A stretch of 64,000 bases of DNA from Rhodothermales bacterium. GTDB taxonomy: Bacteria; Bacteroidota; Rhodothermia; Rhodothermales; JANQRZ01. The notes beneath the pieces were generated by a model. The model saw only the letters and a program-made list of their open reading frames with translations. It had not been told where the DNA came from and did no database searches. This document shows positions 1 to 64,000 of the stretch, in pieces (within the stretch, counting starts at the first letter, position 1; each line of letters starts with the position of its first letter). Made by a program: the position numbers and the translations under genes. The stretch lies in the NCBI GenBank assembly GCA_028284265.1, contig JANQRZ010000003.1:248001-312000 (forward strand), given 5' to 3'.

Positions 1-19
1 TCGGACACGCCCGACCCAC

Positions 20-2908
20 ATGAAAGGGACCCTGATCGACCGGCTCGTTGCCGCCGGAGTCTTCGTCTTCTCACTCGTCCTCTACCTGATGACCGTCGCC
101 CCGACGGCGTCGTTCTGGGATGCGGGTGAGTTCATCGCCATTGCTGACGGGTTGCAGGTGTCCCACCCGCCGGGTGCCCCGTTCTACATGCTCATCGGAC
201 GGCTCTTCTCGATGGTCTTCGGGCCGATCCTGGGCATCTTCATGGCTTCGGGGTACACGGCGGTCGCCATCAACCTCGTGAGCGTGCTGGCAAGTGCGCT
301 CACGATCCTGCTGACGCACCTCGTGATCGTCCGGCTGATCCGCATCTGGCAGGGCACGCCCGATGTATGGACCGGGGCCGACCGACTCGCCGCGCTCGGC
401 GGTGGGGTCATCGGCGCGCTGACGTTTGCGGTGACGGACTCGTTCTGGTTCAACGCCGTCGAGGCCGAAGTCTACGCGATGTCGATGTTCTTCACGGCTA
501 TCGTGGTGTGGCTGATCTTGCGCTGGCGTGAGGAGAAGTTGGCCGAGGAGGAGGCACTCCGCGCCCGCGACGAGCACCCGTTCGGGCTGAAGTCGGATCG
601 CTACCTAGTGCTCATCGCCTACCTGTTCGGCCTCGCCATTGGCGTCCACCTACTGAACGTGCTGACGCTGTTCTTCATCGCCCTGGTCGTCTACTTCGCT
701 GACTTCGACCGCGAGGACTGGACGACCGGCAAGCGGTGGATCGGCATCGCGGTAGCCGGGGCGGTGGCCTCGGTCATCTTTGTCACGATCTACCCCGGTT
801 TGGTGCAGAAGCTGCCGACGATGGCCGAGGCCTTTGGACTCGCTCCCACCCTCATCGTCGTGTTTGGTGCGGTCGCCGGGGCCGTGTGGTGGACGCAGAA
901 GAACCGGCGGCCCGTCGGCAACCTCGTCGCGATCTCGGTGCTCATGCTACTCATCGGGTACTCGACCTACGCGCTCATCTTCATCCGTTCCGCCGCCGAC
1001 CCGCCCATCGATGAGAATGACCCGGAGACGACCGAGGCTATCGTTTCCTATCTCAAGCGCGAGCAGTACGGCGCGACTCCGCTTTTCAAAGGGCCGACCT
1101 TCGACAACGCGACGGGTAGCTTCACGCGAGATGACAAGCTCTTCCCGCGCCGATGGTCGCCTGTGCCACAGCACGCCCAGGTCTATGCCCAGTACGACTC
1201 CGACATGGAGTTCTTCTGGAGGTACCAGGTCGGGCATATGTACATGCGCTACTTCCTCTGGAACTTCGTCGGCAAGGCGTCCGACGTGCAGGACGCGCAG
1301 TGGACGTCGGGATTGGTTCAGACGGCGGGCACGGCGGCGGAGGCGCGGACGCCGAGTGAGCGAGCGGGCTACAACATCTACTTCGGGCTGCCGCTGCTGC
1401 TCGGGTTGATCGGGATGGCATTCCACTTCGTGCGGGACTGGCGTCGGGCTTTTGCCGTGGCTGTGCTCTTTTTCATAACCGGCATCGGGATCATTGTCTA
1501 TCTCAACCAGAACCCGATGCAGCCGCGCGAGCGGGACTACTCCTATGTGGCGAGTTTCTTCGCGTACAGCCTGTGGGTCGGGATTGGGGCGACGGGGCTG
1601 ATCGCGCTCACAGCCGAGGCGCTTGCCGAGAAGGGGCGCAGCCTCCGGCTCGGCCTCGCCACGGCGATGGCAGCGCTGCTCTTCATCGCGGTGCCGGGCT
1701 GGATGATGATCCAGAACTACGATGACCACGATCGCTCCGGGCGCTACGTGGCCCCGGACTTCGCGTACAACATGCTCCAGAGCCTCGCGCCGAACGCGAT
1801 TCTCTTCACCAACGGCGACAACGATACCTTCCCGCTGTGGTACCTCCAAGAGGTCGAGGGCATCCGGCGCGACGTGCGTGTGGCGAACCTCTCGCTGCTT
1901 CAGACGTCGTGGTACATCAAGCAGCTCAAGAACCAGTGGTCGCGGGACTCCGAGCCGCTGCCGATCTCGTTCACCGATCAGGAGATCGATGCGCTTCAGC
2001 CGTCGCTGTGGGAGCCGCGCGAGGTCGAGATCCCGGTCCAGAACGTCTCGGCGGAGACGCGCCAGCAGTGGGGCAACCCGACCTCGCTGCCGCCGTCGAT
2101 GCGATGGACCGTCGAGGGGCGACCCTTCTCCCAGGGCCGCAGCGTGATCTATGTCAACGACCGGGTCGTGCTGGACATCGTCATCGAGAATGCCCGACAG
2201 GGGTGGAAACGACCGATCTACTTCGCCACGACGGCGGCGCAAGACAGCCAGGTGGACCTCGGTGACTACATGCAGGCCGAAGGGCTGGCGATGCGTATCG
2301 TCCCCATTCAGAGCGGGGAGTCCGGTGGTCGGGTCGTCCCCGAAGTCATCCTCGACCGGCTCTCGAAGTTCCGCCTCACCAATCTCGACGACCCCGACGT
2401 CTACTTCGATGAGAACGTCCGCAACATGACGGACAATTACCGATCGTCCGTCTTCGGGCCTGCTGCCGAGGCGCTCGCCCGGCAGGGGCGGACGGAGGAA
2501 GCGCGTGCCCTGCTAGAGCGGCTCGAAACAGAGATGCCGTTGGAGACGGTGCCTGCGGACTTCGTCTCGCTCTACATCCTCGCCGAAGCCTACACTGCCA
2601 TCGGCGACCGCGGTCGGGTGGTGGAGTTGATGACAGAAGCCGAACCGTTAGCGCTGGAGCAACTCGAAAACGCTACCTCGCAGCGAGGCATCGACCTCGC
2701 CGTGCAATACTACCGAACCATCCAGTCGATCTACCTCGAAAGCGGGGCCTTCGACGAAGCTGCCGCGTTCAGTGGCCTCGTTGCCGAGCGGCTCGGCGAT
2801 GAGGCGTTCCGCCAGTCTGCCGAGGAGCTTCGCGAGTTGTACGAGGCACCGCGCCGACAGCCGGAGCCACCTGCTGCAGAAGCGTCGCCTCCGGCAGAGC
2901 AAGGGTGA
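20..2908 (+). CDS. DUF2723 family membrane protein, probable protein O-glycosyltransferase
   Basis: A 962-residue integral membrane protein of the DUF2723 family (related to TMEM260 and classed with glycosyltransferase family GT117). The family signature is clear: WDAGEF at residues 33-38 (acidic pair in the first periplasmic loop), HPPGAPFYMLIGR just after it, RERDYSYVASFFAYS in the middle and TNGDNDTFPLWY from residue 597. Many hydrophobic segments fill residues 1-580; the C-terminal third is soluble, with helical TPR-like repeats after residue 810. Family members in Bacteroidota are thought to transfer a sugar from a lipid donor to exported proteins, so this one may glycosylate surface proteins. 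The start ATG lies only 20 bases into the window, so its promoter is not visible. The family call is firm; the exact substrate is unknown. Confidence 0.9.
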   Translation: MKGTLIDRLVAAGVFVFSLVLYLMTVAPTASFWDAGEFIAIADGLQVSHPPGAPFYMLIGRLFSMVFGPILGIFMASGYTAVAINLVSVLASALTILLTHLVIVRLIRIWQGTPDVWTGADRLAALGGGVIGALTFAVTDSFWFNAVEAEVYAMSMFFTAIVVWLILRWREEKLAEEEALRARDEHPFGLKSDRYLVLIAYLFGLAIGVHLLNVLTLFFIALVVYFADFDREDWTTGKRWIGIAVAGAVASVIFVTIYPGLVQKLPTMAEAFGLAPTLIVVFGAVAGAVWWTQKNRRPVGNLVAISVLMLLIGYSTYALIFIRSAADPPIDENDPETTEAIVSYLKREQYGATPLFKGPTFDNATGSFTRDDKLFPRRWSPVPQHAQVYAQYDSDMEFFWRYQVGHMYMRYFLWNFVGKASDVQDAQWTSGLVQTAGTAAEARTPSERAGYNIYFGLPLLLGLIGMAFHFVRDWRRAFAVAVLFFITGIGIIVYLNQNPMQPRERDYSYVASFFAYSLWVGIGATGLIALTAEALAEKGRSLRLGLATAMAALLFIAVPGWMMIQNYDDHDRSGRYVAPDFAYNMLQSLAPNAILFTNGDNDTFPLWYLQEVEGIRRDVRVANLSLLQTSWYIKQLKNQWSRDSEPLPISFTDQEIDALQPSLWEPREVEIPVQNVSAETRQQWGNPTSLPPSMRWTVEGRPFSQGRSVIYVNDRVVLDIVIENARQGWKRPIYFATTAAQDSQVDLGDYMQAEGLAMRIVPIQSGESGGRVVPEVILDRLSKFRLTNLDDPDVYFDENVRNMTDNYRSSVFGPAAEALARQGRTEEARALLERLETEMPLETVPADFVSLYILAEAYTAIGDRGRVVELMTEAEPLALEQLENATSQRGIDLAVQYYRTIQSIYLESGAFDEAAAFSGLVAERLGDEAFRQSAEELRELYEAPRRQPEPPAAEASPPAEQG

Positions 2909-2913
2909 CCGTT

Positions 2914-2991
2914 TGGGAGAAAGGAGGAGAGAAGAAAGCTGTCTCGTCCTCTATCTTATCTCTCTCCTCCCTCTTCTCTATCTTCTCTCCG
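2914..2991. repeat. Purine-rich/pyrimidine-rich imperfect hairpin element, copy 1
   Basis: Directly after the DUF2723 stop codon comes an almost pure purine tract (2914-2938), then a short switch (2939-2947), then an almost pure pyrimidine tract (to 2991). The two halves can pair as an imperfect hairpin. The pyrimidine half closely matches the one at 3941-3981 (both begin CCTCTATCTT and continue TCTCTCTCCT), so the element is present twice, one kilobase apart. Its role is unknown; termination, mRNA stability or triplex/H-DNA formation are possible. Confidence 0.6.
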
Positions 2992-3007
2992 ACCCGACCC
3001 TCTCGCC

Positions 3008-3466
3008 ATGCCTTTCACCTTCTCCGACGCTGACTTTGAACGCCTCGCCGTGGCCTTCGGCACGGAGGCTGTGCGCGATGGTGCGCTCGTTCGGTTTGAG
3101 ATGGAAGACCCGGAAAGCGGACGGCGGCTCGTGCTGGAAGTGCAGCCGACGGTTGTGCTCCCAGAGAGCCTCGCCGACGACGACGCGCCGACGGGACTCA
3201 TCTCGGTTTACGGGATGAACGCCTTTCTCCAGCTTCAGGGCTGTACGGGCTATCTGGCCTCCGAAGAACTCGGTGAGGCCATCTTCTTTGCCCGGCAGGG
3301 CGGTGTCACCAACGGCCTCGTCGTTGAGCGCGGGGCGGGGTGCTCGCTCTACGCCAACGTGGATGACCGGCTGCTCAAGACGGACTTTACGCAACTCCCG
3401 TCCGAGATCATGATGAGTTCCGTGGCGCTGTCGATGAGTGAGACCCTCTTCGGGGATATGCCGTGA
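3008..3466 (+). CDS. Conserved-looking hypothetical protein
   Basis: A 152-residue soluble, acidic protein with no signal peptide or membrane segment. I do not recognise its family. The first 70 residues alternate in the manner of a beta-rich fold, followed by a segment with two glycine/cysteine sites (QGCTGYL and RGAGCSLYAN) and a final helical stretch ending SMSETLFGDMP. The single-domain size and beta-then-helix layout are vaguely like secretion-chaperone folds, but no motif supports that. It is translationally coupled to ybeY: its TGA overlaps the GTG start of the next gene (GTGA), which suggests co-expression with that rRNA-processing factor. The ATG at 3008 follows the purine/pyrimidine repeat. 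Confidence 0.7.
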   Translation: MPFTFSDADFERLAVAFGTEAVRDGALVRFEMEDPESGRRLVLEVQPTVVLPESLADDDAPTGLISVYGMNAFLQLQGCTGYLASEELGEAIFFARQGGVTNGLVVERGAGCSLYANVDDRLLKTDFTQLPSEIMMSSVALSMSETLFGDMP

Positions 3467-3924
3467 CGGAGGACGCGGCGGGTATCGAGGTATCGAACGC
3501 CCATCCGTCCCGTTCACTTGATGCCGCATTGCTCGAAGCGCTGATCCGCTGGATGGCCGAGGTCGAAGGCTTCGCGGTCCGCTCACTGAGCATCGTGCTC
3601 GCCGACCGGGCGACGGTCCATCGCCTCAACCGCGAGTTTCTGGATCACGACTATCCGACGGATGTGCTCTCCTTCTCACTGGACGAGACCGCGTTCGAGG
3701 AGCGGGCGATTGACGGGGAGGTGTATGTGGACCTCGACATGGCCGCCGAGCGAGCGCCGGAGTTTGGCGTACCCCCGGAAGTCGAAGCGCGGCGCTACGT
3801 GCTCCACGGTGTCCTCCACCTGATGGGGTACGACGATAGCACTGACGCCGAGCGAGCAGTGATGCGGAGCCTTGAGGACAAGTATCTGGGGAGAGAAGAA
3901 GGAAAAGAGGGAGGAGAGAGATGA
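3463..3924 (+). CDS. ybeY: Endoribonuclease YbeY, 16S rRNA maturation
   Basis: A 153-residue YbeY family metalloprotein, which acts in 16S rRNA 3'-end maturation and 70S ribosome quality control. The core NREFLDHDYPTDVLSF (about residues 56-71) and the metal motif HGVLHLMGYDD are present. His115 and His119 are kept; the third ligand position, His in E. coli, is Asp125 here, as is common in Bacteroidota relatives. The GTG start overlaps the stop of the upstream gene by four bases (GTGA). The last dozen residues are Glu/Gly/Lys/Arg only (ending EEGKEGGER) and are encoded by the purine half of the second repeat element, so the repeat appears to have supplied the C-terminus. It is followed by topA. 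Confidence 0.92.
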   Translation: MTEDAAGIEVSNAHPSRSLDAALLEALIRWMAEVEGFAVRSLSIVLADRATVHRLNREFLDHDYPTDVLSFSLDETAFEERAIDGEVYVDLDMAAERAPEFGVPPEVEARRYVLHGVLHLMGYDDSTDAERAVMRSLEDKYLGREEGKEGGER

Positions 3925-3981
3925 GAGAGCGATCCGCTTCCTCTATCTTTTCTCTCTCCTCACTCTCTTCTATCCTTTCTC
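3888..3981. repeat. Purine-rich/pyrimidine-rich imperfect hairpin element, copy 2
   Basis: Second copy of the element seen at 2914-2991. The purine half (3888-3928) encodes the end of YbeY and its stop codon; the pyrimidine half (about 3936-3981) runs up to the topA GTG start at 3988. The pyrimidine halves of the two copies align over about 40 bases with few changes. The purine half can pair with the pyrimidine half to form a long imperfect stem. Confidence 0.6.
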
Positions 3982-3987
3982 GCTGAC

Positions 3988-5838
3988 GTGCAACTCCTGA
4001 TCGTAGAGTCCCCGACGAAAGCCGCGACGCTCGCGCACCTCCTCGGGGACAGCTACCGGGTTCGCGCGACCGAGGGGCACATCGTGGACTTGCCCGACGG
4101 CGAACTCGGCGTGGACACGAAGGAGACGTTTGCGGCGACGTGGAAAACCGCGAAGGGTAAGCGCAACCTCCTCGCCGGACTTCGGCGCGACGCCGATGGC
4201 TGCGACCGTATCCTCCTCGCCACCGACCCGGACCGTGAAGGCGAGGCCATCGCCCAGCATCTCGCCGATACACTCGCCCGCACCGGTGTTCCCACGGCCC
4301 GCGTCTCATTCAGCGAAATCACCACATCGGCAGTGCAGGGGGCAATCAAGAAGCCCCGGCGGGTGAATGCTGATCTCGTCTCTGCCCAGCAGGCTCGGCG
4401 GGTGGTAGATCGGCTCGTCGGCTACGCGGTCAGTCCGGTGTTGCAACGCGCGGTCTCCAGCCCTCGCTCGCTCTCGGCTGGCCGGGTGCAGACTGCCGCG
4501 CTCCGGCTGCTCTGCGAGCGCGAGCATGCCATCGCCGACTTCGTACCCAGCGAACGGTGGCATGTTGAGGCGACGGTTCGGACAGCCGCTGGCGCGTCGT
4601 TCACAGCGCGGCTCCACCGGGCCTTTGGACAGGTCATCGAGGCCGACACTATCGATGAGGGCGCGGCGTGGCATCTCACGGAGACCGTGCGGGACAAGCC
4701 GTTCACCGTCCGCGCGGTGCGGCAATCGAGCGAGACCATCCTGCCTCCGCCGCCGTTCACGACAGCGGCTTTTCTGCAAGCCGCATCCGAACGCCTCGGC
4801 CTCGCCCTGGCGCGGGCGATGCGCGTCGCCCAGCAGCTCTACGAAGGCATCGAACTGGAGGACGACGAGCGTGTCGGCCTGCTAACCTACCCGCGCACTG
4901 ACGGCGTGCATATGGCGAAGTTTGCCATCGCCGCTGTTCGCGACCTCGTGGTGCGCGACTTTGGGCCGGACTATCTCCCGCCCCGTCCGCACCGGCACGA
5001 GGCTGCAAGCCGAGCGCAGGAAGCCCACGAAGCGCTCCGCCCGACCGACTTCGGTCGGACACCGAAGCGCGTCCGCAAGTACCTCTCGCCTGAACAGTAC
5101 CGGGTCTACGACCTTGTCTACCGCCGGGCGGTGATGAGCCAAGCCGCTGCTGCTGTGCGAGAGCGGACGACGGTCGATCTTGCTGATGCCGCCGGGCAGT
5201 TCGTCTTCCGAGCCGAGGGCTACCGATTTCGCACGCGGGGCTTTCTCCAGTTCGAGCAGTCGGTACTGGAGGGCGAGGCGCTTTCGACCGTTCCCAAAGA
5301 GCGCGAGAACGTCAGTCTCGACGCGGTGGTGCATGGCAAGCGGCCTACAGCGATGCCTGAGCGGTACACCGAGGCGTCGCTGGTGGGCGCGATGGAGGCG
5401 CATCGGCTGGGCAGGCCGAGCACCTATGCCTCAACGCTCGCCACGCTCGCCGAGCGAGGCTACACGGTGCTTCGTGACGGATTCCTGCATCCGACGGATC
5501 TCGGCTTACGGACCTGTGCCTTTCTTATCCAGCGTTTCCCTGCGCTCTTCGACCTCGACTTCACAGCGCGTATGGAAGCGATGCTTGATGCCATCGCCAC
5601 CGGTCAGGCCGCCTACCAGCCGGTCCTACACCAGTTCTATCACGGCGGTCTCGTCCCTGCGCTTCGACCTCCGGCGGCCTCTGGTCGCATCGCCGAGCCG
5701 CGTGCCACGGGGAAGATTGGGGCACCGACCTGCCCTCGCTGTGGGCGACCGATGGTGCGTCGCAGCGGGCCACACGGCCCGTTCTATGGGTGCTCCAGCT
5801 TTCCGGTCTGCCGGGAGACCCGTGCGCTCGACGAATAG
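3988..5838 (+). CDS. topA: DNA topoisomerase I (type IA), short form
   Basis: A 616-residue type IA topoisomerase that relaxes negative supercoils through a 5'-phosphotyrosine intermediate. The N-terminal Toprim domain begins LLIVESPTKAATL and contains the acidic ATDPDREGEAIA motif; the catalytic tyrosine is Tyr301 in LLTYPRTDGVHM. The C-terminus carries a single four-cysteine zinc ribbon (Cys582, Cys585, Cys602, Cys608). The protein is much shorter than the roughly 865-residue E. coli enzyme because it lacks the extra zinc ribbons, so it is either the lineage's compact main enzyme or a second paralogue. The GTG at 3988 is the only start that leaves the Toprim strand complete and it follows the pyrimidine repeat immediately. 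It lies after ybeY on the same strand. Confidence 0.93.
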   Translation: MQLLIVESPTKAATLAHLLGDSYRVRATEGHIVDLPDGELGVDTKETFAATWKTAKGKRNLLAGLRRDADGCDRILLATDPDREGEAIAQHLADTLARTGVPTARVSFSEITTSAVQGAIKKPRRVNADLVSAQQARRVVDRLVGYAVSPVLQRAVSSPRSLSAGRVQTAALRLLCEREHAIADFVPSERWHVEATVRTAAGASFTARLHRAFGQVIEADTIDEGAAWHLTETVRDKPFTVRAVRQSSETILPPPPFTTAAFLQAASERLGLALARAMRVAQQLYEGIELEDDERVGLLTYPRTDGVHMAKFAIAAVRDLVVRDFGPDYLPPRPHRHEAASRAQEAHEALRPTDFGRTPKRVRKYLSPEQYRVYDLVYRRAVMSQAAAAVRERTTVDLADAAGQFVFRAEGYRFRTRGFLQFEQSVLEGEALSTVPKERENVSLDAVVHGKRPTAMPERYTEASLVGAMEAHRLGRPSTYASTLATLAERGYTVLRDGFLHPTDLGLRTCAFLIQRFPALFDLDFTARMEAMLDAIATGQAAYQPVLHQFYHGGLVPALRPPAASGRIAEPRATGKIGAPTCPRCGRPMVRRSGPHGPFYGCSSFPVCRETRALDE

Positions 5839-5891
5839 ACCTGAGTGACCTCGGGCAAGCGTTGCGTTCTCCGGCGCATGGCGGGATTCAC

Positions 5892-5920
5892 TTGACAAAG
5901 AGTGGCGCACGCTCGTATTC
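5892..5920 (+). promoter_or_regulatory. Candidate sigma70-type promoter for hpf
   Basis: TTGACA at 5892-5897 is followed, after 17 bases, by GTATTC at 5915-5920. It sits 43 bases before the start of the hibernation factor gene, which also has a strong GGAGGT ribosome binding site at 5953-5958, four bases before its ATG. The upstream hexamer is perfect and the downstream one is weaker. Confidence 0.5.
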
Positions 5921-5962
5921 AAGGAGAGACCTCTTTCTCCTTAGCTCATCTCGGAGGTATCC

Positions 5963-6274
5963 ATGCAAACACGCATCACCGCACGCCACACCGATCTTCC
6001 CGAAGGAGTCCGTGCGCTCATCGAAGCGTCCGTCTCCAAGCTCAGTCGGTACTACGACGGCATTCACGACGCGCACATCGTCCTCGATGGTCAGGAAACG
6101 GGGGCCTCGAAGACAGCGGAGGTCAAGGTCAATGTGTCGCGCCGAACTCTGACGGCGCAGGATGCTGCTCCGACCTACCAAGAAGCCGTCAACGGCTGCG
6201 TGCGTCAGCTTCGGCGGCAGGTGCTTCGGTACAAAGACGGGGTCCGCGACACCTCGAAGAACGTACATCGCTAG
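5963..6274 (+). CDS. hpf: Ribosome hibernation promoting factor (short HPF/RaiA family)
   Basis: A 103-residue protein of the S30AE/HPF fold, which binds the small ribosomal subunit in stationary phase and blocks or dimerises ribosomes. It shows the expected pattern: MQTRITARHTDLPEGVRALI at the N-terminus, a YYDGIHDAHIVLDG strand and a final basic helix with YQEAVNGCVRQLRRQVLRYK. The length matches the short HPF class that lacks the C-terminal dimerisation domain. It has its own promoter-like sequence and a strong GGAGGT ribosome binding site, and ends in a good intrinsic terminator, so it looks like a single-gene transcription unit, as is usual for a stress-induced factor. Confidence 0.9.
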   Translation: MQTRITARHTDLPEGVRALIEASVSKLSRYYDGIHDAHIVLDGQETGASKTAEVKVNVSRRTLTAQDAAPTYQEAVNGCVRQLRRQVLRYKDGVRDTSKNVHR

Positions 6275-6298
6275 CACTAGCCAGTGTGATTACTTCAA

Positions 6299-6335
6299 CG
6301 CCCCCGACCGCATCGGCAGTCGGGGGCGTCTTGCT
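6299..6335 (+). terminator. Rho-independent terminator after hpf
   Basis: A perfect 10-bp GC-rich stem (CGCCCCCGAC at 6299-6308 with GTCGGGGGCG at 6319-6328), a 10-base loop, then TCTTGCTT. Confidence 0.8.
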
Positions 6336-6359
6336 TCAGGTAGCGGCAGAAGCTTTGGG

Positions 6360-6794
6360 CTATTCCTGCACGCGCGTCGCGGTGAGTAGATAGACGCCCA
6401 TGCCATCGAGGTTGGCCTCGGCCTCCATGTGGTCTCCGGCGACGGAGCCAGCTAGCGAGAGGCTGAACGGCTCCTCGGTTTGCACCATCCCGTCGAGGAT
6501 GAAGTTCGGTGCGGTGACGCTGACTTCCTGCGTTTCAATCGAGGCGTCAAGGCCGTTAGACATCGTGAGGCGGCCCGGTCCCTCTTCGCTGATGGTCAGA
6601 AGGCCCGTCATTGTGTCGCTGCTGTTGAGCGACGCCATCGTGTAGTCCCACGTACCATAGACGTAGGTCGAGATAGGCGGTGGACCGCCGACCGGCGGCA
6701 TGTCATCGTCCATGTCAGCGGAGTCGCGCTGCGTGGTGCAGCCGATGAGGAGGAGAGAAGCGAATAGCGTGAGGACGAGCAAGCGGATAGGCAT
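6360..6794 (-). CDS. Hypothetical lipoprotein
   Basis: A small exported lipoprotein of 144 residues from the preferred start. The signal peptide MPIRLLVLTLFASLLLIGC ends in a lipobox (LIGC) with the lipidated Cys at residue 19. I place the start at this ATG (6794) rather than the one nine codons upstream, because it gives a normal signal peptide. After an acidic linker the protein has alternating beta strands with repeated short sequences on strand-forming residues (TMSNGLDASIETQEVSVTAPNF and SLSLAGSVAGDHMEAEANL are partly repetitive), as in small beta-sandwich lipoproteins of unknown role. It lies downstream of the YbhN-like membrane gene on the same strand, 34 bases away. Confidence 0.75.
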   Translation of the reverse strand: MPIRLLVLTLFASLLLIGCTTQRDSADMDDDMPPVGGPPPISTYVYGTWDYTMASLNSSDTMTGLLTISEEGPGRLTMSNGLDASIETQEVSVTAPNFILDGMVQTEEPFSLSLAGSVAGDHMEAEANLDGMGVYLLTATRVQE

Positions 6795-6828
6795 GAGAGG
6801 ATCGGCTGATTGGAAGGGCAAGATAGAG

Positions 6829-7905
6829 CTAGGGCGCTACTTCATCTCGCTGCTCCATTTCGGCCCTAAGGTCGCCGAAGCCGGAGCCTTGCAAGATGAG
6901 GCAGAGGAACCCGACGATGGCGTAGAGCACGAGTTGGGCGGCGTGCGAGAGGACGGCATAGGCCGTTGCCAGCGGCGAGGCCACGGCGAACAGGCCTTCG
7001 AGCGTGCGGATCGTGATGTAGTGGTACGACCCGATTCCACCGGGCGACGGGATCGACATCCCGACCGCCCCAACGACGAGCAGCACCCACGCCCCGCCGA
7101 GGTCGATGCTGGTGATGCCGAGCATCGGGAGCGGGAGGTAGGCCATGAAGAGGTAGCACACCCAGATTGCCACCGTCGTGAGGATGATGCCGAGGCGACG
7201 CGGGGCGCGGACCACCGAGACGAGACCGCTCGTGAACGAGCGCAGCGTTGCGCCTACGCGGGAAGCGAGACCCTCGGACCGGGCGCTCCGGCGCAGCACG
7301 GCGAAAAAGAGCGCACCGAGGCCGAGGGTGACGAGGAGGCCTGAGGTGATGATAATCCACCACGCCACGGGCGGCTCGCGCAGAAAGATCATCGCCGGTT
7401 CAAAGAGCGGGGCAAGCGCCGCCATCTCGTCGGCCATGAGTAGGAAGGCGGCGAGGAAGCCCAGCCCCAGCGTTAGTACATCCACGATCCGCTCGACGAT
7501 CACCGTTCCGAGCACGCCCGAAAAAGGGAGTCGCGCCCGCTTGGCGAGGTTGGCTGTGCGGACCACCTCGCCGAGACGCGGGGCCGCATAGTTGACCATG
7601 TATCCGATCATCAACGAGAAGAAGGCCAGGCGGAAACTGACCCCAGATCGCGTGTCGGGTAAGCGCTCACGCCGCTCGCCGTCGGCACCGGGCAGCGTCT
7701 CCAAGAGCATCTGCCAGCGCCACGCCCGGAAGGCGTGTGCCCCGAGGGTGATGACGGCCAGGGGGAGGAGGTACCAATAGTTTGCGTTCGCCAGCGCCTC
7801 GCCGAGTGCGGCGAAATCTACGTTCCGCAGCGCGAGATAGAGCAGCCCACCGCCCAGCAGGAACGAGCCAGCTTGGACGAGAATGGTTTTAATGCGTTGC
7901 GGCAC
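6829..7905 (-). CDS. YbhN/AglD-type membrane protein (lysylphosphatidylglycerol synthase TM region)
   Basis: A 358-residue polytopic membrane protein of the UPF0104 / LPG synthase transmembrane family. It starts with a first membrane helix (LLGGGLLYLALRNVDFAAL), then the family motif NYWYLLPLAVITLGAHAFRAWRWQMLL, and later the NYAAPRLGEVVRTANLAKR segment, which carries the conserved polar RLGEVVR signature, and IPSPGGIGSYHY near the C-terminus (the PGGIG motif). These proteins are membrane-lipid or polyprenyl-lipid handling proteins without the soluble aminoacyl-transfer domain here, so it is not a full MprF. It is upstream of the small lipoprotein and downstream of lolA, all on the minus strand. 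Confidence 0.85.
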   Translation of the reverse strand: MPQRIKTILVQAGSFLLGGGLLYLALRNVDFAALGEALANANYWYLLPLAVITLGAHAFRAWRWQMLLETLPGADGERRERLPDTRSGVSFRLAFFSLMIGYMVNYAAPRLGEVVRTANLAKRARLPFSGVLGTVIVERIVDVLTLGLGFLAAFLLMADEMAALAPLFEPAMIFLREPPVAWWIIITSGLLVTLGLGALFFAVLRRSARSEGLASRVGATLRSFTSGLVSVVRAPRRLGIILTTVAIWVCYLFMAYLPLPMLGITSIDLGGAWVLLVVGAVGMSIPSPGGIGSYHYITIRTLEGLFAVASPLATAYAVLSHAAQLVLYAIVGFLCLILQGSGFGDLRAEMEQRDEVAP

Positions 7906-7965
7906 GGGCGCTGGGGAGGATGACAGGCAAAGCTACGGCGAAAGCCCACGCTCCCGCGACCGTTG

Positions 7966-8607
7966 CTACGAGCGCAGGTCCACGACTTCGGCTCCCGGCG
8001 GCGGGACGAACTGGAACACGTCGCTGCGGAGCGGCGGGTTCATCACCACATCGCGCAGGTCGAATACCATGCGCGTCCCGTTGCCGTCGACGATCTGCAC
8101 GCGGCGGGGGAGGGTGTCGGCGCTGCGGACCCAGAGCGTCACCTCGCGCAGAAACGTGTCGCCACTCTTGGGGGTCAGCAAGAGCACATCATGGCGGACG
8201 CCATCGACTGATTCGCTGTCGCTTACCTCCACGTCGAAGCGTTCCGGGTAGTGGGTGAAGAAGTCTGCTGGAGAAAAGGTGGTCTCGTCGGCCACGGCGT
8301 CGTTGACGAGCACCTGCCCGTCGGCCTTGGAATAGACCCACGACGTGGTACCGTCGGTAACGAGCATCTGGTCCGGCGTCTCGATCCGGTAGGCGTCGCC
8401 GCGCAGCACGAGCGTGCCCTGCATCGTCACCTCGCCGATGGACTGCGTGAACTGGGCGCGGAGCGCGTCGGTGGTCTCATAGCGCATCCGCAGACGGTCG
8501 AGGAGGTCGTCGCTGCTTTGGGCTTGGGCCTGTCCAGCGAACAAGACAATAGCAACCAGGAGGGCAGCCCCAAAGGGCGATTGCTGGGTAAATCGAGGGA
8601 GAGCCAT
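7966..8607 (-). CDS. lolA: Outer-membrane lipoprotein carrier LolA
   Basis: A 213-residue periplasmic chaperone of the LolA family, which ferries lipoproteins from the inner to the outer membrane. A signal peptide ends in AGQAQAQ (cleavage near residue 30). The mature part has the family layout: LLDRLRMRYETTDALRAQFTQ helix, then GTLVLRGDAYRIETPDQMLVTDGTTSWVYS, which is the half-barrel with the typical DGxTxWxY strand, and PRRVQIVDGNGTRMVFDL near the end. It lies 60 bases upstream of the YbhN-like gene and is probably co-transcribed with it and with the downstream lipoprotein, a sensible neighbourhood for envelope work. Confidence 0.88.
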   Translation of the reverse strand: MALPRFTQQSPFGAALLVAIVLFAGQAQAQSSDDLLDRLRMRYETTDALRAQFTQSIGEVTMQGTLVLRGDAYRIETPDQMLVTDGTTSWVYSKADGQVLVNDAVADETTFSPADFFTHYPERFDVEVSDSESVDGVRHDVLLLTPKSGDTFLREVTLWVRSADTLPRRVQIVDGNGTRMVFDLRDVVMNPPLRSDVFQFVPPPGAEVVDLRS

Positions 8608-8673
8608 AGGTGGAGCCAGAAAGTGAGAGACGGTCCTACAACGGACAAAGGCTGTGCCTCCGCGTGTCGGACC

Positions 8674-8706
8674 GAAAAAACGCCTCGCCGGAAGCCCGAC
8701 GAGGCG
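8674..8706 (-). terminator. Rho-independent terminator of hsp20
   Basis: Read on the minus strand, a 7-bp stem (CGCCTCG / CGAGGCG, 8681-8687 and 8700-8706 on the plus strand) is followed by a run of six T. It lies just after the hsp20 stop codon. Confidence 0.8.
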
Positions 8707-8733
8707 CTGGAGCGAGTTCGGTGGAAACTACGC

Positions 8734-9198
8734 CTAGTTCGAGGAGACAAGCTCGTTGCGGGTGCCGACCTCGATCCGGCGCGGCTTCCGCTCCTCGGCC
8801 TTGGCGACGCGGACAGTCAGCACGCCATCGTCGAAAGTCGCCTCGATGTTGTCGGCATCCGCGTTCGGGCCGAATGTGAACGAGCGGAAGAAACGGCCAT
8901 AGGTCCGCTCGATGCGGTGGAACTGGCTCTTCTCATGGTCGCTCTGCATTGAGCGCTCGCCCGAGATTTTGAGGGTGCCTTCTTCGAGCGTGATTTCAAG
9001 GTCATTCCGGTCAATGCCCGGCACGTCCATCTGGATGACGTAGGCATCCTCAGTCTCAGCGAGGTCAGCGCGCGGAGTCCAGACGGCGGATTCCTGGCCC
9101 TCGCCGGTCGTGCGACCGTGGAACGTGTCGAAGAGGTTGGTCATTTCGCGGCGGAGCATGTCGAAGTCGTTGCCCCGCGTATAGCGTATGAGTGCCAT
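8734..9198 (-). CDS. Small heat shock protein Hsp20
   Basis: A 154-residue Hsp20 / alpha-crystallin family chaperone, which holds unfolding proteins in an ATP-independent way. The alpha-crystallin domain covers roughly residues 45-145: it opens with ADLAETEDAYVIQMDVPGID, continues EITLEEGTLKISGER and the family GRFFRSFTFG strand, and closes with the A-x-x-x-x-G-V-L-type motif ATFDDGVLTVRVAKAEE. The start at 9198 (MALIRYTRGNDFDML) is the normal beginning for this group; an upstream in-frame ATG at 9294 adds 32 residues that do not fit the family. A terminator follows. It is divergent from the molybdenum-carrier-like gene, and I see no CIRCE element between them. Confidence 0.92.
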   Translation of the reverse strand: MALIRYTRGNDFDMLRREMTNLFDTFHGRTTGEGQESAVWTPRADLAETEDAYVIQMDVPGIDRNDLEITLEEGTLKISGERSMQSDHEKSQFHRIERTYGRFFRSFTFGPNADADNIEATFDDGVLTVRVAKAEERKPRRIEVGTRNELVSSN

Positions 9199-9389
9199 GG
9201 GAACGTGAGGCTTGGTTAACGATGGGGTCGGTTCGCTCCGGTAGAGATGGGGACCGAGGCGCACCGTGAGTCGGTCTATCATGCGCTGTGCCACTAGGCG
9301 ATTTTTGCCAACGTGGCAGACTTTGCGTGCCGAACTTCCGAAACCGTTTGCCGATTTTACGGACCTCGCTTTCTTGCGCCACCGACCGT

Positions 9390-9860
9390 ATGACGGAATT
9401 TCAACTCACCATCCACTCTGGCGGGCAGACCGGCGTAGACCGCGCGGCCCTTGACGCGGCGCTCGCGCTCGGCGTGCCGGTCGGCGGGTGGTGTCCGCAG
9501 GGGCGACGGTCCGAGGATGGCCCCATCGCCCCGCACTATCTGCTCCGCGAGACCCCGAGTACGTACTACGTCGAGCGCACCCGGTGGAACGTCCGCGACG
9601 CCGACGCCACGCTCATCCTCACCCGAGGCGAACCCACCGGAGGCACGGCAACGACGGTAAAAGCTGCTCGCCGTCTCGGCAAACCACTCTTCATCATGGA
9701 CCTCGCGGAAGTAGACGAGGTGGAGCCGGTAGCCGAGTGGCTCCAAGCCGAGGACGTTCGTGTGCTGAATGTGGCCGGGCCGCGCGAGAGCACATCGCCC
9801 GGCATCTACGCCGATGCGCGAGCGTTCGTCGAGCGTCTGATTCGCACGACGGGAGATTAG
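9390..9860 (+). CDS. Putative molybdenum carrier-like Rossmann protein (MoCo_carrier family)
   Basis: A 156-residue protein of the family annotated as putative molybdenum carrier, part of the LOG/SLOG-like nucleotide-binding Rossmann group. The N-terminal glycine motif IHSGGQTGVDRAALDAAL (residues 7-24) and GGWCPQGRRSEDGPIA are diagnostic; a second motif, LTRGEPTGGTATTVKAA, matches the family's GGT segment near the ligand site. The start ATG at 9390 is chosen because the longer reading begins in non-conserved sequence. The true ligand is uncertain, since many members are known only from structure and homology. Its stop codon overlaps by four bases the stop codon of the convergent TonB-C gene. 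Confidence 0.82.
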   Translation: MTEFQLTIHSGGQTGVDRAALDAALALGVPVGGWCPQGRRSEDGPIAPHYLLRETPSTYYVERTRWNVRDADATLILTRGEPTGGTATTVKAARRLGKPLFIMDLAEVDEVEPVAEWLQAEDVRVLNVAGPRESTSPGIYADARAFVERLIRTTGD

Positions 9861-10582
9861 CGGAGCCGGAATCGAACGGGGAGCACGAAGCGGGTAATCA
9901 CGGCTTGGCCTGCCTCGTATCCGGGGTTAAACGCGGAGGCGCGGATGACGCGGATAGCCTCGGTGCATAGGCTATTGCTGGGGGCACGGACGCAGACCGG
10001 GTGGAGTACGTTGCCACTTTTTCCCACGGCAAACCTGACGAACACGGTTCCCTCAGCCCCACGCTGCCTGGCATCTTCGGGATATCGGACCTTGCTCTGC
10101 AAGCTGTCGAATCCGCCGATTAACTCGGGCGGTCGGTCGGTTATGGTATAAACCACCTCAGCTCCAGTCGGCCAGACAACGATGTGATCCCCGGAGTGTT
10201 CAAGCCAGACATCGGTGGAATCGAGGGCGAAACGGACAGGAATGATGAGGTCAATTTTTGCAGGGCCTCCATCTTTCCAAAGAGCAGGTTCGAACTGAGC
10301 CTGACGCACAGCACGCAGCGCCTCTGCGTCGAGCACAGGTCCAGCGCTTTGTTGAACGCTGACTTCAGCACCCTGCCTGTTTTCCAACACCGTCACCCGA
10401 ATACGAACGTCGCCTTCGATGCGGTCGTTTTGCGCTTTGTCGGGGTAGCGAAGCTCGGCGCGGATCGTATCCAGACCACCGACAATACGTGCGCCTCTGA
10501 GGAGGTGAGGGCCTTCCTCATCAAGTTGCGCCTGAGCAGGCAGCGTGATGAGAAGCAGACAGAGCGGAGCGAGTCGAAACAC
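9857..10582 (-). CDS. Periplasmic protein with two TonB C-terminal domains
   Basis: A 241-residue exported protein with a cleavable-looking signal peptide (ends LPAQAQ, near residue 18) and two TonB_C domains in tandem. Domain 1 spans about residues 30-115 (ELRYPDKAQNDRIEGDVRIR, then DAEALRAVRQAQFEPAL); domain 2 covers about 150-241 (KVRYPEDARQRGAEGTVFVR, then EAIRVIRASAFNPGYEAG). Unlike a real TonB it has no N-terminal membrane anchor with the ExbB/ExbD-contact His, nor a proline-rich spacer, so it is unlikely to energise receptors directly. The next gene upstream encodes a single-domain relative, and the pair probably arose by duplication. Cysteines (PVCVRAPSNSLC) in domain 2 could form a disulfide. 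Confidence 0.82.
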   Translation of the reverse strand: MFRLAPLCLLLITLPAQAQLDEEGPHLLRGARIVGGLDTIRAELRYPDKAQNDRIEGDVRIRVTVLENRQGAEVSVQQSAGPVLDAEALRAVRQAQFEPALWKDGGPAKIDLIIPVRFALDSTDVWLEHSGDHIVVWPTGAEVVYTITDRPPELIGGFDSLQSKVRYPEDARQRGAEGTVFVRFAVGKSGNVLHPVCVRAPSNSLCTEAIRVIRASAFNPGYEAGQAVITRFVLPVRFRLR

Positions 10583-10593
10583 GACGGGGGCTG

Positions 10594-10965
10594 CTAGCGA
10601 TCTTCAGTCTGCTCGCCAGCGAGGACGAACTTGATCGGCAGGGTGTATTGCACTTTCACCGGCTGGCCCGCGTCCTTGCCGGGCGTGAATCGAGCTTGCC
10701 GGGTCGCGCGCAGTGCCTCGGCATCAAGTTCTGGACTGACACTCTGCGCTATCTCTGCGTCGGTAACAGCACCTTGCTCGTCTACGACGAACTTGACGAA
10801 AACGGTACCCTCGGTGCCTTCGGCTTTTGCCGTTTCGGGGTAGGTGATCTCTTGGATTAGGCCTTCGATGCCGCCGATGAGTTGGGGGTGCTCATCAACG
10901 ACGGTTTTCTGCGCTTGGGCGGGAAGAGCAACGAAAAGGAGGGCGAGGGAGAGGAAGCGAAGCAT
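10594..10965 (-). CDS. Periplasmic protein with one TonB C-terminal domain
   Basis: A 123-residue exported protein: signal peptide MLRFLSLALLFVALPAQA, then one TonB_C domain with EITYPETAKAEGTEGTVFVK and DAEALRATRQARFTPGKDAG, the same two landmarks as in its neighbour. The start at 10965 gives a proper signal peptide; the longer reading adds 16 residues of doubtful sequence. It lies 11 bases upstream of the two-domain relative on the same strand, forming a small operon. It lacks the membrane anchor and spacer of TonB, so a role as a periplasmic binding or scaffold domain is more likely than energy transfer. Confidence 0.82.
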   Translation of the reverse strand: MLRFLSLALLFVALPAQAQKTVVDEHPQLIGGIEGLIQEITYPETAKAEGTEGTVFVKFVVDEQGAVTDAEIAQSVSPELDAEALRATRQARFTPGKDAGQPVKVQYTLPIKFVLAGEQTEDR

Positions 10966-11021
10966 GGGTGGCAAGGTGGTACAGTGGAAGAAGGCTACCC
11001 TGCCAAGACACAAAACCTCTG

Positions 11022-11360
11022 CTAGAGTTGCTCTCCGTCTCGCGCCCGTTCCCGGTAGCTATTGCCGTAGAGGTCTTCACCCGACTTGAGGCGACGGGCG
11101 GCACGGACGTAGACATAGATCACCGCCGCCGATCCACCTACGACGGTCGCGACGAGGGGGAGCCAGAACGGCATATCGAAGACGCCGTCAGTAAACCATC
11201 CCGGTCGCTTCGCCCGCACGTCTGGGTTCAGCACCGCTTTGTCGACGAGCCACACCGTCAGGCCGAGGCCGAAGACCACGACGAGGGCGGCGGCCCCACG
11301 AAGCAGCCGGAGGATGCGCGCTGGGTCGAGGTCGCTGGTTTGGTCGTCAGTCGCAGGCAT
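11022..11360 (-). CDS. Small two-helix membrane protein, hypothetical
   Basis: A 112-residue protein with two predicted membrane helices: one near residues 22-42 (ALVVVFGLGLTVWLVDKAV) and one near 66-88 (MPFWLPLVATVVGGSAAVIYVYV), joined by a loop with several charged residues, and a basic C-terminal tail. I do not recognise a family. Its start at 11360 (MPATDD) lies inside the 3' end of the hisA-like gene on the same strand (14-base overlap), so it is translationally linked to it. The ATG five codons upstream is also possible. Confidence 0.7.
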   Translation of the reverse strand: MPATDDQTSDLDPARILRLLRGAAALVVVFGLGLTVWLVDKAVLNPDVRAKRPGWFTDGVFDMPFWLPLVATVVGGSAAVIYVYVRAARRLKSGEDLYGNSYRERARDGEQL

Positions 11361-12078
11361 CGTCTTCCTGTTCACGGAGGCGAGCGGTGGAAAAGCGGTC
11401 GAGGTTCACGACCTCCTTGCGGTGCCAGCACCAGAGCTTCTGGCAGGGGAAGCGGTTCTCGTAGAGTGCCCGCCCGAGGATCACAGAGTCGAGACCGAGC
11501 GGCTTCATTTCTTGCAGACGGAGCAGGTCTTGGTAGCCGGTGACCCCTCCGGCAGCCGTGATGCGCGCTTTCTTCAACACCGACCCGAGTGCCCGGTAGG
11601 CCTCCACGTCCACGCCATCGGGCGTGGTCGCGGTGTAGAGGATGCGCCGGACGCCGCGTCGCTCCAAGTCGAGCGCCGTCTCAATAGCACCGTCCGTCGC
11701 GTCGAGCGCGACGACGACGCGGCTGCACGAATGCTTCGCCACAGCAGCCTCGGCGAAGTCTGGGTCGCTCGCATCGTCGAGCACAGCGCGGTAGACCCCG
11801 GCCTCGATCAAAGCGTCCACATCGTCCATCGTGCGAATACCGCCTTTGACCTCAACGGGAATATCGAGGGCGTCGGCGATCTGAGCGATGGTGTCGCGGT
11901 TGACCGTTCGCTCGTCGTCGTGATCCGTGAGGTGGAGGACGCGGGCGTTCTGGACGCGCCACAGCTTCGCCATCTTGACGGGGTCGTCAAAGTAGGTCGT
12001 TTCCACGCCGTATTGCTCGCCACGGCGACGGATGCAGTGCCCGTTGCGGAGGTCGATGGCCGGGATGATGAGGAACAT
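11347..12078 (-). CDS. hisA: HisA-like phosphoribosyl isomerase
   Basis: A 243-residue TIM barrel of the HisA/HisF family. HisA isomerises ProFAR in histidine synthesis. The first strand IIPAIDLRNGHCIRRRGEQ carries the first catalytic Asp (Asp9), the VVVALDATDG strand supplies the second acidic residue, and the phosphate sites are seen in VKGGIRT, ITAAGGVTG and SVILGRALYENRF. In place of the usual T-D-I-x-R-D-G-T strand it reads YTATTPDGVD, so part of the active-site loop is altered. No other histidine genes lie nearby. The tail after the barrel (FPCQKLWCWHRKEVVNLDRF) is unusual and has two Cys and two Trp. The start at 12078 is the first that gives a complete first strand. Activity as HisA is likely but not certain. 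Confidence 0.78.
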   Translation of the reverse strand: MFLIIPAIDLRNGHCIRRRGEQYGVETTYFDDPVKMAKLWRVQNARVLHLTDHDDERTVNRDTIAQIADALDIPVEVKGGIRTMDDVDALIEAGVYRAVLDDASDPDFAEAAVAKHSCSRVVVALDATDGAIETALDLERRGVRRILYTATTPDGVDVEAYRALGSVLKKARITAAGGVTGYQDLLRLQEMKPLGLDSVILGRALYENRFPCQKLWCWHRKEVVNLDRFSTARLREQEDDACD

Positions 12079-12142
12079 GGGGCGCTGGTGTTGAAGCGAC
12101 ACAGCAGCTATAAACGCGCAGCAGTGGACCTCGATCCCCTCA

Positions 12143-12964
12143 CTACTCGATCTTCGATAACTCCTGCGAACGCTGCGTGGCGGTAGCAACCGCGTTGATG
12201 AGCATCGTCCGCAGGCCGTGGGATTCGAGGTCAGCGACAGCGGCGATGGCGGTGCCGCCTGGCGTCGTGACCTCATCGCGGAGGATCGCCGGGTGCTTGC
12301 CGGTCTCGACGGCGAGTTTGGCCGCGCCGAGGACGGTCTGTGCCGCGAGGCGGAGCGAGGTCGGACGCGGTAGGCCTTGCTTCACGCCGCCATCGGTGAG
12401 TGCTTCGATGACCATATAGACGTAGGCCGGGCCGCTGCCGGATAGCCCTGTCACCGCGTCCATCAGCGATTCGGGTATGACCTCGACCTTGCCGACGGAC
12501 TCGAACACTTCTTGCGCCAGCACGAGGTGCGCCTCGCTCGCGTGCTGCCCGGCGGCAATCGCGGTTGCCCCTTCGTCTACAAGCGCGGGCGTGTTCGGCA
12601 TCGCCCGGACGACGGCAATCTCATCGCCGAGTGCCTCGCGGATGGCGTCGGTCGTGATGCCAGCGAGGACCGAGAGCACAACGGCATCGGGCGCGACATG
12701 TCCGCGAATCTGGCCGAGCAGGCCGCCGATATGTTGCGGCTTGACGGCGAGGACGATGACGCTTGCCCCCTGTGCCGCCGCGACGTTGTCGGTACCAGTC
12801 TGGATACCGGGGAACTGCTCGGCAAGGGCATCAAGGGCGGGAGGAGTACGGCGCGTGACGCGGATGCGCTCGGCGGGGAGGTCGTCGCCCCGCAGGAGGC
12901 CGCCGAGAAGGGCGCGCCCGATGTTGCCGGTTCCGAGGATAGCGACGGTTTGGTTCTTCAGCAC
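12143..12964 (-). CDS. proC: Pyrroline-5-carboxylate reductase ProC
   Basis: A 273-residue enzyme for the last step of proline synthesis, reducing 1-pyrroline-5-carboxylate with NAD(P)H. The Rossmann motif AILGTGNIGRALLGGLL is at the N-terminus, VVRAMPNTPALVDEGATAI is in the middle, and the C-terminal dimer domain holds the strongly conserved GLSGSGPAYVYMVIEALTDG and RDEVTTPGGTAIAA. I chose the GTG at 12964 (VLKNQTVAILG), which matches the family's usual length; an ATG at 13000 would add 12 residues. It is 64 bases upstream of the hisA-like gene on the same strand. Confidence 0.92.
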   Translation of the reverse strand: MLKNQTVAILGTGNIGRALLGGLLRGDDLPAERIRVTRRTPPALDALAEQFPGIQTGTDNVAAAQGASVIVLAVKPQHIGGLLGQIRGHVAPDAVVLSVLAGITTDAIREALGDEIAVVRAMPNTPALVDEGATAIAAGQHASEAHLVLAQEVFESVGKVEVIPESLMDAVTGLSGSGPAYVYMVIEALTDGGVKQGLPRPTSLRLAAQTVLGAAKLAVETGKHPAILRDEVTTPGGTAIAAVADLESHGLRTMLINAVATATQRSQELSKIE

Positions 12965-13173
12965 GGGATAGCATGGGTTGGTGGCGGAGAGGTACAGCAT
13001 ACTTCCATCGGGCGAACGCGACCGTAAAGACAGAGTAAAGCGCACCACCGTTGCGGCGGCTATGACCCGAGGTTGTCAGTCCGGTAGCGTATCTGCGAAA
13101 CCGAACGGTCTCTGATTACATTCCCCGATTCCCCGTGCCCACGTTCACCCTCTCTCCGCCTCACTCTGCACCG

Positions 13174-15294
13174 ATGCCGATCGCTCCCGCTGTGTCCGAT
13201 GCCGCGATTGATGCGGCCCTGCGCGAGCACTTCGGGTTCGATGCACTCCGGCGCGGGCAGCGCGAGGCCGTCGCCTCGGTCCTCGGCGGGTCCGATACGC
13301 TCGTGGTGATGCCGACGGGGGCGGGCAAGTCGCTCGTCTATCAGCTCGCGGCGTGCCTCTCGGACGGCGTGACCGTCGTGATCTCGCCGCTCATAGCGTT
13401 GATGAAGGACCAAGTGGATGCGCTGGAGCGACGAGGAATTCCGGCAGTTGCGCTCAACTCGTCGCTAGGCGCGGAAGAGCAGCGAGCCGGGCTGCGGGCA
13501 CTGCGAAACGGTGAGGTTCGGCTCGTCTATGTCGCCCCGGAGCGGCTTCGCAACCGTGCCTTCTTGGGTGCCCTCGCCGAAGCGTCAGTCGCGCTCCTCG
13601 CCGTCGATGAGGCGCACTGCATCAGTCAGTGGGGTCACGACTTCCGTCCCGACTATCTCCAGATCGCCCGCGCCCGCCACCGTATGGGCGATCCGACGAC
13701 GGTCGCGCTCACCGCCACCGCGACGCCCCGTGTGCAGGACGACATCCTTGCCACCCTCGGCACTGAGCGAGCCGAGCGCGTCGTCACTGGGTTCAACCGG
13801 CCCAACCTCTTTTTCAATGTTCAGGCCACGCCGACGGCCAACGACAAGCGTCGGGCGCTGAATGCCTTTCTCGATGAGCACGACGGCGCGGGGCTGGTCT
13901 ATGTCAGCACGCGCAAGCAGTGCGAGGACGTGACCCGATTTATCCGCGACGAGGTCGGGCGCACCGTGCAGGCGTATCACGCCGGGCTGCCCGACGCGGA
14001 GCGGACCGAGGTGCAGGATGCCTTCATGACAGGCGACCTTGATCTTGTCGTCGCCACCAATGCGTTCGGGATGGGCGTGGACCGGGCCGACGTTCGGTTC
14101 GTCGTCCACTGGGGCATTCCCGCGACGCTCGAAGCCTACTACCAAGAGGCCGGTCGCGCCGGGCGTGATGGCGAACCTGCGGAGGCTCTCTTATTCTATG
14201 CGACGCACGATGCGGCCCTCCGCGAGTGGTTCATCGAGCAGTACGCCCCCGCCGAGCGCGACCTGCGGGCGATCCACCGCCACCTCGTCCGCGAAGCCGA
14301 GAGCGAGTGGGTGACCGTCGATCAGGAACTCGTCGCCGAGCGGGTGGAACAGCATCCGGTTGGCGCACGAGTCGGGATCAGCCTCTTGGAGCGGATGGGG
14401 ATGCTGGAGCGAGGCGAAGATCTTGGCCCACTTCGGCAGTATGCCATCCGTGCATGGGACGGCGAGAAGGCCGACCGTGTGCTCGAACGCTCGGCAGAGC
14501 GGCAGCGCGCCAAGCGGCAGGCCCTCGCCCGAATGACGGCCTATGCCGAATCCGATGCCTGCCGCCGCCAACTCCTCCTTGACCACTTCGGCGATCCCGA
14601 GCCACCCGTCGCCGAGCGGTGCTGCGACAACTGTCTCGTTGCCGCGCAGGTCGCCGAAGCCCCGGACGAGCTGCCCGCCTTCGAGAGTCTGCCGATGGCC
14701 TCCCGAATTGCCATTGGGCTACTCGATCTCGTGCGCCGACTGCGGTGGAGCGTCGGGCGCAAGACGCTCGCCAAGATTCTCGCGGGGTCGAAAGCGGCGG
14801 GGATGGACCGGCGCGAATACACTGAGTCGCCGTACTACGGTCGCCTCGGGTTCATGTCTCAAGACGACATCGACAGCCTGTACAAGCAGCTTATCGCTAT
14901 CGGGTACCTGAAGGTCGTCGGGTCTGAGTATCCCGTCGTCGAGTTGACCGCGCTGGGCAAGCGCGCCCTCGCGCACCGCGAAGCCATCACGCTCGATATG
15001 CCTACCTCTGCTTCGGCGCGGGGCGGCTCCTCGAAAGGCGCGTCTTCGGTTGTACCGGATGAACCGCTCGACGCTGACGCTGCGGGCCTCTTTGCGGAAC
15101 TGAAAGCGTGGCGTACCGAGCAGGCGCGCGCGCAAGTAGTCCCACCCTACGTCGTCTTCAACGACCGGACGCTCGATGCCCTCGCTCGCGCCCGACCGCA
15201 GGATGAAGACGCCTTGCTTGCTATCAAGGGTATCGGTCCGGCCAAACTAGAACGCTACGGCGCGGACGTGCTACGGATCATCGCTGATGCCTGA
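13174..15294 (+). CDS. recQ: ATP-dependent DNA helicase RecQ
   Basis: A roughly 706-residue RecQ 3'-5' helicase for replication fork repair and recombination. Motifs in order: motif 0 (FGFDALRRGQREAVASVL), Walker A (MPTGAGKS, Lys52), DEAH box at residues 145-148 (VDEAHCISQWGHDFRPDY, which includes the aromatic-rich loop), motif V/VI (NAFGMGVDRADVRFVVHW and YYQEAGRAGRDG). A zinc-binding subdomain follows (CRRQLLLDHFG, then CCDNC), then winged helix, and a C-terminal HRDC domain in the last 75 residues. The ATG at 13174 is preferred; a GTG at 13135 is in frame. Its 3' end overlaps the convergent TIGR02757 gene by 24 bases. Confidence 0.94.
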   Translation: MPIAPAVSDAAIDAALREHFGFDALRRGQREAVASVLGGSDTLVVMPTGAGKSLVYQLAACLSDGVTVVISPLIALMKDQVDALERRGIPAVALNSSLGAEEQRAGLRALRNGEVRLVYVAPERLRNRAFLGALAEASVALLAVDEAHCISQWGHDFRPDYLQIARARHRMGDPTTVALTATATPRVQDDILATLGTERAERVVTGFNRPNLFFNVQATPTANDKRRALNAFLDEHDGAGLVYVSTRKQCEDVTRFIRDEVGRTVQAYHAGLPDAERTEVQDAFMTGDLDLVVATNAFGMGVDRADVRFVVHWGIPATLEAYYQEAGRAGRDGEPAEALLFYATHDAALREWFIEQYAPAERDLRAIHRHLVREAESEWVTVDQELVAERVEQHPVGARVGISLLERMGMLERGEDLGPLRQYAIRAWDGEKADRVLERSAERQRAKRQALARMTAYAESDACRRQLLLDHFGDPEPPVAERCCDNCLVAAQVAEAPDELPAFESLPMASRIAIGLLDLVRRLRWSVGRKTLAKILAGSKAAGMDRREYTESPYYGRLGFMSQDDIDSLYKQLIAIGYLKVVGSEYPVVELTALGKRALAHREAITLDMPTSASARGGSSKGASSVVPDEPLDADAAGLFAELKAWRTEQARAQVVPPYVVFNDRTLDALARARPQDEDALLAIKGIGPAKLERYGADVLRIIADA

Positions 15295-16080
15295 GTTCAA
15301 GAACTCATCCGGGTGCTCGTGTCCATAGGCCCCGGAACCGAAGAGAGCAAAGTCGTACCGGCAGGGATCATTGGAATCGAAGGCGCGGCATCGGTCAGTG
15401 AGTGCGAGCGCGGCGCGCCAGTCATCTTGCTTCCGAGTCAATAAGCCGAGTGCCCGCGCCTGCCGCCCCGTATGCACGTCAAGTGGAAGGACAAGTTGGG
15501 CCGGGGCGATGCGCGTCCATGCACCGAAATCCACGGGGCCGGGCCGTACCATCCAGCGGAGGTACATCGAGAGTCGCTTGCACGCACTGCCAGTTGAGGG
15601 GCGTGCCAGGTGCTTCTGAAGCCGCTTTGGGATGCCGGGTGCGGCAGTCATCACCGATTCGCTGAACCCTTGGAGCGCCGGGCCAATGTGTGGCGTGTCC
15701 GGCGATAGGTGGGATGCGAAGACGGATTCTAGGGTATCGTGCTCACGCAGCAACGCCGAGAGAGAGCGGGTGAGGTGGAGCGCATCGGTTGGTTGAAACG
15801 TGCGGTGTTTGAAGCCATCGAGCCGCGCAGCGTCTCGTTGAACGTCGAAGTTGCGGACGAAGGCGTAAGGGCGAAAGCGCATCCGTTCGCAAAGCTCGGC
15901 CAGCTTTGCCATGATCGTAGCGCGGCGGCCCCACGCGAGCAGGGCGGCGTACAGACCAATGACCTCGCGGTCACGCGGGTCATCGAAGCCGTGCGGTATA
16001 GCAATCGGATCGTCGGCAATAAAGGCCGGTTGCTCGTAGCGGGCAACGAGGCTGTCGAGGTAGGTCTGCAGATTAGGCAT
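15271..16080 (-). CDS. TIGR02757 family protein (DUF2400)
   Basis: A 269-residue protein of the TIGR02757/DUF2400 family, widespread in Bacteroidota and delta-proteobacteria and not assigned a function. Family landmarks are visible: the PIAIPHGFDDPRDREVIGLYAALLAWG segment near residues 27-52, RLSMYLRWMVRPGPVDFGAW in the middle (with the conserved L-R-W-M-V-R), the VLPLDVHTGRQARALGLL motif and the closing DPCRYDFALFGSGA. The helical pattern with D-V-H-T has led to the idea of a distant link to helix-hairpin-helix DNA glycosylases, but that is not proven. Its end overlaps recQ by 24 bases in convergent orientation. Confidence 0.88.
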   Translation of the reverse strand: MPNLQTYLDSLVARYEQPAFIADDPIAIPHGFDDPRDREVIGLYAALLAWGRRATIMAKLAELCERMRFRPYAFVRNFDVQRDAARLDGFKHRTFQPTDALHLTRSLSALLREHDTLESVFASHLSPDTPHIGPALQGFSESVMTAAPGIPKRLQKHLARPSTGSACKRLSMYLRWMVRPGPVDFGAWTRIAPAQLVLPLDVHTGRQARALGLLTRKQDDWRAALALTDRCRAFDSNDPCRYDFALFGSGAYGHEHPDEFLNSGISDDP

Positions 16081-16088
16081 ACACGAAA

Positions 16089-16117
16089 GTAGGGGCGCAC
16101 TCGTGGTGCGCCCCTAC
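16089..16117. repeat. Perfect 12-bp inverted repeat, REP-like palindrome
   Basis: GTAGGGGCGCAC (16089-16100) is followed after five bases by its exact reverse complement (16106-16117). It lies 9 bases upstream of the TIGR02757 start and downstream of the DUF4342 stop. Read on the minus strand it is followed by TTTC only, so it could be a weak terminator of the DUF4342 gene, but the sequence also resembles REP-type palindromes. Confidence 0.6.
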
Positions 16118-16139
16118 GAAGCCTGCTGGCAAAAGGAGG

Positions 16140-16511
16140 CTACTTACCGATAGTCTTCTCTGTATCGGTGGTCGGCTTCGAGGCAGGCGTTTCGGTTGGT
16201 TCGCCCGTCGCCTCATCTAGGTCACGTTCAACTTCCAGCGTCACGTCGGTCAGCAGCGCTGCGAGCGCCCCGACCGCGGCGAGTACGGGCGAGAGCAGCA
16301 CAGCGGCGGCTCCTGCGCCGAGGCCGACGGTGAGCGGAATCTCAAGAAGGACCCGCTCCTCCTTCTTGATGCGAATATGGCGGACGTTGCCTTCTTCGAC
16401 CAAGTCGCGGATGCGATCTACGAGTTGATTGCCAGCCAGCTTGATCTCTTCAATAGCTTCGCTTGTCGCGGCTTTGGCCTTGTCGGCGACAGAGGGGTTG
16501 CTCTTGCTCAT
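16140..16511 (-). CDS. DUF4342 domain protein
   Basis: A 123-residue protein with a DUF4342 domain. The matching core is EAIEEIKLAGNQLVDRIRDLVEEGNVRHIRIKKEERVLLEIPLTVG (a helix, then an amphipathic beta pair), followed by a hydrophobic stretch rich in Ala, Val and Leu (residues 60-88) that looks like one or two membrane helices. The tail is Thr/Glu/Pro rich. Family members are small membrane-linked proteins of unknown role, some near ECF or stress genes. It is on the minus strand upstream of the TIGR02757 gene with a palindrome between them. Confidence 0.82.
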   Translation of the reverse strand: MSKSNPSVADKAKAATSEAIEEIKLAGNQLVDRIRDLVEEGNVRHIRIKKEERVLLEIPLTVGLGAGAAAVLLSPVLAAVGALAALLTDVTLEVERDLDEATGEPTETPASKPTTDTEKTIGK

Positions 16512-17020
16512 AATGAGAGGGGATGGGGTGGTTCGAGCGCCCTGCCGCGTGGCTAGGGTGCGGAGAGAACGAATGTAAACGGCACACGGATAAAACGCTC
16601 CGGTGGTTCCGCAGGCTTCTTGGAGTAGGTCTCGCGAGTGCTTCGAGAGCGGGAGAGAAAAATGCGAGGTGTCATTACAAAAAGGAACCGCAAGATGAGG
16701 ACTTTTCCTATCGCCGAGGTGGGTTGTGGGGGTGAGTGAATAGACGTGAGATTCGTAAACAAACCTCCTAATCTGCTCAGAAAAGCATGGAATGAGGCAG
16801 GAGAGACGGACAGTCAGGTGAGACCCTCTATCATAGAGGTCAGCGACTGGAGGGTAGAGATCGTTCGGGCACGGCCCATGCTAGAGACGAGAACCGAGCG
16901 TAATGGGAGCACGCCATACTGGCCGCCATTCGCTTTGCTACACATCCAAGCGCAGGAGCGTAAGTCCCATCGCGGCGTGCTCCAGCAAGACCAACTAACC
17001 AACTATAGAGAGGTCCCCAC
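16512..17020. other. Intergenic region and probable structured leader before the first pilin gene
   Basis: A 509-base region without a supportable gene and AT-richer by eye than its flanks. Two inverted repeats stand out: an imperfect one at 16822-16841 (GACC-CTCTAT-C-ATAGAG-GTC), operator-like in size, and a perfect 10-bp pair GGAGCACGCC (16906-16915) with GGCGTGCTCC (16974-16983) enclosing 58 bases. The second lies 37 bases before the MGQQQ pilin start, so it may fold in the 5' leader of that mRNA. AGAGAGGT at 17007-17014 is a good ribosome binding site for the pilin. No clear promoter hexamers were found. Confidence 0.5.
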
Positions 17021-17485
17021 ATGGGTCAGCAGCAACTTCTCCTCCTCGTCCTCGGTATCGTGATCGTCGGTCTCGCCGTCGTGGTCGGTATCCAGGCTTT
17101 CGGCGAGAACCAGAAAAAAGCCAACTCTGATGCCCTCGTCAACGATGCCATCCGCATCGCTTCTGACACGCAGGCATGGAAGCTCAAGCCGGCTGCCTTC
17201 GGCGGCGGTGCCAACGTGACGGGCATGACGGGTCTTACGATGGCCCAACTCGGCTACGAGACGACCGGCACCGGTTCCAGCGAGCGCTACACCAACCTCA
17301 ATGGTGGGTTCCAGCTCGAAGCCTCGAACACCTCGGCCATCATCACGGCACAGGACAGCAGTGGCTTGGACAACTTCGTGAAGGTGGGTGTCTTCGGCAC
17401 CGATCCTGAGTGCATCGCAACGGCCATCGGTACCACCGAGCCGTCCGATCCGTCCAACCCGGACGCTACGAACTGCACGCTCTAA
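17021..17485 (+). CDS. MGQQQ-type pilin-like protein 1
   Basis: A 154-residue secreted or membrane-tethered protein with the type IV pilin build: two residues (MG), then QQQLLLLVLGIVIVGLAVVV, a hydrophobic helix running straight from the N-terminus, followed by a short amphipathic helix (ALVNDAIRIASDTQAWKLK) and a small, Gly/Thr/Ser-rich globular domain ending in Cys. A later pair of cysteines (ECIA and NCTL, near the C-terminus) could form the disulfide loop typical of pilins. It lacks the usual basic prepilin leader and Glu5, so cleavage by a classical prepilin peptidase is uncertain, although G|Q at residue 2 is a plausible site. A paralogue with the same N-terminus follows at 17812, then PilC and PilB. 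Confidence 0.72.
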   Translation: MGQQQLLLLVLGIVIVGLAVVVGIQAFGENQKKANSDALVNDAIRIASDTQAWKLKPAAFGGGANVTGMTGLTMAQLGYETTGTGSSERYTNLNGGFQLEASNTSAIITAQDSSGLDNFVKVGVFGTDPECIATAIGTTEPSDPSNPDATNCTL

Positions 17486-17811
17486 GTGTGACAGTCTGGG
17501 GCTGAACCTACGGGTCAGTCACACCTTGGCGGCATCTCTGTCGGGCTTCGGCTCGGCGGGGATGCCGTCTCTGTTTTCGTAGGGCTACTGGCTAGGACCG
17601 TCTCTCTTGGGATAGGGAGCATGAGGTTTGCAGAGAGGGTCGAGAGAAGGCTTAAAGACCTGAGACCGTTTGCTTTGGCAATGAAGTTGCCTAAGTCCTA
17701 GGTATACGGCATAATCGGGCCATACGCCCTAAAATGCCATCTTCAATCACAAAAGGAACCGGTGTCGGTTGATTTTCTCCGCCGCGAGCCGATACAACGG
17801 TACAGACACAC
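17486..17811 (+). other. Intergenic region between the two MGQQQ pilin genes
   Basis: No gene is seen in these 326 bases. It holds two tandem stem-loops right after the first pilin: GTGTGAC/GTCACAC (arms near 17486 and 17519) and then the stronger terminator at 17530-17578. Farther on there are small inverted repeats (GGCAA/TTGCC near 17677-17691) and the ribosome-binding region of the second pilin. A separate promoter for the second pilin is expected here, but I cannot assign its hexamers. Confidence 0.5.
17530..17578 (+). terminator. Rho-independent terminator after pilin 1
   Basis: CGGCATC (17530-17536) pairs with GATGCCG (17561-17567). Inside it CGGGC-TTCG-GCTCG makes a UUCG-capped inner stem. 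TCTCTGTTTT follows. It would separate the first pilin transcript from the downstream genes, allowing high pilin expression. Confidence 0.72.
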
Positions 17812-18222
17812 ATGGGACAGCAACAGCTTCTTCTTCTGGTGATCGGCATTGTTCTCGTTGGCTTGGCAGTCGTGGCTGGTATCTCGGCCGTGCAGAAGTA
17901 CACGCGGCAGGATGAAGCCGACGGTCTTCTGGACCGATCTCTCGCGATTGCCTCGCAGGCCGTCTACTGGAAAACCAAGAATGACCCCTTCGCCGGTGGC
18001 GACCAGTCTTACGCGGGTCTTGCCGTGGACGGCATGGCCAAGCTAGCGCTCGACACGGCGACCGTCCGAGGCACTTTTGACATCACGGGTGCGTGGCCCG
18101 ACTCCATTGAGGTCACAGCCGTCAGTGCGCGTTATCCCGATATCGGTGTGCGCGTCACGGTTGATCAGTACGAGATCAAACGGACCGTCGTGGCCTACGA
18201 CAGTTCGATCACACTGAACTAA
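17812..18222 (+). CDS. MGQQQ-type pilin-like protein 2
   Basis: A 136-residue paralogue of the protein at 17021. The first 24 residues are almost identical (MGQQQLLLLVIGIVLVGLAV), then come a polar helix (DEADGLLDRSLAIASQAVYWK) and a beta-rich domain that is different from the first one and lacks cysteines. The shared N-terminus and different head suggest a shared membrane insertion or polymerisation path with different surfaces, as for major and minor pilins. It lies 40 bases upstream of the PilC gene, so it is likely in the same operon as pilC. Start and reading frame are clear; function as a pilin is inferred from topology and context. Confidence 0.72.
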   Translation: MGQQQLLLLVIGIVLVGLAVVAGISAVQKYTRQDEADGLLDRSLAIASQAVYWKTKNDPFAGGDQSYAGLAVDGMAKLALDTATVRGTFDITGAWPDSIEVTAVSARYPDIGVRVTVDQYEIKRTVVAYDSSITLN

Positions 18223-18262
18223 CAATCTGCGGGCTAACCCCGCACACACTGCAAGCGCCGCT

Positions 18263-19615
18263 ATGGGAGAGTTCAGATTCAATGGGCTGAGTGCCGCGGG
18301 CCAACCGGTGCAGGGCACCGTCTACGCACCGAACAAGCGGGCCGCGCAAAAGAAGGTCGCGGACCTCGCCGAACGGCACAAGTTCACCCTGCGCGATCTT
18401 GATGAGCGGGTCTTCTTTCGCTACAAGATCAAGCACCCGAGCGGCAAGGTCGTCACGGGTGAGCAGAAGGCGTTCTCGTCCGAAGAGATTGAGTCGGCGC
18501 TCTCGCGCATGGGGATGGAGGTGCTCTCCGTCCAGAAGAAACTCTTCAACATGCAGCGCAAGCCGCCGAACGGCGATGTCATCATGTTCGTCCGGCTCGC
18601 CGCCAACCTGCTCTCGGAGAAGATGCCATTCAACGAGGTGCTGAATCTCCTCGTGGCGGATATCTCGTCGGCCAGTCTCAAGCAGACCATCCGCGATATC
18701 AACTCCGACCTCAAGGGGGGGGTGGAGGCCAAGCAAGCTTTCATGAAGCACCAGGACAAGCTCGGCAAGTTCACCGCCTACATGCTGGGTGTGGCGAGCC
18801 AGTCTGGTAACATGAGCGAGATCTACGAGGCCACGGCCAAGTTTCTCGAGCGGCGCGACGAGTTCAAGAAGAGCATCCGTAGCTCGATGATCATGCCGTC
18901 GGTGACGATCCTCGCCACACTCGGCGTGTTCGTGTGGTACATCTGGTTTATCGTTCCGGCCACCGCCGGGCTTTTCGCCGACTTCGACGGCATCGAACTG
19001 CCGCCGCTGACGGCGTTCTCGATTGTCATGGCTGGCTGGCTCGATCAGAATATGATATGGCTGCTTCTCGGCACGGCAGTGGTCGTAGGCGGAGTCGTAG
19101 CGTTCCTGCGTAGTCCGAAGGGAACGTTCTGGGCGCACAAGAACATGATCCGTATGCCGATCATGGGGTCGCTTCTGCACAAGCTCAACATCGAGGTCTT
19201 CAGTCGTGTCTTTGCGATCCTGTACTCGGGAAGCGGTCAGAACATCGAGGTCATCAAGGTGGCGGCTGAAGCCTGTGGCAATACCTACATGGAGCACCAA
19301 GTCAAGACCGTCACCATTCCGATGATGGTGGCTCAGGGTGCAGACCTTGTCCGGGCAATGGAGGCCGCAGGGGTGTTCACCCCGATGGCGATTGCCCGAT
19401 TCCGCACAGGTTCCGAAACTGGTGCTGTCCGAAAGAGCGCACAGCAAATGGCCGACTACTACGAGAAGGAAACCTCGCTGAAGCTGGAAGTGGCTCTTCA
19501 GTCGATTCAGACTGTGGTGTCGCTTTTCATCGGCATCATCGTGGCGTTGCTAACGGTGCTCTCGGCTGAGACGGCACTGATCCGGCCTAGCTCGACCGAT
19601 CTGATGGGTCAATAA
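18263..19615 (+). CDS. pilC: Type IV pilus/type II secretion inner membrane platform protein PilC (GspF)
   Basis: A 450-residue GspF/PilC family protein, the inner membrane platform that couples the ATPase to pilin addition. After an N-terminal region that starts FRFNGLSAAGQPVQGTVYA (the usual beginning), two GspF domains follow: the first around residues 105-235 (FVRLAANLLSEKMPFNEVLNLL and the later GxAxQSGNM-like segment), the second around 305-440 (FSRVFAILYSGSGQNIEVIKV, MVAQGADLVRAMEA, GSETGAVRKSAQQMADYYEKE). Three membrane helices fall near residues 210-237, 262-284 and 411-436. It is preceded by pilin 2 and closed by a terminator. Confidence 0.9.
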   Translation: MGEFRFNGLSAAGQPVQGTVYAPNKRAAQKKVADLAERHKFTLRDLDERVFFRYKIKHPSGKVVTGEQKAFSSEEIESALSRMGMEVLSVQKKLFNMQRKPPNGDVIMFVRLAANLLSEKMPFNEVLNLLVADISSASLKQTIRDINSDLKGGVEAKQAFMKHQDKLGKFTAYMLGVASQSGNMSEIYEATAKFLERRDEFKKSIRSSMIMPSVTILATLGVFVWYIWFIVPATAGLFADFDGIELPPLTAFSIVMAGWLDQNMIWLLLGTAVVVGGVVAFLRSPKGTFWAHKNMIRMPIMGSLLHKLNIEVFSRVFAILYSGSGQNIEVIKVAAEACGNTYMEHQVKTVTIPMMVAQGADLVRAMEAAGVFTPMAIARFRTGSETGAVRKSAQQMADYYEKETSLKLEVALQSIQTVVSLFIGIIVALLTVLSAETALIRPSSTDLMGQ

Positions 19616-19661
19616 TCACCGGCGATTGAGAACCACCGATGGTGGGCCGTCGACGGTAGCA

Positions 19662-19706
19662 AACGGGACGTGTGGGCTTGAGCCACCCACACGTCCCGTT
19701 CTGTAT
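19662..19706 (+). terminator. Rho-independent terminator after pilC
   Basis: A perfect 15-bp stem (AACGGGACGTGTGGG at 19662-19676 with its complement at 19686-19700), a 9-base loop, then CTGTATT. It shows that the pilB gene has to start after it, at 19825, and that pilC and pilB are in separate transcription units. Confidence 0.82.
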
Positions 19707-19824
19707 TGCATGGACGCCGAGAAATCGGGACGCCCCTGTAAAGAGAATACACCGGTTTGCCGATACCATAGGCGATCTGAAATCTGTGGTTCGCCCGTTC
19801 CTCCTGTCTCTTCGTTTGACGCCC

Positions 19825-21876
19825 ATGTCCGACCGCCACGCATCTGATGACAACTCGCTTGGGGCACATGGTTTCCGCGTCCAGTCCATGGTAGAGGATG
19901 CCGAGGATCAAGGTGGATGGGTCTCGCTGAATAATCTGAGTTCACCTCCATCAGCACCATCTGAGGTTCCAGCAGCTCCCGCATTAGATAGTCTCCAAGA
20001 TATTGGAGCGAAGTCAGGTTCAGATGGAGACCGGGCCTCGTCATCTGAGGCCACCGGGCCCAAAGTGGCCTACACGAGCCAAGGGCAAGACCGAGTCGTT
20101 CAGGGCCTGTTGAGCCGAGGCGTTGTGTCGGCCGCGGCGGTAGCCGCGGCGACCGAGCTGAAGCAGCAGGAGCGGCGGAAAGAACCGCTCTGGCGAGTGC
20201 TCGCAGAAGACCCAGAGGTGGACCGCGACGTGGTCTACCAGCAGGCCGCACTCACGTATGCGTTCCGCACAGCACCCATCAAGGAGCGTCCGCCGGAAGT
20301 CGAGTTCGTCAAGACAGTGATGGATTCTCTGAAGGAGGATGCGCGGGAGCAGCTTCTCGCTCTCCACGTAGCGCCCTATGGCTATGTGCAGGACCAGGGC
20401 ACAGGGATGCGGAAGCTCGTCTTCGTCACGGACGATCCGATGCGGCCAGACCTTCTGCGGATCATGCATGCGTTGGAGCTGGAACGCTTCGAACTGTACT
20501 ATGCCCCGCGCACCGCTGTCCGCAAAGTGCTAGACGAGGCCTATCCTCGGAAGAACGAGTACCTCGAACGCATCAGGGATAGCAACGACGACTCGGCGTT
20601 TGACCTCGGGGCCAGCTTTGAGAGCAAGGAGAACACGCTCCTCGATGAAGAGGCCCTCGAAGCCGAGATCAGCCGAAGCGCGCTTATCAATCTCGTTGAG
20701 GCGGTGCTCATCGAGTCCGTGCGTCTTGGCGTCTCGGATATCCACATCTACCCGAACGCTAAGCGCAAGACGGAAATCCATTTTCGGGTTGATGGCCGAC
20801 TTCAGCACTGGCACACCGAAGAGAAGGGCCACCCCGAAGCGCTTCTCGCGGTTCTGAAAGACAACGCCATCAACGTGGACCGCTTCGAGCGCGATACGGC
20901 GCAGGACGGCTTCATCCAGCGCTGGGTGGACGACACGCTCATCCGCTACCGCGTCTCGGTGCTCCCGATTGCCAACGCTAACCCCGATGTGCGTGCCGAA
21001 AGCATCGTCATCCGCGTGCTCGACGACCGGAAGGTGCTCACCGACCTCGCCAAGCTTGGCCTACTGCCCTTCGCGCTGGAGCAGTTCAACAAGGCGATTC
21101 GTCAGCCTAATGGCATGGTGATCCTTACGGGGCCAACGGGTTCAGGTAAGTCCACGACGCTTGTCGCGGCACTCAGCCAAGTCGTTAGCCCCGAAGTCAA
21201 CGTGCTCACGGTCGAGGACCCGGTCGAGTACATGATTCCCGGCGTTCGCCAGATTCAGATATCACATAAGCTCTCACTCGAGGCTGCGCTCCGAGCTATT
21301 CTCCGGCACGACCCCGACATCGTCATGGTCGGTGAGATGCGTGACAAGGCCACCGCGGAGCTCGGTGTCAAGCTCGCCAACACGGGGCACCTCACCTTCT
21401 CGACGCTCCACACGAATGATGCGCCAAGTGCCGTCAGCCGTCTGTACAAGATGGGACTGGAGCCGTTTCTTATCGCCTATGCCATTAACCTTGTTGTGGC
21501 ACAACGGCTCATGCGGACGCTCTGTCCCGACTGCAAAAAGGTGGAAGAGGTTGATGCCCTGCTCGCCAAGCAACTCGGGTTCAGCGAGGAGGAAGTTGCG
21601 GAACTCGATTTCTACGCTCCGGGCGAGGAGAAGAACTGCCCCACCTGCAAGGGGCGGGGCTACAAAGGCCGCCGTGCTGTAGCCGAAGCGCTTTACTTCT
21701 CGCCTGCGATCCGCGAACTGATCGTTGATGCAGGCGAAACGATTGACGAGGACGGTATCCGGGAGAAAGCCGTCGAGGAGGGGATGTTGACGCTGCAGGC
21801 TTCCGCGCGTGAGCTAGTTCGGATGGAAGAGACAAGTCTGGAGGAGATGCTCCGCGTGACCGCAGGCGAGGCCTGA
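19825..21876 (+). CDS. pilB: Type IV pilus assembly / type II secretion ATPase PilB (GspE)
   Basis: A 683-residue GspE/PilB ATPase that powers fibre assembly. A disordered head of about 75 residues is followed by an MshEN-like domain (GLLSRGVVSAAAVAAATELK, near residues 95-114), then the catalytic core: the Asp box LTVEDPVEY is intact, Walker A is GPTGSGKSTT (about 436-445), Walker B GEMRDKATAE, and the His box STLHTNDA. A four-cysteine zinc site (CPDCKK near 567, CPTCKGRG near 604) is present, as in PilB/GspE and not in PilT. An in-frame ATG at 19672 sits inside a terminator stem and is rejected; 19825 begins MSDRHASDDNSL. Confidence 0.92.
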   Translation: MSDRHASDDNSLGAHGFRVQSMVEDAEDQGGWVSLNNLSSPPSAPSEVPAAPALDSLQDIGAKSGSDGDRASSSEATGPKVAYTSQGQDRVVQGLLSRGVVSAAAVAAATELKQQERRKEPLWRVLAEDPEVDRDVVYQQAALTYAFRTAPIKERPPEVEFVKTVMDSLKEDAREQLLALHVAPYGYVQDQGTGMRKLVFVTDDPMRPDLLRIMHALELERFELYYAPRTAVRKVLDEAYPRKNEYLERIRDSNDDSAFDLGASFESKENTLLDEEALEAEISRSALINLVEAVLIESVRLGVSDIHIYPNAKRKTEIHFRVDGRLQHWHTEEKGHPEALLAVLKDNAINVDRFERDTAQDGFIQRWVDDTLIRYRVSVLPIANANPDVRAESIVIRVLDDRKVLTDLAKLGLLPFALEQFNKAIRQPNGMVILTGPTGSGKSTTLVAALSQVVSPEVNVLTVEDPVEYMIPGVRQIQISHKLSLEAALRAILRHDPDIVMVGEMRDKATAELGVKLANTGHLTFSTLHTNDAPSAVSRLYKMGLEPFLIAYAINLVVAQRLMRTLCPDCKKVEEVDALLAKQLGFSEEEVAELDFYAPGEEKNCPTCKGRGYKGRRAVAEALYFSPAIRELIVDAGETIDEDGIREKAVEEGMLTLQASARELVRMEETSLEEMLRVTAGEA

Positions 21877-22117
21877 TGTCCCATCTTCTGATTAGCAGAC
21901 TGCTTCGTGTAGTAAGGTAACCGAGGCCGGTCATATCTACTCGCCTGCTTTCGCTCTCAGGGACGTAGGACAACGTAAGGCGCACGATCTCGTGGCAGGT
22001 GCAGAAGTAAGAACGTGACAATGGGTTGAGATGAAATGCTGCACGAATCCGAGGAATGTGTTTCGTTGGTAGGATGATGTCCGCCTCACCACAGTTTTGT
22101 AGTACACGACCGGCCCT

Positions 22118-22735
22118 ATGCCTCAGACTCTGCTTGGTCTCCTTGCTCTTGCTATCCTGATGCAGTTGACGTTCAGCCAGCAGCAGGTGACCGTGAGGTC
22201 CTACCAAAGTCAGCTCCGTGACGAGTTTAGTGTTTCTGCCTCGGGGATGCTGATGGAGGCCATGGAACTCATTGCTGCGCGGCCATTCGATGCCGCCTCG
22301 TCGCCGCAACAGATTCTTAGCGCAGGTGGTCTACCGGCGGAGAGCGATTTCGGCTCGATCGGACCCGGAGGAGGGGACACCGGGTGCGATCTCTTCGCCA
22401 TCAACCTCAATACGTGCAATGACCTTGACGACTTGGCTCAAGATCGCTGGTGGAACGCAGATGTTCAGTTGAGCAACGGATACTCACTGCCATTTGAGGT
22501 CAAGGTAGAAATCGCCTATGTCGACGGCGAAGCTCCAGATGTGGCTGTAGGAGGCCCCACATCCACCAAGCGTGTCGTGCTCTCGGCGCGGACATCCATG
22601 CTGCCGCGGGACAGTACGTTCATCTACCTGGAACGAGTCATCGCCTATGATTCTGAGAAGGCTACAGCAGACTGTATTCGATATGAGGGAAGCGGCGATG
22701 AAGACATCATCGCGACCTGCTCTAGTCAGCGATAA
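22118..22735 (+). CDS. Pseudopilin-like single-anchor protein A
   Basis: A 205-residue protein with an N-terminal hydrophobic helix starting at residue 3 (QTLLGLLALAILMQLTFSQQQ) and no basic leader, then an amphipathic helix (SVSASGMLMEAMELIAARPFD) and a globular domain with three to five cysteines (GCDLFAINLNTC, and ADCIRY...ATC near the end). That is the layout of minor pilins of the GspH/PilV class. I find no family signature. It opens a run of three similar genes (22118, 22792, 23580) between pilB and the pilT-like gene, so it is likely a minor subunit of the same apparatus. 241 bases separate it from pilB and I see only a weak hairpin in that gap. Confidence 0.62.
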   Translation: MPQTLLGLLALAILMQLTFSQQQVTVRSYQSQLRDEFSVSASGMLMEAMELIAARPFDAASSPQQILSAGGLPAESDFGSIGPGGGDTGCDLFAINLNTCNDLDDLAQDRWWNADVQLSNGYSLPFEVKVEIAYVDGEAPDVAVGGPTSTKRVVLSARTSMLPRDSTFIYLERVIAYDSEKATADCIRYEGSGDEDIIATCSSQR

Positions 22736-22791
22736 CGCTGAAAAATGCCCCTAAGGCCTTCTGCCATCCAAGCGTTAGTCAGGAACGTTAA

Positions 22792-23517
22792 ATGATTCTC
22801 ATACTCGACCATATCGTAACGACGATTATAGTCACCACGCTGTTTGTCGCAGCGATAGCGACCCAGATGCGGGTGCAAGAGACAGGGATGGCTCAGGTTT
22901 CATCGCATGCTGCGAAGACCAAGGCGCTCTCGCTGGGTCAGTGGCTGGATGAAGACATCGTCGCTCTCGGCGAGAATATCGTAGACAACAGTGCCCGGTT
23001 CGACAACCCGACACCTAGTACACTCGGCATCTATGTACTCGACGGCGGGGGCAATCCTCAGGCCCAAACGATCACCTACACATCGAATTGGCAGTTTTAC
23101 AGTGATCGGTTCGTCGGTGCCGTAAAGCAGCGTCGAGCGATACGATATCAACTTCAACTTCAGGCCGACTCTATCGAGGTCGAGATGCCGACCGGGTTTA
23201 CCTACAAGCGCCCGACCTTCCAGCTCATACGAGACCAGTCCGTCTGGAAAGCTGTGAACCCGATTACGGATTCTGCTTCGTTCACGTCTGCCGACTTCAC
23301 CGAAGATGGGCGAAGTGTGGCTACGCTCTCTCACTTTCGCATTCAATTGCTCGACAACGACGGTGTTGCCTTTGCAGATAACGACCCCGTTGCGCCCGAC
23401 CAAGCAAGCTATGTCCATGTGGACTTCTCGATGATTCCAGAACTGGAACTCAGACGAAACTATCTGCGCGAACTCTACTGGACCACCACTCTGAAGGTGC
23501 GGCCCTTCTGGGGCTAA
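22792..23517 (+). CDS. Pseudopilin-like single-anchor protein B (PilW/GspJ-like size)
   Basis: A 241-residue protein with one N-terminal helix (HIVTTIIVTTLFVAAIATQM), followed by a helical stem and a beta-rich domain of about 190 residues. The stem and size resemble PilW/GspJ minor pilins, which have a long N-terminal helix and a large head, including a conserved glutamine-rich surface. No prepilin cleavage motif is seen, as in its neighbours. The gene begins 57 bases after the previous one, so the two are probably co-transcribed. Assignment depends on topology and neighbourhood only. Confidence 0.62.
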   Translation: MILILDHIVTTIIVTTLFVAAIATQMRVQETGMAQVSSHAAKTKALSLGQWLDEDIVALGENIVDNSARFDNPTPSTLGIYVLDGGGNPQAQTITYTSNWQFYSDRFVGAVKQRRAIRYQLQLQADSIEVEMPTGFTYKRPTFQLIRDQSVWKAVNPITDSASFTSADFTEDGRSVATLSHFRIQLLDNDGVAFADNDPVAPDQASYVHVDFSMIPELELRRNYLRELYWTTTLKVRPFWG

Positions 23518-23579
23518 CTCCGAACCGCTTTACCTAGCCACAACCGCTAGTTCATCCTGATCACTCACTACCACCTACC

Positions 23580-25016
23580 ATGGGAAAGGCCGCTCTACTT
23601 ATAGCCTTCGGCGCGTCGATATTCATCGCGCAAGGCATGCTCAGTCAGCGAGAAAATGAGCATCATACAGCAAAGAACCAAGGCAACTTCGAGGAGAGCG
23701 TGATCGCGCGCGAGATCGCCCGCTCGGGATTTAATGTCGCGATGAACATTCTTCGTGAGCATGGAAACGATATCCATGCGGGCATTGCGGCGATAAACAA
23801 ACACGGTGGAGGCAACTACCTCGAAGGACAGCACCAAGGGGGTACGTTCCGCGCTCGTGCAGAGCTTGTCAATGGGCACACCGTGCGTGTCACCTCAAGC
23901 GGGTACTTTGGCGGGGAGTTCGCAGATCTGAACGACGCTGCCGTTGGGAAGTGCTCTGAGCCTGATCCGTACTCGGGCGATTACTACACAGGAGGGTGTC
24001 ACACCATGTCTGATGACAGTCCTCTTTATGAGTATGAGCTTCCGAGTGGCGACCCGCTCACGGCCAAGCTCGAGTGTGGTAAGCTTGAGACGACGTTCCT
24101 CGAGTCACAGGCAGGGTACTGCTCGGCAGTGTACCTCCAGCGGACGTTGCCGGACTCCACGAACGCCAACCCTGATCCAGAACCGGCGGAACTGCTCTTC
24201 ATTCCCGGTAACAACCGTGATGGTCAGCAACTGACAGTCAACAAGTACGTACGCGGCGGCACCCAGATGAACTTCTTCATCGGTGTGGATAAGAACTGCA
24301 GTGAGCGCCCGACCGGATTCCCTCCAATCGAGAGCTTTCCTATCTTCGAAGGGACGGTCGACAGTCCGGCACCCTATGACCACCTCCACTTCGCGCTGGA
24401 GGAGAACGTCAACAGCCTTGGCGACATGATCGAGACGCCGTGGGCGTTCACGGAGATGCACCCGAGTGGGGTGGACGACAGTGGTGCTAATGATATCCAG
24501 CGCTGGCGCATCGGATGGGAAGACCAGCACATCACCGCTTGGAACAACCCGGACTCCGAGAACCCGTCGCAAAGCCTCCAGGCTCTCAAGCGCCTTGGCT
24601 ACGATGGAAATGGCTGGCCTGACGAAGATGCGTTGGGATATCGAGACCTCCGTGACTACGGCAGTCGCCCGGACTTCAGCGACCAGGTCATCGAGGTGAA
24701 GCTGGTAGAAGAGACCGACCTGTCCCTGTGTGGGTTCGAGGAAGAGGAGTCTGGCGGTGGAGAAGAGTCTGGTGGCGGTGAAGAATCCGGCGGCGGTGAA
24801 GAAGAGTCCGGTGGTGGGGAAGAACCCGGCGGTGAAGAAGAAGAGGAAGAGGAGCCGGTCATCGAGTGCGCGTGTCCGAATAACAACAGCAACAAGACGG
24901 TTGCGCTTTGGCACCAGAAAGGTAGCAGCCCGGGCAAGGTGATCTGTGTTGCAGAGAATAAGGTGAACCGTCATCTGAATAAGCACAATGACCACGTCAT
25001 CTGTCGGGGTGAGTAG
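23580..25016 (+). CDS. Large PilX-like surface protein with an acidic Gly-Glu repeat and a Cys-rich C-terminal domain
   Basis: A 478-residue protein. It starts with a hydrophobic N-terminal helix (ALLIAFGASIFIAQGML), then the helix EESVIAREIARSGFNVAMNIL, which matches the helix found at the start of PilX-type minor pilins. A large head of about 300 residues has scattered cysteines (GKCSEPDP, GGCHTM, LECGK, GYCSAVY, KNCSERP). From residue 387 to about 427 it has an ESGGGE-type repeat rich in Glu and Gly, then ECACPNN. The last 40 residues (KTVALWHQKGSSPGKVICVA, then a VNRHLNKHNDHVICRG tail) resemble a small domain common in secreted Bacteroidota proteins with a xICHxPPGNPxxxxTICVxxxAVxxHLxHGD motif. 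It is a good candidate for a fibre tip adhesin. Confidence 0.65.
   Translation: MGKAALLIAFGASIFIAQGMLSQRENEHHTAKNQGNFEESVIAREIARSGFNVAMNILREHGNDIHAGIAAINKHGGGNYLEGQHQGGTFRARAELVNGHTVRVTSSGYFGGEFADLNDAAVGKCSEPDPYSGDYYTGGCHTMSDDSPLYEYELPSGDPLTAKLECGKLETTFLESQAGYCSAVYLQRTLPDSTNANPDPEPAELLFIPGNNRDGQQLTVNKYVRGGTQMNFFIGVDKNCSERPTGFPPIESFPIFEGTVDSPAPYDHLHFALEENVNSLGDMIETPWAFTEMHPSGVDDSGANDIQRWRIGWEDQHITAWNNPDSENPSQSLQALKRLGYDGNGWPDEDALGYRDLRDYGSRPDFSDQVIEVKLVEETDLSLCGFEEEESGGGEESGGGEESGGGEEESGGGEEPGGEEEEEEEPVIECACPNNNSNKTVALWHQKGSSPGKVICVAENKVNRHLNKHNDHVICRGE
24736..24861 (+). repeat. Short in-frame Gly-Glu repeat tract
   Basis: A low-complexity coding tract inside the PilX-like gene, built from variants of the unit E-S-G-G-G-E, with purine-rich DNA (GAAGAGTCTGGTGGCGGTGA and like units). 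It probably forms an acidic flexible linker between the head and the C-terminal Cys domain; tracts like this can change length between strains. Confidence 0.72.
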
Positions 25017-25040
25017 ACCAGGCAGAGAGTAAAGCAGAGA

Positions 25041-25080
25041 CAAAGAGCGGGGACGGCGAAGGTGCCGTTCCCGCTCTTTG
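25041..25080 (+). terminator. Hairpin terminator after the minor-pilin genes
   Basis: A 17-bp stem with one G-T pair (25041-25057 with 25064-25080), 6-base loop. The 3' arm ends CTCTTTG, a short T run. It likely ends the transcript of the three pseudopilin-like genes. Confidence 0.7.
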
Positions 25081-25248
25081 CGTAGGGGGGCGCATTACGC
25101 TTCGTGTCGGGTAGAGGTACGATTTGCCCGACTGCATTCGGTGGAGAGGGTCAGATGGGGGGCTGACGTATAACCGGTGCTTTGGCTCGCCTTTTGAAGA
25201 CGCGGGAAGCACTCGAAAGCCTCAACCCTAAGCCCGCCGATTTCAAGC

Positions 25249-26556
25249 GTGAACCCCCCACCCGCAACACCATCGCTCGCTCAGGTTTCGCCGCTGGACC
25301 ACCCCGATGTCGTCTCGCCTGCGTCTCGAGCGGGCGCACCCCGAACGCCGGGGCTTCCTGACTTCGTGCGCTCGCTCGCGCGCTCGGCTCCGGCCTCGCT
25401 TCACGGGAAAGACCGGCTCCGCTACTACTCGGAGCACGTCAACCGGTTTACCGATAATCAGCGTGACGTGCTTGGGGCGTACCTAGACCGCTTCATCGAT
25501 AAGATGAGTGGTCTGGGGGCATCGGATATGGACTTGGGTGGGCACGCTACCTCGGGTCGGGTTTGGTACCGCGTGGATGGGGATAAGCGGCCCTACGACG
25601 AGACGGGCACCATCAACAGCGACGAGATCGACATCCTCCTGCTCAACATGGCGGGTGAGATGCAGCAGCATGAGCTGTTTGAGATGGGTGCTATCGACTT
25701 CTCGTATCAGCTTGACGGGCCGAAGGGGCTGTTTCGCTTTCGAGCGACGATGTACTTCGACTATCAGCACCTCGGGCTTTGTATGCGTGCCATCGCGCAA
25801 GAGCTGCGGCCGCTGAAGAGCGTCGGGTTTCATCCGGCGATTGAGCGAGGGCTGATGTTCGAGCACGTCCGCGACGGGCTGACGCTCGTCACGGGGGTTA
25901 CGGGGTCTGGTAAGAGTACGACCCTCGACGCCGTCGTGGACGCCAACAACGAGAGCTTCTCGGGCCATATCGTCATCATCGCGAAGCCGATTGAGTACAT
26001 GCACACCCCGAAGCACTGCATCGTCCGCCACCGCGAGGTGGGGCAGGACGTGGGGTCCTTCAAAGACGGCATCGTGCAGTCGCTTCGGCAGGACCCCGAC
26101 ATCATCGTCGTGGGCGAGATGCGTGACCCGGAGACGATCTCCAGCGCGCTCGAAGCGGCAGACTCGGGTCACAAGGTCTTCTCGACGCTTCACACCTCCA
26201 GCGCCATCGAGAGCCTCGACCGTATGATCGCGGAATACCCGCATGAGGAGCAGGACCGCGTCCGCAACCGCCTCGCCGATACGCTGCGGTGTGTCGTTTC
26301 GCAGAAGCTCTTGCCGAAAGTGGGCGGGGGGCGTGTGCTTTGCAAAGAGGTGCTCTGGATCACGCCGTCCGTGCGCGCCGCTATCAAGAATGAGAATGTC
26401 GGCGAAATCTACCAGATGATCTGGGAGGGTGGTCGCCTCGGGATGGTCACGCTGGAGCAGGACTTGGTGCGCCTGCTTAAGGAACGGAAGATCACGCCCG
26501 AAACTGCCATCAACTTTGCCAACAACAAGCGCCGCCTCCAGCAGCTCATTCAGTAG
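25249..26556 (+). CDS. pilT: PilT/PilU-like type IV pilus ATPase with altered Asp box
   Basis: A 435-residue PilT-type hexameric ATPase. After a 60-residue Pro/Ala-rich lead comes the PAS-like N-terminal domain (ASDMDLGGHATSGRVWYRV; the family normally has SDLHL), then RecA-like core: Walker A GVTGSGKSTT (about 216-225), Walker B GEMRDPETISSAL, His box STLHTSSAIES. The Asp box reads IIAKPIEYMH, so the normal ED of IEDPIE is Ala245-Lys246 (25981-25986). There are no zinc cysteines, in line with PilT rather than PilB. The GTG at 25249 is the first start in the frame. It precedes the PilM-PilN fusion gene by 75 bases. Role in retraction is inferred from the family; the altered box may change its rate or make it a PilU-like partner. 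Confidence 0.88.
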   Translation: MNPPPATPSLAQVSPLDHPDVVSPASRAGAPRTPGLPDFVRSLARSAPASLHGKDRLRYYSEHVNRFTDNQRDVLGAYLDRFIDKMSGLGASDMDLGGHATSGRVWYRVDGDKRPYDETGTINSDEIDILLLNMAGEMQQHELFEMGAIDFSYQLDGPKGLFRFRATMYFDYQHLGLCMRAIAQELRPLKSVGFHPAIERGLMFEHVRDGLTLVTGVTGSGKSTTLDAVVDANNESFSGHIVIIAKPIEYMHTPKHCIVRHREVGQDVGSFKDGIVQSLRQDPDIIVVGEMRDPETISSALEAADSGHKVFSTLHTSSAIESLDRMIAEYPHEEQDRVRNRLADTLRCVVSQKLLPKVGGGRVLCKEVLWITPSVRAAIKNENVGEIYQMIWEGGRLGMVTLEQDLVRLLKERKITPETAINFANNKRRLQQLIQ

Positions 26557-26631
26557 GCCACCACTTGGCTGCGCTTCGCTCGACGGTTTATTCCACCCCT
26601 GACTGCGCCTGCCTTGGCGCGCTTCAAGCCC

Positions 26632-28656
26632 ATGAAGAAGCTTCCTGACTCCATGCAGACGCACTTTGGGTCCGACGGCGGTCCCTTTGAAGAGAGCGTC
26701 TCCGAAGAGCCGAGCGGCGATGGTGCTGCTCCCGTCTCATCCGAAAAGGAGTCGCCCTCCAGCCCGGCCAAGGCAGACCGACGCAGGCGTAGTTTGAGTG
26801 CTCCGGTGCTCGGCGTCTATGTTACGTCCGATGCCGTGCATGGCATCCTTGTGCGTGAGGCCGGAGACCGCTATGGCGTGTTGCGCCCGTTCACACGTCA
26901 GCGCAGTGTGTTCGACGCGGAAGTGCCGGACCTCGCCGCGATGACGCCCGAGGGCGAGGCAACTGCGACGGAAGACGACATCACCGTTCAGTTCGGCGAT
27001 GCCTCGTCGGGGCTGAGCGCAGAAGACCTGTTTCTGGACTCCGAGTTCAGTGACCTCAAGGGCATCGATGCCCCTGAAGGCGACTTCCAGTCTCAGTCCC
27101 CGAAGAAACAGACCACGCCGGTTGTTTTTGAGCTCAAAGACATCCTTGACGAGTGCGAAGCAGCAGGGCATGAGAAGCCCCCGACCGCGTTCTGCCTCAG
27201 CCAGCCCGACGTCGAGTACGTTGAGCTGTTGATTCTAAAGGACAAGAAGGAGCAGTCCGAGAAAGACAAAAGTAAGAAAGAGGCAAAGAAGGCCAAGAAG
27301 AAAGAGCAGGAGGACGTTGCAGAGGCTCCCGGTTTTCCTGCTGTCAAGCGGGACAAACTGCTGGCCCGACTCGAAGAGGAGTACGAAAACCCCTTCGAGA
27401 AGGAGCGGGTTGCCTTTCTGCCGATGACCCCGCGCGACGGGTTGCAGCGGTTCCTTGCCGTCGTGCCCTCGCCCGAAGAGTCTCTCGCTGAGTCGCTGGA
27501 GCTTCTCCGTGAGCAGGCCGGAATGCGGTCGGTGCCGTTCCGCTCTGTCGATGCCGAAGTGCCCATCCTCGTCGGCCTGACCCGGTGGGCGTTCCCCGTC
27601 GAGGCGCACGAGAACACCGCCATCGTGCGGGTAGGCAACGAGGACACCCTCGTCATTCTGTTGCAGGGCCATACGCTTCATCACGTCGAGCACATGCGTA
27701 ATGTCTCGACGTTCGACGGGCCGGACACGATTTGCAGCCGCGTGCTGCTCCAGCAGGACGTGCAGGGTGTTGGCACGGTACACAATGTGGTCGTGCTGAG
27801 TGGCGAGCGGGAGAACGAACTGGTCCAAGGGTTCGGTGCCTTTTACCCCGATGCCCAGGTGGGTGCGCTGCGCGGCGGTCTTGTCGAGCGCGGCGTGGCA
27901 CCTCCCGGCTCGGACGTGGGGTTGCCTGCCCAGACGGTTCCGGCGATCGGTATGGCGCTCCGCACGATCATGGAGCGTCAGAAGGACTCGCCGTTCTACG
28001 ATGTCAACATGCTGCCGAAGCGGCTGCGGAAGCGGCGGCGGAAGCTGAACGTCTCGGTTGCGTGGCACACGCTCGTCGCGGGTGTGCTGCTGTTCTTCTC
28101 CGTGCTGTTCTTCGTCGGGCTTTACTTCAGCCAGCAAGGCGACATCGCCGAGGCGCAAGCGCGCGTCGATGCGTACCCCGACGAGATCGACCTCTCCGGC
28201 CCGGCGTTGCAGGCGCAGATAGACAGCCTGCAGAACGCCTACCTCCGCATCAATAACACGCTCAACGTGATCGACTCGCTGCTGGTCGGCAGCGATAAGT
28301 GGAGCCGTGGCCTTGCCCATACCTCGACGGCTTCGTCTTCAAGTGGCAGTGTGTGGGTGTCCTCGTGGGTGCCGAGCGCGCTCGGCCTGAAGATGACGGG
28401 ATCTGCGACGAATCGTGCCCAAGTGGTTCAGTTCGCGGAGCGGATGGATGGCTCCATCGAGCAACTCAGTTTCAGCCAGATCCGGGAGTATCCGGTCTAC
28501 GAGTTCACGCTCGATGCGCCGGTGCGTGACGAGCTACCCGAAGTCGCCCGCTATCTCCGCGAGCAAGCTCAAGTGGCCGATGCGAACCAAGAGCCGCTGG
28601 AGCCTGAGGGTGGCGACCCGCTCCGCGACTACGACGATGGGTCGGTCAACGACTGA
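26632..28656 (+). CDS. PilM-PilN fusion (GspL-like) inner membrane assembly protein
   Basis: A 674-residue protein joining a cytoplasmic PilM-like half to a PilN-like half. Residues 1-55 are a disordered head (Ser/Glu/Pro rich). A PilM-like region begins at about residue 57 (LGVYVTSDAVHGILVREAGD) and continues with the acidic VFELKDILDECEAAG segment, a Lys-rich linker near residues 203-227 (KKEQSEKDKSKKEAKKAKKK) and a long beta/alpha part up to about 455. A single membrane helix follows (residues about 477-500, TLVAGVLLFFSVLFFVGLYF), then a coiled, ferredoxin-like periplasmic part with GLKMTGSATNRAQVVQFAERM, as in PilN. The topology equals GspL. I prefer the ATG at 26632 over the TTG at 26614. 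The next gene encodes PilO and PilP parts. Confidence 0.74.
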   Translation: MKKLPDSMQTHFGSDGGPFEESVSEEPSGDGAAPVSSEKESPSSPAKADRRRRSLSAPVLGVYVTSDAVHGILVREAGDRYGVLRPFTRQRSVFDAEVPDLAAMTPEGEATATEDDITVQFGDASSGLSAEDLFLDSEFSDLKGIDAPEGDFQSQSPKKQTTPVVFELKDILDECEAAGHEKPPTAFCLSQPDVEYVELLILKDKKEQSEKDKSKKEAKKAKKKEQEDVAEAPGFPAVKRDKLLARLEEEYENPFEKERVAFLPMTPRDGLQRFLAVVPSPEESLAESLELLREQAGMRSVPFRSVDAEVPILVGLTRWAFPVEAHENTAIVRVGNEDTLVILLQGHTLHHVEHMRNVSTFDGPDTICSRVLLQQDVQGVGTVHNVVVLSGERENELVQGFGAFYPDAQVGALRGGLVERGVAPPGSDVGLPAQTVPAIGMALRTIMERQKDSPFYDVNMLPKRLRKRRRKLNVSVAWHTLVAGVLLFFSVLFFVGLYFSQQGDIAEAQARVDAYPDEIDLSGPALQAQIDSLQNAYLRINNTLNVIDSLLVGSDKWSRGLAHTSTASSSSGSVWVSSWVPSALGLKMTGSATNRAQVVQFAERMDGSIEQLSFSQIREYPVYEFTLDAPVRDELPEVARYLREQAQVADANQEPLEPEGGDPLRDYDDGSVND

Positions 28657-28708
28657 CACGCTCGCTGACAGCCTGAAAGCTTCTCCGCCCCTCTAGTTCT
28701 CTGCCCCT

Positions 28709-29737
28709 ATGTCAAACGACGCCCTAAACACCCTCGTCCTCTCCGTCGTCCTCGCCCTCGTGGTCGGGTTCGGCGTCTATGTGACGCAACAGAAGCAGCC
28801 AGAGCGGATGGAGCGCCTCGAACAGGAGGAAACCGCACTCCGCTTGCGCAAAGCTGAGGTAGAGGAACTGCTCGTCGAAAAGGCTGGCTCTGCCGAGCGG
28901 GCTGATGCTGCGCTGCGCCGCTGGAACTCCCGGTACAAGGTGCTACCCGAGCATCTTACCTCCCCGGCGGTCGTCGAGTACCTGAACGCGCTCTCCAGTT
29001 CTGGTTTCAAGACGTTCGACATCGCGCTGGCCGGGGTGACGCGCAACGATGCCTTTAGCACGTTGACGTATAACGTGCGGGGCGAGGGGTATTTCGATAG
29101 CCTCTACCGGTTCATTTGGAATGTGGAGAACGGACGCGGCCTCTACCGGATCCGCAACCTCAACGTGGAGGCCATCACGATCCAAGAGGAAAACCCGGAG
29201 ACCGGCGTCGACCGGCGCGAAGACATTGTCGAGTTCTCGATGAGCGTCAACGCTTACTTCGCTGGAGCGGAAGGGATGAGCGCGCCTGACTCCTTGGTGG
29301 TAGTCCCGGATTATGTGCTCCCGGCCCGGACGCTAGCTTCCAATCCATTTTATCCCCTCATCCTTGACGACCTACCACCGAACACCGATAACCTCGTCAA
29401 TATCGAGAGTGATTCGCTGGTCTCCGTGATTGGTGAGGTGGCGGTGTTTCGCGACGAGTTGGGCGCACGCCCGGTTCGTGCCGGAGACCGCGTCTACTTA
29501 GGCACCATTACGCGCGTCGATCCCAACGAAGCACGGCTGGTGGCGGACCTGAACAAGGGTGGTATCCGCGAACGCATCGAGATTGACCTCGCCACCGGAG
29601 AGCGCTACCGGCAGGCCCTCGGAAACTTCCGGCTCGCCCCGCTCAACGGAGCACCGCCGCTCATGGCTCCGCCCGCGCCCGGCACACCCGAAGCCCGGCG
29701 GGCGGCTGCAACGGCAGCGGCCGCTCCCACAAACTGA
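28709..29737 (+). CDS. PilO-PilP fusion (GspM/GspC-like) inner membrane assembly protein
   Basis: A 342-residue protein. It starts with a membrane helix (TLVLSVVLALVVGFGVYVT, residues 8-26), a coiled coil (ERMERLEQEETALRLRKAEV) and a PilO-type domain, with PAVVEYLNALSSSGFKTFDI and YNVRGEGYFDSLYRFIWNVEN. From about residue 225 a second domain reads LVSVIGEVAVFRDELGARPV, then RAGDRVYLGTITRVDPNEAR: a PilP/GspC homology-region (HR) fold that contacts the secretin. The tail is Pro/Ala rich. PilO and PilP are normally separate proteins, so this is a fusion. It starts 52 bases after the PilM-PilN gene and precedes the secretin, the conserved pilMNOPQ order. Confidence 0.76.
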   Translation: MSNDALNTLVLSVVLALVVGFGVYVTQQKQPERMERLEQEETALRLRKAEVEELLVEKAGSAERADAALRRWNSRYKVLPEHLTSPAVVEYLNALSSSGFKTFDIALAGVTRNDAFSTLTYNVRGEGYFDSLYRFIWNVENGRGLYRIRNLNVEAITIQEENPETGVDRREDIVEFSMSVNAYFAGAEGMSAPDSLVVVPDYVLPARTLASNPFYPLILDDLPPNTDNLVNIESDSLVSVIGEVAVFRDELGARPVRAGDRVYLGTITRVDPNEARLVADLNKGGIRERIEIDLATGERYRQALGNFRLAPLNGAPPLMAPPAPGTPEARRAAATAAAAPTN

Positions 29738-29794
29738 TTTGCGCCCCACCCGCGTGAGCACTGCTCACGTTGACATTCCTAGCCCAACGATCCC

Positions 29795-31129
29795 ATGAAA
29801 CGCCAACCGCTCATTCTTCTGCTGGCCCTCGCCTGTGCGTGGAGTGCCGCCCCGTCGGTTCACGCTCAGTCGGTGGACCCGGTCCCGAACCAGCGTCAAC
29901 TCCGCACCTACATTCCGCCGGATCAGGTGGTTTCGTTCCTGCCGGGGACCTCGTTCAGCGAGTTCGTCACGCTTCTCAATCCGATTTTTCTGCAGGTGAC
30001 GGGCAAGCAGATCATCGACCCGGAGGACCGGACGATGCCCATCGGGGTGAGCCTGTCGGGGATGCACTTCGTTGATGCGTTCGAACTGGTCCTCGACCGC
30101 CATCGGCTCGGCTTCCGCGAGACGGAAGACTATTTCATCATCGAGGCGCTGGAGGAAGACCTCGTCCAGATCGTGGCCGATGGCGCGACAGCGCGGGCTG
30201 CTGGGCAAGACGCTGTGCCGCCTGCTACGGCGCTCTCGCGGGAAATCCGCATTGACGCCTACATCTTCGAGCTGAACGTGACCCGGCTGCGCGAGACCGG
30301 GACCAACTGGGCCTCGATCTTCGGAGACGAAGGCGGCGGTGGTGGTGGTGCGGGCGCAGGGGCCGAAGGACAGGTCGCAGGCTTGCAGTTCTTCCTCAAG
30401 ACGGACTCGTTCTTCGACTCATTCGATGACTTCCTCATCGGGCCGGACCAGATCGACTTCAAGGAGATCGTCAACCTCTTCCGCTACTTCGAGTCGATTG
30501 ACGTCGGTGAGACGATTGCCAGCCCGAGTGTTTCTGTCCAGAGTGGCGAAAAGGGTCAGATTCAGAGTGGCTCCGACATCCCGGTCACGCTTCAGGACTT
30601 CGCAGGCAACACGGTCACCCAGTACATTGCCACGGGCGTCATCATCGACGTGACGCCGACCTTGATTTCGGACGCCTCGGATGCGCGCGAGAACCCCGAC
30701 GCGCTTCCGGTGGAGTTTATCCACCTTGATGTGAACGTTGAGAAGAGTGCCGGGCGCGTCACGCAGTCCGGTATCACGATTGACAAGAATCGGACCGACA
30801 CCCAAGTGCTCCTGCTCGACGGCGAGCAGACCGTCATCGGTGGGTTGTTCTCGACCGAGGAGTCGGTGTCGCGCAAGGGGGTGCCGATTCTGATGGACAT
30901 TCCGCTTGTCAAGTACCTCTTCTCTTTCAAGACGAAGACGGTCGTTCAGAAGGAACTCCTGATCGCCCTTCAGGCCCGTGTGGTCGAGCCGCTGCGCGCC
31001 CGCGCCGGTCGCCCGTTCCCGACGAACCTCTACGAGCAGGAGCGCCAAGATGTGCAGCGCCGCCTCGACCGCTTCAAGCCGGGGGCCGGGGAAGACCTGA
31101 GCCTGATCGAGCCGGACGACGTGGACTGA
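29795..31129 (+). CDS. pilQ: Outer membrane secretin (PilQ/GspD)
   Basis: A 444-residue secretin, the outer membrane channel for the fibre. A signal peptide ends in PSVHAQ (near residue 25). A short N-domain (residues 40-130, with FSEFVTLLNPIFLQVTGKQI and the GVSLSGMHFVDAFELVLDRH strand-helix pattern) is followed by the secretin domain: REIRIDAYIFELNVTRLRET, then a glycine-rich loop (residues about 180-192), GETIASPSVSVQSGEKGQIQSG, TGVIIDVTPTLI and the closing DGEQTVIGGLFSTEESVSRKGVPILMDIP, a clear secretin signature. It is shorter than PilQ of proteobacteria, since it lacks AMIN domains. A terminator follows at 31184. Confidence 0.9.
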   Translation: MKRQPLILLLALACAWSAAPSVHAQSVDPVPNQRQLRTYIPPDQVVSFLPGTSFSEFVTLLNPIFLQVTGKQIIDPEDRTMPIGVSLSGMHFVDAFELVLDRHRLGFRETEDYFIIEALEEDLVQIVADGATARAAGQDAVPPATALSREIRIDAYIFELNVTRLRETGTNWASIFGDEGGGGGGAGAGAEGQVAGLQFFLKTDSFFDSFDDFLIGPDQIDFKEIVNLFRYFESIDVGETIASPSVSVQSGEKGQIQSGSDIPVTLQDFAGNTVTQYIATGVIIDVTPTLISDASDARENPDALPVEFIHLDVNVEKSAGRVTQSGITIDKNRTDTQVLLLDGEQTVIGGLFSTEESVSRKGVPILMDIPLVKYLFSFKTKTVVQKELLIALQARVVEPLRARAGRPFPTNLYEQERQDVQRRLDRFKPGAGEDLSLIEPDDVD

Positions 31130-31183
31130 GTTCGGGCTCCATACAAGCCCATAGCACCGTGCCCCGTAAGGCGCGGCGCTTCC

Positions 31184-31221
31184 GGGGGGAGACGTTTGGC
31201 GGGCGTCTCTCCCCACTTTTA
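31184..31221 (+). terminator. Rho-independent terminator after the secretin gene
   Basis: A stem pairing GGGGGGAGACG (31183-31193 region) with CGTCTCTCCCC (31204-31214), then ACTTTTAT. It separates the pilus locus from the convergent dynamin-like gene. Confidence 0.72.
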
Positions 31222-31234
31222 TATCCGTTCAGCT

Positions 31235-33034
31235 TCAGCCGATGCGTGCCTCGCCGTAGCGTTCGCGTACATCGGAGCGGAGGGCATCTGAGTTTGCATG
31301 GATCGCGTCTCGACGTGTCTCCAACTCTGAGAGGGTAGCGCGCTCCGTCTCGACGAGATTGACGAGGGGTTGAAGTAGGGTGCGGACCTCGGCGAGGGCC
31401 TCGTCGGCTTCCTCGGCGAACTGCTCGGTGAGGGCGGCCTTGAGGTCGGTGCGAAGGCTCTCGACGCGGGTGGTGAACTCTTTGACAGCGCGGCGGCGCT
31501 GGCGGGGGAGGAGCACGAAGCCCGCCAGCGAGAGCGCCCCTGCCGCGAGGATGCCCCCCGTGATGTCGAAGGCCGTCGCCGCGACGATGACGGTTGCAAG
31601 TGCCCCGAGGCCGACCGCGGCAGCCTGCGTGCCTGCGAAGAGGGCCGCAACGCTGCGGGCGTTTTCGAGCAGCCGTCGCGCCTCTTCATTGAGGTCGTAG
31701 GCGTCGATGGTCCGCCGCGCCTCGCGCATCACGTCTTGGAAGACCTCTTCCCGGTTGTAGAGAAACGGTTGCCCCGCTGAGGCTTTTTCCGCCGTCACCC
31801 GGCGCGCCTGCTCGGCGACGTGTGTGTAGGCCTGATTCCAGAGCGAGAGCACCTGTCGCAACAGGTCGTCCACCGCTGATCCCATCTGCTCCTCGATCCG
31901 CCACTCGGCATTGCGGACGACCTGCCGGTTGAACTCCTCCTTGAACTTATCCCGGTCGCGAAGCAGGCCGAGTTTGGAGACGCGGATGGTGTCGTTGAGA
32001 AACTGGACGCCGCGCCGCTCCATCTCCAAGAGGAGGTTGTCCACCTCCGTCAGATAGCGCTTCGGTCCGTCGCGCAGTTCGGTCTCTTTCTCAGCGATCT
32101 GTTCTCGCAGGGCGTCGAGGCCGGTTGCATCGGTATCGAGGACCGTGCGGCGCTCGGTAAGTCGCTCGTCGAGGCGTCTGAGGAGACGGTCGGCAGCGTC
32201 GAGGGGGGCGGTCAGTTTCAGGGCGAGGCGCTCGTTGCCGGTGAGCGTCTCGGTGAGAAACGCTTCGAGTTCGGCGAACCCGCTTTCGCGCCATGCGGCC
32301 TCATCGCCTGAACCTTTGGCCGCGAAGGCTTGCTGGGCGCTGACTGGGAAGACGCGCGGCTCAAACCCCATCAATGTCTGGAACCCCGACCGGATGTGCT
32401 CGATCACTTGGTCCAGATCGCTGTTGCTACGGGCAAGGTCGGCTTTATTGAGGATCACCGCCAGCTGGCGACCCCACGCATCGCGGATAAAGTGCAGGAA
32501 CTGGCGCTCCGACTCCGAGAGCGGGCGGTCGAACGAGGTGACGAAGAGGACGAGGTCGGCGCGCGGGATGAAGTCTTCCGTGATCGCCTGATGCTCTTGG
32601 ACGATGGAGTTAGTGCCGGGTGTGTCGACGAGCGTGAGGCCGCGCAGGAGGTCGGCAGGGTGGTGGCGCTCGGTGATGAAGTCGCTGCGGCGATGGTGCT
32701 GCTCGGCCTCGCCGTGGCGGAGGATGGTGATTTTATCGGTGGTCGGGACCGGGCCTTCTTCCATCAACACGGTTCCAAAGAGTGCGTTGAGCACGCTCGA
32801 CTTGCCTGCATTGAACTCGCCGACCACGACTACGAGGAACCACTCGCCGAGACTTGCAGCGAGGTCGTGGAGGCGTCGGAGTGTCTCCTCGTCGGTTCCG
32901 GCTTGCAGCATCAGGTTGTGGAGGCTCTCCAGCAGCGCCCGCTCGTGCTCTAGCAGCGCCTCGGCCTCCTTGTCGACGAGCGAGCGGTTGGCGTGTAGCG
33001 GTGCGACACGCGAATCAGGAGCGTCAGCAGGCAT
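31235..33034 (-). CDS. Bacterial dynamin-like GTPase
   Basis: A 599-residue dynamin family GTPase, predicted to bind and remodel membrane. GTPase motifs are complete: G1 VVGEFNAGKSS (about residues 70-80), the G2 Thr in VPTTDKIT, G3 LVDTPGTNS, G4 LNKADLA. The middle and C-terminal parts are long helices with coiled-coil character, broken by a hydrophobic paddle-like segment (AVGLGALATVIVAATAFDIT and GILAAGALSLAGFVLLP, about residues 473-510) that can insert in the membrane. The role in bacteria, for example in membrane repair or surveillance, is not defined for this lineage. It is divergent from the outer membrane protein gene and convergent with the secretin gene. Confidence 0.88.
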   Translation of the reverse strand: MPADAPDSRVAPLHANRSLVDKEAEALLEHERALLESLHNLMLQAGTDEETLRRLHDLAASLGEWFLVVVVGEFNAGKSSVLNALFGTVLMEEGPVPTTDKITILRHGEAEQHHRRSDFITERHHPADLLRGLTLVDTPGTNSIVQEHQAITEDFIPRADLVLFVTSFDRPLSESERQFLHFIRDAWGRQLAVILNKADLARSNSDLDQVIEHIRSGFQTLMGFEPRVFPVSAQQAFAAKGSGDEAAWRESGFAELEAFLTETLTGNERLALKLTAPLDAADRLLRRLDERLTERRTVLDTDATGLDALREQIAEKETELRDGPKRYLTEVDNLLLEMERRGVQFLNDTIRVSKLGLLRDRDKFKEEFNRQVVRNAEWRIEEQMGSAVDDLLRQVLSLWNQAYTHVAEQARRVTAEKASAGQPFLYNREEVFQDVMREARRTIDAYDLNEEARRLLENARSVAALFAGTQAAAVGLGALATVIVAATAFDITGGILAAGALSLAGFVLLPRQRRRAVKEFTTRVESLRTDLKAALTEQFAEEADEALAEVRTLLQPLVNLVETERATLSELETRRDAIHANSDALRSDVRERYGEARIG

Positions 33035-33165
33035 CTGGAGGAGGGGGGAGGCACGCCGAATCGATCGGCAGGAGGGAAGGGGAACTGCAAATAAAGATTA
33101 CGGCGGCAACAGACGAAATTATCGTTTGAAGACGCTGGGACTGGTAATGTAAGCGGGGTGTGCCG

Positions 33166-33173
33166 TACTTTTG
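33166..33173 (+). promoter_or_regulatory. Candidate Bacteroidota-type -7 element (TACTTTTG)
   Basis: TACTTTTG matches the TAnnTTTG consensus described for the Bacteroidota -7 region. It is 135 bases before the start of the barrel gene at 33308. No good TTG-type -33 element was found at the right distance, so the call is tentative. Confidence 0.3.
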
Positions 33174-33307
33174 TGCTGCCAGCAGGAACACAAGTCGCTT
33201 GAAAAGGCTATGTGGGGCGGAATGCAGGTCCCACCCGCCCACATTCCCCTTTCTAGCTCTTTCATCTCGACTCTCGTTTCTACCCTACCACTTACGGAGG
33301 ACACCCC

Positions 33308-34294
33308 ATGCTCCAATTGGCACTCACCGCCCTGCTTGCCGGCTCGCTCCTCGCAGGCAGCCCCGACGGCGACAAGGACAAGGACAAGAAGGCCAACGCC
33401 AACGCGCAACAGCCTATCGAGTCCATCCTCGTGCCCCACGAGGACGACGCCATCAATGAAGACGACCCGATCAACGACACCTACGCCCTCGGCCGTACCG
33501 AGCGTATCCCGATCAAACTCTGGCTCGGCTACTCCCGCGCTAAGGACGACCAACTCTATGACCCGAACGGGAACGAGGTGGACCCCACGACCTTCACCGA
33601 GGTCAACGCGCAGCGTGCGTTCGTCGGGGCGCAAATCAACGTGATCAACTTTACCAACTTCTCAGTTGGAGCAGGCGGTCAGTTGGTCATGGCACAGAAC
33701 GAACTGAGCGGGACCCCGCTCGGCACGCTCGACAGTGGCTTCACGCTCCAGAACGCGAAGGTCTACGGCATGGCCCGAGGCCGGACGCTGGGCATCCACG
33801 GCGGTATGATCTTCGACCTCGGTCCCGAAGCCGCCGACCTCGCCGCCGATGAGACCATGAACTCTGATGGCGTGGACGCATGGTTCGTCGGTGTGGACTT
33901 CGACTATCCGGCTGAGGTCTTCCGTGTCTTCGCAGGGATCGACTATTTCAACCGCGATGAGCTTGCTTCGGGCCAGACCAGCGGTGCCATCGAGGACGAC
34001 GAACTCATCGTCTTCAATGCGGGTGCAGGCATCCGCTTTGCTTTCATCGAGATCGGTGCGGCAGCGCTGCTGCGGACCAACTTGGCTATCAACCGTCTGG
34101 GTCTCCCGACTGGAGGTGGTCACCAAGGTTCGGTTGCGCCGTACCTCATCCTGTCGCCCGACAGCCTCCCGATCGCGATCTCGGTCAAGGGAGCCGTCCT
34201 GAGCGAGTATGCTGACTACGGCTACTCCCTCGGCGGTGCCAACGACCTCGTTACACGGACCGGGTTCACCGTGACGGCGTCGCTCGGCTTCTAA
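33308..34294 (+). CDS. Outer membrane beta-barrel protein, hypothetical
   Basis: A 328-residue exported protein. A short signal peptide (MLQLALTALLAGSLLAGS) is followed by an acidic, low-complexity linker with Asp/Lys (PDGDKDKDKKANAN, then a HEDDAINEDDPINDTY stretch) and then regular amphipathic strands: IKLWLGYSRAK, FSVGAGGQLVMAQ, VYGMARGRTLGIHGGMIF, VFRVFAGIDYF, AGAGIRFAFIEIGAAALL and ending in TVTASLGF, an aromatic C-terminus usual for outer membrane barrels. A strong GGAGG ribosome binding site at 33296-33300 precedes the ATG. No family is recognised, though the size fits a 12-16-strand barrel. A terminator follows the gene. Confidence 0.76.
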   Translation: MLQLALTALLAGSLLAGSPDGDKDKDKKANANAQQPIESILVPHEDDAINEDDPINDTYALGRTERIPIKLWLGYSRAKDDQLYDPNGNEVDPTTFTEVNAQRAFVGAQINVINFTNFSVGAGGQLVMAQNELSGTPLGTLDSGFTLQNAKVYGMARGRTLGIHGGMIFDLGPEAADLAADETMNSDGVDAWFVGVDFDYPAEVFRVFAGIDYFNRDELASGQTSGAIEDDELIVFNAGAGIRFAFIEIGAAALLRTNLAINRLGLPTGGGHQGSVAPYLILSPDSLPIAISVKGAVLSEYADYGYSLGGANDLVTRTGFTVTASLGF

Positions 34295-34314
34295 GCTGCG
34301 CTCTTGCTGACATA

Positions 34315-34368
34315 CAAGGCCGCCCGGACGATCGCTCTCGATCCGCTCCGGGTGGCCTTGTCTATTAT
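34315..34368 (+). terminator. Rho-independent terminator after the barrel gene
   Basis: CAAGGCCGCCCGGA (34315-34328) pairs with TCCGGGTGGCCTTG (34347-34360), one G-T pair, then TCTATTAT. The start of the next gene as first read (34304) lies in this structure, which argues for the GTG at 34379 instead. Confidence 0.78.
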
Positions 34369-34378
34369 ACCCCACGCC

Positions 34379-35131
34379 GTGCCGCCGATCGCTCGTTTCC
34401 TACTCGTAGGACTGATGCTGGCAGGGGCTGGGTGTGGCGACGGGCGCGTGATCTCCGAGGCGGACACAGAGCTCTCTGCCAGTGCGCTACGCAGTCATCT
34501 CCGTGCGCTCACCGAGCCGCCGGTGCCCGCGGACTCGTCGCAAGCAGCAGAGCGAGCACGCTATGTTGCTGGACGGATGCGGGCCAGTGGGCTGATGCCG
34601 GTGCTGGATGGAGCCTTCTTGCTCCGGGCGTCTGGGTCGAGAGGCTCCGTGCTCGATCCAAGTCAGGCCCACGCACTAGGCTACATCGCAGGGCGGCACC
34701 CAAGCTATGCCGACCAGCTTGTACTCGTGGCGGCCCAGCGCGATGGGGCCGAGGGAGCAGCCGCCCTCGAAGCGGTGCGGATACTGATGGAGGGAGCGCG
34801 CTTCACGCAGGTGCCCGAGCGAAGCGTGCTCGTCGCGCTCTGGGCATCGTCGAGTTCCGAGGCCTCGGGCCTGCGCGACTACCTCGCCCGTCCGACGTGG
34901 GCACTGGAAAAAGTACAGCGTGTGCTTCTGGTCTCGGCGGACACGGCAGCGATACGCGGAAGTCGGCAGATGCTGGACGCTAGGGGCATCGCCTCGGAAG
35001 TGGTGACCATACCGCCTGACAGTCTCGCCGAGTCGTTACCTAGTCGGGACGCAAGGCTGGTTCGCGCGGCACGCCTTGCCGAAGTGCTGCTAGCTCGCAC
35101 TCGGGCTGTCACTACCGCTTCTTCGGGTTGA
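34379..35131 (+). CDS. Lipoprotein with degenerate M28 peptidase-like domain
   Basis: A 250-residue lipoprotein. Signal peptide VPPIARFLLVGLMLAGAGC ends in a lipobox (AGAGC). The body follows the M28 (aminopeptidase) pattern: AAERARYVAGRMRASGLMPV matches the lead helix, HPSYADQLVLVAAQRDG stands where active enzymes have the VxxAHxD metal motif, and RSVLVALWASSSSEASGLRDY stands where they have the EE/GxxGS motif. The His and paired Glu ligands are missing (AQRD, SSSE), so it is probably an inactive relative that binds rather than cleaves. The GTG at 34379 is chosen because a terminator lies just upstream of it. It is followed by a TIM-barrel gene 30 bases away. Confidence 0.6.
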   Translation: MPPIARFLLVGLMLAGAGCGDGRVISEADTELSASALRSHLRALTEPPVPADSSQAAERARYVAGRMRASGLMPVLDGAFLLRASGSRGSVLDPSQAHALGYIAGRHPSYADQLVLVAAQRDGAEGAAALEAVRILMEGARFTQVPERSVLVALWASSSSEASGLRDYLARPTWALEKVQRVLLVSADTAAIRGSRQMLDARGIASEVVTIPPDSLAESLPSRDARLVRAARLAEVLLARTRAVTTASSG

Positions 35132-35161
35132 CCGAGTTCCTTTTGCCTTTCAACACTGGCT

Positions 35162-35896
35162 ATGCTGCCTGTCTGGCTCACCGATACCTTCACCCCGAAC
35201 CTCGACCGTGCCCTGCACTACACCTTGCAGTGGGGACTCGAAGGCGTTGTGCTCCGAACTCTCGGCGGACCTGCGGACCGTGTACCCCACATCAACGAGT
35301 CCCAGTTGAAGCGCCGGCTTGCCGAGTACGACCTGCCGGTTGTAGCGATTGACCCCGGTCTGTTCGAGGGCGCTGCTGAGGCGCGGGGCGCATGGATGAA
35401 CGACCTCGCTCTGCTCGATGAAGCGCTGGCGTTTTGCGGACGGATTGGGTGCCGCTGTCTGATCGTTGGTGCGCTGCCGGGTGAGGTAGCAGCAGCCGCT
35501 GAGGTGCTACGCCACGCCGGAGACAAAGCGGCGAAGAAGGGATGCGTGCTGGCTGTTGGAAACGAGGTGGGGAGTCGAGCTACGGGTGCTGTAGCCGAAC
35601 TGCTAGTCGAGGTAGGGCACCCAGCGGTGCGTGCCTGCTGGCGTCCGGCGGATGTCTACGAAGCAGGCGAGTCCGTAGCACAGGGTCTCAACGCACTCAC
35701 AGGCCACATTGAGCTTGTTCTGGTGCGCGGCGATGCCCAAGCGATGAGCGCATGGCCGGATTTGCTGCGTGGCCTCCATGCTACCAGCTTCGCCGGATCG
35801 CTCTGCCTAGACCTACGGGAAGCTGAGACTGCCACCGATGGGCTTCGCACAGCTACAGCGCTTATCCATGCTATCCGCGAGGCTCGTCGCGGATAG
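35162..35896 (+). CDS. TIM-barrel protein, sugar phosphate isomerase/epimerase-like
   Basis: A 244-residue soluble protein with the AP endonuclease family 2 / xylose isomerase-like barrel pattern: WLTDTFTPNLDRALHYTLQW, WGLEGVVLRTLGG, LPVVAIDPGLFEG, FCGRIGCRCLIVGALPGE, a helix, then AVRACWRPADVYEAGESVAQ (the strand where such enzymes often have a D-x-W/H motif) and SFAGSLCLDLRE. Substrate is unknown and some metal ligands look weak. The start ATG at 35162 is preceded by a short non-coding stretch after the lipoprotein gene, with which it probably forms an operon. Confidence 0.7.
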   Translation: MLPVWLTDTFTPNLDRALHYTLQWGLEGVVLRTLGGPADRVPHINESQLKRRLAEYDLPVVAIDPGLFEGAAEARGAWMNDLALLDEALAFCGRIGCRCLIVGALPGEVAAAAEVLRHAGDKAAKKGCVLAVGNEVGSRATGAVAELLVEVGHPAVRACWRPADVYEAGESVAQGLNALTGHIELVLVRGDAQAMSAWPDLLRGLHATSFAGSLCLDLREAETATDGLRTATALIHAIREARRG

Positions 35897-36039
35897 GCTG
35901 AGCAACGGAGCTGTTTGCCTCGCAAATGCGCCAAAGGCTACGTTATGGCACGCCGAATATGGACGGCGTCCCGCTTGCACTCGCCTCGCCCTGCCGTACT
36001 TTTAATCTCTCTTCCTGCTCTAGCTGTCGCTTCTCACCG

Positions 36040-36891
36040 ATGCACGCGATTCCCGCCGAGACACTGGCACATCCTGTCGAGCATGGGCTTCCGCGCCCGT
36101 CGCTCTGGTCGCGGCTGCACTTCTTCTGGTCGCTCCCGTGGGCGTTCGGTGTGATGGCGCTGTGCTTCGGGGGGTATCTGATCCAGAATGCCTTTCGCCG
36201 AAGTGAAAAGCCCTCGGCACGGTCGTTCAAGTTTTGGTCTACGCTCTGGGCGCGGATCGTACTGGGAGCCGCCGGGATTCGGACCGAGGCCACGCTGCGG
36301 GCCGACCTCGATCCCGACGAACCGGTGATCTTCGTTGCCAACCACCAGAACGAGCTGGACATTGTCACGCTGCTGTCAGGCATCCCGTGGCCGTTCGGGT
36401 TTATGGCGAAGGCGTCGCTGCGGAAGGTGCCCGTGCTCGGCAAGATGCTGGAGGAGACCGTATGCCTCCTAGTGGATCGGAGCGATCCGCGCCGCGCCGT
36501 GCAGAGCATGAAGGAGGCCGCCGCTCGCATTCGAGAAGGCAACTCGGTCCTCGTATTCTGCGAGGGCGAGCGCTCATTCTCGCGGGAGCTGCTGCCGTTT
36601 CTGCGCGGGGCCTTTGTGATCGCGGTCGAGGCCGGCGTGCCCCTCGTGCCCGTCACCATCCTCGACAACTACCAACTCGTTGATGAGCGTCGCTTCCTTG
36701 CGCGTGTCGGCACGGCCCACCTCGTTGTCGGTGAGCCGATTCCGACAGAGGGCAAAGCGCGGTCTGATGTGTCAGCGCTGATGGAGGAAGTCCGGGCGGT
36801 GATGCAAGCCGAGTTGGACCAGGCACACGGCGTATCTTCGGACTCCGTACCAGACCGATCCATCGAACCGCGTGTGGCGCAAGGTGGATGA
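36040..36891 (+). CDS. 1-acyl-sn-glycerol-3-phosphate acyltransferase family (PlsC-like)
   Basis: A 283-residue membrane-linked acyltransferase. One to two N-terminal hydrophobic helices (residues 22-50) precede the PlsC domain: ANHQNELDIVTLLSG holds the catalytic NHx4D box (His-Asp), MAKASLRKVPVLGKML is the next block, FCEGERSFSRELLPFLRGAF is the acceptor-phosphate block (family EGTRS is EGERS here), and VPLVPVTILDN closes it. PlsC adds the second acyl chain in phospholipid synthesis; paralogues act on other lipids. The ATG at 36040 matches the family length; upstream in-frame readings start in non-conserved sequence. It lies upstream of the YfhO gene with a 91-base gap. Confidence 0.86.
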   Translation: MHAIPAETLAHPVEHGLPRPSLWSRLHFFWSLPWAFGVMALCFGGYLIQNAFRRSEKPSARSFKFWSTLWARIVLGAAGIRTEATLRADLDPDEPVIFVANHQNELDIVTLLSGIPWPFGFMAKASLRKVPVLGKMLEETVCLLVDRSDPRRAVQSMKEAAARIREGNSVLVFCEGERSFSRELLPFLRGAFVIAVEAGVPLVPVTILDNYQLVDERRFLARVGTAHLVVGEPIPTEGKARSDVSALMEEVRAVMQAELDQAHGVSSDSVPDRSIEPRVAQGG

Positions 36892-36982
36892 GAGGGGACA
36901 GGCTCCGCTGACACCGGTATCTAAGTCGGCGCTCTTCGTCTCTCACCGTCTGCCGTTTTACCGTCTCACCGCCCACCGCTGC

Positions 36983-39586
36983 ATGGCAAAGAAGAACGTC
37001 AGGACCCGTAGGAAAGTCTCCTCCGATGATTCTCAAGGCGAAGGCGCGCCGAAGGCTGAGACCGGGAAAGCGCGCTCGTCCAAAGTGAGGGCGACGGGGG
37101 CCGTGTTGCAGCGCACCGCATGGGAACGGACCTCGCCGTGGGTGCGGCACGCGCTCTGCCTCGCATTCTTACTCGCTGTCACACTCGGCTTCTTTTCCTC
37201 GACCACGTTCGGCGGCAAGACGCTTGTCGGTGGCGACATCGTGCAGTGGCGCGGTATGGCACAGTCGGTGATCGAATACCAAGAGGAGACTGGCGAGGAC
37301 GCCCTCTGGGTGACGAACGCCTTTGGGGGGATGCCGAGCTTCATGGTGTCCTACCCGATCCAAGTGCTCCAAGTCGACAATGTGCTGGGCTGGCTGCGGA
37401 AGCTCGGCTGGTGGCCGGGGGCACACTTCTTCGTGCTTCTCGTCGGGGTGTACTTGCTCATCATCTACCTCTTCCGGGATACGCTCGCGGCGACGCTGGC
37501 AGCCGTCGCGTTCGGGCTGACGACCTACATCCCGCTGTTCTTGGAAGCGGGGCACACGTCCAAGTTCATCGCCCTCGCGCTCACGCCGTGGCTGGTGTTG
37601 AGCTATGCTTTTGTAGTGCGCCGACCGCCGGACGCGACGTGGCTGCGGACGTTGCTCGGCGGCCTCCTCTTCGCCATCGCCCTCGCGGTGAACCTGCGGG
37701 CGGGACATATCCAGATTACCTACTACGTCGCCTTCGCTATCGGCATCGCGTGGATCGTGGAAGGCGTCGGGGCCTTTCGAGAAAACCGCAGCCGCGACTT
37801 TTTGATCTCTACGGGGGCACTCGCGCTCGGCAGTGTGCTGGTGCTCCTGATGGTGGCGCACCCCTACCTCATCCAAGCCGAGTACAAAGCGTTCACGATC
37901 CGCTCGGCGGGGGAGGGCGGCGGCCTCGCCTATGACTATGCGATGAACTGGAGTCAGGGCTGGGGGGAGCTGGCAACGCTGCTGATTTCCAACGCCTACG
38001 GCGGCGGCGGTCAGACCTATTGGGGAGCGAAGATTTTTACATCAGGACCGCACTACGTGGGCGTGGTGGTGATGATGCTAGCCGGGTTAGGGCTGTGGGG
38101 CGTTCGGCGGCGGATCGTGTGGGGGCTGGGGATTGCAGCGGGACTGATGGTCCTGTTCTCACTCGGCGAGAACTTCCCGCTGCTGAACAAGCCGATGTTC
38201 GACTTCTTCCCGCTTTTCAATGCCTTCCGGGTGCCCGAGACGTGGCTGATCGTCGTTGCCTTCCTGCTGGCCGTGCTGGCTGGGGCGGGCGTCCACTATC
38301 TCGTTCGGCGCGAGGCGACGCCGGAGGGTGAGGCGCGCAAAACGAAGGCGGTTTACGTTACGCTGGGTTCGATGGCGGCACTCTTGGCTGTGCTGTGGAT
38401 GGGTAGTAGCGTGTTGTTCTCCTTCGAGAAGCCCAACGAGCGCGCACAGATCGAGCAGGCCATCGCGCAGCAGAACAACGTGGCGTCGAACGACCCGCGG
38501 GTGCAGCAGGCCGTGGGGCAGGTGTTCGGTGAACTCAAGACCGAACGTATGGACCTGTTCTCTAGCGATGCGATGCGGGCGTTCCTCTTCCTGCTGCTGG
38601 CCGGAGCGCTTCTCATCCTCTATCGCCGCCGTACGGTTCCGGCGTGGGCGCTTCAGGTCGGGTTGGTAGTGCTTGTCACCGTAGACCTGTGGCAGGTGGA
38701 CCGGCGGTATTACAACGCGGAGTCCCCCGCGCTACGGGCGCGAAGCGACATCGAGGCGCAGATTCCCGAGTACGGGTTCGACCGTTTCATCAAAGCACGG
38801 ATCGATGTGGCGGGCGGGCCGGGACACTTCCGTACGCTTCCGCTCGCGCTGAACGCTGTCCATGACGGACGAACCCCCTACCACTACGAGTCGCTCGGCG
38901 GCTACCACGGGGCCAAGCTCGCACTCTTTCAGGACTACCTCGACCATCTACTCGCCAACCCCGATGGGTCGCTGAACGCGAACGGGCTGGACCTGTTGAG
39001 CGCTCGCTACGTCATCGCCCGCCAGCCGCTGCCCGGTCTGGACCTCGCGTTCACCGATGAGCAGACGGGCCTGCTCGTGCTCGAAAACCCGGACGCCCTG
39101 CCGCGTGCTTTCTTCGTCGAGAACACCGAGGTGATAGAGGACGAGGAAGCGACCCTCCAACGCCTGCGCGATCCGAGCTTCGACTTGCGTGCTACCGCGC
39201 TTCTGCCCGAGCCGCTGCCGGAGTCTCTCGCCTCCGCGCCTATCGATTCGACGAGCACAGCGTCCGTCGAACTGTCTCGATTTGGTCCGCGCGAGATCGT
39301 ATGGCAGGTCGAGACCGACCAACCGCGCCTCTTCATCGCCAACGAGGTTTACTACCCTGCCGGGTGGCACGCGACGCTCAACGACGAGCCGGTGCCGATT
39401 CACCGTGCCCACCATCTGCTCCGCGCTGTGGTCGTCCCCGCTGGTCGCCACCTCCTCACGATGCGCTTCGACCCGCCCCGCCACGACCTCGGGCTGCTGA
39501 TCTCAGGGTTGGCAACAGCCATCGCCTACCTTGGAGCCTTGCTCCTCGCGGGATTGTTGTGGTACCGGCGGGGAGACAATGAATGA
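36983..39586 (+). CDS. YfhO family membrane protein
   Basis: An 867-residue polytopic membrane protein of the YfhO family. A cytoplasmic basic head (residues 1-45) is followed by about a dozen membrane helices; family-type segments are GGKTLVGGDIVQWRGMAQSV, GGMPSFMVSYPIQV, the FLEAGHTSKFIALALTPW loop, and MNWSQGWGELATLLISNAYGGG. A long periplasmic C-terminal domain (from about residue 590, with YYNAESPALRARS and NEVYYPAGWHATLNDEPV) is beta-rich, and a last helix ends the protein. YfhO proteins are thought to modify cell-wall or surface glycans with lipid-linked sugars. The ATG at 36983 is preferred to the one at 36872. It overlaps the FkbM gene by 8 bases. Confidence 0.86.
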   Translation: MAKKNVRTRRKVSSDDSQGEGAPKAETGKARSSKVRATGAVLQRTAWERTSPWVRHALCLAFLLAVTLGFFSSTTFGGKTLVGGDIVQWRGMAQSVIEYQEETGEDALWVTNAFGGMPSFMVSYPIQVLQVDNVLGWLRKLGWWPGAHFFVLLVGVYLLIIYLFRDTLAATLAAVAFGLTTYIPLFLEAGHTSKFIALALTPWLVLSYAFVVRRPPDATWLRTLLGGLLFAIALAVNLRAGHIQITYYVAFAIGIAWIVEGVGAFRENRSRDFLISTGALALGSVLVLLMVAHPYLIQAEYKAFTIRSAGEGGGLAYDYAMNWSQGWGELATLLISNAYGGGGQTYWGAKIFTSGPHYVGVVVMMLAGLGLWGVRRRIVWGLGIAAGLMVLFSLGENFPLLNKPMFDFFPLFNAFRVPETWLIVVAFLLAVLAGAGVHYLVRREATPEGEARKTKAVYVTLGSMAALLAVLWMGSSVLFSFEKPNERAQIEQAIAQQNNVASNDPRVQQAVGQVFGELKTERMDLFSSDAMRAFLFLLLAGALLILYRRRTVPAWALQVGLVVLVTVDLWQVDRRYYNAESPALRARSDIEAQIPEYGFDRFIKARIDVAGGPGHFRTLPLALNAVHDGRTPYHYESLGGYHGAKLALFQDYLDHLLANPDGSLNANGLDLLSARYVIARQPLPGLDLAFTDEQTGLLVLENPDALPRAFFVENTEVIEDEEATLQRLRDPSFDLRATALLPEPLPESLASAPIDSTSTASVELSRFGPREIVWQVETDQPRLFIANEVYYPAGWHATLNDEPVPIHRAHHLLRAVVVPAGRHLLTMRFDPPRHDLGLLISGLATAIAYLGALLLAGLLWYRRGDNE

Positions 39587-40526
39587 GACACTCGTGAACC
39601 TGCTCTACCGTCCGCTCCCCAATCGCCTTGTACGCACGGTACTAGCACCTTTCGGACGTTGGATACCGGATAGACACTTGTTGCCGGTGGATGGTCCTAT
39701 TCGTGTCAAGTTGCCGGGCGGAGAGCAGATCGTGCTGGCTTGTAATCCGACTTCGTACTTAGCAAAGATGCTCTTCTGGCGTGGCTGGCGGGGGTTCGAG
39801 TACCCGCTGATGCGTGTGTTCGTGCCGCTGGTGCGACGTACAGACGTGTTCGTGGATGTAGGAGCAAACATTGGCTACTACTCGCTGGTTGCCGCTGCAC
39901 TGAATCCCAATGCCCAAGTCTTCAGCTTCGAGCCGCTGGCAGCGGCATTTCAGTACCTCCGGCGCAGTATCGAACTCAACGCCTTCCGTTCCATTCGATT
40001 GGAATCGCTTGCCTTAGCCGACAAGCAGGGAGAACAGACGTTCTTCGTGCCCCGCAAGGAGAAGTACGATGCTATTGCCGACCACCTCTCGGCTACAGGC
40101 AGCTTCGACCCCATTCAAGCTCAGACATCCGGTCCAGTCGTACCGATCAAGGTGTTGGCAACGACGCTGGATGCTTACGCGGCTCGTGCGCTCGACAAGC
40201 CCATCGGCTTACTGAAGCTCGATACGGAGTCGACGGAGCATATTGTACTCGCCGGAGCGTCGGAAGTACTAAGCACACATCGGCCGGTGGTGCTGTGCGA
40301 AGTGTTGCCGGGCCGAAACAGCGAAGCGCTGGAGGCGGTCTTCAAGCGACACGAATATGTCCTGTTCCGGGCTGAGCCGGAGATCCTCCGACGCGTCAAG
40401 CAACTCGGCCACAGCGGCCAACACAACGATCATGTAATGATTCCGGCTGAGGTAGCAGAAGAGACGGAGAGGCTAATCGCCGAATCAACGATTGCAAGAC
40501 TAGCGGCAGAGGTGCAGGCGTCGTGA
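39579..40526 (+). CDS. FkbM family methyltransferase
   Basis: A 315-residue SAM-dependent methyltransferase of the FkbM type. Residues about 88-100 hold the SAM site (VFVDVGANIGYYSLVAA), followed by VFSFEPLAAAFQYLRRSIEL, the ALADKQGEQTFFVP segment and the family LLKLDTESTEHIVLAGA strand-turn, where the conserved Asp-Glu ends the fold. FkbM enzymes O-methylate sugars in natural products and surface glycans. The ATG at 39579 overlaps the YfhO stop (ATGAATGA) and its own end overlaps the next gene's GTG start, so this is a tightly coupled operon with YfhO and two glycosyltransferases. The methylated sugar is not known. Confidence 0.86.
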   Translation: MNETLVNLLYRPLPNRLVRTVLAPFGRWIPDRHLLPVDGPIRVKLPGGEQIVLACNPTSYLAKMLFWRGWRGFEYPLMRVFVPLVRRTDVFVDVGANIGYYSLVAAALNPNAQVFSFEPLAAAFQYLRRSIELNAFRSIRLESLALADKQGEQTFFVPRKEKYDAIADHLSATGSFDPIQAQTSGPVVPIKVLATTLDAYAARALDKPIGLLKLDTESTEHIVLAGASEVLSTHRPVVLCEVLPGRNSEALEAVFKRHEYVLFRAEPEILRRVKQLGHSGQHNDHVMIPAEVAEETERLIAESTIARLAAEVQAS

Positions 40527-41839
40527 GTAGGCTTCTTATTGTGACGTACTACTTTCCGCCCTCGGGCGGGGCTGGTGTGCAGCGCGTGTTGAAGTGGGTG
40601 AAGTACTTCCGCGAGTTCGGTGTCGAGCCAGTCGTCCTGACCGTTGAGGGGGGAGCCTATCCGAAACATGACGAGACACTGGGGCGCGAGGTGCCGCCCG
40701 GTGTAGAGGTCCACAGGACCTCGGCATTTGATCCCTACACTGCCTACGCTCGTCTGACGGGCCGCTCGCGACAACAGGCCATCGCCGAGACAGCGGGGCA
40801 TGTCGCTGAGAGCGAAAGCTGGAAGGAACGGCTTGCACAGTGGGTGCGGGCGAACCTGTTCATCCCGGATGCCCGTGTCGGGTGGGTGCCGTTTGCTGTG
40901 CGCCGGGGAGCGCGAGTGCTGCGATACGAGTCGTTCGACGCGATACTCACGTCTGGACCGCCGCACTCCGTTCACCTGACTGGGCTAGCGTTGCACCGGC
41001 TCACGGGGCTTCCTTGGGTAGCTGATTTTCGGGATCCTTGGACGGACATTAGCTACTATGATGAACTGCCGCGCACCGCGATAGCTCGTATCGTAGACGA
41101 GTGGCTGGAGCGCACTGTGTTGACCGAGGCTGCGAAGGTCATCACCATAAGCGAGGCAGGGAAAGAATTATTCCTCAGCAAGGTGCCTCGTGTGGCTGAA
41201 GACATTGCCGTGATCGAGAATGGCTTCGACCCCGCAGACTTCGCTGTGGAGAATACGGTACCGGCCGACTGTTTTGTGCTGGCTTACGTTGGTAGCCTCT
41301 ACGGCTCGCGCAGCCCCGAAGCTTTGTGGCAAGCCATCGCGAGCTTGCGTGAGCAAGGCCTTATACCGAAGCTCCGACTTCGGCTCGTCGGGCGGATCGG
41401 GGACGACGTGCTGGCAACGCTCCGTCGTTATGGTCTAGATGCTGTCACTGAGGTCGTTTCCTACCTTCCACACGACGAGGCTGTCCGTGAGATGCAGCAG
41501 GCCACGGCGCTCTTGCTCACCATTGAACCCTACAGTCATGAGAACGGAACCACGACAGGCAAGATCTATGAGTACCTCGCTGCTGGTCGCCCGGTGCTCG
41601 GGTCAGGACCGGCAACGGGCGCTGCCGCCAATCTGCTACGCGAGGCGGAAGCCGGTCGCATGATTGACCGCGACGATGCGGAAGGGTTCGCCGAGTACCT
41701 CCGCTCACTCTACCAAGCGTGGGAACGGGGGGGTATGCCCAATGGCGCGAGTGCCGAGGCTGCAGCATCTTACTCACGTCGAACGCAGACAGGCGAAGTA
41801 GCTGCTTTGCTTGATACGGTAGTGATTGCGAGAGGATAG
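40523..41839 (+). CDS. Family 4 glycosyltransferase
   Basis: A 438-residue GT-B glycosyltransferase. The donor-half start VTYYFPPSGGAGVQRVLKWV (residues 6-25) is of the usual kind for Bacteroidota GT4 proteins; WVADFRDPWTD is a well-known acceptor-side motif, and VISISEAGKELF is followed by VIENGFDPADF. In the C-terminal half YVGSLYGSRSPEALWQAI, the ATALLLTIEPYSHENGTTTGKIYEYLAAGRPVLG block (residues about 332-365) carries the E-x7-E-like nucleotide-sugar site. The GTG start overlaps the FkbM stop by 4 bases. Acceptor and donor cannot be read from the sequence. Confidence 0.87.
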   Translation: MSRLLIVTYYFPPSGGAGVQRVLKWVKYFREFGVEPVVLTVEGGAYPKHDETLGREVPPGVEVHRTSAFDPYTAYARLTGRSRQQAIAETAGHVAESESWKERLAQWVRANLFIPDARVGWVPFAVRRGARVLRYESFDAILTSGPPHSVHLTGLALHRLTGLPWVADFRDPWTDISYYDELPRTAIARIVDEWLERTVLTEAAKVITISEAGKELFLSKVPRVAEDIAVIENGFDPADFAVENTVPADCFVLAYVGSLYGSRSPEALWQAIASLREQGLIPKLRLRLVGRIGDDVLATLRRYGLDAVTEVVSYLPHDEAVREMQQATALLLTIEPYSHENGTTTGKIYEYLAAGRPVLGSGPATGAAANLLREAEAGRMIDRDDAEGFAEYLRSLYQAWERGGMPNGASAEAAASYSRRTQTGEVAALLDTVVIARG

Positions 41840-41840
41840 A

Positions 41841-43064
41841 ATGAGCAACACGCCGTTTCGCATACTCATGGTGCTCGATCACGCCTATCCTCCCGATGTG
41901 CGTGTCGAGAACGAAGCTCGCTCGCTTGTTGAGGCGGGGTTTGACGTTTCGCTCCTCGCCCTTGCGCCGGACGACCGGCCCGATGTAGAAAACCACCAAG
42001 GCACGACGGTCTATCGGGCCAAGCTTCCGAAGAAGGTGCGGAACGTGATGCGTGGTCTCGTCAGCACAGTCCCGGCGATGGATTTCTACCTCGCCTGGCG
42101 TATTCAGCAACGCTACACGCAGCAACCCTTTGATGCGATCCATGCACACGACCTGTATCTTGTCGGGACTGCGTTGCGGGCCGGTCGGAAGCTGGGGCTA
42201 CCTGTCGTGGCGGATCTGCATGAGAACTGGGTAGAGGGAATTAAGCACTATGCGTGGAGTTCGCGCTATCCCGGCAAGCTTGTTGTCAACATTCCTCGCT
42301 GGGAGCGCACAGAGCGCCGGTGGATCCACGCGGCGGACCAACTCGTGGTCGTGATCGAGGAAGCCGCAGACCGCTACGCAGAGATGGGAGTGCCTCGGGA
42401 GCGAATCACAGTCGTCCCGAACACGATCAAGCTGGAGACGTTTCGTGGTTTCGAGATGGAGGAGGGGCTGGTAGAAGACCTACGCTCGCCTTTGACCTTG
42501 GTCTATACGGGAGGAATTGACGCGCATCGCGGACTGGAGACCGTCGTTGACGCGATGCCTGCTATCTTGCGCGAAGAACCCTCGGCTCTGCTTGTGATCG
42601 TTGGGGATGGTCGGACGCGAGAGGAACTGGTGGCCCGTGCCACTGGGCTTGGGCTGGGCGGGCGGGTAAGGTTCGAGGGCTGGCAGCCTCAGGCTCGACT
42701 CAAGAGTTACATCGCGGCGGCGGATATCTGCCTTGTGCCTCATCTCAAAACCGTTCATACGGACGCCACGATTCCACACAAGCTCTTTCACTATATGTTC
42801 ATGTCGCGCCCGGTTATCGTGACGAACTGCCGCCCGCTTGAACGGATTGTAACAGTCGAGCAGAGCGGCCTCGTGGTGCCATCTGGTGATGCGGCATCGC
42901 TGGCGGCAGCGGCACTTCGTCTCGGAGCAGATCCTGAAGGATGCGCTGCGATGGGCGAGCGAGGTCGCCGTGCAGTACTGGAGCGCTACCACTGGGAAGC
43001 GACAGCAGCGGGTCTGGTAGACCTCTACCGGGACCTAGCACACTCTGCGTTTCAGTCATCGTAA
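41841..43064 (+). CDS. Family 4 glycosyltransferase
   Basis: A 407-residue GT4 enzyme. It starts RILMVLDHAYPPDVRVENEA, a motif of the GT4 branch that also includes many capsule enzymes, with the AIHAHDLYLVGTALRAGRKL strand and VPNTIKLETF. The C-terminal half has YTGGIDAHRGLETVVDAM and the nucleotide-sugar site H-T-D-A-T-IPHKLFHYMFMSRPVIVTN. It starts one base after the previous gene's stop codon, so it is translationally coupled. Its end overlaps by 13 bases the end of the convergent wecB gene. Confidence 0.86.
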   Translation: MSNTPFRILMVLDHAYPPDVRVENEARSLVEAGFDVSLLALAPDDRPDVENHQGTTVYRAKLPKKVRNVMRGLVSTVPAMDFYLAWRIQQRYTQQPFDAIHAHDLYLVGTALRAGRKLGLPVVADLHENWVEGIKHYAWSSRYPGKLVVNIPRWERTERRWIHAADQLVVVIEEAADRYAEMGVPRERITVVPNTIKLETFRGFEMEEGLVEDLRSPLTLVYTGGIDAHRGLETVVDAMPAILREEPSALLVIVGDGRTREELVARATGLGLGGRVRFEGWQPQARLKSYIAAADICLVPHLKTVHTDATIPHKLFHYMFMSRPVIVTNCRPLERIVTVEQSGLVVPSGDAASLAAAALRLGADPEGCAAMGERGRRAVLERYHWEATAAGLVDLYRDLAHSAFQSS

Positions 43065-44152
43065 TGCGTCACGAGATCGGCGGCGATCCGCTCGGCGGCG
43101 TGGCCGTCCCACAGCGGCGGTACTTGGCCTTGCTTCCACTGACCGGCTAGCGCCTCTTCCATATGCTTGGTGATCTGGTCGGGCGCGAGCGGGAGCAGCA
43201 CGTTGGTCCCTATATCGACGGTCACAGGGCGCTCGGTGTTCGGGCGTAGAGTGAGGCAGGGGACACCGAGAGCGGTCGTCTCTTCTTGAACGCCGCCACT
43301 GTCGGTAACGACCGCCGCAGCGTTCTGCATCAGGTCCAGAAATTCGAGGTATCCGACCGGCTCGGTCAGGTGGAGCGTGTCGAGAGCGTCGAGTCGATCT
43401 AGGAGGCCGAATGCTTGCAAGCGCTGGCGGGTACGGGGGTGGATCGGAAAGACGACGGGAGCATGAGTGGTGATACCTTCGATGGTCTCGGCAAGTCGAC
43501 CGAGAGGCTGCTCGTGGTCCACCGTCGCTGGCCGGTGCATAGTCATCAGCACGTAAGGTTTGTGCTCCAAGCCAAACCCGGCAACAGTACCCGTTGCGCT
43601 GGCTTCATGGCGAAAGCGCTCCAGCGAGTCGATCATCACGTTGCCTGCGAAGACTACACGGTCCTCGGGCACGCCCTCACGCTGGAGGTGATCTAGGCCG
43701 CTTTGCTCCGTGACGTACAGGCGGTCGGCAATCGCGTCGGTAGCGAGGCGGTTGATCTCTTCGGGCATCGTGCGATCTCCAGAGCGAAGCCCGGCCTCGA
43801 TGTGGGCCACGGGGATGTGGAGCTTGACCGCTACCAGCGTGGCCGCCAGCGTGGAGTTGACATCTCCCACAACCACGACGACATCGGGTGCTTCCTCCTG
43901 AAGCACGGGTTCTAAGGCCGTCATGATCCGAGCCGTTTGCGTGGCGTGGCTTCCACTGCCGATGCCGAGATAGCGATCCGGTTCAGGGAGTCTTAGCTGT
44001 TCGAAGAAGACCTCACTCATGGCACGGTCGTAGTGCTGCCCCGTATGGACGAGGACACTCTCGATCTGTGGGTGCCGACTGAAAGCATGGTGGAGGGCAC
44101 CGACTTTGATAAAGTTGGGTCGGGTGCCGACGATGCTTAATACGCGAAGCAT
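43052..44152 (-). CDS. wecB: UDP-N-acetylglucosamine 2-epimerase (non-hydrolysing)
   Basis: A 366-residue enzyme that interconverts UDP-GlcNAc and UDP-ManNAc for surface polysaccharide synthesis. The family start SIVGTRPNFIKVGALHHAF, the HTGQHYDRAMSEVFFEQL block, the VVGDVNSTLAATLVA strand, AHIEAGLRSGDRTMPEEINR (with the catalytic acidic residues) and the late TDSGGVQEETTALGVPCLTL are all present in order. Length is normal for WecB. It is on the minus strand between the glycosyltransferases and the flippase, so it is transcribed separately, but it supplies a precursor to the same pathway. Confidence 0.93.
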   Translation of the reverse strand: MLRVLSIVGTRPNFIKVGALHHAFSRHPQIESVLVHTGQHYDRAMSEVFFEQLRLPEPDRYLGIGSGSHATQTARIMTALEPVLQEEAPDVVVVVGDVNSTLAATLVAVKLHIPVAHIEAGLRSGDRTMPEEINRLATDAIADRLYVTEQSGLDHLQREGVPEDRVVFAGNVMIDSLERFRHEASATGTVAGFGLEHKPYVLMTMHRPATVDHEQPLGRLAETIEGITTHAPVVFPIHPRTRQRLQAFGLLDRLDALDTLHLTEPVGYLEFLDLMQNAAAVVTDSGGVQEETTALGVPCLTLRPNTERPVTVDIGTNVLLPLAPDQITKHMEEALAGQWKQGQVPPLWDGHAAERIAADLVTHYDD

Positions 44153-44205
44153 AGTTCTTCAGGGCGGCAAGTCGTAGACTTGGGGGGAACAGGGTCTATG
44201 GGCGA

Positions 44206-45789
44206 GTGAGTGAAGATACCCGCCTTCGATGTAGCAACCGTGCCTCAACTCAGCCTTCGCTTGTGGCTTCTTCCCTTGCAAGACTCGCCAAGCAGAGTGG
44301 GATTTACACGCTTGGCAACCTGACGCTCAAAGCAGGCGGGCTGATCCTGCTCTTGCTCTATCTCGACCCTGCGTACCTGACGCAGGCCGAGTATGGACGG
44401 CTTATCCTGCTGGAGACGGTCGCACAGCTTTTCATCGTCTGTGTGGGGCTGGGTTTGGCGCAGGGATTGTTGAAGTATGCTACGGACCCGGTGTATGCAG
44501 ACGAGCGCGGATCGCTCGCGTTTACTGCTCTCGTTGCGACTACCGCACTGGCTGTAGCCGCGTGGGGCCTTGTCGTTCTCGCCGCACGGCCTCTTGCTGC
44601 GTTGCTCCTAGACGATGGTATGCGCGTCGGGCTGATCCAGTTGATGGGGGTGTATATCGCGATGAAGGTTGTTGCGGCGGTACCCTACATGGCGCTTCGG
44701 ATTGAAGAGCGCGTGGGATGGTACGTGCTAGGGGTGGTCGTCGAGTTCGCCGTATTTCTGGGAGGGGTGTATTATTTCTTGGCCGTGCGCCAGCTCGGCT
44801 TGGAGGGTGTTGTTCTTGGGCTGGTTGTCTCGGCGACGTCCGTGTCGGTGCTTCTGAGCGTCGGTTTGCTGACTCGGTCCCCTTGGCGATTCAAGAGAGA
44901 TCGGGCCGTGTTGCTGCTCCGTTTCGGCGCACCGCTCATATTCGCAAGTCTCGCAAGCGTGCTCCTCAACACAGGTGACCGATTTGTGCTCAAGGCATTC
45001 GAAGGGGCTGATGCCGTGGCCGTCTACGGTCTGGCTCAGAAGTTCGGCGGGCTGGTCAATATGCTGTTCGTGCAAAGCTTCAGTATGGCCTTCGCCGTGC
45101 TGGGACTGAAAGCGCTTGGGAGTCTCGCCCCAGACCGTGGAGGCGAGGTCGGGAGGCTCCACCGACGGACCTTTCGGCACTTCGCGGTGCTCACCGGGTG
45201 GGGGGTGCTGGGTATCTCTGTGCTTACCCTTGATGTGACGGCTGTCATCTCCTCGAATCCAGCCTATCTCGACGCGGCTCCGCTCGTACTACCGATCGGG
45301 CTTGGCTTTATGGCCTATGGGATTTATTACATCATGATGAATGTGCTCTATGCGACGGAGCGCACGGGAAAGATTGCCAGCAATGTGCTCGGAGCCGCTG
45401 GAGTCAATCTCCTTTTGAACCTAGCTCTGATTCCTTTGCTCGGCGCGATGGGCGCAGCGTTAGCGACGCTGGTTGGCTATGCTGGGTTAGCAGCGGTTAC
45501 GGCCCGGCAGGCTCATCATGTGGTCCCTATTGCCTTTCCGTGGCGTGCGCTGGGCACGGTTGCACTGGTCATCATAGGGCTTTGGAGTTTAGCGCAGCCC
45601 TCGCTGCACTGGGCGGCATCGTTGCGTTTGGGATGGCGGATGCTGCTGCTCATGCTCTACCCGGTTCTCGTTCTCAGCGCTGGTGTTTATACTCGGGCGG
45701 AGCTTGTTGAGGTGCGAGGTGCCGTACAGTCTTGGTGGGCACGCCGTGGAGCGGAGCACGATGAGGATATCCAGTCAAGAGCGGAGTGA
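44206..45789 (+). CDS. Wzx-like polysaccharide/lipid flippase (MATE/MVF superfamily)
   Basis: A 527-residue membrane protein with about 12-14 helices. After a short polar lead, SLARLAKQSGIYTLGNLTLK is the typical amphipathic beginning of Wzx/RfbX proteins, followed by the first helices (GLILLLLYLDPAYLTQAEYGRL). It has LNTGDRFVLKAFEGADAVAVYGLAQKFGGL in the middle (the same-type D-R-F motif) and YIMMNVLYATERTGKIASN near helix 10. It would flip a lipid-linked glycan made by the enzymes to its left. The GTG at 44206 is the first start available; a start at a later Leu or Val codon is not excluded. It ends just before the palindrome at 45794. Confidence 0.85.
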   Translation: MSEDTRLRCSNRASTQPSLVASSLARLAKQSGIYTLGNLTLKAGGLILLLLYLDPAYLTQAEYGRLILLETVAQLFIVCVGLGLAQGLLKYATDPVYADERGSLAFTALVATTALAVAAWGLVVLAARPLAALLLDDGMRVGLIQLMGVYIAMKVVAAVPYMALRIEERVGWYVLGVVVEFAVFLGGVYYFLAVRQLGLEGVVLGLVVSATSVSVLLSVGLLTRSPWRFKRDRAVLLLRFGAPLIFASLASVLLNTGDRFVLKAFEGADAVAVYGLAQKFGGLVNMLFVQSFSMAFAVLGLKALGSLAPDRGGEVGRLHRRTFRHFAVLTGWGVLGISVLTLDVTAVISSNPAYLDAAPLVLPIGLGFMAYGIYYIMMNVLYATERTGKIASNVLGAAGVNLLLNLALIPLLGAMGAALATLVGYAGLAAVTARQAHHVVPIAFPWRALGTVALVIIGLWSLAQPSLHWAASLRLGWRMLLLMLYPVLVLSAGVYTRAELVEVRGAVQSWWARRGAEHDEDIQSRAE

Positions 45790-45793
45790 ATGC

Positions 45794-45823
45794 GATGTGT
45801 CGGGAGCATGCTCCCGACACATC
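45794..45823. repeat. Perfect 30-bp palindrome
   Basis: GATGTGTCGGGAGCA is followed directly by its reverse complement, ending at 45823, right after the flippase gene, then TCCTCACATT. It could terminate the flippase transcript as a hairpin, although the T content after it is low. As with the one at 16089, its sequence is of the kind often found as scattered REP elements. Confidence 0.7.
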
Positions 45824-45831
45824 TCCTCACA

Positions 45832-45861
45832 TTGACAAGGTCGGCATGCGGCATCTATATT
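45832..45861 (+). promoter_or_regulatory. Promoter for the microcompartment shell operon
   Basis: TTGACA (45832-45837), an 18-base spacer and TATATT (45856-45861) make a very good sigma70-type promoter, which also fits the Bacteroidota -7 pattern as TATATTTC. It is about 78 bases upstream of the first BMC gene and downstream of the flippase palindrome, so the BMC genes have their own transcription start. Confidence 0.66.
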
Positions 45862-45939
45862 TCGGTACAGCGACTCAGTCTCACTGCATGAAGCGCCGAG
45901 TCGCTTTCCTTTCGCTCATCACGTAGCACACGAAACCCT

Positions 45940-46233
45940 ATGGCAGACGAACTAGGAGCAGCCCTCGGTATGGTTGAAACACGCGGGTTGGTCGGGGCCA
46001 TCGAGGCCGCCGATGCGATGGTCAAGGCCGCGCGCGTTGGCCTCGTTGGCAAAGAGAAGATCGGTGGGGGTTACGTCACGGTGATGGTGCGCGGCGATGT
46101 CGGAGCCGTCAAGGCAGCCACCGATGCCGGAGCCGCTGCTGCCGAGCGCGTCGGCGAACTGGTGAGCGTCCACGTCATCCCGCGTCCCCATGCCGACGTT
46201 GAGCTGATTCTCCCCAACGGGAATGGCAGCTAA
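45940..46233 (+). CDS. Bacterial microcompartment hexamer shell protein (BMC-H)
   Basis: A 97-residue canonical BMC-domain protein of the PduA/EutM/CcmK type, which forms hexameric tiles of a proteinaceous organelle shell. It reads [20 protein letters not shown] at the start, the pore loop region [18 protein letters not shown] and the strongly conserved [32 protein letters not shown]. The pore loop with KIGGG is glycine-rich as usual. It opens a two-gene operon under its own promoter; the second gene overlaps its end by 11 bases. No enzyme cargo, BMC-P pentamer or encapsulation gene is seen elsewhere in the window. Confidence 0.94.
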
Positions 46234-46717
46234 CGAACAAGCACTCGGTCTCGTCGAGACGAAAGGCTTGGTCGCAGGCATCGAAGCCTGCGATGCGATG
46301 CTGAAAGCCGCCCGCGTCCGGCTCGTGGGTATGGAGCAGACCGTCGCCGCGCTCATCACGATCAAGGTCGTCGGAGAGACCGCGGCAGTACAGGCGTCCA
46401 TGGATGCCGGAGCCGCCGCAGCGAAGCGCGTCGGGCAGGTCGTCTCGACGCATGTTATCCCGCGACCGTCGGACGATGTGTACGCTACGTTCGTCGAAGA
46501 CCTCACTCCTCGACCGAGTGCTTCGTCCACTCCCGCCGCCCCACATCGAACTCCAAAGAAGGCTGCCCCACGTCGAACTGTAAAGGAGGATGGGCTGGGA
46601 GAACAGACTGTAAAGGAGTTGCGCGCCCTCGCCCGCGAGCGCGAGGATTTTCCGCTGCGCGGTCGGGAAATCTCCCGCGCTACGAAAGATGAACTCATCG
46701 CTCTGCTGCGTGCGTAG
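46223..46717 (+). CDS. BMC shell protein with a basic linker and a SAP/Rho-N-like C-terminal domain
   Basis: A 164-residue protein. Residues 5-90 are a BMC domain ([20 protein letters not shown], then [20 protein letters not shown] and [12 protein letters not shown]). Where its partner has the glycine pore loop, it has [11 protein letters not shown], so the pore lacks glycine. A Pro/Ala/Lys/Arg-rich linker follows (residues 95-125; [18 protein letters not shown]). The last 40 residues ([15 protein letters not shown], then [15 protein letters not shown]) look like a SAP or Rho-N helix-extended-helix, a fold often found in nucleic acid binding. It overlaps the upstream BMC gene. The tail call is a fold guess, not a proven function; EutK has a comparable but different C-terminal domain. 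Confidence 0.85.
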
Positions 46718-46738
46718 TAGCTAGGGTGCTCACTAGAT

Positions 46739-46775
46739 GAAGCCCCACCGGATGCATCCGGTGGGGCTTCTGTAT
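46739..46775. terminator. Bidirectional terminator after the BMC operon
   Basis: A 15-bp perfect stem GAAGCCCCACCGGAT/ATCCGGTGGGGCTTC (46739-46770) with a GC loop, followed by TGTATG on the plus strand and, on the minus strand, by TCATC. It lies between the convergent BMC operon and the FG-GAP gene and could serve both. Confidence 0.75.
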
Positions 46776-46793
46776 GAGTTGACGTTGAGCGTA

Positions 46794-48584
46794 CTATCGC
46801 AGGAGCGTGAGCTTCGTAATCTGCTGCTCTGCTCCCTGACGCACTCGCACCACGTAGACGCCACCCGCCAGCGAGCGGCCTGCTTCATCGGCTCCGTCCC
46901 AGCTAAACTCTATGACTGCCCCTGTCGAGGCAGCGGCCTCTAGCGTTTTGACCCGGCGGCCCATCACGTCGAAGACCTCAACGAGCATGGGTGCCTCGGC
47001 TCCAGAGCGCACGGCGATGGTCATCGCACCCGCTGAGGGATTCGGATAGACCGACTCGATGGCGAAGGCTTCAGTTTGTGCTGTGCTGGCAGTGATGGGT
47101 GGGGATGTCACTTCATCTTCATCGCCGGTGACGGTGAGGATCTGGTTGACGGCGACGTTGGTCAGCACAGTCGGCTCGTCGTTGACGCCCACGGGCCAGC
47201 GGATGACAAGCGAGTCCACCGTCGCGGCGTCGCCGAGGCCGAAGTGCAGCCGGTTACCGCTCTGTGCATTCCGTCCAGCGCGGGTCTCTACAGAGCGGAG
47301 CAGCGTGCGGGATTGGCCGTCAATCGTGGCATAGGCAAAGACGAGCGCACCAACGCCGAAGCGGTTGCCCCCGCTAGGGCGACGCAGATCAACTTCGAGC
47401 CAGTTGTTGGCGCTGCCCGCGTCTGACGAAAGGCGATTCGCGTTGCCGGTCGTTGTGTTGCGGTAGAGTTGGTTGGGGTGGAAACCGAAGAAAGCCCCAT
47501 TGGCGATGAAGATATCGAGGTCGCCGTCTCCATCGTCATCGGTCAGGGTCACCGAGGGCAGCTCGCTATTGCTGGCACCGCCGAAGTCGATTCCGGTGAA
47601 CTGCCCTGTGCCGTCGTTGAGGTAGAGCGTATTGCTTGCATCGTCGCGGACGGATACGAGGTCGAGGTCGCCGTCATTGTCCACATCGCCCCATACACTG
47701 GCTCTGGACCCCCGCTCATCTCCTCCCAGTCCATCTACCACGGTGGCCATCTGGCCATCGTTGCGGAAGAGATCGTCTGCACTGTCAAAGTTGTTGATGA
47801 TGAGGTCGAGGTCGCCATCGTTGTCGAAGTCTCCCCAAGAGCAACTCTGCGTTCGGCCAAGGTTGCCGGTAGCATTGGGATCTGCTACGTCAATGAGGCT
47901 ACCGCGCAGGTTGAAGAAAAACTCATTTGGGGCACCGATAGTCCCGGTCAGGTAGAGATCGGCCCGCCCGTCGTTGTTGACATCGCCCGTGCATCCACTG
48001 GTAGAGTCAAAGGTATTGGCTGAGACCTCGCTGTCGACGACGACTCCGTTGCTCCCCATGTTCTGGATCAGAATGCTTGGTACAGCGAGGCGTCCTCGAA
48101 CGACGACGCCGTCAAGCAGGCCGTCACCATTGTAGTCTGCAACGACAATGTCGCGTTGCTCTCGAAAGTCATCGATGGGGATCCGTTTGTAGCGGAATCG
48201 CGGTACTCCATCCTCGCTGCCTTGGTTCAGAAAGAAACTGCCATCATTCAGGCTCGATGTGACGAGGTCGAGATCGCCATCGTTGTCGAAGTCGGCCCAG
48301 ATTCCCGAGGTGGTCGTGGTAGACGACGTTTCGTCGGTAACGAAGGGGAGAAGGGTGAACGCGCCGTTGCCTTCGTTCCGGTAGAGTTCGTCAGGACCGG
48401 ATATGTTGTTGGTGACTAGGAGATCGAGATCGCCGTCGTTGTCATAATCGCCCCAAACGGGAGACAGCGAGGGGATGGACGAGGCAGTAAGCGGACTCGT
48501 CGTGTCTTCGACGAAGGGACCGGGCTGGGCGAGGGCTGCGATGGGCAGTGCCAGAAAAACGAGGAGATATGTGAGGCGTGTCAT
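46794..48584 (-). CDS. Secreted FG-GAP/ASPIC-UnbV protein with a C-terminal T9SS-type sorting domain
   Basis: A 596-residue exported protein. A signal peptide (LTYLLVFLALPIAALAQ) is followed by seven FG-GAP/VCBS-like repeats, each with the Ca-binding loop D-x-D-N-D-G-D-L-D-L (for example SPVWGDYDNDGDLDLLVTNN). Next is an ASPIC/UnbV module (NNWLEVDLRRPSGGNRFGVG, then VDSLVIRWPVG). The last 90 residues read ESVYPNPSAGAMTIAV, then VEVFDVMGRRVKTL and GGVYVVRVRQG: the type A sorting signal that targets proteins to the type IX secretion system in Bacteroidota. The ATG at 48584 gives the right signal peptide; the longer reading adds 71 doubtful residues. It should be a large surface or secreted protein. 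Confidence 0.88.
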   Translation of the reverse strand: MTRLTYLLVFLALPIAALAQPGPFVEDTTSPLTASSIPSLSPVWGDYDNDGDLDLLVTNNISGPDELYRNEGNGAFTLLPFVTDETSSTTTTSGIWADFDNDGDLDLVTSSLNDGSFFLNQGSEDGVPRFRYKRIPIDDFREQRDIVVADYNGDGLLDGVVVRGRLAVPSILIQNMGSNGVVVDSEVSANTFDSTSGCTGDVNNDGRADLYLTGTIGAPNEFFFNLRGSLIDVADPNATGNLGRTQSCSWGDFDNDGDLDLIINNFDSADDLFRNDGQMATVVDGLGGDERGSRASVWGDVDNDGDLDLVSVRDDASNTLYLNDGTGQFTGIDFGGASNSELPSVTLTDDDGDGDLDIFIANGAFFGFHPNQLYRNTTTGNANRLSSDAGSANNWLEVDLRRPSGGNRFGVGALVFAYATIDGQSRTLLRSVETRAGRNAQSGNRLHFGLGDAATVDSLVIRWPVGVNDEPTVLTNVAVNQILTVTGDEDEVTSPPITASTAQTEAFAIESVYPNPSAGAMTIAVRSGAEAPMLVEVFDVMGRRVKTLEAAASTGAVIEFSWDGADEAGRSLAGGVYVVRVRQGAEQQITKLTLLR

Positions 48585-48806
48585 GAGTCGGAGGGTATCG
48601 TTAAAAAGATTGAGTCTCTTCAGGATAGGGCGCATCGCGAAGGATTGCAAGGCCCGACCGATAATTGCGCCATAGCTATACGCCCCTTTGAGTCGATGAC
48701 TTGCACGCAGGCAGTGGCTCAACCGCCGGGGAGTTCCGATAGGACGGAACGCAACGACCTCATCCGACCGGGTTATCTTCCTGTTACGTTCCAGCATCTG
48801 CCCACG

Positions 48807-49796
48807 ATGGCTTCACCTTTCTCCGAGCGACTCAAGACGTTTCTGGCCGAACGGGCAGCCCGCCTCGACGGGGTGGAGAACGAGGCGCGGCGGCGGTGGA
48901 TAGCGATCTTTCTGTCCGTCTTCGTCGCCTTCGCGCTGTGGTTCTCATTCAGTATGCAGGAGTCATACTCTGTGGTAGTCGAGATGCCGCTCGTCGTGAG
49001 CAATCTGCCCGAGGGCCAAGCACTGCGCCGCTTGCCGACGCCGACGGCGCGGGTGACGGTGCAGGGCGAGGGCTGGGAACTGTTCGGGCTGCGCCGCCGC
49101 CCGCCCGTGTTGCAGATCAACGCACAGGAGGAACGTTTCGACGTGTTCTCGGCAGCGTCCGAGGGCAGTCGGCTGCCGCCGGGTGTGTCGGTGCAGAGTG
49201 TGGTGCCCGGTGTCATCGAGCCGGACCTTGAGCCTCGCATCGAACGAGCTTTGCCGATCCGGCCCCGGACCCAACTTGCTATGGCGTCGCTCTACGAGAT
49301 GCTCGGCGAGCCGACCGTGGAGCCGGATACGGTCGTCGTGTCGGGGGCGCGCTCGATCATCAATAGTCTCGATGCATGGCCCACGGAACTCGTAGTGCGC
49401 GAGGATGTCGGCGCATCGTTCACGACTCCGGTCGCGCTCTCGGATACGCTCGCAGGTCTCGTCGTTCTCAGTCTCGACGAGGTGGTGCTCTCGGCCTCGG
49501 TGGCTCTGTTCACCGAGGCTACGCGGGAATTAGAGGTGAGGACGGAGGGCACGCCGCCGGGGGACAATCCGGTGCGTCTGATTCCCTCGAAGGTGACGGT
49601 CACGTACAGTGTTCCGCTGGATGAGTTCGAGCGGGCGCAAGTCTCCGAACGGTTCTACGCGGTCGTCGATTACGCCTCGGCGATCAACGACACGACGGGA
49701 ACCGTGCAGCCTATCCTACATGTGCCTCAAGAATTGCACGTCCGAAACGCCCGTATCTCACCGCGCCGCTTGGAGTACCGCATCCGTGTAGAATAG
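48807..49796 (+). CDS. YbbR-like (CdaR-like) domain protein
   Basis: A 329-residue protein with a basic cytoplasmic lead, one membrane helix at about residues 33-51 (AIFLSVFVAFALWFSFSM), and a periplasmic part with two to three YbbR-type domains. The opening ESYSVVVEMPLVVSNLPEGQ and the repeat PDTVVVSGARSIINSLDAW and later VRLIPSKVTVTYSVPLDEF are the YbbR strand patterns. YbbR proteins (CdaR) are regulators of the cyclic-di-AMP cyclase in Firmicutes, but in Bacteroidota they are often isolated and of unknown role. A TATCTTC sequence 27 bases upstream of the ATG may be its -10. It is divergent from the FG-GAP gene. Confidence 0.74.
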   Translation: MASPFSERLKTFLAERAARLDGVENEARRRWIAIFLSVFVAFALWFSFSMQESYSVVVEMPLVVSNLPEGQALRRLPTPTARVTVQGEGWELFGLRRRPPVLQINAQEERFDVFSAASEGSRLPPGVSVQSVVPGVIEPDLEPRIERALPIRPRTQLAMASLYEMLGEPTVEPDTVVVSGARSIINSLDAWPTELVVREDVGASFTTPVALSDTLAGLVVLSLDEVVLSASVALFTEATRELEVRTEGTPPGDNPVRLIPSKVTVTYSVPLDEFERAQVSERFYAVVDYASAINDTTGTVQPILHVPQELHVRNARISPRRLEYRIRVE

Positions 49797-49860
49797 GAAC
49801 GGGGTTCACCGCCGAGTCTATCTTCCCCGGCTCCATACGCTCTCGCTTGCTCGCTCCCGC

Positions 49861-50769
49861 ATGATCTATCTCGCCCTCGCCGTTGCGTGCAGCCTCGCGA
49901 TCGCAACGATCTTTAAGTATAGCGAGCGGCGAGGGCTGGACCGGATGGCGCTCTTGACGGTCAACTACCTTGTGGCTTTCGCCGTGGCCGGTGCGTTGTT
50001 GGCAACCGGCGTGGAGGAAACAGCGGGCGGCTTGACGCTGCATCCGGGCTTGCTCGTGCTCGGCGTGGGGACTGGAGCGCTCTTTATTGCCGGATTCGGT
50101 CTGTTTGCCTACGCGATCCGGGTCGCGGGTATGTCGCTGGCGACCGGCGTGATGCGGCTGGCAGTGGCGCTGCCCTTTCTGGCGTCGTGGCTGATCTGGG
50201 ACGAGGTGCCAAGTACAGCGCAGGGAGCCGGGTTGGTCGTAGCGGGCGGGGCCTTTTTTCTGATCGCGCGGCGCGAGGCTCCGGCGTCGGAGGCGCACGT
50301 CGCGGGGGGTGGAGACGCGCCGGAGGGAGCGAACGACGGCTGGCGTGTGGCCCTGGTGCTCGGGCTGTTATTTCTGGCAGGCGGCACTGTAGACATCTCG
50401 CTTAAGGCCTTCGACGAGTGGTTCGCGGCGACGAACAGCCGGGCGCTGTTTCTGCTGATGATCTTCGGTGTAGCATTTTTGATCGGGTGTGTGTTCGTCA
50501 TGCGACGAGGCGTGCAAACGGGCGTGTGGCCGCGTGGCGCGACGGTCGGGTGGGGCATAGCGCTAGGGCTTGTCAACTACGCCTCGGTCGAGTTTCTCTT
50601 GCAGGCGATTGCTAGGCTCTCGGGGCCGTTCGTGTTTCCGGTCAACAACATCGCCATCGTACTCGGCGCGGCGCTGCTCGGCGTGCTGGTGTGGGGCGAG
50701 CAGGTGTCGCGGGTGAATCGCATCGGGCTGGGGCTGGCGGTGGTAGCGCTCGTCTTGATGGGGATGTGA
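49861..50769 (+). CDS. DMT superfamily (EamA-like) transporter
   Basis: A 302-residue membrane protein with ten helices of the EamA/DMT superfamily, arranged as two repeats of five. The first repeat runs to about residue 145 (IYLALAVACSLAIATIFKYS, then GVMRLAVALPFLASWLIWDEVP), a basic loop (residues 139-162) follows, then the second (WRVALVLGLLFLAGGTVDISLKAFDE, and FPVNNIAIVLGAALLGVLVWGEQVS). The loops PSTAQGAGLVV and SRVNRIGLGL match the usual ends of each repeat. The direction of transport and substrate cannot be read. It is 64 bases downstream of the YbbR-like gene. Confidence 0.82.
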   Translation: MIYLALAVACSLAIATIFKYSERRGLDRMALLTVNYLVAFAVAGALLATGVEETAGGLTLHPGLLVLGVGTGALFIAGFGLFAYAIRVAGMSLATGVMRLAVALPFLASWLIWDEVPSTAQGAGLVVAGGAFFLIARREAPASEAHVAGGGDAPEGANDGWRVALVLGLLFLAGGTVDISLKAFDEWFAATNSRALFLLMIFGVAFLIGCVFVMRRGVQTGVWPRGATVGWGIALGLVNYASVEFLLQAIARLSGPFVFPVNNIAIVLGAALLGVLVWGEQVSRVNRIGLGLAVVALVLMGM

Positions 50770-50822
50770 GGGCAACCAGCATCATGGCTAAACCCGACGA
50801 GGGGCGGCGCGTATAGGGCGAC

Positions 50823-51497
50823 ATGCCCTTGCCTCGCCGCCGATCTCTGTTTCTCGTTGCCCTCCTCGTAGGCGTTGTGCTGGCCGTCGTGTTGTGGCTG
50901 GCGCGTCCCCGCTGGTCGGTCGAGCGCGTCCGCGATGCGGTTGTGACGACGATCCAGTCAGAGGCTCCGGCGTCGGACCTCGTTACGGGACGTGTCGGGA
51001 TATCCGCGCGGCGCGAGATCCGCGACCTCGGACGCTTCTCATGGCTCCCGGCGTGGCTCGACCTACCGGGTGTCAATGTGCTCGATGCCGAGGCGCGGGT
51101 CGAAGTCACGGGCGAGGCGCTCTACGGGTTCGATGTGCGCGCCCTTACGCCGGAGATGATCGTGGTGCATCCCGACGGCCTCGTGGAGGTGACGCTCCCG
51201 GCGCTGCGGGTTATCGCCATCGAGGCCGACCTCGCCGGGCTGCGGGTCGAGAGCGAAGAGGGGATGCTCCGGGCCGGGGCCGGACGGCAGCTTGAAGGCG
51301 AGGCGCTGCGCGACGTGCAGGGTCTCTTGCAACGCCAAGCCGAGCAGCACCTCACCGACTCCGTGCAGCCTGCCGTCAATACATCGGAAGCGCTGAAGGC
51401 GATGCTGACCCCACCGCTGCAGGCGGCGGGCCTCGCCGAACCTCGCTTCCGCTTCCACCTCGCGCCCGACCTGACGCTGGAGCCGTCGGTCGAGTAA
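50823..51497 (+). CDS. DUF4230 family membrane-anchored protein
   Basis: A 224-residue protein with a single N-terminal helix (SLFLVALLVGVVLAVVLWLA) and then the DUF4230 layout: VRDAVVTTIQSEAPASDLVT, a beta-rich central portion with LYGFDVRALTPEMIVVHPDG and VTLPALRVIAIEADLAGLRV, an alpha segment EALRDVQGLLQRQAEQHLTD and the closing PPLQAAGLAEPRFRFHLAP. It is probably exposed in the periplasm. The function of the family is not known. It starts 53 bases after the transporter gene and precedes the membrane protein gene by 10 bases, so the two are one operon. Confidence 0.76.
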   Translation: MPLPRRRSLFLVALLVGVVLAVVLWLARPRWSVERVRDAVVTTIQSEAPASDLVTGRVGISARREIRDLGRFSWLPAWLDLPGVNVLDAEARVEVTGEALYGFDVRALTPEMIVVHPDGLVEVTLPALRVIAIEADLAGLRVESEEGMLRAGAGRQLEGEALRDVQGLLQRQAEQHLTDSVQPAVNTSEALKAMLTPPLQAAGLAEPRFRFHLAPDLTLEPSVE

Positions 51498-51507
51498 GTT
51501 CCTCGCT

Positions 51508-52113
51508 ATGGACGCTGACGACCATCCTCCGTTTCTCGACACGCCCGGCGGTCTCATCACCGCCTCGGGCATACGCTTCCGCACGACCCGCGCTTTGCTC
51601 GAAGACTACGCCGGGCCGGTGCTGAAAGCCGTGCCGCTCGCCACGCTCGTCGACCGCGCCGAGCTGTGGCTCCGTTCGGGACAGACCGTCGTACTCTGGA
51701 CGCTGGCGTTGCTACTCCTCGTGCTCCCGCCCATCGGCGCGGCGCTCTGCACGCTGACGGTCTATCTCGGCTGGGAGACCGTCGGGCCGTCGTTCGTGAG
51801 CCGACGCCTCGTGGGGATGTTTCGGGTGTTGGAGAAGCCGGTTGTGCAGGCCGTGCTCTACGTGGCCGTGTTGAGTTGGCTCGGGGCGCAGGGGCAGATC
51901 GGAGCCGTCGGCGTGGGGCTGGCCGGGTTCATCCTCGTCCGGTGGCGGGTGCTGCCGCTGGTGCTGCGTCCGCTCCTGAAGCTGCTGCGCCGCCCGCTCT
52001 ACACGCTCCCCGTGGCCGACCAAGTGCTCCGCGCCTTCGTCCTCCGCGCTGCCATCCAGCACCGCATCAAACTCCCCCAACTCGAACGCCTCAAGCGAGA
52101 GCTACGCGGGTAG
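51508..52113 (+). CDS. Hypothetical membrane protein
   Basis: A 201-residue protein with three to four membrane helices in the middle (TVVLWTLALLLLVLPPIGAALC, then KPVVQAVLYVAVLSWLG and IGAVGVGLAGFILVRWRVLPLVL) and basic flanks; the C-terminal 40 residues are Arg/Leu-rich and likely cytoplasmic. No family is recognised. The gene starts 10 bases after the DUF4230 gene, so it is likely a partner of that protein. Its ATG is at 51508, with a short spacing typical of translational coupling. Confidence 0.66.
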   Translation: MDADDHPPFLDTPGGLITASGIRFRTTRALLEDYAGPVLKAVPLATLVDRAELWLRSGQTVVLWTLALLLLVLPPIGAALCTLTVYLGWETVGPSFVSRRLVGMFRVLEKPVVQAVLYVAVLSWLGAQGQIGAVGVGLAGFILVRWRVLPLVLRPLLKLLRRPLYTLPVADQVLRAFVLRAAIQHRIKLPQLERLKRELRG

Positions 52114-52159
52114 CGTGTGAGGGCAGCCGAGCAGATCGTGAAGGAGTGGGTCACGCTCG

Positions 52160-54766
52160 CTAGGTGTCCGTTGCTTCCAGCAGGGCCTGATAGCGTTGGG
52201 CCTCGTCGGGTTTGCCCCACGCCTCGTAGAGTGTAACGAGGCGGCGCAGCGCGCGTGCTTCGCCGGAGCCACCGTGTCCTCGTCGGCCATCGAGGTTTTC
52301 GTAGGCAGACAGCAGCATGACCTCGGCTTCATCGTAGCGCCCTTGGTCGCGGAGTACGTCCGTCAGCATGAGGCGATGCTCAATAGTCGTCAGGAATGTC
52401 GGGCCGTAAAACTGCTCGAACAGGTCGATGCTCCTGCGGTACCACTGCTCGGCTTCGTCGTAGCGCCCGCGTTCGTGCTCCAATGAAGCGAGGAGCGAAT
52501 AGGCGCGGGCGACCGTGTAGTGTCCGTCGGGGTGGAGCCGTTCGCGGACCACCATATTCTCCCGGAGATACTCCTCGGCTTCATCAAACCGTCCTCGGTA
52601 TTGCAGGCTTTCGCCGAGGGCGCTGAGGCTGTTGCCAACTTGGTAGTGCCCGTCGGGGTAGAGCATGGTGTTGAGCGCGAGGGCGTCCCGAGCCGTCGTT
52701 TCGCCCTCGGCGTAGCGTCCGAGTCGGTTGAGCGTGTGCGCGAGGCGGTTGAGGTCCACGCCCACCGCCCGCGACGAGTCGCCCTCCAGTCTGCGGCTCA
52801 TCGCAAGCGCGCGTCGGATGTAGGCTTCGGACTCGTCGTATTCTCGCCGTATGAACAGCAGGTTGGCGAGGCTGCTCAGGCTGGAGGCCAAGGCGGGGTG
52901 GTCCTCGTCCGGCATGGCATCGACGAGGGTGCGCCACACTGTGCGGATGCTGTCGGCCTCGGCGCGGCGTTGCTGGACATGGAGTACCGAGACGAGTTCG
53001 TTGAGGGCGGGGAGAATGCGCGGGTCATTGGGACCATAGGTGAGCCTCGCCTGCTCGATGTAGGTACGGAAGAGGCCCTCCGCTGGCTCGAAGTCGCCGA
53101 GTTGGACGTGGGTAGAGGCGAAATCCAGCAAGCTCTCTAGGGTGTCGGAATGATCGTCGCCGAGGGTCTCACGGCGTAGGGTGTAGGCCTGCTCTACGAG
53201 CGGTTTGGCATCGCCGAGCCGTCCGAGATGCTGGTAGGCATCGGCTATGACGACGAAGAGCGACGCCTGTACTTCAGGCTGGCCCGACAGTTCGGTCTCG
53301 ACGCGCGCCGCGCCTTCGTCGAGCACCTGCCGCACGGTGAGTGTGTCGCCGACGGTCTCTGTCGGGTCGGCCTGTTGGAGGAGGCTGACGAGGAACGCCG
53401 AGACCTCTTCTGCTTTCGTGGCTTCGATCTGCGAGCGGTCGCGCTCGCGCCGGGCTTCGCCCGCTTGCCACAGCGCCGTTCCCAGCCCGCCTACGAGCGC
53501 GACGAGCACCAACGCCGCCGCCGTCGTCTCCACCCGGTACCGTCGCAGGAATGAGGACAGCCGGTACCGCCGGTTGCCGCGCCGCGCTGAGACCGGCTCT
53601 TGAGCCAGATGCCGCTCGATGTCCTGCGCGAGTAGCTCCGCCGAGCCGTAGCGGTGGTTGGGTTCCTTGCGTAGCGCCTTCAGGCAGATGGCATCGAGGT
53701 CGCCGCGCAGCCGTCGCTGGAGCCGATCGGGAGTCAGGTTGCGCGCTACCGCTACGTCGCTCGGGGCCGCGTGCTCGACATCGGGCACAGCGGTCGGGGT
53801 GCGTGTGACCGCCGTGCTCGGGGTGATCGGAGCCTCGTCCGAGACAATGCGAATCATCTCTTGGGTCGAGCGTCCGGCGAGGCGGTGGGGGCGGCGACCT
53901 GCGAGGAGTTCGTAGAGGAGCACACCGAGGCTGTAGACGTCGCTCGTCGTCGTGAGCGGCTCGCCACGAATCTGCTCCGGGCTGGCGTACTCCGGCGTCA
54001 GCATCCGCGTCTCGGCCCGCGTGACCGGCACCGTCAGGTGGCTCATCTGCGGGTTCAGCAGCTTGGCGATCCCGAAGTCGAGCAGCTTCACTTCGTCCTT
54101 GGCCGTGACGAGGATGTTCGACGGCTTGAGATCGCGGTGGAGCACCAAGTTCTGGTGGGCGACATGGACCGCCTCGCAGACGGAGACGAAGAGGCGGAGC
54201 CGCTCGGGAATCGTCAGCCGCCGCTCGTCGCAGTAGGCGGTGATCGACTGGCCCTCGACGTACTCCATAGCGAAGTAGGGGAGGCCCTCGTCCGTCATGC
54301 CGCCGTCGATCAGGCGGGCGATGCCGGGGTGGTCGAGCGAAGCGAGAATCTGGCGCTCGATGGCGAAGCGGGTGAGTACCTCGCGCGAGTCGGTGCCCCG
54401 GCGGATGACCTTGAGCGCGACGTAGCGGCGGAACGGCTCCTCGCGCACGCCGAGGTAGACGTCGCCCATACCGCCTTGACCGAGCGCCCGGAGCACCCGG
54501 TACGGTCCGATCTGCCTACCCTCCAGCATGTGATCCGTGTGTGCGGCCTCAGCGGCTTGGATAGCCTCGTCCCATTCCGTCGGCGGTTCAGCGAGGAAGG
54601 CGTCGCTGTCGGCGTCGGCGTCGGCGGCGAGAAGGCTGTCGATCTCAGCGCGCAGGTCGGGGTCATCGGCGCAGGCGGCGTCGAGGAACGCAGCACGCTC
54701 TTCCGGCGGGTGCATCTGCGCGGCCCGGAAAAGATGTTCGAGTCGGTCCAGTGAGTCTGTACTCAT
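52160..54766 (-). CDS. Membrane Ser/Thr protein kinase with TPR sensor domain
   Basis: An 868-residue eukaryote-like kinase. Residues 8-55 form the short N-terminal helical domain common in such kinases (LEHLFRAAQMHPPEERAAFL). The kinase domain (about 84-360) has the Gly loop RALGQGGMGDVYLG, VALKVIRRG (ATP-binding Lys), HRDLKPSN (catalytic loop) and LDFGIAK (DFG). One membrane helix follows (about 415-435, AAALVLVALVGGLGTALWQA), then about ten TPR repeats (AYQHLGRLGDAKPLVEQAY and DEAEQWYRRSIDLFEQFY as examples). It forms an operon with the ECF-type sigma gene four bases upstream, a pairing common in TIGR02999-type sigma loci. Confidence 0.92.
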   Translation of the reverse strand: MSTDSLDRLEHLFRAAQMHPPEERAAFLDAACADDPDLRAEIDSLLAADADADSDAFLAEPPTEWDEAIQAAEAAHTDHMLEGRQIGPYRVLRALGQGGMGDVYLGVREEPFRRYVALKVIRRGTDSREVLTRFAIERQILASLDHPGIARLIDGGMTDEGLPYFAMEYVEGQSITAYCDERRLTIPERLRLFVSVCEAVHVAHQNLVLHRDLKPSNILVTAKDEVKLLDFGIAKLLNPQMSHLTVPVTRAETRMLTPEYASPEQIRGEPLTTTSDVYSLGVLLYELLAGRRPHRLAGRSTQEMIRIVSDEAPITPSTAVTRTPTAVPDVEHAAPSDVAVARNLTPDRLQRRLRGDLDAICLKALRKEPNHRYGSAELLAQDIERHLAQEPVSARRGNRRYRLSSFLRRYRVETTAAALVLVALVGGLGTALWQAGEARRERDRSQIEATKAEEVSAFLVSLLQQADPTETVGDTLTVRQVLDEGAARVETELSGQPEVQASLFVVIADAYQHLGRLGDAKPLVEQAYTLRRETLGDDHSDTLESLLDFASTHVQLGDFEPAEGLFRTYIEQARLTYGPNDPRILPALNELVSVLHVQQRRAEADSIRTVWRTLVDAMPDEDHPALASSLSSLANLLFIRREYDESEAYIRRALAMSRRLEGDSSRAVGVDLNRLAHTLNRLGRYAEGETTARDALALNTMLYPDGHYQVGNSLSALGESLQYRGRFDEAEEYLRENMVVRERLHPDGHYTVARAYSLLASLEHERGRYDEAEQWYRRSIDLFEQFYGPTFLTTIEHRLMLTDVLRDQGRYDEAEVMLLSAYENLDGRRGHGGSGEARALRRLVTLYEAWGKPDEAQRYQALLEATDT

Positions 54767-54770
54767 GGGT

Positions 54771-55325
54771 TCAGCCAGCCAATTCGCGCTTGAGCCACGC
54801 CCGTGCCATGCGCCAGTCGTTCGAGACGGTGCCGTGCGAGATGCCGAGCGCTTCGGCGGTCTCGTCGATGTTGAGGCCCGCGAAGTAGCGGCACTCGACC
54901 ACCTGCACCCAGCGGGGGCGTTCCTCGGCGAGCCGCTTCAGGGCGTCGTCGATTTCGAGAAGGTCGCTGCCCGGCATTGCGGGGGCGTCGTTTCCATCCA
55001 TGACGAGGGTGACGTGCTCGCCCTTTCGCTTGTCGGCGCTCTTGGCGCGGGCATGGTCCACGAGGATGCGTCGCATTGTCTGTGCCGCCGCGCCGAAGAA
55101 GTGTGCCCGGCCTTCCCACTCGACATCTTGGTACCGGACGAGGCGGAGGTAGGCTTCGTGGACGAGGCCGGTTGGGTTAAGCGTGTGCCCGTCGCGCTGG
55201 TCGCGCATCTTGGCGCGCGCCATCTGGCGAAGCGCCGGATAGACCGCCGCGAGGAGGCGGTCGAAAGCGGAACGGTCGCCGTCTTCTAGCTCGCGGAGGA
55301 GATGCGTGACGTCGGGGTCAGCCAT
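54771..55325 (-). CDS. ECF-type sigma factor (Sigma70_ECF, TIGR02999 type)
   Basis: A 184-residue sigma factor of the group usually annotated as Sigma70_ECF or TIGR02999. Region 2 includes LLAAVYPALRQMARAKMRDQ, the LNPTGLVHEAYLRL motif and RAHFFGAAAQTMRRILVDHAR; the C-terminal region 4 has VECRYFAGLNIDETAEALGI and SHGTVSNDWRMARAWLKRELAG, a helix-turn-helix. I chose the ATG at 55325 since the longer reading is non-conserved. It is directly upstream of the TPR kinase, likely its regulator or target: kinases of this kind are thought to act on the partner sigma factor's activity or on a common process. Confidence 0.92.
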   Translation of the reverse strand: MADPDVTHLLRELEDGDRSAFDRLLAAVYPALRQMARAKMRDQRDGHTLNPTGLVHEAYLRLVRYQDVEWEGRAHFFGAAAQTMRRILVDHARAKSADKRKGEHVTLVMDGNDAPAMPGSDLLEIDDALKRLAEERPRWVQVVECRYFAGLNIDETAEALGISHGTVSNDWRMARAWLKRELAG

Positions 55326-55499
55326 AGGAGCCAAGTTCGTGCGCTGCATAATAGGCCACAGAGTACGGTATGCGCCACCTACGGTCAAGAGGTGCAGAGG
55401 GATACGGGGCGTTTGGGAGTTCGCGAGGATTCCGCGTCATGGTAGGTGAACGCCCTCTGGGGCGCTGACCTGACACCAACCACGCAACTGCTACATCCC

Positions 55500-56582
55500 A
55501 TGACCACACAAGAAGAAACCCTCGCCCCCGCACTCGACGAAGCGATGCTCCACAACCACCTCGGCAGCATCGTGACCGATGCCGGGGCCGTGATGTTTGC
55601 CCCGCTCGTGCTCATCGGCGAAGAACTCGGCCTCTACACCACGCTCGCCAACGCCGAGCCGATGACCTCCGCCGAACTCGCAAGCCGGACCGACACCGCC
55701 GAGCGCTACATCCGCGAGTGGCTCCGGGCACACGCCGCCGGAGGCTACCTGAACTACGACCCGGCAACGGACCGCTACGCGATGACGTTCGAGCAGTCGC
55801 TGCTTTTCTTCAACCCCGACAGCCCGGCCTATGTCGTCGGCTTCTTCCAAACGGCGCTGGCCGCCGTGCAGGTCCGGTCTCAACTGACTGAGGCCTTCCG
55901 CACGGGCGAGGGCGTCGGTTGGGGTGAGCACGACCACGCGCTCTTCCACGGCGTCGAGCAGTCGTTCCGGCCCGGCTACCTTAACCACCTCGTCCAAGAG
56001 TGGATTCCGGCGCTCGACGGCGTAGCGGAGAAGCTCGAAGCGGGCATCCGCGTCGCCGATGTTGGGTGTGGCTTCGGAGCCTCGACCATCATCATGGCGC
56101 AGGCCTATCCGAACAGTTCGTTCGTCGGCGTTGATGCCCACGAGCCTTCGATCCAAGCCGCGCGTGAGCGAGCCGAGGCAGCAGGGCTGACCAACGTCCG
56201 CTTCGAGGTCGCCACCGCGAAGAACTATAACAGCGCGCCCTACGATCTCGTGACCACATTCGACTGCCTGCACGACATGGGCGACCCGGTCGGCGGTGCG
56301 GCGCACGTCTTCTCGTCGCTCAAGCCGGACGGGACGTGGCTCATCGTCGAGCCTCGCGCCGAGAACACGGTTGAGGCGAATCTCAACCCCGTCGGTCGCT
56401 TCTTCTACAGCGTCTCGACGCTGGTCTGCACGCCATGCTCGCTCGATCAAGAGGTCGGCCTCGCACTCGGCGCGCAGGCGGGTGAGGCACGGCTCGGTGA
56501 GGTTGTCCGCGAGGGTGGGTTCTCCCGCTTCCGCCGTGCGACCGAGACGCCATTCAACCTCGTCCTCGAAGCGCGTCCCTAG
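55500..56582 (+). CDS. Class I SAM-dependent methyltransferase with N-terminal winged helix
   Basis: A 360-residue methyltransferase. The first 100 residues are a winged-helix dimerisation domain, in the manner of O-methyltransferases and Rv2258c-type enzymes (GEELGLYTTLANAEPMTSAE, then RTDTAERYIREWLRAHAAGG). The SAM site follows, near residue 182 (VADVGCGFGASTIIMAQAYP, then FVGVDAHEPSIQAARERAEA), and DLVTTFDCLHDMGDPVGGAA. The final part, TLVCTPCSLDQEVGLALGAQ, belongs to the same group of stand-alone methyltransferases. Start at 55500 (MTTQEETLAPAL). It is a monocistronic gene with its own terminator. Substrate unknown. Confidence 0.88.
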   Translation: MTTQEETLAPALDEAMLHNHLGSIVTDAGAVMFAPLVLIGEELGLYTTLANAEPMTSAELASRTDTAERYIREWLRAHAAGGYLNYDPATDRYAMTFEQSLLFFNPDSPAYVVGFFQTALAAVQVRSQLTEAFRTGEGVGWGEHDHALFHGVEQSFRPGYLNHLVQEWIPALDGVAEKLEAGIRVADVGCGFGASTIIMAQAYPNSSFVGVDAHEPSIQAARERAEAAGLTNVRFEVATAKNYNSAPYDLVTTFDCLHDMGDPVGGAAHVFSSLKPDGTWLIVEPRAENTVEANLNPVGRFFYSVSTLVCTPCSLDQEVGLALGAQAGEARLGEVVREGGFSRFRRATETPFNLVLEARP

Positions 56583-56595
56583 CGCGAACGGATAG

Positions 56596-56637
56596 GCGGG
56601 GAGAGGGGGCGACAGCTACTCTCTCCCCGCGCCTTTG
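56596..56637 (+). terminator. Terminator after the methyltransferase gene
   Basis: GCGGGGAGAG (56596-56605) pairs with CTCTCCCCGC (56621-56630), 15-base loop, then GCCTTTGCTCTT. Confidence 0.7.
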
Positions 56638-56662
56638 CTCTTCACCCTCGATGCTCAGAATC

Positions 56663-57055
56663 ATGTCCACTGTCTCCGCTCCGCCGATTCGCCCTGCTTC
56701 TCGCTCTTGGGACCGCCTCGGCGTATTGCTCTCCGGCCTGTGCGCCGCGCATTGCCTGCTGATGCCCCTGCTGCTGGTTCTTATGCCGCTCCACGGGGCG
56801 CACGCACTGCACGACGCATGGCACCCGGTCACGGCGGTGCTCCTCGTCCCCGTCACGTTCCGTGCTGCACGCCGAGGTGCCAGCACGAGCAGTACGGGGC
56901 TCCTGTGGGGCGGCCTCGTCATCGTCGGTCTCGGGCTGTTCGCCCACGATCTGGTCGGCGAGATCGCAGGCGTTGGGCTGACGCTCATCGGGAGCCTGTT
57001 TCTCATCGCCGGGCACCGTTGCAATCTCCGTTGCTCCTGCCCGGCTTCTACCTGA
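56663..57055 (+). CDS. MerC-like small membrane protein
   Basis: A 130-residue membrane protein with four helices, of the MerC mercury-uptake family. It has the family's opening WDRLGVLLSGLCAAHCLLMP, with the Cys-x-x-His-Cys pattern (CAAHC) in helix 1, then helices near residues 45-62, 70-92 and 96-113, and a Cys-rich end (AGHRCNLRCSCPAS, four... three Cys) that resembles the metal-binding tail of MerC. An in-frame ATG at 56651 is also possible. No other mer genes are nearby, so its role may be general metal handling instead of mercury resistance. Confidence 0.78.
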   Translation: MSTVSAPPIRPASRSWDRLGVLLSGLCAAHCLLMPLLLVLMPLHGAHALHDAWHPVTAVLLVPVTFRAARRGASTSSTGLLWGGLVIVGLGLFAHDLVGEIAGVGLTLIGSLFLIAGHRCNLRCSCPAST

Positions 57056-57069
57056 ACCTCTACATCGCC

Positions 57070-57210
57070 ATGACTACTCTAGCCTTTCATCTACCCACGC
57101 TGTCGCTGACAGCGCTCTTCCTGCCTTTCGTCATCGAGTTCGACTTCAGCGACCTGCGTCTCGGCACAGCCGGGGTACTGGAGCAACTCACCGAGCGAAG
57201 TGACAAATAA
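57070..57210 (+). CDS. Possible small hydrophobic protein (46 residues)
   Basis: An ATG-started 46-codon frame, beginning 14 bases after the MerC-like stop codon. Its first half is hydrophobic (TTLAFHLPTLSLTALFLPFV), then a short acidic part, and it ends in TERSDK. It could be a membrane-linked micropeptide or simply a chance frame. A weak GAGACG/CGTCTC hairpin (57231-57254) follows. Confidence 0.25.
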   Translation: MTTLAFHLPTLSLTALFLPFVIEFDFSDLRLGTAGVLEQLTERSDK

Positions 57211-57280
57211 AAAACTTGAGTCGGCTTTGGGAGACGGTGGCGGGATGGCGTCTCTATAGACAACCATCATCCGATTGCTC

Positions 57281-58747
57281 ATGCGCTCCCACCCTACGCT
57301 CGACCTACTCAGCACTACCGACGACCGCGACCTCGGTCGCCGTTTCGCTCCGAGCGGCCAGACTCAGCGGATGATGGTGGCGTCGCAGCCTGCCTCGCCG
57401 CCGACGCGCCCGATCCCGACGCAAACCTCGGGATCGGCGCGCGTGGTCTACGAGGATGATGGCATCGAGGCGACCGTCGAGACGGGCCGGGCGACCCTGC
57501 TAGAGGTGTCGCGGATGCACAAGGTCCCGCACGTCCGCGAGTGTGGCGGGCGAGGGCGCTGCACGACGTGCCGCGTCGATGTGCTCGATGGCCTCGGTAA
57601 CCTCACCGAGCGCACGGAGCGCGAGGTGAAGCTGGCCGCCGCGCGAGGCTGGGGACCGAATGTTCGCCTCGCCTGTCAAGCCTGTCCGCTTGGGGATGTC
57701 CGCGTCCGCCGGAGCGTCCGCACGCCTGCCGATGTCTCGCTCCTCCAGACCGAGACGCTCAAAGAAGACCCTGGCCGGGAAGTCGAGGTGGCAATCTTGA
57801 GCTGCGACCTCAAAGGCTTCACCGCCTTCGCCGATACGCACCTGCCGTTCGATGTCGTCCACGTCCTCAACCGCGTCTTTGCCAGCCTCGGCGACTCGAT
57901 TCTGCTCAATAATGGCGTCATCTATCAATACGCGGGCGATCAGGTGATCGGTCTCTTCGGCGTCGATGGCACGGGCACAGCGCAGGAGCACTGTATGCAG
58001 GCCGTGCGTGCTGGGCTTGGGATGATCGATTTGCTCGGCGACCTCAATGCCAGCCTCAGCGGAGAGTTCGGGGTCCAGATCGACCTACGGATCGGGGCAC
58101 ACATCGGGAAGCTGGTCGTCGGCTATCTCGGCCATCCAAGCCGCCGCGTGTTCTCGGCTATCGGCGATGCGATGAACGTGACGTGCCGCGTCGAGGCCGC
58201 GAACAAGGAAGTTGGGACGCGCTTCCTCGTCACGCGCAGCCTGTTCCGCCACCTCGTCGCCAAAGTCGAGACAGGCCGCCGGGCCGTGGTCCACCTCAAG
58301 GGTAAGCGCAATCCACACCCGCTCGTCGAGGTTCGCCGGTTCGTTCACCCCGATGCCGACTTTCTCGTCCAGACGACGGCGCAAGCACTCCTCGGTGTCC
58401 AAAGTCGCTTCGCCGATGTGTTCTACCGGCGGCTGTTCGAGGCCGCCCCTCCTGCCCGCGCCATGTTCGGCGACGATATCGAGGCACAGAAAAAGATGCT
58501 TGCGCAGGCGCTGCATCTCGCCGTCTATGGCCTCAGTCGCTATGAACAGGTTGCGCCCGGCCTCCTTGACCTTGGTCGCCGCCACACAGGTTATGGTGTG
58601 ACGGCGGCGCACTATGAGGTCTTCCTCGATATATTCGTCGCTTCCGCCCACGAGGTGCTCGGCGCACGGTTTACACCAGAGATCGAGCAGGCATGGCTCG
58701 CTGTTTTGCGCCGCATCACCGACGCGATGCAGGGCAAGGCCGACTGA
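57281..58747 (+). CDS. Ferredoxin-adenylate/guanylate cyclase-globin fusion protein
   Basis: A 488-residue soluble protein with three domains. A [2Fe-2S] ferredoxin domain (about 54-140) has the C-x5-C-x2-C loop ECGGRGRCTTC (Cys88, Cys94, Cys97) and the fourth Cys in VRLACQ. A class III nucleotide cyclase domain (about 165-345) has both metal Asp residues, in ILSCDLKGFTAFAD and YQYAGDQVIGLFG, and the FSAIGDAMNVTCRVE strand; the usual base-binding Lys (KxxGD) is Gln. The C-terminal 130 residues look like a globin (FADVFYRRLFEAAPPARAMF, then LGRRHTGYGVTAAHYEVFLD with a likely proximal His). It could join redox and gas sensing to cyclic nucleotide synthesis. The ATG at 57281 is preferred to a TTG at 57275. 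Confidence 0.85.
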   Translation: MRSHPTLDLLSTTDDRDLGRRFAPSGQTQRMMVASQPASPPTRPIPTQTSGSARVVYEDDGIEATVETGRATLLEVSRMHKVPHVRECGGRGRCTTCRVDVLDGLGNLTERTEREVKLAAARGWGPNVRLACQACPLGDVRVRRSVRTPADVSLLQTETLKEDPGREVEVAILSCDLKGFTAFADTHLPFDVVHVLNRVFASLGDSILLNNGVIYQYAGDQVIGLFGVDGTGTAQEHCMQAVRAGLGMIDLLGDLNASLSGEFGVQIDLRIGAHIGKLVVGYLGHPSRRVFSAIGDAMNVTCRVEAANKEVGTRFLVTRSLFRHLVAKVETGRRAVVHLKGKRNPHPLVEVRRFVHPDADFLVQTTAQALLGVQSRFADVFYRRLFEAAPPARAMFGDDIEAQKKMLAQALHLAVYGLSRYEQVAPGLLDLGRRHTGYGVTAAHYEVFLDIFVASAHEVLGARFTPEIEQAWLAVLRRITDAMQGKAD

Positions 58748-58798
58748 ATCCTAGCGTCATGATGTCGGTTACCGAGAGGCGGCTGGTATCTTCGCCGC

Positions 58799-59416
58799 AT
58801 GATAACTTCCGGCTCCCTGACGCTCGCCGCATGGCTCGCCGCGCTGCTGGCGAGCGTAGGTCGCGAGAGCGAGGTTGAGGAAGAACGGACGCTGGCCCGT
58901 CGCATCCGACAGGGCGATGCCGCAGCCTTCCGCCGCTTCTTCGACCGGACCCACGCGGATCTACTGCGCTCACTTCGTCGGCGTGGGTTGGATGCTCCGG
59001 CTGCCGAGGATGTGGCGCAGAACGCCTACGTCTGGCTCTGGGAGCACCGCGACCGGATCGAGCCGGACCGCTCGCTTCGGGGATTGCTCTTCCGTATCGG
59101 CCTGACGCGCGGACTGAATCACCTGCGCGATAACGCCCGCACCGAGCCGTTGCCAGACATCGAGTTCGAGGCCGAACTCTCCGGCGATCCGGCCACACTT
59201 GCCGATCTCCGCCGCGCCCTCGGTGAAGCGGTCGCCGACCTCCCGGAGCGCCGTCGCGAGACGTTTACGCTCTGCTTCTTCGACGGCCTCTCGCACCGCG
59301 AAGCCGGTGAGGTCATGGGCGTCAGTCCGCGGACGGTCGAGCACCAGATGGCGCATGCGCTGAAGGCGATTCGGGCGCACCTCGCCCCATTTCTGGACGA
59401 TCCGAAAAAAAAGTAA
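58799..59416 (+). CDS. ECF sigma factor (RpoE-like)
   Basis: A 205-residue ECF sigma factor of the sigma-70 group that works with FecR anti-sigma factors. A short hydrophobic lead (residues 5-20) is odd for a sigma factor. Region 2 contains RRIRQGDAAAFRRFFDRTHA, AAEDVAQNAYVWLWEHRDRI, LRGLLFRIGLTRGLNHLRDN; region 4 has LPERRRETFTLCFFDGLSHR and GVSPRTVEHQMAHALKAIRA, a helix-turn-helix. The protein ends in three lysines. A TATCTTCG sequence stands 4 bases before the ATG, which suggests a leaderless transcript or a later start. A lipoprotein gene, FecR and a TonB-dependent receptor follow. Confidence 0.9.
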   Translation: MITSGSLTLAAWLAALLASVGRESEVEEERTLARRIRQGDAAAFRRFFDRTHADLLRSLRRRGLDAPAAEDVAQNAYVWLWEHRDRIEPDRSLRGLLFRIGLTRGLNHLRDNARTEPLPDIEFEAELSGDPATLADLRRALGEAVADLPERRRETFTLCFFDGLSHREAGEVMGVSPRTVEHQMAHALKAIRAHLAPFLDDPKKK

Positions 59417-59511
59417 GCGACGAATAGGGGATCGGTGGTCCGGCTCGTGTAGGGACCATGACGGCGCGCTCCGTCGAACCTCTTTCTCATTCGTCCAACC
59501 TGATTCGACCC

Positions 59512-60420
59512 ATGACCCGATTCGCTCTTTTCCGACTACCCATCCTCGCCCTCGGCGCGGCCTTCCTACTCTCAGCGTGCGACGCCAGCATCGACGACAC
59601 CACGACTGACCTCACCGAAGCCGAAGCCAACGAGGCAGCAACTATTGTCGCCGAAGCCCTCGCCGAAGACAGTGGCGGTCTTTTCGCCTCCACTGATGAT
59701 CTTACCGCTTCGCTCGAAACGGACAGCATGACTGGCGGTCCGCTCTCGGTCGGCGGTCATCGCGATGGACGCGGCAGCCATCTTCGGTGCCGCAATGGGG
59801 ACTACGTGCTGACCTACGACGAGGTCACGGGCACGCACATCGTCACCTATCGCTGTGGCCTCGCTACCACCACCATGCAGCGGAGCTACAACGCCCGGCT
59901 TACCTACCAGTATCGCGATGCCGAAGGTGGCTTCGTGGCGCGTCCGGTAGAGGAGTGGGACGCGGTGGATTCGGTCGCCTTCGGCGGGACCCGCAGCGGC
60001 TCGGTTCAGTTCACCCGTGGCGATTTCGTCGGCGAGTCGATGTTCGAGCAGGAGGGACGGTGGACCCTGTCCAACCTCGCCGACGACGCCACGCCTGCGA
60101 TTCTCTCGGGTAGCCAGCAGCGGGACGGCATGCGTGCTCGGAGCGGCCCCGGCGGTTCCGGCACGCGCACCTTCTCAATCTCGTTGAGCGGCGAAGACAT
60201 CCAACTCCGCGAGGGGAGCGATGGGCTAGGTACCACGGCCGTCGGCACCCTCTCGTATAGCCTCGACATGGAGATCGAGCGCAACGGTCAAGTCGTGACG
60301 CGAACCGTCGAGGGGACCATCGAACTCGAAGACAGTGATCGTGCCCTGCTCCGTATCATCGGCATCCGGGGCCTCTACCGTGTCTCGCTCGGCGACGGCG
60401 AGACCAGCTACGAGTCGTAG
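59512..60420 (+). CDS. Hypothetical lipoprotein
   Basis: A 302-residue lipoprotein. The signal peptide ALFRLPILALGAAFLLSAC ends in the lipobox LSAC. The mature part starts with an acidic, Thr/Ala-rich region, then has a beta-rich domain with Tyr/Arg strands (YDEVTGTHIVTYRCGLATTT, then GTRTFSISLSGEDIQLREGS) and a cysteine pair (RCRNG, YRCGL) that may form a disulfide. I do not recognise a family. It sits between the ECF sigma gene and the FecR gene, which are usually adjacent, so it may belong to the same regulon. Start at 59512 is taken since it begins a proper signal peptide. Confidence 0.7.
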   Translation: MTRFALFRLPILALGAAFLLSACDASIDDTTTDLTEAEANEAATIVAEALAEDSGGLFASTDDLTASLETDSMTGGPLSVGGHRDGRGSHLRCRNGDYVLTYDEVTGTHIVTYRCGLATTTMQRSYNARLTYQYRDAEGGFVARPVEEWDAVDSVAFGGTRSGSVQFTRGDFVGESMFEQEGRWTLSNLADDATPAILSGSQQRDGMRARSGPGGSGTRTFSISLSGEDIQLREGSDGLGTTAVGTLSYSLDMEIERNGQVVTRTVEGTIELEDSDRALLRIIGIRGLYRVSLGDGETSYES

Positions 60421-60428
60421 CCGTTTCT

Positions 60429-60469
60429 GCCTCCGGCCCGGTCGATGCTGGGCCGGAGGCTCGTTTCCT
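60429..60469 (+). terminator. Rho-independent terminator after the lipoprotein gene
   Basis: A perfect 11-bp stem GCCTCCGGCCC (60429-60439) with GGGCCGGAGGC (60450-60460), 10-base loop, then TCGTTTCC. It shows that the FecR gene is transcribed from its own promoter or by read-through. Confidence 0.8.
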
Positions 60470-60480
60470 ATCTTGCCTCC

Positions 60481-61386
60481 GTGTCTACGCTGCCTCCCAA
60501 CGACCGCGACCTGCGCCTCGCCCGCCAACTTGATGCGGGCGAGGCGGTGGACGGTTCGGACGCGCTCCACGAGGCGTTGGAGACCGTCCGCTCGCAGCCA
60601 GCCCAGCCCGAGGCTGAGACGAGTGAGCGGCTGTGGGCAGGCATCGAAGCACAGATGACGCCGGACCGACCGGCGAGCCGTCCGCCGCTCCGGCTGGTGC
60701 GTACCGCGCCCGTGCGATGGGCCGCCGCTGCCCTCGTCTTGCTGGCCCTCGGCGTGACAGTATGGATGACTCAGCGGCCCGATCCTACCGTGGTCGCTTC
60801 AACCGAGATTGTGACATGGGACGCGCCCGATGGTTCGACGGTCACGCTTCGTCCGAACAGCCGCCTCGTTCGGCTTGGTGACCGGGCCTACCGGCTCGAC
60901 GGCGAAGCGTTCTTTTCAGTGGCCTCAGACCCGGAGCGTCCGTTTATAGTCGAGGCTGGACAGGGCACCGTGCGCGTCCTCGGGACCCGGTTCGATGTGA
61001 GCACCTGGGGCGAGAAGACGGTCGTGTTCGTCGAGGAAGGCCGCGTGGCGGTGCAAGGTGCTTCCGCGGAGGTCGTGCTCGGTGCAGGTGAAGCCGCCAC
61101 TGCGAGCGGCGCGGGCTTGGAGAAAGTCCAAGCTCCGAACGCTGCGACCTACCTCGACTGGCAGCGCGGCGAGGTGGTGTTCGAGCGCGAGCGCGTCCAG
61201 CGCGTAGCCGAAGAGATCGGCCAGCACTTTGGCGTCCAGGTGGTGGTACCTGAGTCCGTCGCCGATCAAACTATGTCGGGCATGATCGGGCTGGACGATG
61301 CGCCGCAAACGCTTGGTGATCTGGGCCGTATCCTCGGCGGGCGCTTTGAGCGCGACGGCGAAGGCTATCGCTTCGTACGACGATGA
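60481..61386 (+). CDS. FecR-type anti-sigma regulator
   Basis: A 301-residue FecR family protein. The cytoplasmic N-terminal anti-sigma part covers about residues 1-75, a membrane helix lies near 77-95 (VRWAAAALVLLALGVTVWMT), and the periplasmic FecR domain follows: TWDAPDGSTVTLRPNSRLVR, YRLDGEAFFSVASDPERPF, VRVLGTRFDVSTWGEKTVVF and a final DUF4974-like part (VVFERERVQRVAEEIGQHFG, then LGDLGRILGGRFERDGEGYRF). The GTG at 60481 is favoured because an ATG at 60445 lies in the terminator loop. It overlaps the receptor gene by 4 bases (ATGA). FecR would pass a receptor signal to the ECF sigma factor at 58799. Confidence 0.9.
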   Translation: MSTLPPNDRDLRLARQLDAGEAVDGSDALHEALETVRSQPAQPEAETSERLWAGIEAQMTPDRPASRPPLRLVRTAPVRWAAAALVLLALGVTVWMTQRPDPTVVASTEIVTWDAPDGSTVTLRPNSRLVRLGDRAYRLDGEAFFSVASDPERPFIVEAGQGTVRVLGTRFDVSTWGEKTVVFVEEGRVAVQGASAEVVLGAGEAATASGAGLEKVQAPNAATYLDWQRGEVVFERERVQRVAEEIGQHFGVQVVVPESVADQTMSGMIGLDDAPQTLGDLGRILGGRFERDGEGYRFVRR

Positions 61387-63962
61387 TAGTCCGTTCTGCA
61401 GCCGCTGTCTTTTTCCTGCTAGCGGGTGCCGTGCAAGCGCAGCCGCTAGTCTACGACGGGGAGCCGCTCCGCGATGTAATCGAAGACGTGGAGCGCCGCA
61501 CAGCGTGGCGCTTCCTGTATTCCGATGCGCTCGTAGCGGGGCATCACGTCCGCTTCCAAGCCGACGAAGGCTCGCTACCCGATAGGCTCGAACAGGCGCT
61601 GGCCCCGGAGGGGATCGGCGTTGAGGCCGACTACGAGCGGAGCCGCATCTTGCTGGTGCCCGCCCGAGCAGTCACCACTGAGCCGACTCGCGTCGTGCGT
61701 GGGCGCGTGCTCGACGGCGAGACCGGCGAGTCGCTTCCGTTCGCGACGGTGGCTTGGAACGATGGACAGCGCGGCGTGGTGGCCGACGAGTCGGGAGGCT
61801 TCGTGCTCACGCTGCCCGCGACGGCCGTGCCGCTGACGGCATCGTTCGTAGGCTATGAAGCTCAGACTGCTGCACCTCGGGGCGAGGCACTTGTGTTCCG
61901 ACTGCGGCCCGAGGTGTCGTCGGTTCCGCCTGTTGTCGTGGACGGCTTGCTGTTCTTGGCGGCGGTCGACACGGCGTGGACGGCGCGGCTGCAGCCGGGT
62001 CGCTACGACGCCATCGGCGAGGGTGGGGGCCTCCGTGCGCTCGAAGTGCTGCCGTCCGTTGCCCCGTCAGCGGCGTTCGATGACGGGCCGATCATCCGGG
62101 GCAGCCCGAGCGATGCCTTCGAGGTTCGGCTCGACGGGGTGCCGATCTACAACCCGCGCCACCTGTTTGGCCTTGTCGATGCCTTCAACAGCGATGCACT
62201 CCGCGCTGTGGCACTCTACACAGGCGTCGCGCCTGCCCGCGTCGCGGTCGCACCGGGCGGGGCGGTGGAGTATGTGACGGCGACAGGATCGCCGCGCGGC
62301 CCGATGGTCGAGGCTGGTGTGTCGAGTCTCGCAGCCCGAGGTGCGGTGGCGGCTCCGGTTCGGGCCGGGCGGACGACGGTGCTTGTGGGCGGGCGCACCT
62401 CGCTGCTGGGCGTCGGCCTTGGGGTGGGGGATGACCTCGTCGAGCAGGGCCTCGGGGCTACGCGCCGGACGAGTCCGCTTCCCGTAGCCACGGCGGAGGT
62501 GCTCTCCCGCGTGCTCGATGTGCAGGAGACGAGCGCATCGTTCTGGGACTTCCACGCCGGGGCGATGGACGAACGGCCCGGCGGCGGACGCATGGCAGTG
62601 ACGGTCTATGCCGGTGGCGATGACACGGAACTCAACGCCCTTCGCCTGTTCCGGGGCGAGACCGATGAGGACGATCTCGTACAGCGGCCCGTGGCGACGC
62701 AGAACCGCTGGGGCAGCCGCGCCGCCAGCCTGCTCGATCAGCGTCCACTATCGTCGCGCCTCGTCCTCACCACTCGCCTCGGCGGAAGTACCTACGATGC
62801 TCGCTTCGCCCAAGACGATTTTACGTTCAACGCCACCCTGCGCGACTTCCTCGACTTTCGCATCGACACGCTCGGGTACGACAACGATCTCGTTGAGGCC
62901 GTCGCTGCCCAGCGGCTCGATGCCGTGCTCGGCGATGGGGTGGCGTCCGGTGGCTACAGCTTGCATTTATACCGCCAGCGCTACGAGGAGACTGCGGCCT
63001 TTCGACCTGCCTTCGTGACGGAACAGACAGCGACGCGCCTCGATCTACACGCAGGCTGGGCCGGACGAGCCGTCTCATCGCTCGACATGGACGCGGGGTT
63101 TCGGGCGCACCTCTATTCGGAAGGCGGGCTGCGCTTCAGCCCCCGTCTCCGTGCGCGCTTCGACCTCGCGCCGGGGCTGAGTGTGGCGGCATCGCTCGGG
63201 CGGAGCGCCCAGTTCGTCCACCGCCTCACCCTCGGCGATGCGGTCGGGGCGGCATCGTGGACGCTCTCCGATTCCAGGGAGACGGTTACCGTGGCTGATC
63301 TCGCTGAGGTGACGCTTAGTGCGGGCGTGGGCGGAGTGACGACTCAAATCACGGGGTATCTCAAGAACACACGCGGTCAGTGGCTCCATGTTGAGGACCG
63401 GGCGGCGCGCCGTCTCAACGAGGGCACCGTCCTCACGCGCCCCTGGCTCACCGATGTCGATGCGCGCTCGCAAGGCCTCGAAGCACTCGTTCTCGTTCCT
63501 ATTCGGCCTTGGAGTCTCGGTGTCACCGCAGCACTCGCCCGCGCCGAGTTGCAGCACCCGTTTCTCAACGAGGGCGCGATGTTCCCTGCCGACTGGGACC
63601 GCCTCGCCCGCGTTACCTTCCTCGCCGACGGACCCATCGTAGCCGGGCTTCGCGTGGCCTCGTCGTGGACCCTCGCGTCCGGTGCGCCGAATCCGCTCGC
63701 CGGGTTTCAGACGGAGGACGAGCGGCTCCCCGGCATCTCTCGGCTCGATCTTCGTCTCACTGCCGAGCGCAGGTGGGGCGGTACGACCGCCTCGATCAGC
63801 TTTGCCGTCCGCAACGTGCTCGACCAAGACAACGTGCTCACGAGGGAGCCAACGACCGTCGTGCGCCGCACCTTGCGCGGCGATACCCGGCTAGGCGTTG
63901 CTCTGCTCGATGTCTACGACGCAGGCTTCCTGCCCACCTTCGATCTTGCCTTTCGGTGGTAA
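61383..63962 (+). CDS. TonB-dependent receptor with STN signalling domain
   Basis: An 859-residue outer membrane receptor. Signal peptide MIVRSAAAVFFLLAGAVQAQ. A Secretin/TonB N-terminal (STN) domain is seen at residues 22-92 (GEPLRDVIEDVERRTAWRFLYSD), then a carboxypeptidase-regulatory-like domain (about 100-175, VVRGRVLDGETGESLPFATV), the plug (DGPIIRGSPSDAFEVRLDGVP, then PRHLFGLVDAFNSDALRAVA) and a barrel with many strands ending in FDLAFRW with an aromatic C-terminus. The STN domain is the part that signals through FecR to an ECF sigma factor, in keeping with the two genes upstream. Substrate is unknown. The gene ends 38 bases before the window's end. Confidence 0.92.
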   Translation: MIVRSAAAVFFLLAGAVQAQPLVYDGEPLRDVIEDVERRTAWRFLYSDALVAGHHVRFQADEGSLPDRLEQALAPEGIGVEADYERSRILLVPARAVTTEPTRVVRGRVLDGETGESLPFATVAWNDGQRGVVADESGGFVLTLPATAVPLTASFVGYEAQTAAPRGEALVFRLRPEVSSVPPVVVDGLLFLAAVDTAWTARLQPGRYDAIGEGGGLRALEVLPSVAPSAAFDDGPIIRGSPSDAFEVRLDGVPIYNPRHLFGLVDAFNSDALRAVALYTGVAPARVAVAPGGAVEYVTATGSPRGPMVEAGVSSLAARGAVAAPVRAGRTTVLVGGRTSLLGVGLGVGDDLVEQGLGATRRTSPLPVATAEVLSRVLDVQETSASFWDFHAGAMDERPGGGRMAVTVYAGGDDTELNALRLFRGETDEDDLVQRPVATQNRWGSRAASLLDQRPLSSRLVLTTRLGGSTYDARFAQDDFTFNATLRDFLDFRIDTLGYDNDLVEAVAAQRLDAVLGDGVASGGYSLHLYRQRYEETAAFRPAFVTEQTATRLDLHAGWAGRAVSSLDMDAGFRAHLYSEGGLRFSPRLRARFDLAPGLSVAASLGRSAQFVHRLTLGDAVGAASWTLSDSRETVTVADLAEVTLSAGVGGVTTQITGYLKNTRGQWLHVEDRAARRLNEGTVLTRPWLTDVDARSQGLEALVLVPIRPWSLGVTAALARAELQHPFLNEGAMFPADWDRLARVTFLADGPIVAGLRVASSWTLASGAPNPLAGFQTEDERLPGISRLDLRLTAERRWGGTTASISFAVRNVLDQDNVLTREPTTVVRRTLRGDTRLGVALLDVYDAGFLPTFDLAFRW

Positions 63963-64000
63963 GCGGCCTGTGCCCGGCTGGCTCGGTTTCTATCTCGGCA

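Follow-up and report, generated by a model that had tools for sequence, protein, structure and literature searches.

A locus for a very probable type IVa-like pilus with leaderless pilins, working without prepilin processing

The window analysed here, a stretch of 64,000 nucleotides from a Rhodothermales bacterium, carries at positions 17021–31129 a locus of eleven genes, all in one direction on the forward strand, where the initial annotation had counted nine. The first two encode leaderless pilins: major pilin 1 (MGQQQLLLLVLGIVIVG..., 154 aa, 17021–17485) and, from its sequence, major or alternative pilin 2 (MGQQQLLLLVIGIVLVG..., 136 aa, 17812–18222). They are followed by the inner-membrane platform PilC (18263–19615, 450 aa; T2SSF 3.7e-30) and the assembly ATPase PilB (19672–21876), which matched T2SSE at 3.7e-94 and the PilB/GspE NCBIfam model TIGR02538 at 4e-114; PilB probably starts at 19825 (MSDRHASDD) and shows Walker A and B motifs and two CxxC pairs. 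Three leaderless minor subunits come next, A (MPQTLLGLLALAIL..., 22118–22735), B (MILILDHIVTTII..., 22792–23517) and C (MGKAALLIAFGAS..., 478 aa, 23580–25016), and then a PilT-type retraction ATPase (25249–26556) that scored 323.5 bits against TIGR01420 (curated cut-off, 319.1). The locus ends with a fused PilM-PilN (26614–28656), a PilO with a C-terminal extension that is probably PilP-like (28709–29737) and a PilQ-type secretin (29795–31129; PF00263 1e-29), which has a signal peptide and a short N-terminal region and for which TIGR02515 was the best secretin model. The type IVa components PilB, PilC, PilT, PilM, PilN, PilO and the PilQ secretin are all present. Gene order and strand are as given initially, and family searches bore out the identities of PilC, PilB, PilT and the secretin.

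Of the fusions proposed at first, PilM-PilN was confirmed. Its PilN part matched Myxococcus xanthus PilN (1.1e-13), Pfam PilN matched 13 of 30 homologues of the fusion, and the N-terminal part has the PilM fold, the nine best PDB folds for the AlphaFold model all being PilM (best E 6e-13). For the suggested PilO-PilP protein, the PilO part was found by Pfam in 13 of 30 homologues (best 1e-8); the C-terminal part is conserved, Pfam PilP matched 0 of the 30, and a PilP domain there is plausible from the sequence. Pfam and NCBIfam searches gave no useful family for the pilins and minor subunits: their MacB_PCD matches reflect the N-terminal helix only, and ComP_DUS, matched by 4 of 82 pilin homologues at 4e-4, is suggestive. 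Minor subunit A had no database match, B and C had no Pfam match, and none of the three had a credible match among PDB sequences. By position and look we call A PilV-like, B PilW-like and C PilX/GspK-like.

In the AlphaFold model of pilin 1, built with 82 homologues (pLDDT 92.4), a helix spanning residues 3–55 is followed by an antiparallel sheet. Plain Foldseek returned no significant match to this model in the PDB; a DALI-like second look (VIA-align) placed type IV pilins at ranks 1–13 (Z 9.2–5.1), with PilE, PilA4, PilX, PAK pilin and PilV among the top matches and the first unrelated chain at Z 4.7. The pilin profile also gave a weak sequence match to PilA5 (E 0.017), in which residue 9 aligned with PilA5 residue 6. 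As judged by this second-look aligner and the weak profile match, the MGQQQ proteins are type IV pilins by their modelled fold. Their structural register is offset by 3, pilin residue 4 corresponding to mature residue 1 in most of the aligned type IV pilins, and this offset sets Leu8 at the place of Glu5 in ordinary pilins; no Glu was found at mature position 5. A Glu at this position is common in type IVa pilins, not universal.

Is the apparatus a pilus or a secretion machine? The initial annotation had allowed either a pilus or a secretion fibre, and of these the pilus is favoured by PilT, by the pilMNOPQ order and by a PilM part nearer to PilM than to GspL. A T2SS-like machine that secretes by a pseudopilus and makes no surface pilus would share a homologous ATPase, platform and secretin, and would account for a PilM-PilN fusion laid out like GspL and a PilO part that scores weakly as GspM; moreover, a Bacteroidetes T2SS is known in Cytophaga hutchinsonii (PMC5553014). 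Yet PilT-family retraction ATPases, which are absent from the T2SS, occur in nearly all loci (37 of 41 homologous loci, the window not counted), the PilM fold is matched at E 6e-13 before GspL at 3.5e-6, and the secretin is closer to PilQ than to GspD. The locus also gave no N_methyl match, so a leader-bearing GspG-type pseudopilin was not found there, and the host has a separate, classical T2SS, equipped with its own peptidase. The C. hutchinsonii system and other Bacteroidetes "T2SS" are type IV filament systems from the same superphylum that branch with the type IVa pili (PMC5553014; PMC6668835), but the C. hutchinsonii machine comes with an A24 peptidase, CHU_3197, and Pfam finds a GspG-type pseudopilin in it. 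We therefore regard a secretion machine as unlikely and favour a pilus, piliation itself being predicted from the genes.

The subunits of this predicted pilus have an unusual N-terminus. We built a pilin profile without residues 1–5 and ran it on the stop-to-stop frames of 122 loci. This profile, blind to the N-terminus itself, found 170 homologues, 163 of which have start-GQQQ: MGQQQ in 157 and the same motif with TTG or GTG for ATG in 6, next to MGSQQ in 4 and MAQQQ, MAQYQ and MANKE in 1 each. Because TTG or GTG falls exactly at position 1 in these 6 homologues, this position is the start codon. Upstream, 63% of the 170 homologues have an in-frame stop within 5 codons, and 83% have one within 10, which leaves no space for a leader; in about 17% more than 10 codons are open upstream of MGQQQ. 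Of 148 starts, 91 have a Shine-Dalgarno core in front of them, compared with an expectation of 19. Many of the 122 loci had been collected via the motif, and the 40 that were fetched by PilC alone gave the same N-terminal picture. Beyond the N-terminus the pilins are highly divergent, 139 of 149 being kept after an 85% identity filter. All three minor subunits likewise start at the hydrophobic helix in every Rhodothermales homologue aligned. Their starts read M-P, M-Q, M-H and M-W, without Gly or Ala. No class III signal peptide, that is, a leader ending in Gly or Ala before the helix, was found in the pilins of the locus, their homologues or the minor subunits, and the early observation that the two MGQQQ proteins and three small ORFs lack both leader and Glu5 proved correct. 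In the alignment of minor subunit B (22792–23517, alignment A7), most homologues have D/E6, near the expected place of Glu5.

The absence of a prepilin peptidase, also claimed at first, holds for the locus and fails for the genome (24 contigs, 97.9% complete), in which contig C20 encodes a 213-aa A24 peptidase (3e-13). This distant PilD homologue, whose existence had been suggested as a check, lacks the methylase domain and adjoins classical GFTLPE/N_methyl pseudopilins in a classical T2SS with GspE, GspD and PilN/PilO-type proteins, the system to which comparative genomics assigned it. The T2SS region also holds two giant ORFs with RHS repeats (2721 and 2743 aa; L012:9157-17322 and L003:2337-10568), possibly cargo of this T2SS. 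On contig C21 lies a second, paralogous and complete copy of the pilus locus in the same gene order (L013, G000:C21:5001-25000); it has its own MGQQQ pilin and minor subunits, and its secretin is split off, lying beyond three unrelated genes and read from the other strand. Contig C10 carries a lone PilB/GspE-type ATPase (L014:8449-10497; T2SSE 5.9e-98) with no adjoining pilus genes.

Does the pilus go with a peptidase elsewhere? In the class, 118 of 165 genomes carry the locus-type PilC, which the start-GQQQ pattern tracks: among class genomes in both searches it occurs in 78 of 79 with this PilC versus 0 of 25 without it. PF01478 (A24) was over the cut-off in 16 of the 165 genomes; a profile made from FCB-type lineage peptidases matched 15, all at 6e-32 or better and with nothing between there and 1e-3. 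Sub-threshold A24 matches in G109, G149 and G157 were gone with the lineage profile. Within the A24 family, a peptidase is absent from 104 of the 118 PilC-bearing class genomes, including the single-contig G105, G114, G117, G087, G039 and G068, and present in 14; in 102 genomes with the pilus, A24 peptidase, class III prepilins and a second GspF are all absent. Where the peptidase occurs, it accompanies N_methyl prepilins in 14 of 14 genomes (14 versus 0; Fisher p 2e-16) and a second, T2SS-type GspF in 13 of 14 (13 versus 1; Fisher p 2e-14). Outside the class, 53 of 58 MGQQQ genomes have no A24 match over the cut-off, and most of the Ignavibacteriota-type genomes tested lack the peptidase. Among named genomes, those of Ignavibacteriota, Kryptonia, Rhodothermus and Balneolota lack it, and those of Calditrichota, the Zixibacteria genome and 1 of 3 KSB1 genomes have it. 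These comparisons of gene and genome sequences demonstrate both the leaderless state and the absence of the A24 peptidase from most genomes with the system and, judged by gene content, the peptidase, where present, belongs with a separate classical T2SS and not with the pilus locus.

These counts bear on a second alternative, namely that the pilus is an ordinary type IVa one whose leader is minimal: M-G would be cut off after Gly2, either by the A24 peptidase from another place in the genome or by an unrelated enzyme. Gly2 does resemble the Gly(-1) of prepilins, and the host genome has its A24 peptidase on C20. This peptidase family is absent, however, from 104 of 118 class genomes and 53 of 58 outside genomes that have the system, and where found it goes with classical N_methyl prepilins and GspF; the minor subunits, with M-P, M-Q, M-H and M-W, offer no Gly or Ala; and in the structural register it is residue 4, rather than 3, that corresponds to mature residue 1. 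We consider a minimal leader quite improbable, the peptidase counts covering the A24 family.

A decayed locus that no longer makes fibres is more doubtful still. It would agree with an earlier judgement that the gene set is incomplete, pilA and pilD being missing (PMC3534657), but the core genes are all intact and syntenic over several phyla, some genomes keep two copies, and the N-terminus is invariant despite the high divergence of the pilins. That judgement concerned Melioribacter roseus, in which pilT, pilQ, pilB and pilC were present, pilA and pilD "not found" and the set read as incomplete (PMC3534657). Melioribacter-type loci (L203, L192 and L137) carry MGQQQ pilins, and we read the M. 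roseus-type set as a putatively complete one with unrecognised pilins. Finally, a misread start with the leader encoded upstream of MGQQQ, to which the open frames of a minority of loci (up to about 110 codons) might point, is refuted for most homologues by the stops within 5 codons in 63% of the 170 and is opposed by the TTG/GTG swaps exactly at position 1, the ribosome-binding site before MGQQQ and the lack of conserved residues upstream of it, so that we give it almost no credence.

How widespread is the leaderless pilus? A GTDB-wide scan for the start-GQQQ pattern gave at least 80 named loci. Among the matches listed, all but three are MGQQQ frames, many of them directly adjoining PilC and PilB, and they come from Ignavibacteriota, Melioribacteraceae, Kryptonia, Rhodothermota, Balneolota, Calditrichota, KSB1, Fidelibacterota, Zixibacteria and unclassified Bacteroidota; the pilus may also occur beyond this superphylum. 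The three others (L155, L161 and L201) are chance ORFs of 10–12 codons, and the match in G323 (L094) is likewise a chance ORF. In the PilC tree the locus-type PilCs cluster together at a clear distance from the platforms of T2SS and T4P, which provisionally suggests a single PilC clade, the tree having four outgroup rows on long branches. Loci with conserved order and MGQQQ subunits were recovered in relatives, as the initial annotation had proposed to check. Its description of a lineage-specific apparatus stands for the non-standard subunits, which Pfam and NCBIfam miss, and not for the distribution, which spans several phyla from Rhodothermota to Fidelibacterota.

By homology, then, the locus is a type IV filament system, T4aP-like in its predicted working. 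It shares with type IVa pili the platform, the assembly and retraction ATPases, PilM, PilN and PilO, the PilQ-type secretin, the gene order and the pilin fold, and differs from them in its leaderless pilins and minor subunits, the absent Glu5, the fused PilM-PilN and the lack of a peptidase in most genomes. Because it lacks two defining features of the family, the class III signal peptide and, in most genomes, the peptidase, we class it as a variant rather than an ordinary member of this group. The MSHA pilus loci also lack a peptidase gene, and MSHA prepilins keep their leaders. MSH genomes, moreover, always encode a peptidase elsewhere (Denise et al. 2019, PMC6668835). The prepilin peptidase is counted among the core components of type IV filaments (Denise et al. 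2019, PMC6668835) and among their five ancestral parts (PMC10191384, PMC6668835), and a 2023 review of assembly states that prepilins need processing before they assemble (PMC10191384).

What could be the mechanism of assembly? We think it very likely that the genes of the locus build a retractable, type IVa-like pilus that works without prepilin processing. Ribosomes would make the pilin already "mature", with neither leader cleavage nor N-methylation. Gly2, which never varies among the MGQQQ members, permits methionine removal, and deformylase and methionine aminopeptidase probably expose it to give NH2-Gly-Gln-Gln-Gln. The pilin would insert N-in/C-out as a signal anchor and wait in the inner membrane until PilC-PilB extracts and polymerises it, with PilMN-PilO aligning the machine, the secretin as the exit and PilT for retraction. 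The near-invariant glutamines are located where ordinary pilins have the methylated N-terminus, near Glu5; we speculate that Gln3-4-5, with which the helix begins, form hydrogen bonds in the filament core that replace the contact between Glu5 and the methylated N-terminus. More broadly, the system is likely a multi-phylum branch of type IV filaments without leader, peptidase or N-methylation, in which pilins are translated assembly-competent and Gly-Gln-Gln-Gln takes the place of Glu5 and the methylated N-terminus.

If this reading is true, type IV filaments can do without the leader, without its cleavage and without N-methylation, several bacterial phyla seem to lack a step that is regarded as universal for such fibres, and nature provides a test of the roles of Glu5 and methylation. 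It would also account for pili having been overlooked, or judged incomplete, in Rhodothermota, Balneolota, Ignavibacteriota and their relatives, for which start-GQQQ offers a simple search motif. Within the open-access papers, the scope of our literature search (subscription journals and preprints lay outside it), we found no earlier description of MGQQQ pilins or of peptidase-free type IV pili.

Two variations in gene content were seen among the homologous loci. In Balneolaceae, a PF00027 cyclic-nucleotide-binding protein (1.6e-11; L074:7727-8230, and correspondingly in other loci) lies between PilB and PilT, the place of the three minor subunits in Rhodothermales. Several Ignavibacteria-type genomes (L104, L189, L168, L101 and L100) carry 2–4 tandem MGQQQ pilins, a few of which are truncated after the helix, as if they were recombining silent copies.
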